Shown here in pieces: positions 1 to 26,816 of a stretch of 26,816 bases of DNA. Each line of letters opens with the position of its first letter. Position 1 is the stretch's first letter. A program made the position numbers and the translations under genes. Location: positions 1-26,816 of the IMG/VR virus record IMGVR_UViG_3300030331_001815; one strand, given 5' to 3'. The stretch is from a virus. The notes under the pieces are model-generated. The model was not told the origin of the DNA and searched no databases. It was given only the letters and a program-made list of their open reading frames with translations.

Positions 1-414
1 AAACCAAGGTTATTATACCATTTTAAGAATAGAGGTTATAGAGGTTTTAGTATCAATAGACCCGACAAAGCATTTAATAGATTATCAAAAACAGAACGAG
101 AGTTAGGAGGTATACCAAACTCAAGTGAAGATGTAAAGCAAGCTCACGCTGCAGCTATAGAGTCATACATAGAAACTCATGTGGGTTTAGTTAAAGAAGA
201 CGAGATGGGATATATGCCATTTAACAGAACTTTAGAAGATTGGGCAAAGTTTGATATAAGTAATAGAACAAGGTTTGATGCTAGTATAAGCTCAGGGTTA
301 GCCATTATGGCAACTCAAAAACACAAGTATCAGCCGGAAAAAAAACAATCAAATATAATTATTAACTTTGCAAGGTATAATAATAAGGGAAATTTAAGCG
401 AAATAATAAGATAG
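1..414 (+). CDS. terL: Large terminase subunit, C-terminal fragment (partial, 5' end outside window)
   Basis: The first 137 codons are open in frame 1 from the left edge and end with TAG at 412-414, so this is the tail of a longer gene and not a small gene starting at the GTG at 181. The visible part corresponds to the end of the RNase H-like nuclease domain that cuts concatemeric DNA during packaging. Near residue 93 there is an FDASISSGLAIMA segment. An (R/Y)xDA..sgLA pattern is typical of the C-terminus of terminases of crAss-like and related phages, and the Asp may be the last acidic residue of the nuclease site (inferred). The stop codon directly abuts the ATG of the portal gene, the usual terL-portal order, which suggests translational coupling. 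The identification relies mainly on the tail motif and context because the ATPase domain lies outside the window. Confidence 0.8.
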   Translation, partial: KPRLLYHFKNRGYRGFSINRPDKAFNRLSKTERELGGIPNSSEDVKQAHAAAIESYIETHVGLVKEDEMGYMPFNRTLEDWAKFDISNRTRFDASISSGLAIMATQKHKYQPEKKQSNIIINFARYNNKGNLSEIIR

Positions 415-2850
415 ATGAAAGATATAAAAATAGACATTTCATCTGTAGGTTTTCCAAGTCAATTCGTTTCTGATGCCGAAAAAGCGACAGAAGAATTTGG
501 ACTACAAATTGGACAAGCAATTCAATACGAATGGTTTAAGAAAGATGGAAATCAATGCAGATATTACAATCAGTGGAGAGATTTTTATCGACTCCGTTTA
601 TATGCAAGAGGTGAACAACCAATAGGTAAATATAAAAATGAATTAGCAGTAGATGGAGATTTAAGCTACTTAAATTTAGATTGGACACCTGTTCCAATAA
701 TTCCCAAGTTTGTAGATATCGTGGTCAATGGTATGAACGACAGAATGTTTGAGGTAAAAGCTTATGCTCAAGACGCTATGTCATCAGCAAAGCGCTCTAA
801 ATATCAAGATATGATTGAGGGTCAAATGGCTGCTAAAGATGTGCTTGAGCTTATACAGAAAAAAACAGGTGTAGACCCCTTCTCTATGAATCCTGACGAA
901 CTTCCCGCTACTGATGAAGAACTCAATTTATATATGCAGCTTAATTATAAACCTGCCATTGAGATAGCAGAAGAAGAAGCCATTAATACAATATTTGAAG
1001 AAAATCATTACGATGATATTAGAAAAAGATTAGACTATGATTTGACGGTTTTAGGAATAGCTTGTGCAAAACACGAGTTTTTGCAAGGGGCGGGTGTCGA
1101 AGTAAAATACGTTGACCCTGCCAATATAGTTTATAGTTATACAGAAGACCCACATTTTAAAGATTGTTTTTATTGGGGTGAAATTAAAACAGTACCAATT
1201 ACTGAGCTATTAAAAATAGACCAAAGCTTAACAAGAGAAGATTTAGAAGAAATAAGTCAATACAGTCAAAGTTGGTATAATTATTTTAACACTGCTCAGT
1301 ATTATGAAAATGATATTTTTTATAGAGACACTTGTACCTTAATGTACTTTAATTATAAGACTACTAAAAAAATGGTCTATAAGAAAAAGAAATTAGAAAA
1401 CGGTGGTACAAAAGTTATTGAGAAAGACGACCAATTTAATCCACCACAAGAAATGATGGAAGATGGTAAGTTTGAGAAGATGGAGAAAACTATCGATGTT
1501 TGGTATGAAGGTGTGATGGTTATGGGAACAAATATTATATTAAAATGGGAGTTGGCTAAAAATATGGTAAGACCACAGTCGGCTCAACAACACGCTTTAC
1601 CAAATTATGTAGCGGTAGCACCTAGAATGTATAAAGGAGTAATAGAGTCTTTATGTAGAAGAATGATTCCTTTTGCTGATTTAATACAGATAACTCATTT
1701 AAAACTACAACAAGTTATTTCAAGAGTTGTACCGGATGGTGTATATATAGACGCAGACGGATTAAACGAAGTGGATTTAGGAACAGGTAATGCTTATAAT
1801 CCTGAAGATGCATTGAGATTATATTTTCAAACAGGTAGTGTGATTGGTAGAAGTTACACACAGGATGGTGATTTCAATCAAGGAAAAGTTCCAATTAAAG
1901 AATTACAATCGAGCTCAGGCGCAAGTAAAACACAAATGTTAATTGCTAATTATAATCATTATCTTAATATGATTAGACAAGTAACAGGATTAAATGAAGC
2001 TAGAGATGCTTCTACTCCTGACCCTAACTCTCTTGTAGGGTTACAAAAACTTGCAGCTTTAAATTCAAACGTAGCCACTAGACACATTTTAGATGGGTCA
2101 TTATATATCTACAGAACTTTGGCTGAAGCATTAACTTATAGAGTAGCTGATATACTAGAATACTCAGATTTCAAAGATGATTTTGCAAATGCCATTGGAA
2201 AATACAATGTTAGTATTTTAAATCAAATCAAGGATTTATACATATATGACTTTGGCATATTTATAGAGGTAGCACCGGATGAAGAACAAAAAGCTAAACT
2301 TGAACAAAACATTCAAATGGCATTATCTAAAGGTGATATAAATCTTGAGGACGCTATTGACATTAGAGAAATAAAAAATATCAAACTTGCTAATCAATTA
2401 TTGAAAGTAAAGCGTAAAGCTCAAGAAGAAAGAGAAGAAAGGCTACAAATGCAAAAGCAAGCAATGGCGGCTCAACAGGCTATGCAAACCCAACAAATGA
2501 AATCTCAAATGGAGATGCAAAAAATGCAAACAGAGATACAGGGTAAAATGCAATTGAAGCAAGCTGAGATAGCTTTTGAAATTGAGAAGCAAAACAATGA
2601 AGCAAAATTAAAATCTCAGTTAATGGCTGAAGAGTTTAATTATAATCAACAGTTAAGAAATATTAGTGAGAAAGCTTTAGCTGAAAGAGAATTGCAGAGA
2701 GAAGACGCTAAATCACAAAGAATTAGCCAAGCAAATACGGAGCAATCGAGATTAATAAATCAACGTAAAAATAATCTACCGCCTCAAAGATTTGAATCTA
2801 ATGAGGATAGTTTGGATGGATTTGACCTAGCAGAGTTTGAGCCTAGGTAG
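415..2850 (+). CDS. Portal protein
   Basis: This 811-residue protein fits the portal, the dodecameric ring at one capsid vertex through which DNA enters and leaves. It is about the size of crAss-like portals and follows terL with no gap. The central region, about residues 420-560, contains LIQITHLKLQQVISRVVPDG and FQTGSVIGRSYTQDG followed by TGLNEARD. I recognise these as strongly conserved segments of portals from this phage group (recall, not search). Residues 663 to about 772 form a long Gln/Met/Lys/Glu-rich helix with repeated QMQKQ-like blocks, consistent with the C-terminal barrel or a coiled coil pointing into the capsid. The C-terminal 30 residues are acidic and probably disordered. 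The start ATG at 415 is fixed by the upstream TAG. No Shine-Dalgarno sequence is visible. Confidence 0.88.
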   Translation: MKDIKIDISSVGFPSQFVSDAEKATEEFGLQIGQAIQYEWFKKDGNQCRYYNQWRDFYRLRLYARGEQPIGKYKNELAVDGDLSYLNLDWTPVPIIPKFVDIVVNGMNDRMFEVKAYAQDAMSSAKRSKYQDMIEGQMAAKDVLELIQKKTGVDPFSMNPDELPATDEELNLYMQLNYKPAIEIAEEEAINTIFEENHYDDIRKRLDYDLTVLGIACAKHEFLQGAGVEVKYVDPANIVYSYTEDPHFKDCFYWGEIKTVPITELLKIDQSLTREDLEEISQYSQSWYNYFNTAQYYENDIFYRDTCTLMYFNYKTTKKMVYKKKKLENGGTKVIEKDDQFNPPQEMMEDGKFEKMEKTIDVWYEGVMVMGTNIILKWELAKNMVRPQSAQQHALPNYVAVAPRMYKGVIESLCRRMIPFADLIQITHLKLQQVISRVVPDGVYIDADGLNEVDLGTGNAYNPEDALRLYFQTGSVIGRSYTQDGDFNQGKVPIKELQSSSGASKTQMLIANYNHYLNMIRQVTGLNEARDASTPDPNSLVGLQKLAALNSNVATRHILDGSLYIYRTLAEALTYRVADILEYSDFKDDFANAIGKYNVSILNQIKDLYIYDFGIFIEVAPDEEQKAKLEQNIQMALSKGDINLEDAIDIREIKNIKLANQLLKVKRKAQEEREERLQMQKQAMAAQQAMQTQQMKSQMEMQKMQTEIQGKMQLKQAEIAFEIEKQNNEAKLKSQLMAEEFNYNQQLRNISEKALAERELQREDAKSQRISQANTEQSRLINQRKNNLPPQRFESNEDSLDGFDLAEFEPR

Positions 2851-2877
2851 TGTCTAAAACTAGTATTTATTTTTACT

Positions 2878-2886
2878 TATCTTTGT
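2878..2886 (+). promoter_or_regulatory. Bacteroidetes-type -7 promoter element (TATCTTTGT)
   Basis: TATCTTTGT lies in the 55-base gap between portal and putative scaffold and matches the Bacteroidetes sigma-ABfr -7 consensus TAnnTTTG. A start point about 6 bases downstream would leave a leader of roughly 14 bases before the ATG at 2906. No TTG -33 element is present at the usual 17-23 base spacing. The same octamer occurs in two other short gaps (6369 and 15785), which strengthens the call. Confidence 0.6.
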
Positions 2887-2905
2887 AACATTAAATTATA
2901 ATCAT

Positions 2906-3997
2906 ATGGAATTAAAAGTAAGAGCAGTTGACGGAACTGAAGAAAAATCTGTCGCACAAGTTGAAGAAAAACTATTAGATGAGCATCAAGAAAAAATTGA
3001 AGAATCTAATGTAGAGCAACCACAAAATCAAACTGAAGAGGTAAAAGAAGAAAAAAGTGAGTCATTAGAATTAAATGATGAACAAGTTCTTTCATATATT
3101 GGAAAACGATACGGAAAAGAAATTAATTCTTTTGACGATTTAATGCAAGAGCGTGAAGCTTCAGATGATTTACCTGAAGATGTTGCGGCTTATTTTAAAT
3201 ACAAAAAAGAAACCGGGAGAGGTTTAGATGATTATGTTCAATTACAAAAAGACTATGATAATGCCAATCCTGACTCTTTACTTAAAGAATATTATCGTGC
3301 AACTGAAGACGGTCTAGACGAAGACGATATCAGTGTTTTACTTGAAGATTTTCATATAGATGAAGATATAGATGATGAAACCACGCAGAAAAAAATTAAG
3401 CTAAAGAAGAAAAAAGCTATTGCAAAAGCTAAATCCTACTTTAAGGAAATGCAAGAGAAGTATAAGCATCCGCTTGAGTCAAGAGGACCTGCCACTTCCG
3501 ATGTACCTGATGAGGAGTATGAAGCATATAAGCAGTACGTAGCGAATGCTAAAACTAGAGATGAAGAAGTAGAAAGAAAAAGAAGTTGGTATGATGAAAA
3601 AACCAACGAAGTATATGCGCCTGAGTTCAAAGGTTTTGAATTTAATATAGGTGAAAGTACAGTTACTTATAATCCTGCTTCAGTTGCTGAATTGAAAAAA
3701 CACGCACAAAACCCGGGAGGGTGGGCAGATAAATATTTAGATGAAAGCGGGTTATTAAAAAATGCAAAAGATTTTCATAAAGTTATAGCAGTTGCACAAG
3801 ACCCTGACAAGTTTGCTAAGTTCTTTTATGAGCAAGGCAAGGCGGAAGCCACTGAAGATGTTACGAAGAAAATTAAAAATATAAATATGACTACTCGTAA
3901 TACACCTGAAGTTACACGTAAGGGCGGAACACAATTCAAATCTATTAACACGGATAGTGGAAGAGGTTTGAAAATTAGAAGTATAAAAAAGAAATAA
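2906..3997 (+). CDS. Putative scaffolding / prohead core protein
   Basis: This 363-residue protein lies between portal and major capsid protein, the usual place for a scaffold. It has no recognisable enzymatic motif. Residues 1-65 are very rich in Glu, Gln and Lys and probably disordered. About residues 130-190 form an acidic stretch (DEDDIS, DEDIDDE) that switches to a Lys-rich helix (KKIKLKKKKAIAKAKSYF). The last 40 residues are basic and contain RKGGTQF and end in RSIKKK. An acidic body with a basic C-terminal tail is the charge pattern of scaffolds such as that of P22, whose basic end binds capsid protein. It has its own promoter element at 2878 and lies 22 bases upstream of the capsid gene. 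The function is inferred from position and composition; a minor capsid or portal-associated protein is the main alternative. Confidence 0.6.
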   Translation: MELKVRAVDGTEEKSVAQVEEKLLDEHQEKIEESNVEQPQNQTEEVKEEKSESLELNDEQVLSYIGKRYGKEINSFDDLMQEREASDDLPEDVAAYFKYKKETGRGLDDYVQLQKDYDNANPDSLLKEYYRATEDGLDEDDISVLLEDFHIDEDIDDETTQKKIKLKKKKAIAKAKSYFKEMQEKYKHPLESRGPATSDVPDEEYEAYKQYVANAKTRDEEVERKRSWYDEKTNEVYAPEFKGFEFNIGESTVTYNPASVAELKKHAQNPGGWADKYLDESGLLKNAKDFHKVIAVAQDPDKFAKFFYEQGKAEATEDVTKKIKNINMTTRNTPEVTRKGGTQFKSINTDSGRGLKIRSIKKK

Positions 3998-4019
3998 AAA
4001 CATTTAAAAATTAATAATT

Positions 4020-5483
4020 ATGGCAGGTTCATTACAAGCTATACCGGGTGTTGCGTTACAACCAAGTTCGCATCAAACCCCATTAGCTTCAAATTATATT
4101 ACTGATTTTAATTTTTTAAATCAGTATCTTCCTGATACTTACGAAAAAGAATTCGAAAGATACGGGAATAGAACAATCTCCTCATTCTTAAGAATGGTAG
4201 GAGCAGAGATGCCTTCAAACTCAGACCTCATTAAGTGGGCAGAGCAAGGAAGGTTACACACTAAATATGTAGATTGTGGTGTTGTCGGTGGTGCACAAGC
4301 AGGTGCAGCTCAAATTACGCTACAAGTAAATGACGTACTTAACCCTGTAAACTCTACAGTTCAACCGGGTTCAGGTGCTACTGTACAGATTGCAGTTAGA
4401 GTTGGACAAACTATTGTTATAACCAACAATAACGGTACTGCAGAATTCAAAGGAATTATTGTTTCTGTAGACGTTGCTAACAACCAATTTGACGTTGCAT
4501 TGTATGATGCAGCAGGTTATACAGGTGGTACAGGCGCAGGTAATCCTGACGTTACTATTTTCATTTACGGTTCAGAATTCAGAAAAGGAACACTTGGAAT
4601 GCAAGGTTCTTTAGAAGCTGACGATTTCATTTTTGAAAACACACCAATTATCATTAAAGATAAGTATGAGGTAAGTGGTTCAGATATGGCACAGATTGGA
4701 TGGATTGAAGTTACTACAGAAGACGGAGCTACAGGATACCTATGGTATCTTAAATCAGAGCACGAAACAAGATTAAGGTTTGACGACTATCTTGAAACTG
4801 CAATGATTGAAGCAGTTCCTGCTGAAGCAGGTTCAGGTGTTGCTACTCAAGTAGTATCTGACCAAGTAGGTAATAAAGGTTCTGAAGGTATCTTCTACGT
4901 TGTACAACAGAGAGGTAATGTGTGGGCAGGTGGAAACCCTGACGCTTTATTAGACTTTGATAACATTATCAGTAGATTAGACAAGCAAGGTTCAATTGAA
5001 GAAAACGTAATCTTTGTGGACAGAGATTTCGGATTTGACATTGACGATATGTTAGCTGCTCAAAACTCTTATGGAGCGGGTGGTTCTTCTTATGGTCTAT
5101 TTGACAATGATTCAGAGATGGCGTTAAATCTTGGATTTACAGGATTTAGAAGAGGTTATGACTTTTATAAGTCAGATTGGAAATACTTAAACGACCCAAC
5201 AATGAGAGGTGGTTTAACAGGAGTAGGAACAGTGAACGGATTATTAGTTCCTGCAGGTTCTACTACAGTGTATGACCAAATCCTTGGTAAAAACGCTAAG
5301 AGACCTTTCTTACACGTAAGATATAGAGCTTCTGAAACTGAAGACAGACGTTACAAAACTTGGATTACAGGTTCAGCCGGTGGTGCAAGAACATCTGACT
5401 TAGATGCGATGGAAGTCAACTTCTTATCAGAGAGAGCAGTTTGTACTTTAGGTGCGAACAACTTCTTTATCTTCCAAGATTAA
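4020..5483 (+). CDS. Major capsid protein (HK97-type fold expected)
   Basis: This 487-residue protein forms the icosahedral shell. Residues 31-80 contain FLNQYLPDTYEKEFERYGNR and then SSFLRMVGAEMPS plus KWAEQGRLH, which I recognise as the conserved N-terminal arm and first helix of crAss-like capsid proteins. Residues about 95-185 are Gly/Thr/Val-rich beta structure (VGQTIVITNNNGT, YTGGTGAGNPDV) and look like an insertion domain in the HK97 core. The length matches the group's roughly 490 residues. Codons are noticeably biased toward a few choices (GGT, GAC, AAC), as expected for the most abundant virion protein. The start at 4020 follows a purine/AT leader ending AATAATTATG with no Shine-Dalgarno sequence. 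A strong hairpin follows 17 bases after the stop. I see no N-terminal delta domain or maturation-cleavage signature. Confidence 0.85.
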   Translation: MAGSLQAIPGVALQPSSHQTPLASNYITDFNFLNQYLPDTYEKEFERYGNRTISSFLRMVGAEMPSNSDLIKWAEQGRLHTKYVDCGVVGGAQAGAAQITLQVNDVLNPVNSTVQPGSGATVQIAVRVGQTIVITNNNGTAEFKGIIVSVDVANNQFDVALYDAAGYTGGTGAGNPDVTIFIYGSEFRKGTLGMQGSLEADDFIFENTPIIIKDKYEVSGSDMAQIGWIEVTTEDGATGYLWYLKSEHETRLRFDDYLETAMIEAVPAEAGSGVATQVVSDQVGNKGSEGIFYVVQQRGNVWAGGNPDALLDFDNIISRLDKQGSIEENVIFVDRDFGFDIDDMLAAQNSYGAGGSSYGLFDNDSEMALNLGFTGFRRGYDFYKSDWKYLNDPTMRGGLTGVGTVNGLLVPAGSTTVYDQILGKNAKRPFLHVRYRASETEDRRYKTWITGSAGGARTSDLDAMEVNFLSERAVCTLGANNFFIFQD

Positions 5484-5500
5484 GAATATATAATATAGAG

Positions 5501-5537
5501 GGAGTCTCTTCAAAGAGACTCCTATCTATTATTTTAA
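5501..5537 (+). terminator. Strong hairpin after the capsid gene, possible terminator or 3' stabiliser
   Basis: Bases 5501-5510 (GGAGTCTCTT) and 5513-5522 (AAGAGACTCC) are perfect reverse complements separated by CA, giving a stem of about 9 pairs with a 4-base loop. The downstream tract TATCTATTATTTT is U-rich but interrupted, so termination may be partial. Position directly after the capsid gene suggests it raises capsid mRNA over downstream genes, by partial termination or by blocking 3' exonucleases. Confidence 0.65.
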
Positions 5538-5558
5538 TTAAATTTTAAATTATATCCA

Positions 5559-6308
5559 ATGAAAAAGAAAACCGAATTAGTAGACAAGGTCTACAAACTT
5601 ACAAGGAATGCAGCGCCTTTATCCTTTATGCTGCCAACAAGACACACTAAAAGATATCCATTATTACATTTTGATGAAGAGTTAGGAGCACAAAGAGCTT
5701 TGCGTTATGCTAGAAATCAAAAATCTCCTTTTGAAGATGAGCAAGACGGCAACGCAATACTTGAGCCAATTATTTTTGAAGATGGCTTTTTAAGAGTTCC
5801 AAAAACAAATCAAGTATTACAAAAGTTTTTAGCTTTACACCCTCAAAACGGAACACGCTTTGTAGAATTAGACCATTCAAAATTAGCTCAAAAAGAAGTT
5901 GCTAATATAAATGTACAAGTAGATGCATTAGTTGAAGCTCGTAGTTTAAGTATTACACAATTAGAAACTCTTACACGTGTTTTATTTGGTAAAGACCCAT
6001 CAACAGTCAGCACCGAAGAAATGCGTAGAGATGTTCTTGTGTTTGCTAAAGTAGAGCCTGAAGAATTTATGTCTACTGTTAATGACCCTGTATTAAAATT
6101 ACACGCAACTGTACATAAGTTTTTTGATGCAGGTCTAATTAAATACAGAAATAAAAACAAAGAAGTATGGTTTAACACTAAATCAAATAAAGCAAAGCTA
6201 TGTACTATACCTTTCGGTGAAGACCCTATTTATATTGTCGCCTCTTATTTTCAATCGGATGATGGAGTAGAAGCATTGAAACATTTAGAGAAACTTTTAG
6301 ATAGTTAA
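5559..6308 (+). CDS. Conserved virion-module protein of unknown function
   Basis: This 249-residue protein lies between the capsid gene and the ring-protein genes and is bracketed by two hairpins. Its N-terminus is basic (MKKKTELVDKVYKLTRN), followed by FMLPTRHTKRYPLLHFDEE and a central ILEPIIFEDGFLRVPKTNQ then LQKFLALHPQNG. I have the impression that this FEDG..VPKTN.vLqkFL..HP.NG pattern recurs in structural genes of Bacteroidetes phages, but I cannot name the family. Residues 100-150 are helical and the C-terminal 60 residues look like a small mixed domain. No signal peptide, membrane segment or catalytic motif is visible. It could be a capsid-associated or head-completion protein. The start ATG at 5559 is the first in the frame after the preceding hairpin. 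Confidence 0.6.
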   Translation: MKKKTELVDKVYKLTRNAAPLSFMLPTRHTKRYPLLHFDEELGAQRALRYARNQKSPFEDEQDGNAILEPIIFEDGFLRVPKTNQVLQKFLALHPQNGTRFVELDHSKLAQKEVANINVQVDALVEARSLSITQLETLTRVLFGKDPSTVSTEEMRRDVLVFAKVEPEEFMSTVNDPVLKLHATVHKFFDAGLIKYRNKNKEVWFNTKSNKAKLCTIPFGEDPIYIVASYFQSDDGVEALKHLEKLLDS

Positions 6309-6336
6309 TATCGACAATAAAGTTTTGACTAAGAAG

Positions 6337-6365
6337 GAGGCTCAGATAGAGCCTCTTTTTTTTTT
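6337..6365 (+). terminator. Rho-independent terminator
   Basis: GAGGCTC (6337-6343), loop AGATA, then GAGCCTC (6349-6355) gives a 7-bp GC-rich perfect stem followed by ten T residues (6356-6365). It ends the unit containing capsid protein and the 249-residue protein, and the new promoter begins only 4 bases later. The poly-A-like AAGAAG to the left may also allow some termination on the other strand. Confidence 0.9.
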
Positions 6366-6368
6366 GAT

Positions 6369-6377
6369 TATCTTTGT
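6369..6377 (+). promoter_or_regulatory. Bacteroidetes-type -7 promoter element (TATCTTTGT)
   Basis: TATCTTTGT starts 4 bases after the T-run of the terminator and lies 16 bases before the ATG at 6394. The predicted leader is about 10 bases. No TTG is found at -33, because the terminator stem occupies that region. It most likely starts transcription of the tail block. Confidence 0.65.
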
Positions 6378-6393
6378 AAAAACTATAATTAGG

Positions 6394-7122
6394 ATGATAA
6401 ACGAGGTTAGACAAACAGTTTTAGCAATACTGAATAAAAATAATTACGGTTATATTTCACCGGGTGATTTTAATTTATATGCCGAACAAGCACAACTAGA
6501 TTTGTTTGAAGATTATTTCTATGCATATAACTATCAAAACAATAAAGAAAACCAAAGAACTTCAGGTACAGGATATGCTGATATCAAAAAAGGTTATGAA
6601 GAAGTAATTGATTTCTTTTCTGTTACTTTGCCTTTAACACAAAACGCATCTAATGTGTTTTTTATGCCGTCTGAACTTACCACAGGAAGCGATTATTATT
6701 TGATAAATAAGATGTTAGTAGGAGCTGATTCAAGAGAAGCAGAAAGAGTAAGTCATAGTAAAATTACATTACTTAATCAATCTTTGCTTACTGCACCTTC
6801 GACAATGTTTCCTGCATACACATCCGAAGGAGAAAATATGACAGTATTTCCTAGCACATTCAATCAGCCGGGTGATGTTGTTTGTCAATACATAAGATAT
6901 CCGAGACCTCCAAAATGGACCTTTCTTGACCTAGGTTCTGCAGGTGAACCTGTATTTGACCAAACACAACCGGATTATCAAGACTTTGAATTATTTGAAG
7001 ATGACACGAATGATTTGATAATGAAAATATTACAATACGCAGGTGTCTCTATTAGAGAGTCTTCAGTAGTACAATACGCAGGTGCACAAGAAAACACTGA
7101 AGAACAACAAGAAAAACTATAA
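6394..7122 (+). CDS. Connector/ring-type protein (head-tail joining)
   Basis: This 242-residue protein begins MINEVRQTVLAILNKNNYGY then ISPGDFNLYAEQAQLDLFEDYFYAYNY. I recall this as a conserved start in a small structural protein near the ring proteins of crAss-like phages. I chose the ATG at 6394. The upstream in-frame start at 6325 would place the terminator and promoter inside the gene and add a T-run-encoded stretch (PLFFLIIF) with no counterpart elsewhere in the protein. The middle has NVFFMPSELTTGSDYYLINK and the C-terminal part has NDLIMKILQYAGVSIRE, followed by a Gln/Glu-rich tail. It lies two bases upstream of the next ring-type gene. The role is inferred: it would form one of the stacked rings between portal and muzzle. 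Confidence 0.65.
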   Translation: MINEVRQTVLAILNKNNYGYISPGDFNLYAEQAQLDLFEDYFYAYNYQNNKENQRTSGTGYADIKKGYEEVIDFFSVTLPLTQNASNVFFMPSELTTGSDYYLINKMLVGADSREAERVSHSKITLLNQSLLTAPSTMFPAYTSEGENMTVFPSTFNQPGDVVCQYIRYPRPPKWTFLDLGSAGEPVFDQTQPDYQDFELFEDDTNDLIMKILQYAGVSIRESSVVQYAGAQENTEEQQEKL

Positions 7123-7124
7123 CT

Positions 7125-8048
7125 ATGCCATATATAAATCAATTTGATTATTACGAAAATAATGGGAATGCACCTGAAAATGAAAATTGGGGCTCATATC
7201 AGTATGTTTCATTGCAAGATATAGTCACAAACTATTTGTTAATGTATTCAGGCAATCACTCATTGGTTAATAATGAGGAGAGATATAAAATATTATTTCA
7301 CGCAAAAAGGGCAATTCAAGAATTAAACTATGATGCATTTAAAGAAATAAAAGTTTTACAACTTACTGTTTGTGAAAACTTACGTTTTGTTTTACCATCG
7401 GATTATGTTAATTGGGTTAGAATCTCGTATTACCAAGATGGAGTGCTTAGACCTATGGTAGAAAATATACAAGTAAATTCTTCTAAAGCATATTTACAGG
7501 CTCAAGATTGTAGAATATTGTTTGACCAAGATGGTAATGCCTTATCACCTGAGTATTCGGACTTAGACTTTGATAGAATTACAGGTCAAAAACCTAGTAT
7601 ATATTTAAATAGATTAAGTCCCTTTTTTGGTATGGAAGGTTATGAGTTTGGAGGGTATTGGTACTTTACATATGAAGTTGGAGCGAGATACGGGTTGAAT
7701 ACTGAAACTGCTAATGCAAATCCTACATTTAGAATAGATAACAAAGCAGGTGTAATTAACTTTGATTCTACTATGGCTAATAATAGCTGCATACTTGAAT
7801 ATGTTTCTGATGGTATGGAAAATGGAGACAACTCTTTAATTACCGTAAACAAATTATTTGAAGAATATGTGTATGCATATATCACTTATGCAATATTAAA
7901 TTCAAAATTAGGAGTTCAAGAATATGTAGTCAATAGAGCTAAAAAAGCAAAATCAGCTTTGTTACGTAACGCAAAAATAAGATTAAGCAATATACATCCG
8001 GGAAGACTCTTAATGAATTTAAGAGGCAGGGATAAGTGGATAAAATAA
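7125..8048 (+). CDS. Ring / tail-adaptor protein (T7 gp11-like position)
   Basis: This 307-residue protein directly precedes the muzzle gene, as gp11 precedes gp12 in T7 and as ring protein precedes muzzle in crAss-like phages. Residues about 45-105 contain RYKILFHAKRAIQELNYDAF then LPSDYVNWVRISYYQDG, a helix-plus-beta pattern characteristic of tail tubular A-type adaptors. The C-terminal 70 residues are helical and basic (KLFEEYVYAYITYAILN, NRAKKAKSALLRNAKIRLSN, RGRDKWIK), a plausible portal- or ring-contacting helical bundle. It is separated by 2 bases from the gene before and 1 base from the gene after, so all three are almost surely co-translated. No signal peptide or catalytic motif is visible. 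Confidence 0.72.
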   Translation: MPYINQFDYYENNGNAPENENWGSYQYVSLQDIVTNYLLMYSGNHSLVNNEERYKILFHAKRAIQELNYDAFKEIKVLQLTVCENLRFVLPSDYVNWVRISYYQDGVLRPMVENIQVNSSKAYLQAQDCRILFDQDGNALSPEYSDLDFDRITGQKPSIYLNRLSPFFGMEGYEFGGYWYFTYEVGARYGLNTETANANPTFRIDNKAGVINFDSTMANNSCILEYVSDGMENGDNSLITVNKLFEEYVYAYITYAILNSKLGVQEYVVNRAKKAKSALLRNAKIRLSNIHPGRLLMNLRGRDKWIK

Positions 8049-8049
8049 T

Positions 8050-11000
8050 ATGGCAGATTTTCAAAGAAATTTTATTAAAGGACGAATGAATAAAGGCGTT
8101 GACGAACGATTAGTTCCCAACGGTGAATATATTCATGCAGAAAATGTAAGGCTTGGTTCTACTGAACTAACAGAAATAGGAGCAGTAGAAAACTCTAGAG
8201 GTAATTTACAACTTACAAGACTATCTTATGGTGGTAGATTTCTTTCCCCTAATGCTCTAGTAATTGGTGCATTAGAAGATGGTGCTAATGAAGAGCTTTA
8301 TTGGTTTGTACACGACCCCACTTTTGATACTCCGTCTGATGGACCTGAAGAAACTCCAACAGGTATACTAGATTTAGTGGTTTCGTATAATACAAATACA
8401 AGTGCAATTACTTATCATATTATAAGTGTTAGTATTGATGGAAACCCTGACAATGGAACGACATTAAATTTTAATCCTACATTTTTAATTACAGGAGTAA
8501 ATATCATAGATGGATTATTATTTTGGACAGATGATTTTAACCCGCCTAGAAAAATAAATGTAAATAGAAATTACCCTGACCCTGCTGCTCAAGGAGTTGC
8601 TGACCCCAATATAGATGGAGGAACAGGAGAGCCTGAAGGAGCTTTATTGTTACAAGAAAGTATTTTGGTAATTAAAAGACCTCCTGTGGCTTGTCCGGGA
8701 TTAGAATTATCTCTTGCACCGGGAGAAGAAAATTATTTAGAAGATAGATTTATTTCATTTGCATACAGGTATAAATACCAAGACAATGAATATTCAGCAA
8801 TTTCTCAATTTACTGAAGTTGCATTTCAAACACAAAGTTTTGATTTTAGTCCAAACTCTAAAGTAAATGAAGGTGCAATAAATAGATTTAATACCGCCAC
8901 TATCACTTATAATTCAGGTAGTCCATTAGTGGTTGCGATAGATTTATTGTTTAAAGAAAGTGTTAGTAATGTTATTAAAGTAATAGAAACTTTAGATAAA
9001 GACACTTTGGGGCTAGCAAGTGATACTGAATATGAATATGTATTTAGAAATGCTAAAATATTTACAGTACTACCTGAATCAGAATTATTAAGATTATATG
9101 ATAACGTCCCTCGTTTAGCTCAAGCACAAACCTTAATGGGAAATAGATTGATGTTTGGTAATTATGTAGATGGATATGATTTAGTTGATATAAATAATGG
9201 ACCTATAAGATTAGAATATATTAATGAATTAATCACACAACAAATAGGATTAACTGAAATTACTGATAGAACGGATAGTGTAGATTATACGGTAGATGTA
9301 CCTATTACGGTTAATAATGGTCAGCTTCTTATAAACTTAGCTAATGCTAATCTAACTGCAGGTGCTCTTCTAACTTTTAGTGTAACTTTTCAACACGACA
9401 CATTTAGTGGAGGGCCACCAAATCCCGTTGAAACTTCTTCAAATTTTACAATTGCCTTTCAATATACATTGCAACAAGACTTTGCTACAGTTTTTGATTT
9501 AGCAACAAACATAGACTTCCAAGAAGCCATTGGAGTTCCTGCTGAAATCCTACCTGTTTTTGATGCAAACCCTGCAAACCCTACTTCTTGTGAAGGAGTA
9601 ACATTAACTGATGTTTTTAATTGTGCAGTACCCGAAGTTCTAGATGCAACATTAACACCTAGTTGGACCAAGTTTCAAAGTGGTATTTCTGCTTACGGGC
9701 AACCAATAACAATAGTTACATCACCGGGTAGTAGTGAAATAGGTTTTGAATTTTTAGCAATGGAGAGAGTAGATGATGTAGCTGCTCCTATTGATAGAGT
9801 AGTAGAATACTTTGATATTGTTACTGCTGAAGCGACTTATCAAGAAGTTGGAAACACTCAAAGTCTTCATAGCGATAGAGATTATGAGGTTGGTATAATA
9901 TATATGGACGAGTATAATAGAGCTAGTACTGCCTTGGTTAGTCCAAACAATACTGTTCATATTCCTTGTGAATTTTCTGACAATCAAAATAGTTTAAGAG
10001 TTACAATACCCGCTACGCAACGTCCTCCCTTTTGGGCTTCACGTTTTAAATTTTGTATAAAACCTAGTGCAGCAGGTTTCTTAACCGTGTTCAGCAGGGT
10101 ATTTTTTACCGACCCTGTAACTAACTATCAATACTTTTTGCTTGAAGGTGAAAACTCCCAAAAAGTTGAGGAAGGCGATAGATTAAAAGTAAAAAGAGAT
10201 GCTAGTGGGCCGGTTGACAGATGTTTATTTGCAACAGTATTAGAAAAACAGGCACAAGAACGAGACTTTCTTGAGAACTTAGTTGATGCAGAGGGAGAGC
10301 CTATTACTGTTCCGGCAGGAGTGTATATGAAGATGAAAGCCAACTTTAATGTAAACAATGATGCCAATCAAGTAATTGCACCGGGAGCAAAAACAGTAAG
10401 TCAAGAAAATCAGCCTGTTCCGGTGAGTCCTGCTCAAAGGAGGTTTGCAAGAATATTTTATAATGAGGCTTTTAGTAGAGAAGATAGTGCAAATCCAAAT
10501 AATTTTATAGATATTGATATTCCTGTTGGTAGTAGAATTAAATTGTTTATTTATTGGAATAGACGTGGTAGGGGTGGTACAGATTGTGGAAGAAGAAGGT
10601 ATACTTTAGATTTAGATTTGATAGCTTCACAAAGCTATGATAATATTATTGATTGGTTTAACGGAGATAACGTTGACCAACTAATAAATACAGGTGAAGA
10701 TGAAACTGCAGGAAATGAGCCGCCAATAACAAATGTATTTGATAGTACAGTATATGCTAGTTTAACTGCAATGGCAAACCAAGTCACTGCTGAGTTTGAA
10801 ACTAATAAAATAGCTTGGGCTAGAGACGCAGCAACTAATGAAATTTATTTTTTCTGTACAGGAGCAAAACAATGTGCGGGTGGTGGAACTGCGAGAAACA
10901 AATCTTTTATTACAGTTGAATGGGAAATTGTTAGGTCAACTACCGAGATTGTTTGGGAAACAGAACCATCGGATGCTAGTCCATCTTTATGGTTTGAAGG

Positions 11001-14000
11001 TTCACAATCTTTTAGAGTAACTAGCGTAGGTCAATGTTATTTATCTGTAGAAAACAATAATGCATTTGATATTGAATATTTATATGAATTAGACGGGTTT
11101 GACAAGACTATAGTAATTCCTGCAAACACAACAATAGACAATATATTAATTACTTGTGGGACTGCACAAGAATCACCCGCTACTCCAACTGCACCGGGTA
11201 CAACAGTAGTTATCGAAACTAATGTTTTACCTCCTGCTCACACAGGAAATGTACAAAGTCAGGTTATTGCAACCAATACACCTGCCATTATAGATTTAGA
11301 TTTCTTTAATTGTTTTTCTTTTGGGAATGGTGTTGAGACCATACGAGTGAGAGATTCTATCAAAGGTAGAGAGTTGGCTCTTGGTGATAGATTTACTTCA
11401 GTTGCTAACATTGATTATAAAGAAGCTAATAGGTTTTCGGATATAACATATAGCGGAATATTTAATGATGAAAGCAACATTAATAAACTAAACGAATTTA
11501 ATATAGCTTTATTGAACTTCAAGACCTTGGAAGAGGCTTACGGTCCAATACAAAAATTGGATGCTCGTAGCACAGACATACTTACATTACAAGAAGATAA
11601 AATTTCTTATGTGTTAGCAGGTAAAAACTTATTATCTGACGCTGCCGTAGGAGGAGCTATAACATCAGTGCCTGAAGTATTAGGAACTCAGATAGCAAGA
11701 CTAGAAGAATATGGTATCAGTGCAAATCCTGAAAGCTATTATAAATATGGTTACAATAAATTTTTTACTGACCAAAAAAGAGGAGCGGTATTAATGTTAA
11801 AGGGTTCAGCCTACACGAATGAGCAATTAATGGTTATATCAGAAGCAGGAATGCGCTCATGGTTTAGAGATACATTTATAGAAACTCCTAACACACAAAA
11901 GCTTGGAGGTTATGACCCTTATATGGATGAATATGTGTTATCTTTTAATAATAGATTATTGCCATTAGAAATACCTTGTGTAGATTGTGGTGTTCAACAA
12001 CAATTCGAATATAGAGGTCCTGTAAATTTCTGCTATAATGTTGGTCAGTTAGTTGGAGATGTAACAGTTACTATCAGAGTAGATAATTTTTCAGGCAGTG
12101 GTGTAGACCCTATAACTTTTAGATTCACATATAATGGTCTCGTATTCATTCAAGATGTATTTGCTAACGGGACATATATTGTTACCATACCTAAAAACTC
12201 TGTAGTACAAGACACTATTGATTTATTAATTACAGGCACACCTTCTGCTCGAATAGACCTTGAGGTTAGTTGTCCTGAAGCAGAGGAAATTACAATATAC
12301 CAAGTGTGTGTTAGTTCAGATTCAAATGCAGGTGAATTCATACATAATGAATATAGATGGGCAGATGGAACATTTATTTCACCTTTACACTCAACAGAGG
12401 TAGAATTAGCAAGCGGAACAGACAACCCATTAATTTCACAATTTGACGGTATTACAGGTCAGCAAGGAGCAGGTGTTATTCCTGCAGACGGAGCACTTGT
12501 TACAATAAGAAGTAATAAGATAGCACCGGCAGATAATTTTGATTTTGTAACACCACCTATGACATTTAGATTTTTGAGAACAAATGATGTTTATGCAAAC
12601 ACTCCTGCTTCAGTGGCTACATTATTGACTAACGCCAATGTAGGTGTAGTAGACTCATCATTAGCACCAACGCAATTTAGCTCATCATTTGTAATGCCTC
12701 CTACAGGTAGCAACGTGTTTTTAATATACGATTATAGACAACCTACGTTAGTAGAATTATGTTATGGTAACATTGATATATTTGATGTGTGTTGTTTATG
12801 TGAAGCTCCTGAAAGATTTGTTGCTACACAATGTAGATTAGATGGTGTAGTTAATACAGAGGTTGTTGAAGGTCCTTACGCAATAGGTGAGTTTGTTGAA
12901 ATAGATACTTCGTTAGATGGCATTAAAATTGAAACTTGTATATACGAGCTAACTGCTAACACCACTGATATAGCTACGGCATTAGTAACAGGATTAAGTG
13001 CTATAACTGATTGTACTGACTTATGTCAAAAATATACAGTAGAAAACACGGGAGGTGTAGCTCAAGATGTGGAGTATTTAAATTGTGGAGGAGTTAATGA
13101 AACGGCTACTGTACAACCCGGAACTACTCTTGATGCTATTTGCGCTAAAGAAATAGTAAGTATAGGAGTTGATTTAGTATTAGACTTAAAAAATTGTGCG
13201 TGTGAAGACCAATATATTGAAATTAAACGATGTGTCGACCAACAAAGTACAGGTGGGGATTTAATTAGATATGCGAATGATAATTTAACTTATAATGTAA
13301 GTGATGTAGTGTTTATAGATGAAGACCCTACTTGTCAATACATAATTACACAAATAGGTTTATATAACCAAATTGTAGATGCCACTGTAAATTCTGTTAA
13401 TTCATCGTTAGATTGTACAGATGCGTGTAACACATACGAAGTAACTAATAATGGAATAGGAGACTTAAGTGTTGAGTACAGAGAGTGTGGTAAGAATATA
13501 ACTGATACTGTTGTAATACCTCAAGGTGACTCAACAATAATTTGTACTAGAGAGTTTATTACATCAATTACTGCTCCGAACACAGTAGTATGGCAAGCCT
13601 GCGATTGTGACTTACCTGATTCTAATTTTAGATTGAGAGAATGCACACAAGACGGAACTATTAATGAATTAGTTGCATCGTTTAGTGGATTTGGTAACGT
13701 TCAAGTAGGAGATTATGTAGAAATATCAGGAAGCATATGTATATGGGAAGTAATAGCTGAAACACAAGACGCTGCTACAGATATTATAACACAAATAAGA
13801 GGTGATATAACGAATTGTGAAGATAGTTGTGATACGTATACTTTAGAAAATTTAAGCACAACAACTACGTATACAGTAAATTATTTGGATTGTGCAGGCG
13901 TTCAACAATCAGTAACCATTTCACCAACAGGAGTTCAATCAGCTTGTGCTACACTGTTTTTAGGACCACCTGTAGATGTAGATATTGTTAAATCATTTTG

Positions 14001-14016
14001 CGGATGCCAAGTTTAA
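8050..14016 (+). CDS. Giant muzzle/nozzle-type tail protein with C-terminal cysteine-rich tandem repeats
   Basis: This 1988-residue protein forms, by analogy with T7 gp12 and the crAss-like muzzle, the distal tube of the short tail. The N-terminus FIKGRMNKGVDERLVPNGEY (about residues 8-27) is the hallmark opening of these beta-propeller tail proteins. About residues 30-1300 are beta-rich with the conserved late segments QKRGAVLMLKG (about 1241-1251), GMRSWFRDTF and GGYDPYMDEYVLSFNN (ending about 1300). Beyond that the chain is unusual. Residues 1322-1410 look like a beta-sandwich, and residues 1585-1988 are three tandem repeats with 8 cysteines each. A partial copy of the repeat sits at 995-1037. 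The length exceeds the roughly 1400 residues I recall for the muzzle of crAss001. The segment that normally follows the propeller motif appears in a separate gene at 14980. Confidence 0.8.
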   Translation: MADFQRNFIKGRMNKGVDERLVPNGEYIHAENVRLGSTELTEIGAVENSRGNLQLTRLSYGGRFLSPNALVIGALEDGANEELYWFVHDPTFDTPSDGPEETPTGILDLVVSYNTNTSAITYHIISVSIDGNPDNGTTLNFNPTFLITGVNIIDGLLFWTDDFNPPRKINVNRNYPDPAAQGVADPNIDGGTGEPEGALLLQESILVIKRPPVACPGLELSLAPGEENYLEDRFISFAYRYKYQDNEYSAISQFTEVAFQTQSFDFSPNSKVNEGAINRFNTATITYNSGSPLVVAIDLLFKESVSNVIKVIETLDKDTLGLASDTEYEYVFRNAKIFTVLPESELLRLYDNVPRLAQAQTLMGNRLMFGNYVDGYDLVDINNGPIRLEYINELITQQIGLTEITDRTDSVDYTVDVPITVNNGQLLINLANANLTAGALLTFSVTFQHDTFSGGPPNPVETSSNFTIAFQYTLQQDFATVFDLATNIDFQEAIGVPAEILPVFDANPANPTSCEGVTLTDVFNCAVPEVLDATLTPSWTKFQSGISAYGQPITIVTSPGSSEIGFEFLAMERVDDVAAPIDRVVEYFDIVTAEATYQEVGNTQSLHSDRDYEVGIIYMDEYNRASTALVSPNNTVHIPCEFSDNQNSLRVTIPATQRPPFWASRFKFCIKPSAAGFLTVFSRVFFTDPVTNYQYFLLEGENSQKVEEGDRLKVKRDASGPVDRCLFATVLEKQAQERDFLENLVDAEGEPITVPAGVYMKMKANFNVNNDANQVIAPGAKTVSQENQPVPVSPAQRRFARIFYNEAFSREDSANPNNFIDIDIPVGSRIKLFIYWNRRGRGGTDCGRRRYTLDLDLIASQSYDNIIDWFNGDNVDQLINTGEDETAGNEPPITNVFDSTVYASLTAMANQVTAEFETNKIAWARDAATNEIYFFCTGAKQCAGGGTARNKSFITVEWEIVRSTTEIVWETEPSDASPSLWFEGSQSFRVTSVGQCYLSVENNNAFDIEYLYELDGFDKTIVIPANTTIDNILITCGTAQESPATPTAPGTTVVIETNVLPPAHTGNVQSQVIATNTPAIIDLDFFNCFSFGNGVETIRVRDSIKGRELALGDRFTSVANIDYKEANRFSDITYSGIFNDESNINKLNEFNIALLNFKTLEEAYGPIQKLDARSTDILTLQEDKISYVLAGKNLLSDAAVGGAITSVPEVLGTQIARLEEYGISANPESYYKYGYNKFFTDQKRGAVLMLKGSAYTNEQLMVISEAGMRSWFRDTFIETPNTQKLGGYDPYMDEYVLSFNNRLLPLEIPCVDCGVQQQFEYRGPVNFCYNVGQLVGDVTVTIRVDNFSGSGVDPITFRFTYNGLVFIQDVFANGTYIVTIPKNSVVQDTIDLLITGTPSARIDLEVSCPEAEEITIYQVCVSSDSNAGEFIHNEYRWADGTFISPLHSTEVELASGTDNPLISQFDGITGQQGAGVIPADGALVTIRSNKIAPADNFDFVTPPMTFRFLRTNDVYANTPASVATLLTNANVGVVDSSLAPTQFSSSFVMPPTGSNVFLIYDYRQPTLVELCYGNIDIFDVCCLCEAPERFVATQCRLDGVVNTEVVEGPYAIGEFVEIDTSLDGIKIETCIYELTANTTDIATALVTGLSAITDCTDLCQKYTVENTGGVAQDVEYLNCGGVNETATVQPGTTLDAICAKEIVSIGVDLVLDLKNCACEDQYIEIKRCVDQQSTGGDLIRYANDNLTYNVSDVVFIDEDPTCQYIITQIGLYNQIVDATVNSVNSSLDCTDACNTYEVTNNGIGDLSVEYRECGKNITDTVVIPQGDSTIICTREFITSITAPNTVVWQACDCDLPDSNFRLRECTQDGTINELVASFSGFGNVQVGDYVEISGSICIWEVIAETQDAATDIITQIRGDITNCEDSCDTYTLENLSTTTTYTVNYLDCAGVQQSVTISPTGVQSACATLFLGPPVDVDIVKSFCGCQV
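11032..11160 (+). repeat. Internal partial copy of the muzzle cysteine-repeat unit
   Basis: Residues 995-1037 of the muzzle-type protein (CYLSVENNNAFDIEYL, then TIVIPANTTIDNILITC) align by eye with the second half of the C-terminal repeats (CQKYTVENTGGVAQDVEYLN, then TATVQPGTTLDAIC). The fourth- and sixth-position cysteines are kept and the fifth is lost. It is probably a beta-sandwich module inserted in a loop of the propeller. Confidence 0.55.
12802..14013 (+). repeat. Three tandem 134-135-residue, 8-cysteine protein repeats
   Basis: Repeat 1 spans 12802-13203, repeat 2 13204-13608 and repeat 3 13609-14013, making up residues 1585-1718, 1719-1853 and 1854-1988 of the muzzle-type protein. 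Each holds exactly eight cysteines in the same order: one in an RxC start, one mid-domain, a CxxxC pair (DCTDLC, DCTDAC, NCEDSC), one after a Y(L/R)xC segment, one before the last strand, and a terminal CxC. Repeat 1 is preceded by a matching CxC end (CCLC, residues 1581-1584). The nucleotide sequences have diverged, so the duplications are old or under diversifying selection. Confidence 0.85.
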
Positions 14017-14032
14017 ATAAAATTAATTAATT

Positions 14033-14968
14033 ATGTCAGTACCCGGAACTTATTACTTAAATGGACCAAATTTAGAAACTGCAACCGCAGTATTTGATGA
14101 CCCTGCTTTAACTATATGTGCGGCAGATGGATTTTATTCTGATGGTGTTATTGCACGTCAACAGATAAATTGTCTATTAACGGCTATTCAAACGTGTCCA
14201 AATTGTTTACTGCCTTGTAACCAAACAATAACTGCGTCAGGCAGCACAGGATTATATGAGGTCAGTTTTGACTCGGCAACCGATTTGGGTGCAATTATAA
14301 TATATTTTAACGCACAATCTATACCGGATGGCATCAGAGCTACTCTAGGTTCAGCTACTGTTAATGAATTAACTGCAATAACAGATGGTTATCACGCTTC
14401 TGCTACTGCAGGAAACTATACATTTATTGGTAACAGTTTGAATGATTGTGGTCTAGCTGCTCAATTAAATGCTAGTCCTATAACTAATTTAGATGTATTT
14501 ATATACACACAAGCCGGTTTTCCTGCATTGCCGGATTCCAATACAGGAGTAGTTTCAGGAACAGGTACTGATGTATCTTTGTCTAGCGGTACTAATCCAA
14601 ATTATGCAACTTTAGTAGTTCCAAAGATTAATAATGATTTTACTACAGTATTAGTTGAGGTAGCAGGATTATGCGGTGCTACGGGTTGGGACTTGGAAGT
14701 TAATTGTGCAAGAGAATTAACAGGGACACCTATAACGACAGTAGGTACAAGTGATTGTACGGAAACGGTTTTCCCGGACACTGTTTATGTTGCGCCAAAC
14801 CGTAACGGTACTGATGGTTGTCCTGAAATAAATGAGTTTGCTTTTGCGGATTCAAATGGAGTAACTAAATATCCCGCAGGTTTATACACAATTAATCCAA
14901 CTTGCGGAAAAAGTAGAATAACGATAGATGCAAATGGTGTAATAGTAGCCATAGCTGCCTGTCCATAA
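14033..14968 (+). CDS. Cysteine-containing beta-rich tail accessory protein (fibre/adhesin candidate)
   Basis: This 311-residue protein has no signal peptide. Its N-terminus has TYYLNGPNLETATAVF, then ALTICAADGFYSDGVIARQQ and CPNC at 55-58. I recall this ATAVF...LTxCAxDGFYSDG opening from tail-associated proteins of Bacteroidetes phages, where it may be a docking domain. Residues 71-228 form a beta-rich domain (GLYEVSFD, IPDGIRATLG, LVVPKIN, DLEVNCARE) resembling residues 1322-1410 of the preceding muzzle protein. The last 60 residues form another small beta unit (VYVAPNRNGTDGCPE ... RITIDANGVIVAIAACP). It lies 16 bases after the muzzle gene with an AATTAATTATG leader. Exposed tail decoration or receptor binding is likely, but the exact role is unknown. 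Confidence 0.6.
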   Translation: MSVPGTYYLNGPNLETATAVFDDPALTICAADGFYSDGVIARQQINCLLTAIQTCPNCLLPCNQTITASGSTGLYEVSFDSATDLGAIIIYFNAQSIPDGIRATLGSATVNELTAITDGYHASATAGNYTFIGNSLNDCGLAAQLNASPITNLDVFIYTQAGFPALPDSNTGVVSGTGTDVSLSSGTNPNYATLVVPKINNDFTTVLVEVAGLCGATGWDLEVNCARELTGTPITTVGTSDCTETVFPDTVYVAPNRNGTDGCPEINEFAFADSNGVTKYPAGLYTINPTCGKSRITIDANGVIVAIAACP

Positions 14969-14979
14969 AATAAATAATT

Positions 14980-15777
14980 ATGCCACAATATACTTTAACA
15001 TATGACGAGGGAGTCAAAGGTTGGCCTTCTTTCTACACATTTTTCCCTGATTGGATGATAGGTATGAATAATTATTTTTATACTTATTATCAAGGGGATT
15101 TATGGAGACATAATGTAAACCCACTGAGAAACACTTATTATAACTCATTTTCACCTTCAATTATGAAGTCAGTTTTTAACGAGCTACCACTTCAAAACAA
15201 AATATTTAAAACTTTAGCTTTAGAATCTGATGACCCTTGGGAGTTACAAGAAACTTTTACCGACCAACAATCAGGAGATTTTATAGACGCAGATTGGTAT
15301 GAACAAAAAGAAGGAGATTGGTATGCATTTTTAAGGTCACCAAACACTGTGCCTTTATCGGCAGCAGATTTCCCTTTGCGTTCAGTTAATGGTATAGGTC
15401 GTAGTACAACAATTGATACTACTGTGCCGGCTGCTGCTATTATTAACTTTTCTATTACACCATTGGTTGAAATAAGCAGTATAGTAAGCATTGGTGATGA
15501 TTTATATTTCAACACCAACCCAAGAATATATGCCGGAGTAGTGCAAGATATTGTACGAGATTATCCGAATGGTGACAATTATATTGTGGTTGACACTACA
15601 GTGGCTGCTGCTACCGCACCGGTATTGAATGTTAATTATTTTTTCACCGCAAAAAATCAAACTGCTGAATCACACGGTATTTTAGGTCATTACAACGTAT
15701 TTATATTAAGAAACTTTGATGACACACCTACTGAACTCTTTGCGGTACGGAGCGAAGTAATGAAATCATTCCCGTAA
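14980..15777 (+). CDS. Tail structural protein, probable detached C-terminal part of the muzzle propeller
   Basis: This 265-residue protein begins with LTYDEGVKGWPSFYTFFPDW, then MNNYFYTYYQGDLWRHN. The pattern (y)DE..KgW.SfySf.P.....NN.fyt...g.LW.HN is, to my knowledge, a conserved unit in the C-terminal part of propeller-type tail proteins. There it usually follows the GGYDPYMDEY segment in the same chain. Here that segment is in the 8050-14016 protein, separated by about 690 residues of cysteine-rich domains and one additional gene. The middle has DADWYEQKEGDWYAFLRSPN, another typical propeller-end segment. The C-terminal half is beta-rich with repeated Val/Ala strands. It most likely assembles with the muzzle. 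The split is inferred from motif recall; an independent tail protein is the alternative. Confidence 0.62.
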   Translation: MPQYTLTYDEGVKGWPSFYTFFPDWMIGMNNYFYTYYQGDLWRHNVNPLRNTYYNSFSPSIMKSVFNELPLQNKIFKTLALESDDPWELQETFTDQQSGDFIDADWYEQKEGDWYAFLRSPNTVPLSAADFPLRSVNGIGRSTTIDTTVPAAAIINFSITPLVEISSIVSIGDDLYFNTNPRIYAGVVQDIVRDYPNGDNYIVVDTTVAAATAPVLNVNYFFTAKNQTAESHGILGHYNVFILRNFDDTPTELFAVRSEVMKSFP

Positions 15778-15784
15778 ATTTTAG

Positions 15785-15793
15785 TATCTTTGC
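15785..15793 (+). promoter_or_regulatory. Bacteroidetes-type -7 promoter element (TATCTTTGC)
   Basis: TATCTTTGC lies in the 24-base gap between the stop at 15777 and the ATG at 15802. A start point about 6 bases after the G would leave a leader of only about 3-5 bases, so the transcript would be nearly leaderless. No TTG is visible 17-23 bases upstream. The element likely drives the cupin-like gene and the ejection-protein genes. Confidence 0.6.
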
Positions 15794-15801
15794 TTGTAAT
15801 A

Positions 15802-16314
15802 ATGGATAATTTATTACCTATTAAGATATTAAGTAATATTCCACAGGGAAAAGGGGTGTTATGGGAGCACATTGAAGTATTTAAAAATCAACTTCTTGAG
15901 ATAGAAGGGGTATTAGAACATAAGGCGGGAACAAAACAATCTGAAGAAATGGCAGATGTATACCCTTTAAAACAAACTTTAAGGGGTGGTTTATACACTA
16001 GAGAGTTATTTATGCCAAAAGGTCATATAATTATTTCTATGGTTCATAAACAAGACCATCCTTCATTTTTGTTAAAAGGAAAGGTATCGTATCTTACAGA
16101 TGAGGGAACAGTACAAACAATTACTGCTCCTCATTTAATACATACAAATACCGGAACACAAAGGGTTTTATTTATACATGAAGACACGGAATGGTGTTGT
16201 GTATATAGAACAGATAAAAAAACTTTTACCGAGGCAGAAGCTGATGTATACACTAACAATTACAAAGAGTTGCCTCAAGAAATAATTAATAAAAGAATAA
16301 AATGTCAGGTATAG
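15802..16314 (+). CDS. Cupin-like phage structural protein
   Basis: This 170-residue protein starts at the ATG at 15802. A TTG start at 15790 would lie inside the promoter element and is rejected. Residues 55-136 read as a small jelly-roll: LKQTLRGGLYTRELFMPKGH, then VHKQDHPSFLLKGKVSYLTD, then APHLIHTNTGTQRVLFIHED and WCCVYRT. His82 and His86 on one strand and His126 on a later one are at cupin-like metal-ligand positions, but whether metal is bound cannot be told. Similar (Y)xRE...PxG....kH...H...kG...v..dg...i.aP......GtqRv proteins occur among tail genes of several podovirus groups, usually as structural or assembly proteins. It overlaps the next gene by 13 bases (16302-16314), implying coupled translation. 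Confidence 0.7.
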   Translation: MDNLLPIKILSNIPQGKGVLWEHIEVFKNQLLEIEGVLEHKAGTKQSEEMADVYPLKQTLRGGLYTRELFMPKGHIIISMVHKQDHPSFLLKGKVSYLTDEGTVQTITAPHLIHTNTGTQRVLFIHEDTEWCCVYRTDKKTFTEAEADVYTNNYKELPQEIINKRIKCQV

Positions 16315-17234
16315 GTATAGGATTAGGATTTACTGCATTAGGCACAGGGTTGTCTTTTTTTCAAGCGGGAGAGCAAAGAAAAAGATTTAAAGATGCCGAA
16401 AGAAAAGCTGCTGAATCTATGGAAGCAGCACGTAAAAGATTAGAGGTAAATTATCTTGAACAATTAGGTATAGATAAAGAAGCGTATGAAGAAATGAGAG
16501 AAGCTGCTTTAGTTTCCGGAGCTCAAACTTCTGAAGCTTTGGCAGAGTCCGAAAGAGGTATTGCTGCAGGCGCAGGAAGATTAGGAGCAAATATGACGGC
16601 TGCACAAGAAGGAATAACAAAAGCACAACGAGCAGAATCTTTTGCCTTAGACAAAGCGGTAGCAGCAGAAGACTCAAGACTTAGAGACGTAAATGTACAG
16701 TTAGATTTAGGAGAAGTAGCAGGTGCACAACAAGCTATGGCTGATTCAAAAGCTGCAGAAACTGCCGCACTAACTCAAGGATTTCAAGGACTAGCAAATT
16801 TAGGTGCAGGAGCAATATCAGCAAGTAAACTGTATGGAAAGTCAGAAGGAGCTAAAGCCTTTGATAAAGCTCAAGGAGCTTCTATTCGTCAAGCCAAGCA
16901 AGACTATATGCAAGGAGCAGGTCAAGGTAAAGGTTTTTTGGGAATTGGCACAGGGTTTAGAAAAACAGGAGCACGAGATATAGCAGCGGATTCTTTTGTT
17001 CAACAACAAGTTGCGGGTATAGATTTTGGAACAGGTAAGCAAAATTTTCTTGACGCAGGAATGCAAGGTGATAAAGTAATTGGTGTAGACCAATTTGATA
17101 GTAGTGCTATAGCAGGTATGAGTGCAGCAGAGTTTAAGTCGTATATGAATAGTTTAGCTCCGGCACAGAGAAATATGATACTTCAAAAACTTGGTTTGAT
17201 TGGTGGGTCAGAGACGGGATTACTTGGATTTTAA
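16302..17234 (+). CDS. Internal virion / ejection protein, T7 gp14-like (membrane helix plus coiled coil)
   Basis: This 310-residue protein opens with GIGIGLGFTALGTGLSFFQ (residues 3-21), a Gly-rich hydrophobic helix with GxxxG spacing, suited to membrane insertion. It is followed at once by a charged coiled coil (QRKRFKDAERKAAESMEAAR) and a long Ala-rich helical region to about residue 160. A second weak apolar stretch (GFQGLANLGAGAISASKLYG) lies near residues 158-180. The C-terminal third is Gly/Gln-rich and likely flexible. This arrangement and its place as the smallest of three genes after the tail block match the first ejection protein of T7-like phages, which enters the host outer membrane on infection. 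It overlaps the cupin gene and is separated by 10 bases from the next gene. The role is inferred by analogy. Confidence 0.68.
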   Translation: MSGIGIGLGFTALGTGLSFFQAGEQRKRFKDAERKAAESMEAARKRLEVNYLEQLGIDKEAYEEMREAALVSGAQTSEALAESERGIAAGAGRLGANMTAAQEGITKAQRAESFALDKAVAAEDSRLRDVNVQLDLGEVAGAQQAMADSKAAETAALTQGFQGLANLGAGAISASKLYGKSEGAKAFDKAQGASIRQAKQDYMQGAGQGKGFLGIGTGFRKTGARDIAADSFVQQQVAGIDFGTGKQNFLDAGMQGDKVIGVDQFDSSAIAGMSAAEFKSYMNSLAPAQRNMILQKLGLIGGSETGLLGF

Positions 17235-17244
17235 TTAATATTAT

Positions 17245-19155
17245 ATGAGCACCTATTTTAAATACGCAGAAAGAAAAGCTACAGACGAAGTAAATTGGTC
17301 TGAAATAAGCTCTAATATGGTCAATACTCTAAACGAGGCCGTAAAGATTAGAGAAGAAAAAAAGGCAGCAATTGACGCAGCCACCAATTTACTAGGAGAG
17401 ACTTTGGCAGATGCGCCTCAAGGGGAACATCAAGGATTAAACGAGTTTGCTTTGACATTTGCAAACAATGCTCAAGAGATGAGATTGATGCAAGATAAAT
17501 TATTAAAGTCCGGGCAAATATCTTTGAAAGACTACAATATTGGTAGAGCCAACTTAACACAAGGAACAACTCAATTATTTGATTTAAGTAAAAAATATCA
17601 AAAAGAGTACACAACCAAAATGGAGAGAATGGCAAATCTCGAGTCAGCAGAACAAGAACAATGGATGATGGCCGAACTTGAAGGGTTTGCTAACTTTAGT
17701 AATCATTCTGCAATTATAAATCCAACCAACGGTCAAGTTAGTGTAGGTAAATTTATTCAAGGTACAAAGCCAAAGACAGACAAACAAGGATATGAAATAG
17801 AAGGAGAAACAGTTCCTGATGGTGTTTATAGGCTTGACACTAACCCTGATTCTTATACCACTGTACAACAATTAAACTTCGCAGTATCTGACCAAGTCAA
17901 TCGATATAATATGGAGGAGTTTGATGCTTCAATAGACCAATGGGCAAGCTCCTACACAGATGCTATAAGTGCTAATTATTCCATTGATGATGTTAGGCAA
18001 AACCCTGCATTTAAACAAGCTAAAAATGATTTGATAGAAGGTCAATTAGTTGACCCGAGACAAGCAGGTAGTATTCTTACTGACTTTGTGGGTGTGGCTA
18101 AAAATGGTAAAACATACACCTTTACTAGAAACCCCGATGAAGCAGGAGAAAATGTTATATTACTTGAAGAAGACCCAAGACAACCGGGTTCAGGAAGATT
18201 AGTTCCTAAGCTTGATGAAAAACAAAGAAAAGCAGCATATGATTATTTAGACACACAAGTTGAAATAAGATTCGGTAGAAAAGAAACCAAGAAAGAACCT
18301 TCATCAACAAGTATTGCTTTAGGTAAAACTGAAAAAGCTAATCTTAACGCATTGAATAATTTAGGTAAACTTTATTATGGAGACTCAGGAGATGTAGATG
18401 CCGCACTTGGATTCTTAAAAGGATTAGACGATGATATAGTTTCATTAGAGCGTACTACTGATGCAGTGATAATAACTAAAGGTAACGGCAACGTAATAAC
18501 CAAGAAATTTAAAGATGACAATGGTGTATTAATACCACAAGATGAATGGATTACTAGTATAGCAACTGAATTAACCGACATTAAAGATATTAAAGGTCTA
18601 TTAAACAACTCAGGTTACAAAAAGGATAAAGCTTTTGCACCGGATTCTACAGGGTTCTCACAAACTGTAACATCAACAGTAAGTAGAGAGAGAAGTTTAG
18701 ATGCTTACTTTGAAGAAGCATTCCCTGAGGAGTTTGAAGAAACATTAATGCAGTCGGATGAAGATGACTTTCAGGCTGCAGCATCACCGTTCTTTAGTAC
18801 TCTAGGTTTGACTACTAGAGGAGCAGGCGGTCCGTTTAATGATATTGTGGTATCATATAAACCTACTAAAGATGCAACTGCAATAGAATTTACTTATGAC
18901 GTTGATAACCCTGATAGTGAAACTAAAGGAAGAGCAGCTTTATTAGAATGGATAAAAGGTGTAGTGCCAATAGAAACCATTGACGACCTAATTAATAAAG
19001 GAGTAATTAGTCAAATTAAAAAGGTGTCGGGTAGAAGAAAAAATAATGATTTAGATAGTTTAGGGGCGGCAGCAGGTCAGGTGGAATGTATAGAAGGAAA
19101 ACTAATTGACAAAGAAACAGGTATAGTAAAGGGAACGTGTGGTAAAGGCAAGTAA
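17245..19155 (+). CDS. Internal virion / cargo protein, T7 gp15-like position
   Basis: This 636-residue, mostly helical and charged protein has no membrane segment or catalytic motif. The N-terminus STYFKYAERKATDEVNWSEI with a following IREEKKAAIDAAT helix is a start I associate with cargo proteins of marine and crAss-like podoviruses. Residues 45-150 remain helical (MRLMQDKLLKSGQISLKDYN, MERMANLESAEQEQWMMAEL). Residues 150-300 have mixed beta segments and PRQPGSGRL. The last 50 residues contain a Lys/Arg patch (KKVSGRRKNNDLD) and cysteines near the end (VECIEGK, GTCGKGK). It lies between the gp14-like gene and the giant gene, the order gp14-gp15-gp16 of T7, and so would be packed in the head and form part of the DNA-ejection channel. 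This is inference from order and composition. Confidence 0.63.
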   Translation: MSTYFKYAERKATDEVNWSEISSNMVNTLNEAVKIREEKKAAIDAATNLLGETLADAPQGEHQGLNEFALTFANNAQEMRLMQDKLLKSGQISLKDYNIGRANLTQGTTQLFDLSKKYQKEYTTKMERMANLESAEQEQWMMAELEGFANFSNHSAIINPTNGQVSVGKFIQGTKPKTDKQGYEIEGETVPDGVYRLDTNPDSYTTVQQLNFAVSDQVNRYNMEEFDASIDQWASSYTDAISANYSIDDVRQNPAFKQAKNDLIEGQLVDPRQAGSILTDFVGVAKNGKTYTFTRNPDEAGENVILLEEDPRQPGSGRLVPKLDEKQRKAAYDYLDTQVEIRFGRKETKKEPSSTSIALGKTEKANLNALNNLGKLYYGDSGDVDAALGFLKGLDDDIVSLERTTDAVIITKGNGNVITKKFKDDNGVLIPQDEWITSIATELTDIKDIKGLLNNSGYKKDKAFAPDSTGFSQTVTSTVSRERSLDAYFEEAFPEEFEETLMQSDEDDFQAAASPFFSTLGLTTRGAGGPFNDIVVSYKPTKDATAIEFTYDVDNPDSETKGRAALLEWIKGVVPIETIDDLINKGVISQIKKVSGRRKNNDLDSLGAAAGQVECIEGKLIDKETGIVKGTCGKGK

Positions 19156-19161
19156 TTAATT

Positions 19162-22100
19162 ATGGATAATAAATTATACAAAACACCAAATGGTAAAACA
19201 TTTGATGAACCTTATTTAAGAGAAAAATTTGGAGACGACTTTGGATTGCTTGTGGCTACAGGTCAGTTGGAAGAAATAGAAAATCCGCCTTTAGAAGAAG
19301 AGGTTATAGAGGATGAAATTTTCTTAACTCCTAATGGGAAAGAATTTACTACCACACAATTAATTGAAAAGTTTGGTCCTGTTGGGTTTGAGGAAATAAA
19401 AGACCAACTCAAAAAAAAAAATCAAGACGGAACTTTTTCGGACTCAAGTTTCAATTTGGAGGAAGCACTTGGCGTTTCGGATTTATCAGAAGTTGAACCG
19501 CCTGCTGATGAGCGTGCTGAAGCGGTTACAGTTCGAGACAACCAATCCTTTGTAAATCCTGCAATACCTCCGGGTGTAAGTGAGGAAGACGCTGCAATAA
19601 AGATTCAACAAGACCTAGAGCAAAACTTACAGGAAACTGCAGAGTTTAATATAGCTGAAGCTGAATATGATTCGGTTAGCAGAGCAAGAAAGTTAGACCA
19701 AGATAAAGCTAACAAAGAGTTTGCGAAAAAACAAAAAGAAACAGAACAAGCTTTAGAAAATGCGGGTATTCAATTAGATGAAGATTTTAAATCTGCAATT
19801 CAACTTGTAAATAAAGATTTAGTTTTAGCCGAACAAGACGAAGCGGCTAGAGCAATTAATGGTGCGTTTGGTAAATACGGAATCAACGCATACTCCACAG
19901 GTATTTTAGGTAGAGATACAATAGTAATTCAAAACTTTGATGGTACTAATTCTATAACGGTTGAAGTAGATGAATTTACTGATGCTCAAGCTTTAGAAAA
20001 TTCTAAAAAAATTCGTGATTTTATAACACTCAACGCTATGAACGTGGAGGATAACTACACTCCCGAAGGAAAAGATGAAGACTTAATTCGTAAAGCATTC
20101 CGAGCAAAACAAAGCAGACCTATTGGTTTAATTAATGATGATGGCACTATGTCTACCCATAAGTTTATGCAATATGAAGAAGATGGAAAATTTTATGTAG
20201 TGCCAACGGTGTTTCCTAGAGACCCTGAAAATATGTCTACAAGAAGAGAAGATTGGTTTAAATTCAATATGGACGATTCTATTACTATGGCAAAACTAAG
20301 GGGTGAGGTTTATGAATTTGAAACTGAAGAAGAAGCACAAGATTTTGCAGAAGGTGCTTGGAAAAATGTAAGCACTGTAGATTTAGAAGGGCAGAGGTTT
20401 TATCAAGACCGTGGTCTCGATTATAATAGTGCACGTGTGTTATTTGACAATTATGAAGCAGCACGAGATGAAAGAATATTTTTAGAAAATGTATTAGCAG
20501 AAGCAGAAACAGTCGATAAATACGGTAAGTTAGGACCAAGAGCGTTGAAGTTTGAAAATTTAACTGAAGAAGAAAAAGAACTTTATGGTGATTTATATGT
20601 TGGCGGATATCTTGTTAATGATGCTATTGAAAGACTCGAAGAAGTAAAACAAATAGAAGAAAGCTTGTTTGAAACAGTTATAGACAACCAAGACATTGCT
20701 AGAGCTAGAGAAGATTTTGACGCATACTTAGCTAAACAAAGAAGAGAAAAAGCTCAAAGCGCAGCAGCTATAAACCAACTTGCACAATTTGATTATATGA
20801 AGCTTGACTCCGAGACCATAAACCAATTTGGTGTAAGAGCCGATGCTTTACCTACTTACAAACCTAAAACCACGTATGAGGCAAAACTAAAAGATTCTTA
20901 TTTAGAAAGACTTAACACTATATCACAAACAGAAAAAGCCGCAGCGTTAAAGTATGACATAGCTAAAACATACTTTAATGAGAAAGAAAACAAATATATT
21001 CAAGAAGAATTCGTTGATAATTTGGAGTCTTTTATGGAACAATGGAGAAACGGATATGCACGAGGTATGGCTATTGAACAACTCGTAATGATGCAACTAG
21101 GCATTACAGACATGGACGACCCCAACGACAAAGAAGAGGCGGCTAGAAAAATATCAGAAGCTTTACTAAGTCAAAGCAACAAACAAAGTAGAACAGTAGC
21201 TAGATACTTTAATCAAAAAAGTGGAGCAGAAGGTTGGAACAATTTTAAAAGAGACCCGCTAGAATGGATGACTTCTTTAGCGGCAAACTCTATTAGTCAG
21301 ATGCTTCCTTATGGTATGTGGATTATTCCTAGTACAACTGCGATGGGTACAGGAACAGGCGCAGCTATTGGTGGCGCTACAGGAGGACTTCCCGGTGCAA
21401 TAGCAGGAGGTAAGACAGGTGCAGTATGGGGATTAAGAACCGGCTTTGCAGCTACAAGTTTTGCAATGGAATATGGTAATGCATTTATCGAAGCAATGGA
21501 AAGTCAAGGTTACAATTATTTAAATCCTGCAGATGTTGAGGCAGCCATAAGTGATGAAAATGTGTGGGCAGAAACAAATGACAGAGGAGTAAAAAGAGGA
21601 TTAGCAATCGGTACAGTTGATTTCTTATCTATGGGGTTAGCCGGTAGAATATTTAGAGCAAGCAAGCTCTCAGGTAGAGGGACTGCGCTTGCCGCATTTA
21701 CTGCAGAACGTTTTACGTTTGACCCTTTTATGGAAGCCACAGGAGAATATCTTGCACAAAAAGCAGTAGGCGATGAAATAGATTGGTTAGAGATTGGAGC
21801 AGAAGCCGGGGGTGCAGCAGGTAATCAAACAATGCAAGCAGCCGTCAATGTATATATAGACCAAAGGAATAGAAGTAATTTAGATATAGCTAATCGTCTC
21901 GCTAATAATATAAATGAGTTAATGAATGAAAGTGCAAGTGATGAAAGAATATCACAATGGGCTACCAATATGTTTAACTTAGGTAAAATAGATGCTGATA
22001 CCAATCAAAAAATACAAAAGAATGTTGGGTTAAGAAAAACTATTAAAGAATTGTTAGGAGGGAGAAAAACAAAAAAAGCAGTTAAAGTAAGATTAGCAGA

Positions 22101-25100
22101 ACTCCTACAAGCTAAAGAAGAATTAAGCACTGATACTAATAAAAAAAATATATACAAAAGTGTATTAAAAAGAATCAATGATGAGATAAGTCAGATTGTA
22201 GAAACAGGAGTAGTTCCTGAACAAATGAAAATTGAAAACAATGAGAATGTAGGAGGTATAGGTGTAAACTTAGATGCTATATTAGGAAAAACAAAACCCG
22301 ATAAAACTGCAGAATATAAGTGGCGAGGTAAGAGGGTCACTCGTCAAAGGTTTTTAGACAAGTTAGCGAAGGTAACAAAAGCTTCACAACTTGGTAAGAA
22401 CACAGGAGTAAGCAACGACCTAGAAGTACTAACCGAATTAATAAAAGTAAAAGATGCCATTCAGAAGCCAAGCACAGAGAAAGTGGATGTACAAGAACAA
22501 ACCACAGATGGCAGCACGGTGGGAGAAGGAAACGTTCAACAAGAATCTACCACTGAAAGTGTCACGACAGAGACGGAGACGGAAAGCGTAGAAGTATTAG
22601 ATGATAATCAATATGCGACAACTCCATTCCTATTAAGGAGTAGACCGAAAACTGCAGAAGAAGAAGCCGTAGCCTACGAAGGAAATAAAGAGAAATCAGA
22701 AGAATTCTACATTGATAAAACAATTGAGAAAATGAAAGAGAGGGGGAAAACCGCTGATGAAATATTTGATAAACTTGTACAAAGGTATGGGTTGATGATG
22801 AATGAGGTATTGTCTTTCAAAAAATATGTAGAAGGAAAGGTAAACGGTGATATTAAAACCGATATTAGAACATATAGATTAGGTAAACAACAGGCAATAG
22901 CAAATGCCACGGCAGAAGCAGTAAGCGAAACAACTGAAACTGAAGAAACAACTGAGGAAATATTTAGTGATGTAGAACTAGAAAATATATCTGAAGAGTT
23001 AAAAGACCTTGAAGCTTTTGTTAAAAGAGAAAACCCTAAGTTCAGCATTAAGCCTAACTTAACCACACAAGAAAAACAAAAAGCATTAGATGATGAAGCC
23101 TATAGAATCCTTACTGAGGCTGAAAACGCAGGACTATCAGAGAATGCATATACTGTAGAAAACCCTCAAGTACAAACCATACCTATTATTATAACTGAAA
23201 ACTCCGAACTCGCTAACAGGGTTAGACGTATGGGATTAGACGAATTAATTGGAAAGAAAATTAATTTAGTAATGGCTGACCAACTAGTAACTAACTCAAG
23301 ATATATGGGTGGTCCTTTCTTCCCATTACAAGACGGATTATACAATAAAGTAGCTTGGGCTTCAATGAATAAAAAAGCAGCAAACGATATTATTAAAGGT
23401 GCAATTGATGCTGATTATACTGTTGTATATAATATGACACCTAACGCAGTTAATGCTAATGTTGCAATCCGTACAGAGTTCTTGTCTCGTTTGGAAAACT
23501 TAGATGCAGACACCCAATCAATTATATTTGAACAAGTTAAAGACCATTTAACCGATAAGGTTTATGGTGAAAAGGGTAAAGACACCACTAAAGTTAAAGA
23601 CTTACTTACAAACTCCACAACACTTGAAGAGTTCTTTGATGGTTTAAACTTTGAAGTAACCGTAAAAGCTAAAGTTATAAAAGACATCCTTCCAACTAAA
23701 ACCAAAAATGCAGAATCGGAGCTTGGACAAACATTACAAGATTTAGGTATCACATTAGAAGAAGTGCAAGAAAGTATCACCGAACAATTTGTAAAAGATT
23801 TACCTGCAGGTGCAATGACTATGGTGTTAGAAGTTCAAGACAAGAATGGAAACAAAGTAACAGAACAAACAAAATCAGAAGCGCTGATTACGTCTGAGCA
23901 GCAAACAGAAGAAGGATTGAAACCACATCCTAATTATCCTGTGTACATAAGAGGAAAGGCGATTGGTCTCCTTGAAGAGACAGTTCCTTTTTGGAATGTT
24001 GTACCTGACTCAATGGAAAAAATTGATGCTAAAACTACAGGTCAAATAACAAGAGATTCAGGGAAAAAATCAACTGCAAAGCAAATAGTAAACGACACTA
24101 TGAGAAGCGCAATGATGAATCAAGATAAAACCGTTCAAACATCTGAACCTACCGCTTCTCAATATACAAGGTTTATAAACCTATTGACCAAAGCGTTCCC
24201 GGGAGTAGAGGTAGTAAACGACCAAGCTTTGTTTGATGAGTTGTTATTGCAACCAAGTGTTGTAGCTCTTACCACTAAAGCAGAAAGAGAACAGAAACAA
24301 ATAATATATGGTGCGGTGTTCCAAGGAAAAATATATTTGAATCCTGCACGTTCAAACTTTAATACACCTATTCACGAGTTCGGTCACATATGGAATACTA
24401 TGGCTAAAGAGTTAAGACCGGAGCTTTACAATAAAGGTATTGAGCTAATCCAAGGTACAGAGTATGTTACACAGGTGCTAGAAAACAAGCAATACCAAAA
24501 GATAATAAAAGAGATGCGTGAGGATGGAGCAACTGAAGCGGAAATCCAAGAGTTCATAAATGAAGAAGCACTAGCTACTGCTATTGGAAACAAGGGTGAG
24601 TCCTTTGTTAACGCATCAATTAAGAAAGGATTTAAGAATTGGTTGAATAGATTATTCAATTTTGTAAAATCAGTTGTCGGTTTATCTAAATACACTGACG
24701 AACAAATCCAAGACATAACTTTAGATGAGTTCTTACAAGGAGTAGTTGTAGATTTATTATCAGGTGAAGAGGTGTTTGTTAATGCTGAGGTCAAGAACAT
24801 AGACAACACTGTTAAGTTGATGGCAGTTGAAAACGATGCGCTAACCACTATGGTTTCTACATTAAGACAACAAGGGTTCTCTGATATTGCTATACGTAAG
24901 TTTTTACAAAATAAGAACTACAGTGCAATAGAAATTAAAGAAGCAATGGCAATTGAAGCAGAACAAGTATTGTTTAATGATTCTTTTGTTCCTGCTGAGT
25001 TCGGTAATGTAGAGGGCGGAATGTTGGTAGGTAGACAATTGTTTGACCAAGTAATTAAAAAACTAAAAGCTTACGCAAAACCTACGAGAACAAAACCTAG

Positions 25101-26816
25101 AACGGAAACGGCAGAGGAAAAAGTAATTAGAGCAAACAAGCTTAGAGAAGCTAACCCAAAACTATTTGCTTTAACTGACAAAGAAATACTAGCTAAATAT
25201 CCTAACGTAGGAATTAAAGGTGAAATAAAAGGCGAGCCTAAAACAAAAGCACAGATAAGACAAAAAGCTCTAGAGCTATTAAGAGAGAATGAAATATTTC
25301 AACAACAACCTCAGATAACTCAGGACGCTCTTATCGTAGCCTTAGACAGAGTAATAGACACAAGAGCTAACGTTCAGGTACAAAAAGAAATAAGTGCCAT
25401 TAAACGTACAATTAAGAACAGAAAAGAGGGTGCTAAAACTTTACAAGAAGCTAAGAGAAGATTAAGAATGTATATTAGAAGTGCAATCCCTCGTACAGAT
25501 AACTACACTTCGACACAAGTAAATAAATTTATAAAGATAGTAGCCGAAGCAACAGACGCCACTATCTTAAGAGATATTGACAAAATAAATACTGAAGTAG
25601 AAAAGACACGAGAAAAAATTAAGAAGCTTGTAATACGTGATATTAAAAAACTAGTTAAGGACAAATCAAAGAAAAGAATTACACAGTCTAGAAAAGGAAG
25701 AAGTAAAGGAGTAAGTGCAGAAACACAGGCGTTTATGGAGCAAGCTGATATAGTTTTGAATGCAGTACTTAAAAATGATTTAGATAAACTAGAAAGCATA
25801 AAACAAGAGATAGCAGAAAACGAACAAGAAATATTCCAACTTATATTAAAGTTAAATGATGGTCAGAAACTTACACGTGCAGAAGAAAGATTAGTTAATC
25901 TAGCGTATGCATATGATAACTTCTCAGACCTTCAAAGCTTATCATTAGAAGAAGTTCAAGCTTTATTAAAAAAGTTCAAGGAGCTACGAGCAGAAGGAAT
26001 TAGAACTTTTAAATCAAGAAGAGAAGCTAGAGCCTTAGAACAACAAGCTATCAACAAGCAAGCAGAAGAACAGATAGTTGAAGACTATGGTGACATTGTA
26101 GTTGATGATGAAGGTAATGCTAAAAACTCACAACAACTCAGAAGAGATAGAGAAAACATAAACAAGCTATTGAATGAAGGTAAGTATATGAAATGGATTA
26201 TGACTTACCTAAACCATTGGAGGATGAATAGTTGGAACTCAGTTGTTACTGCGTTTACCAATAATATGAAACACCTAGGTACTCTTACTAATCAAATTGA
26301 CAATGCAGGTCGTGGTAAGTTTTTCTTTGAAAACATATACAAAAGATTAAACAGAGCTGACGAAGCTAATATGAATGGTTACTTTAGAACACAGGATACT
26401 TTAGATAGCATTGTAAATAGCATAGAAGGAATAGACCGTGGTATGAAACAAGTACGAGAGTTAGTATATCAAGAAGGTGTAATAAATATACGAGTACGTG
26501 AAATAAAAGCTGACGGCACAGTTCAAAAGAATTTCCAAACTGCTGATTACAACCGAGACCAATTGCTAAGAATCTACGCACTATATAAAGACCCTGTTCA
26601 ACGTGCTAAATTAGAGAAACAAGGTTTCACTCCAAAGGTAATGGAGGAGGTTGAAGCATTCTTAGGAACTCAGCTTACAGAGGTGGCAGATAAAATTGTA
26701 GACTTTTTAAGTAATGAGTACTATAATGAGATTAACGATGTCTATCGTCAAGTTAACGATGTAAATCTCAGCTACATTGCAAACTACTTCCCAACACAAA
26801 CAGTAAGCACCGCAAG
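19162..26816 (+). CDS. Giant virion-associated polyvalent protein with metallopeptidase and glycine-ladder membrane region (partial, 3' end outside window)
   Basis: An uninterrupted reading frame starts at ATG 19162, 6 bases after the preceding stop, and stays open to the window edge, giving at least 2551 residues. Domains in order: two TPNGK repeats (6-22, 54-70); a Glu-rich linker and helices; a phage virion domain at 319-401 with NDDGTMSTHKF and VVPTVFP; helices; a glycine ladder at 729-761; a Thr/Glu-rich linker at about 1100-1146, with GC richer than its surroundings; an MGGPFFPLQ...AWAS domain at about 1337-1440; a zinc-metallopeptidase site HEFGH at 1738-1742 with EEALA at 1801-1805; and a long charged helical region to about 2380 with RTFKSRREAR. 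The part before the edge has NYFPTQT, typical of large polyvalent phage proteins. By position it is the T7 gp16-like ejected protein: pore former and wall- or protein-cutting enzyme delivered with the DNA (inferred). Confidence 0.75.
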   Translation, partial: MDNKLYKTPNGKTFDEPYLREKFGDDFGLLVATGQLEEIENPPLEEEVIEDEIFLTPNGKEFTTTQLIEKFGPVGFEEIKDQLKKKNQDGTFSDSSFNLEEALGVSDLSEVEPPADERAEAVTVRDNQSFVNPAIPPGVSEEDAAIKIQQDLEQNLQETAEFNIAEAEYDSVSRARKLDQDKANKEFAKKQKETEQALENAGIQLDEDFKSAIQLVNKDLVLAEQDEAARAINGAFGKYGINAYSTGILGRDTIVIQNFDGTNSITVEVDEFTDAQALENSKKIRDFITLNAMNVEDNYTPEGKDEDLIRKAFRAKQSRPIGLINDDGTMSTHKFMQYEEDGKFYVVPTVFPRDPENMSTRREDWFKFNMDDSITMAKLRGEVYEFETEEEAQDFAEGAWKNVSTVDLEGQRFYQDRGLDYNSARVLFDNYEAARDERIFLENVLAEAETVDKYGKLGPRALKFENLTEEEKELYGDLYVGGYLVNDAIERLEEVKQIEESLFETVIDNQDIARAREDFDAYLAKQRREKAQSAAAINQLAQFDYMKLDSETINQFGVRADALPTYKPKTTYEAKLKDSYLERLNTISQTEKAAALKYDIAKTYFNEKENKYIQEEFVDNLESFMEQWRNGYARGMAIEQLVMMQLGITDMDDPNDKEEAARKISEALLSQSNKQSRTVARYFNQKSGAEGWNNFKRDPLEWMTSLAANSISQMLPYGMWIIPSTTAMGTGTGAAIGGATGGLPGAIAGGKTGAVWGLRTGFAATSFAMEYGNAFIEAMESQGYNYLNPADVEAAISDENVWAETNDRGVKRGLAIGTVDFLSMGLAGRIFRASKLSGRGTALAAFTAERFTFDPFMEATGEYLAQKAVGDEIDWLEIGAEAGGAAGNQTMQAAVNVYIDQRNRSNLDIANRLANNINELMNESASDERISQWATNMFNLGKIDADTNQKIQKNVGLRKTIKELLGGRKTKKAVKVRLAELLQAKEELSTDTNKKNIYKSVLKRINDEISQIVETGVVPEQMKIENNENVGGIGVNLDAILGKTKPDKTAEYKWRGKRVTRQRFLDKLAKVTKASQLGKNTGVSNDLEVLTELIKVKDAIQKPSTEKVDVQEQTTDGSTVGEGNVQQESTTESVTTETETESVEVLDDNQYATTPFLLRSRPKTAEEEAVAYEGNKEKSEEFYIDKTIEKMKERGKTADEIFDKLVQRYGLMMNEVLSFKKYVEGKVNGDIKTDIRTYRLGKQQAIANATAEAVSETTETEETTEEIFSDVELENISEELKDLEAFVKRENPKFSIKPNLTTQEKQKALDDEAYRILTEAENAGLSENAYTVENPQVQTIPIIITENSELANRVRRMGLDELIGKKINLVMADQLVTNSRYMGGPFFPLQDGLYNKVAWASMNKKAANDIIKGAIDADYTVVYNMTPNAVNANVAIRTEFLSRLENLDADTQSIIFEQVKDHLTDKVYGEKGKDTTKVKDLLTNSTTLEEFFDGLNFEVTVKAKVIKDILPTKTKNAESELGQTLQDLGITLEEVQESITEQFVKDLPAGAMTMVLEVQDKNGNKVTEQTKSEALITSEQQTEEGLKPHPNYPVYIRGKAIGLLEETVPFWNVVPDSMEKIDAKTTGQITRDSGKKSTAKQIVNDTMRSAMMNQDKTVQTSEPTASQYTRFINLLTKAFPGVEVVNDQALFDELLLQPSVVALTTKAEREQKQIIYGAVFQGKIYLNPARSNFNTPIHEFGHIWNTMAKELRPELYNKGIELIQGTEYVTQVLENKQYQKIIKEMREDGATEAEIQEFINEEALATAIGNKGESFVNASIKKGFKNWLNRLFNFVKSVVGLSKYTDEQIQDITLDEFLQGVVVDLLSGEEVFVNAEVKNIDNTVKLMAVENDALTTMVSTLRQQGFSDIAIRKFLQNKNYSAIEIKEAMAIEAEQVLFNDSFVPAEFGNVEGGMLVGRQLFDQVIKKLKAYAKPTRTKPRTETAEEKVIRANKLREANPKLFALTDKEILAKYPNVGIKGEIKGEPKTKAQIRQKALELLRENEIFQQQPQITQDALIVALDRVIDTRANVQVQKEISAIKRTIKNRKEGAKTLQEAKRRLRMYIRSAIPRTDNYTSTQVNKFIKIVAEATDATILRDIDKINTEVEKTREKIKKLVIRDIKKLVKDKSKKRITQSRKGRSKGVSAETQAFMEQADIVLNAVLKNDLDKLESIKQEIAENEQEIFQLILKLNDGQKLTRAEERLVNLAYAYDNFSDLQSLSLEEVQALLKKFKELRAEGIRTFKSRREARALEQQAINKQAEEQIVEDYGDIVVDDEGNAKNSQQLRRDRENINKLLNEGKYMKWIMTYLNHWRMNSWNSVVTAFTNNMKHLGTLTNQIDNAGRGKFFFENIYKRLNRADEANMNGYFRTQDTLDSIVNSIEGIDRGMKQVRELVYQEGVINIRVREIKADGTVQKNFQTADYNRDQLLRIYALYKDPVQRAKLEKQGFTPKVMEEVEAFLGTQLTEVADKIVDFLSNEYYNEINDVYRQVNDVNLSYIANYFPTQTVSTA
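19177..19371 (+). repeat. Two N-terminal TPNGK repeats in the giant protein
   Basis: Residues 6-22 (YKTPNGKTFDEPYLREKFG region) and 54-70 (FLTPNGKEFTTTQLIEKFG region) share TPNGK-x-F-x5-L-x-EKFG and lie 48 residues apart. Each is followed by a short acidic segment. They look like a small peptide module duplicated at the protein's N-terminus, perhaps for docking on another cargo protein or the portal. Confidence 0.75.
21346..21444 (+). other. Nine-glycine ladder (GxxxG repeated eight times) in the giant protein
   Basis: Residues 729, 733, 737, 741, 745, 749, 753, 757 and 761 are all glycine, with mainly small or apolar residues between (e.g. GAAIGGATGGLPGAIAGG). Flanks are hydrophobic too (ISQMLPYGMWIIPSTTA before, FAATSFAMEYG after). 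This is a long glycine zipper, the helix-packing motif of oligomeric membrane pores, interrupted by one Pro (744) and one Lys (751). Confidence 0.85.
24373..24387 (+). other. HEFGH zinc-metallopeptidase active site in the giant protein
   Basis: Residues 1738-1742 are HEFGH (HExxH), in the context TPIHEFGHIWNTMAKEL. The two His would bind zinc and Glu1739 would be the catalytic base. Glu1801 or Glu1802 in NEEALATAIG, about 60 residues on, is a candidate third ligand (gluzincin type). The following segments resemble those after the same motif in large polyvalent phage proteins. Confidence 0.8.

Follow-up and report, generated by a model that had tools for sequence, protein, structure and literature searches.

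Paired glycine zippers and a variable linker

Alignment with relatives indicates that the glycine register of a giant phage protein is real and under selection, as a three-glycine zipper plus a four-glycine zipper, and that the unbroken nine-step ladder it forms in one virus is an accident of a linker that contains glycine and lies in phase. The ladder is found in a 26.8 kb virus record (IMGVR_UViG_3300030331_001815; this whole stretch is the window), at 21346–21444 on the + strand, where the translation reads GTGTGAAIGGATGGLPGAIAGGKTGAVWGLRTG, residues 729–761 of the ORF starting at 19162. Glycine recurs at i+4 spacing (729, 733 and so on to 761) in nine of nine steps, and the ladder is bracketed by threonines at 725 and 765. 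Nine steps were reached by chance in no more than 1.5e-5 of 200,000 composition-preserving local shuffles, over three choices of stretch (about 1e-5), and in none of 3,000 whole-protein shuffles. A tandem repeat at the DNA level beneath the ladder was looked for in the window and none was found. The perfect ladder reported in the first-pass annotation is exact, and is confirmed as an observation on the window protein.

A profile search returned 51 loci. The alignment comprises 37 non-redundant sequences, the window included, and its 36 relatives share 37–59% identity with the window protein. Across these 37, the glycines of zipper 1 (G729xxxG733xxxG737; 21346..21372, +) are retained at 92%, 97% and 86%, respectively, and those of zipper 2 (G749xxxG753xxxG757xxxG761; 21406..21444, +) at 97% for 749 and 100% for each of the other three. 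Just before the zippers is a conserved LPYG (residues 715–718; 21304..21315, +), with invariant proline and glycine. Between them lies a variable Gly/Pro linker (residues 738–748; 21373..21405, +) that contains the two poorly kept positions of the ladder, Gly741 (64%) and Gly745 (8%). The columns between the zipper glycines are variable, and glycines that are off register are kept at 8% (738) and 14% (750). Both 729/733/737 and 749/753/757/761 have the conserved small residues at i, i+4 and i+8 (three or more) that define a glycine zipper, and no match to the Pfam glycine-zipper families (e.g., Gly-zipper_Omp) was found in the window protein or the 37 family members.

The distance from 737 to 749 ranges from 3 to 23 residues across the 37 sequences and is divisible by four in three of them, so that the phase is lost in 34, and proline occurs within this stretch in 36 of the 37. 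Relatives at about 60% identity have a seven-residue insertion in the middle of the ladder, and the homologue in MW202828 (36–37% identity) has Ala or Ser at several ladder positions. Apart from a neighbour of 96% identity, in which all nine glycines are retained, the longest unbroken ladder in relatives is 3–6 steps, compared with nine in the window. Conservation at seven positions, the variable linker and the rarity of a common phase together suggest that the register is selected in two pieces. The idea that a four-residue glycine register is kept as the residues between vary is borne out within each half, and fails for the nine steps taken as a unit.

A Gly/Ala/Thr-rich stretch might also fall into register through its composition, with no selection at all. 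The segment is indeed rich in glycine (13 of 33 residues), and low-complexity ORFs across viral contigs yield long ladders; however, four glycines kept at 97–100% and three at 86–97% among relatives of 37–59% identity, together with the poor retention of the off-register glycines, contradict such an accident, which we consider extremely improbable.

Long ladders are found in other viruses. A DNA pattern scan of the whole collection gave at least 120 nine-step stretches and, among the matches listed, most are in low-complexity or short ORFs. Hydrophobic, non-repetitive examples were chosen by eye from 23 that passed a filter, again among the matches listed, giving at least about ten with 9–12 steps (L014, L027, L028, L038, L042, L049, L066, L069, L120 and L124), all of them at least as hydrophobic as the window ladder. 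The view that a nine-step length is exceptional is thus not supported among phage proteins. Ladders of 9–11 steps occur in proteins of other phages (L027, L038, L049, L069 and L120), and these are the five of seven scanned ladder proteins that matched tape-measure families, some weakly.

Helix geometry, predicted structure and hydropathy

On an alpha-helix, residues spaced at i+4 drift by about 40 degrees per step, so the glycines span 80 degrees over three steps, 120 over four and 320 over nine. At this drift the nine glycines form no single face, and only the halves can each form one; the 'continuous glycine face' over about 33 residues proposed earlier is not compatible with this geometry. 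To bring all nine onto one contact, a right-handed supercoil with a pitch of about 54 Å would be needed.

AlphaFold2, run with 10 and with 37 sequences, predicted residues 699–781 as one continuous helix within an all-helical domain, with pLDDT values of about 75–84 across the ladder in the better, 37-sequence model. The ladder is thus placed in a helix and not in a soluble loop. A hairpin, expected from the variable, proline-containing linker, did not appear in the models, and the zipper segment may be either a kinked helix or a hairpin. A Foldseek search of the PDB with the first model gave no match at E ≤ 0.001, the best VIA-align hit of the second (Z 5.2) was unconvincing for a helical model, and no convincing sequence relative was found in the PDB (best E 0.21). 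In a viral structure library, large phage proteins were matched at low TM-scores, with LT_GEWL and 'large polyvalent protein' among their annotations, which is consistent with a family of giant phage proteins.

The hydrophobic flanks ascribed to the ladder are real but weak: the best 19-residue Kyte–Doolittle mean is only 0.82 (residues 718–770). The family median is about 1.24, and no member attains 1.6 in the ladder region, values below those usual for transmembrane segments. Two charged residues, K751 and R759, lie inside the window ladder, and position 759 is R or K in 34 of the 37 sequences. Complete relatives have a weak hydrophobic segment in the N-terminal third and stronger segments near the C terminus.

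On the model of the first-pass annotation, a single long helix would use a glycine face of nine steps to pack into an oligomer that forms a channel through the inner membrane. The exact register in the window and its 96%-identical neighbour and the continuous predicted helix would suit this, as would the T6SS effector Tde1, in which zippers extend over residues 12–51 and one is required for membrane permeabilisation, with similar zippers in some phage tape-measure proteins, those of Paraburkholderia/Burkholderia (PMC10240207). It is made very unlikely by the unconserved middle positions, a linker of variable length that rarely keeps phase, the winding of the glycine stripe and the weak hydropathy.

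Alternatively, the zippers may serve only in the close packing of helices within a soluble, helix-rich intracapsid core, allowing compact storage and refolding on ejection, and never enter a membrane. The low hydropathy, the charged positions 751 and 759 and the all-helical domain agree with this, as does the behaviour of T7 gp16, a soluble monomer when purified in spite of its putative membrane regions (PMC8954989). Set against it, relatives are more hydrophobic here than the window protein, and ejected proteins of the gp16 type must traverse the inner membrane somewhere (PMC8954989). We regard a purely soluble role as possible but rather unlikely. Given this behaviour of T7 gp16, conditional insertion is compatible with the low hydropathy, whereas a classical transmembrane channel gains no support from it.

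The giant protein and its gene cassette

The giant virion or ejection-type protein (19162..26814, +) comprises 2551 aa in the window, where the contig cuts off the 3′ end of its gene; a plain ORF list leaves it out because the frame is still open there. Its complete relatives are 3.1–3.9 thousand aa long. It is preceded by a gene for a 310 aa protein (16302..17234, +; phrog_13764, virion structural) and one for a 636 aa protein (17245..19155, +; phrog_35506), which by position resemble T7 gp14 and gp15, respectively. This cassette follows a block of genes for the portal and other virion structural proteins, and the surrounding gene order is podovirus-like. The order 310 aa, 636 aa, giant was kept in all seven relatives checked (L004, L129–L133 and MW202828), with significant sequence similarity for all three proteins. 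The phrog_13764 protein belongs to the same family as gp99 of Cellulophaga phage phi38:1, which has an equal gene layout, and a gene of MW202828. As in T7, where gp16 is the third gene of an internal-protein cassette downstream of the tail genes, the giant comes third, and it probably helps to inject phage DNA as part of a T7/N4-type ejection cassette. The cassette order and the phrog_13764 assignment make it very probable that the giant belongs to an ejection-protein cassette, in line with the earlier proposal of a protein that is packaged and ejected. The nearest cultured phages (of Cellulophaga, Flavobacterium and Tenacibaculum) suggest that the host is probably a member of Bacteroidota. 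Upstream, at 8050–14016, is a 1988 aa structural protein whose C-terminal part holds modules that are rich in Cys and look repeated; its MW202828 homologue is just 1551 aa.

Directly after the zippers is a domain (residues 762–896; 21445..21849, +) with the motifs EY.N, VW, KRG, D, GLAGR.F, DP..E..GE..AQ and GG.GN. A portion of this domain was recognised in the giants of Limnohabitans phage DC33, Pseudomonas phage AF (gp16) and Xanthomonas phage CP2 (gp25), whose zippers did not align; the AF giant also matched by hhalign (E 4.9e-9). In phage AF, the giant comes after internal virion proteins (phrog_308 and phrog_418) and an endolysin, and likewise in CP2. The record of DC33 (L006, PQ492659.1) places this phage in Inoviridae, but its genome of 39 kb and its giant protein of the present type suggest that it is taxonomically misassigned.

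The same polypeptide carries an HEFGH zincin-type metallopeptidase motif (residues 1738–1742; 24373..24387, +), conserved in L004, L128, L129 and gp074 of Tenacibaculum phage Gundel_1, where the match to the giant protein is limited to the surroundings of this motif. The motif pattern was not found in the complete relatives L130–L133. As a long phage protein of several domains that carries an HExxH motif, the giant fits the polyvalent type, in which zincin-type metallopeptidase domains are common (PMC5512222). Pfam and PHROG scans of the 2551 aa gave no named domain and no match to a tape-measure PHROG. Eight of the 37 members matched DUF6861 at E values up to 0.01 (best 4.4e-6), although the one score seen against its cut-off fell below it (23.7 versus 28 bits), and the ladder region of the window protein itself had no match. 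Comparison of the zipper domain with phi38:1 gp101 and Gundel_1 gp074 was not significant. At the N terminus (19174–19425) there are two repeats, YKTPNGKTFDEPYLREKFGDDFG and FLTPNGKEFTTTQLIEKFGPVGF, at residues about 6–28 and 54–76, possibly a docking element; the MW202828 giant has a different tandem pair at this place.

Related systems and the role of the zippers

T7 (gp14/15/16) and phage DEV (gp73/72/71) have the same layout as the window cassette (PMC8954989, PMC10925440), and the giant third protein of DEV is proposed to be ejected (PMC10925440). Like T7 gp16, the window giant is encoded by the third gene, the largest of the three, and comes behind one small and one medium-sized internal protein. 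A small-residue-rich, weakly hydrophobic segment in its N-terminal part may correspond to TMH I, and the hydrophobic segments close to the C terminus of complete relatives may correspond to TMH II (PMC8954989). It differs in being about twice as long or more and in carrying the metallopeptidase motif, and neither hmmsearch nor hhalign of the zipper domain against T7 gp16 was significant. No N-terminal transglycosylase was found by Pfam or PHROGs in the 2551 aa; such a domain is also absent from the P22 and Sf6 homologues, and T7 gp16 is reported to show no pore activity on its own (PMC8954989). N4-like giants such as DEV gp71, a virion RNA polymerase, resemble it in length, about 3,000 aa or more, and in standing third in an ejection cassette. 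N4-type virion RNA polymerases are fused to zincin-type metallopeptidase domains (PMC5512222), but no RNA polymerase domain was found in the window giant. The giant of Podoviridae sp. ctfjg026 (MW202828) has the same domain and gene order, with several zipper glycines replaced as described above. Tde1 and the tape-measure zippers are similar in having consecutive GxxxG motifs within a protein delivered through the envelope, and some family members weakly match DUF6861. However, Tde1 is a T6SS toxin, and the window giant has two zippers with a variable linker.

On the best reading, the giant is a gp16-like ejection protein in which the zipper region serves for helix packing or crosses the membrane. 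We consider it fairly probable that the ladder is a chance, in-phase join of two conserved zippers in a protein like T7 gp16 or N4 gp71, within a weakly hydrophobic segment that crosses the membrane; the sequence, the conservation pattern and the cassette synteny are the observed part of this account. GxxxGxxxG and GxxxGxxxGxxxG would flank a variable Gly/Pro linker, in phase by chance in the window, within a mostly helical domain of the giant ejection protein of a podovirus-like phage. Each zipper may allow very close packing of two helices, either in an intramolecular hairpin or between neighbouring subunits. In the virion the segment could be folded away, like TMH I of T7 gp16, and after ejection it may cross or line the inner membrane; a further hydrophobic region, close to the C terminus, would lie beyond the end of this contig. 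A more specific proposal appears unlikely: that a helical hairpin made of the two zippers inserts in the host inner membrane and oligomerises into the inner-membrane channel of podoviral ejectosomes, a solution at which tape-measure proteins and T6SS effectors would have arrived independently.

Of all parts of the ejectosome of short-tailed phages, the one that takes DNA across the inner membrane is the least well understood. The significance of the present family rests on its paired zippers and not on the nine-step ladder: the motif is ordinary but its context is good, since the paired zippers are a conserved element of these giant ejection-type proteins and offer seven near-invariant glycines as targets for mutation.
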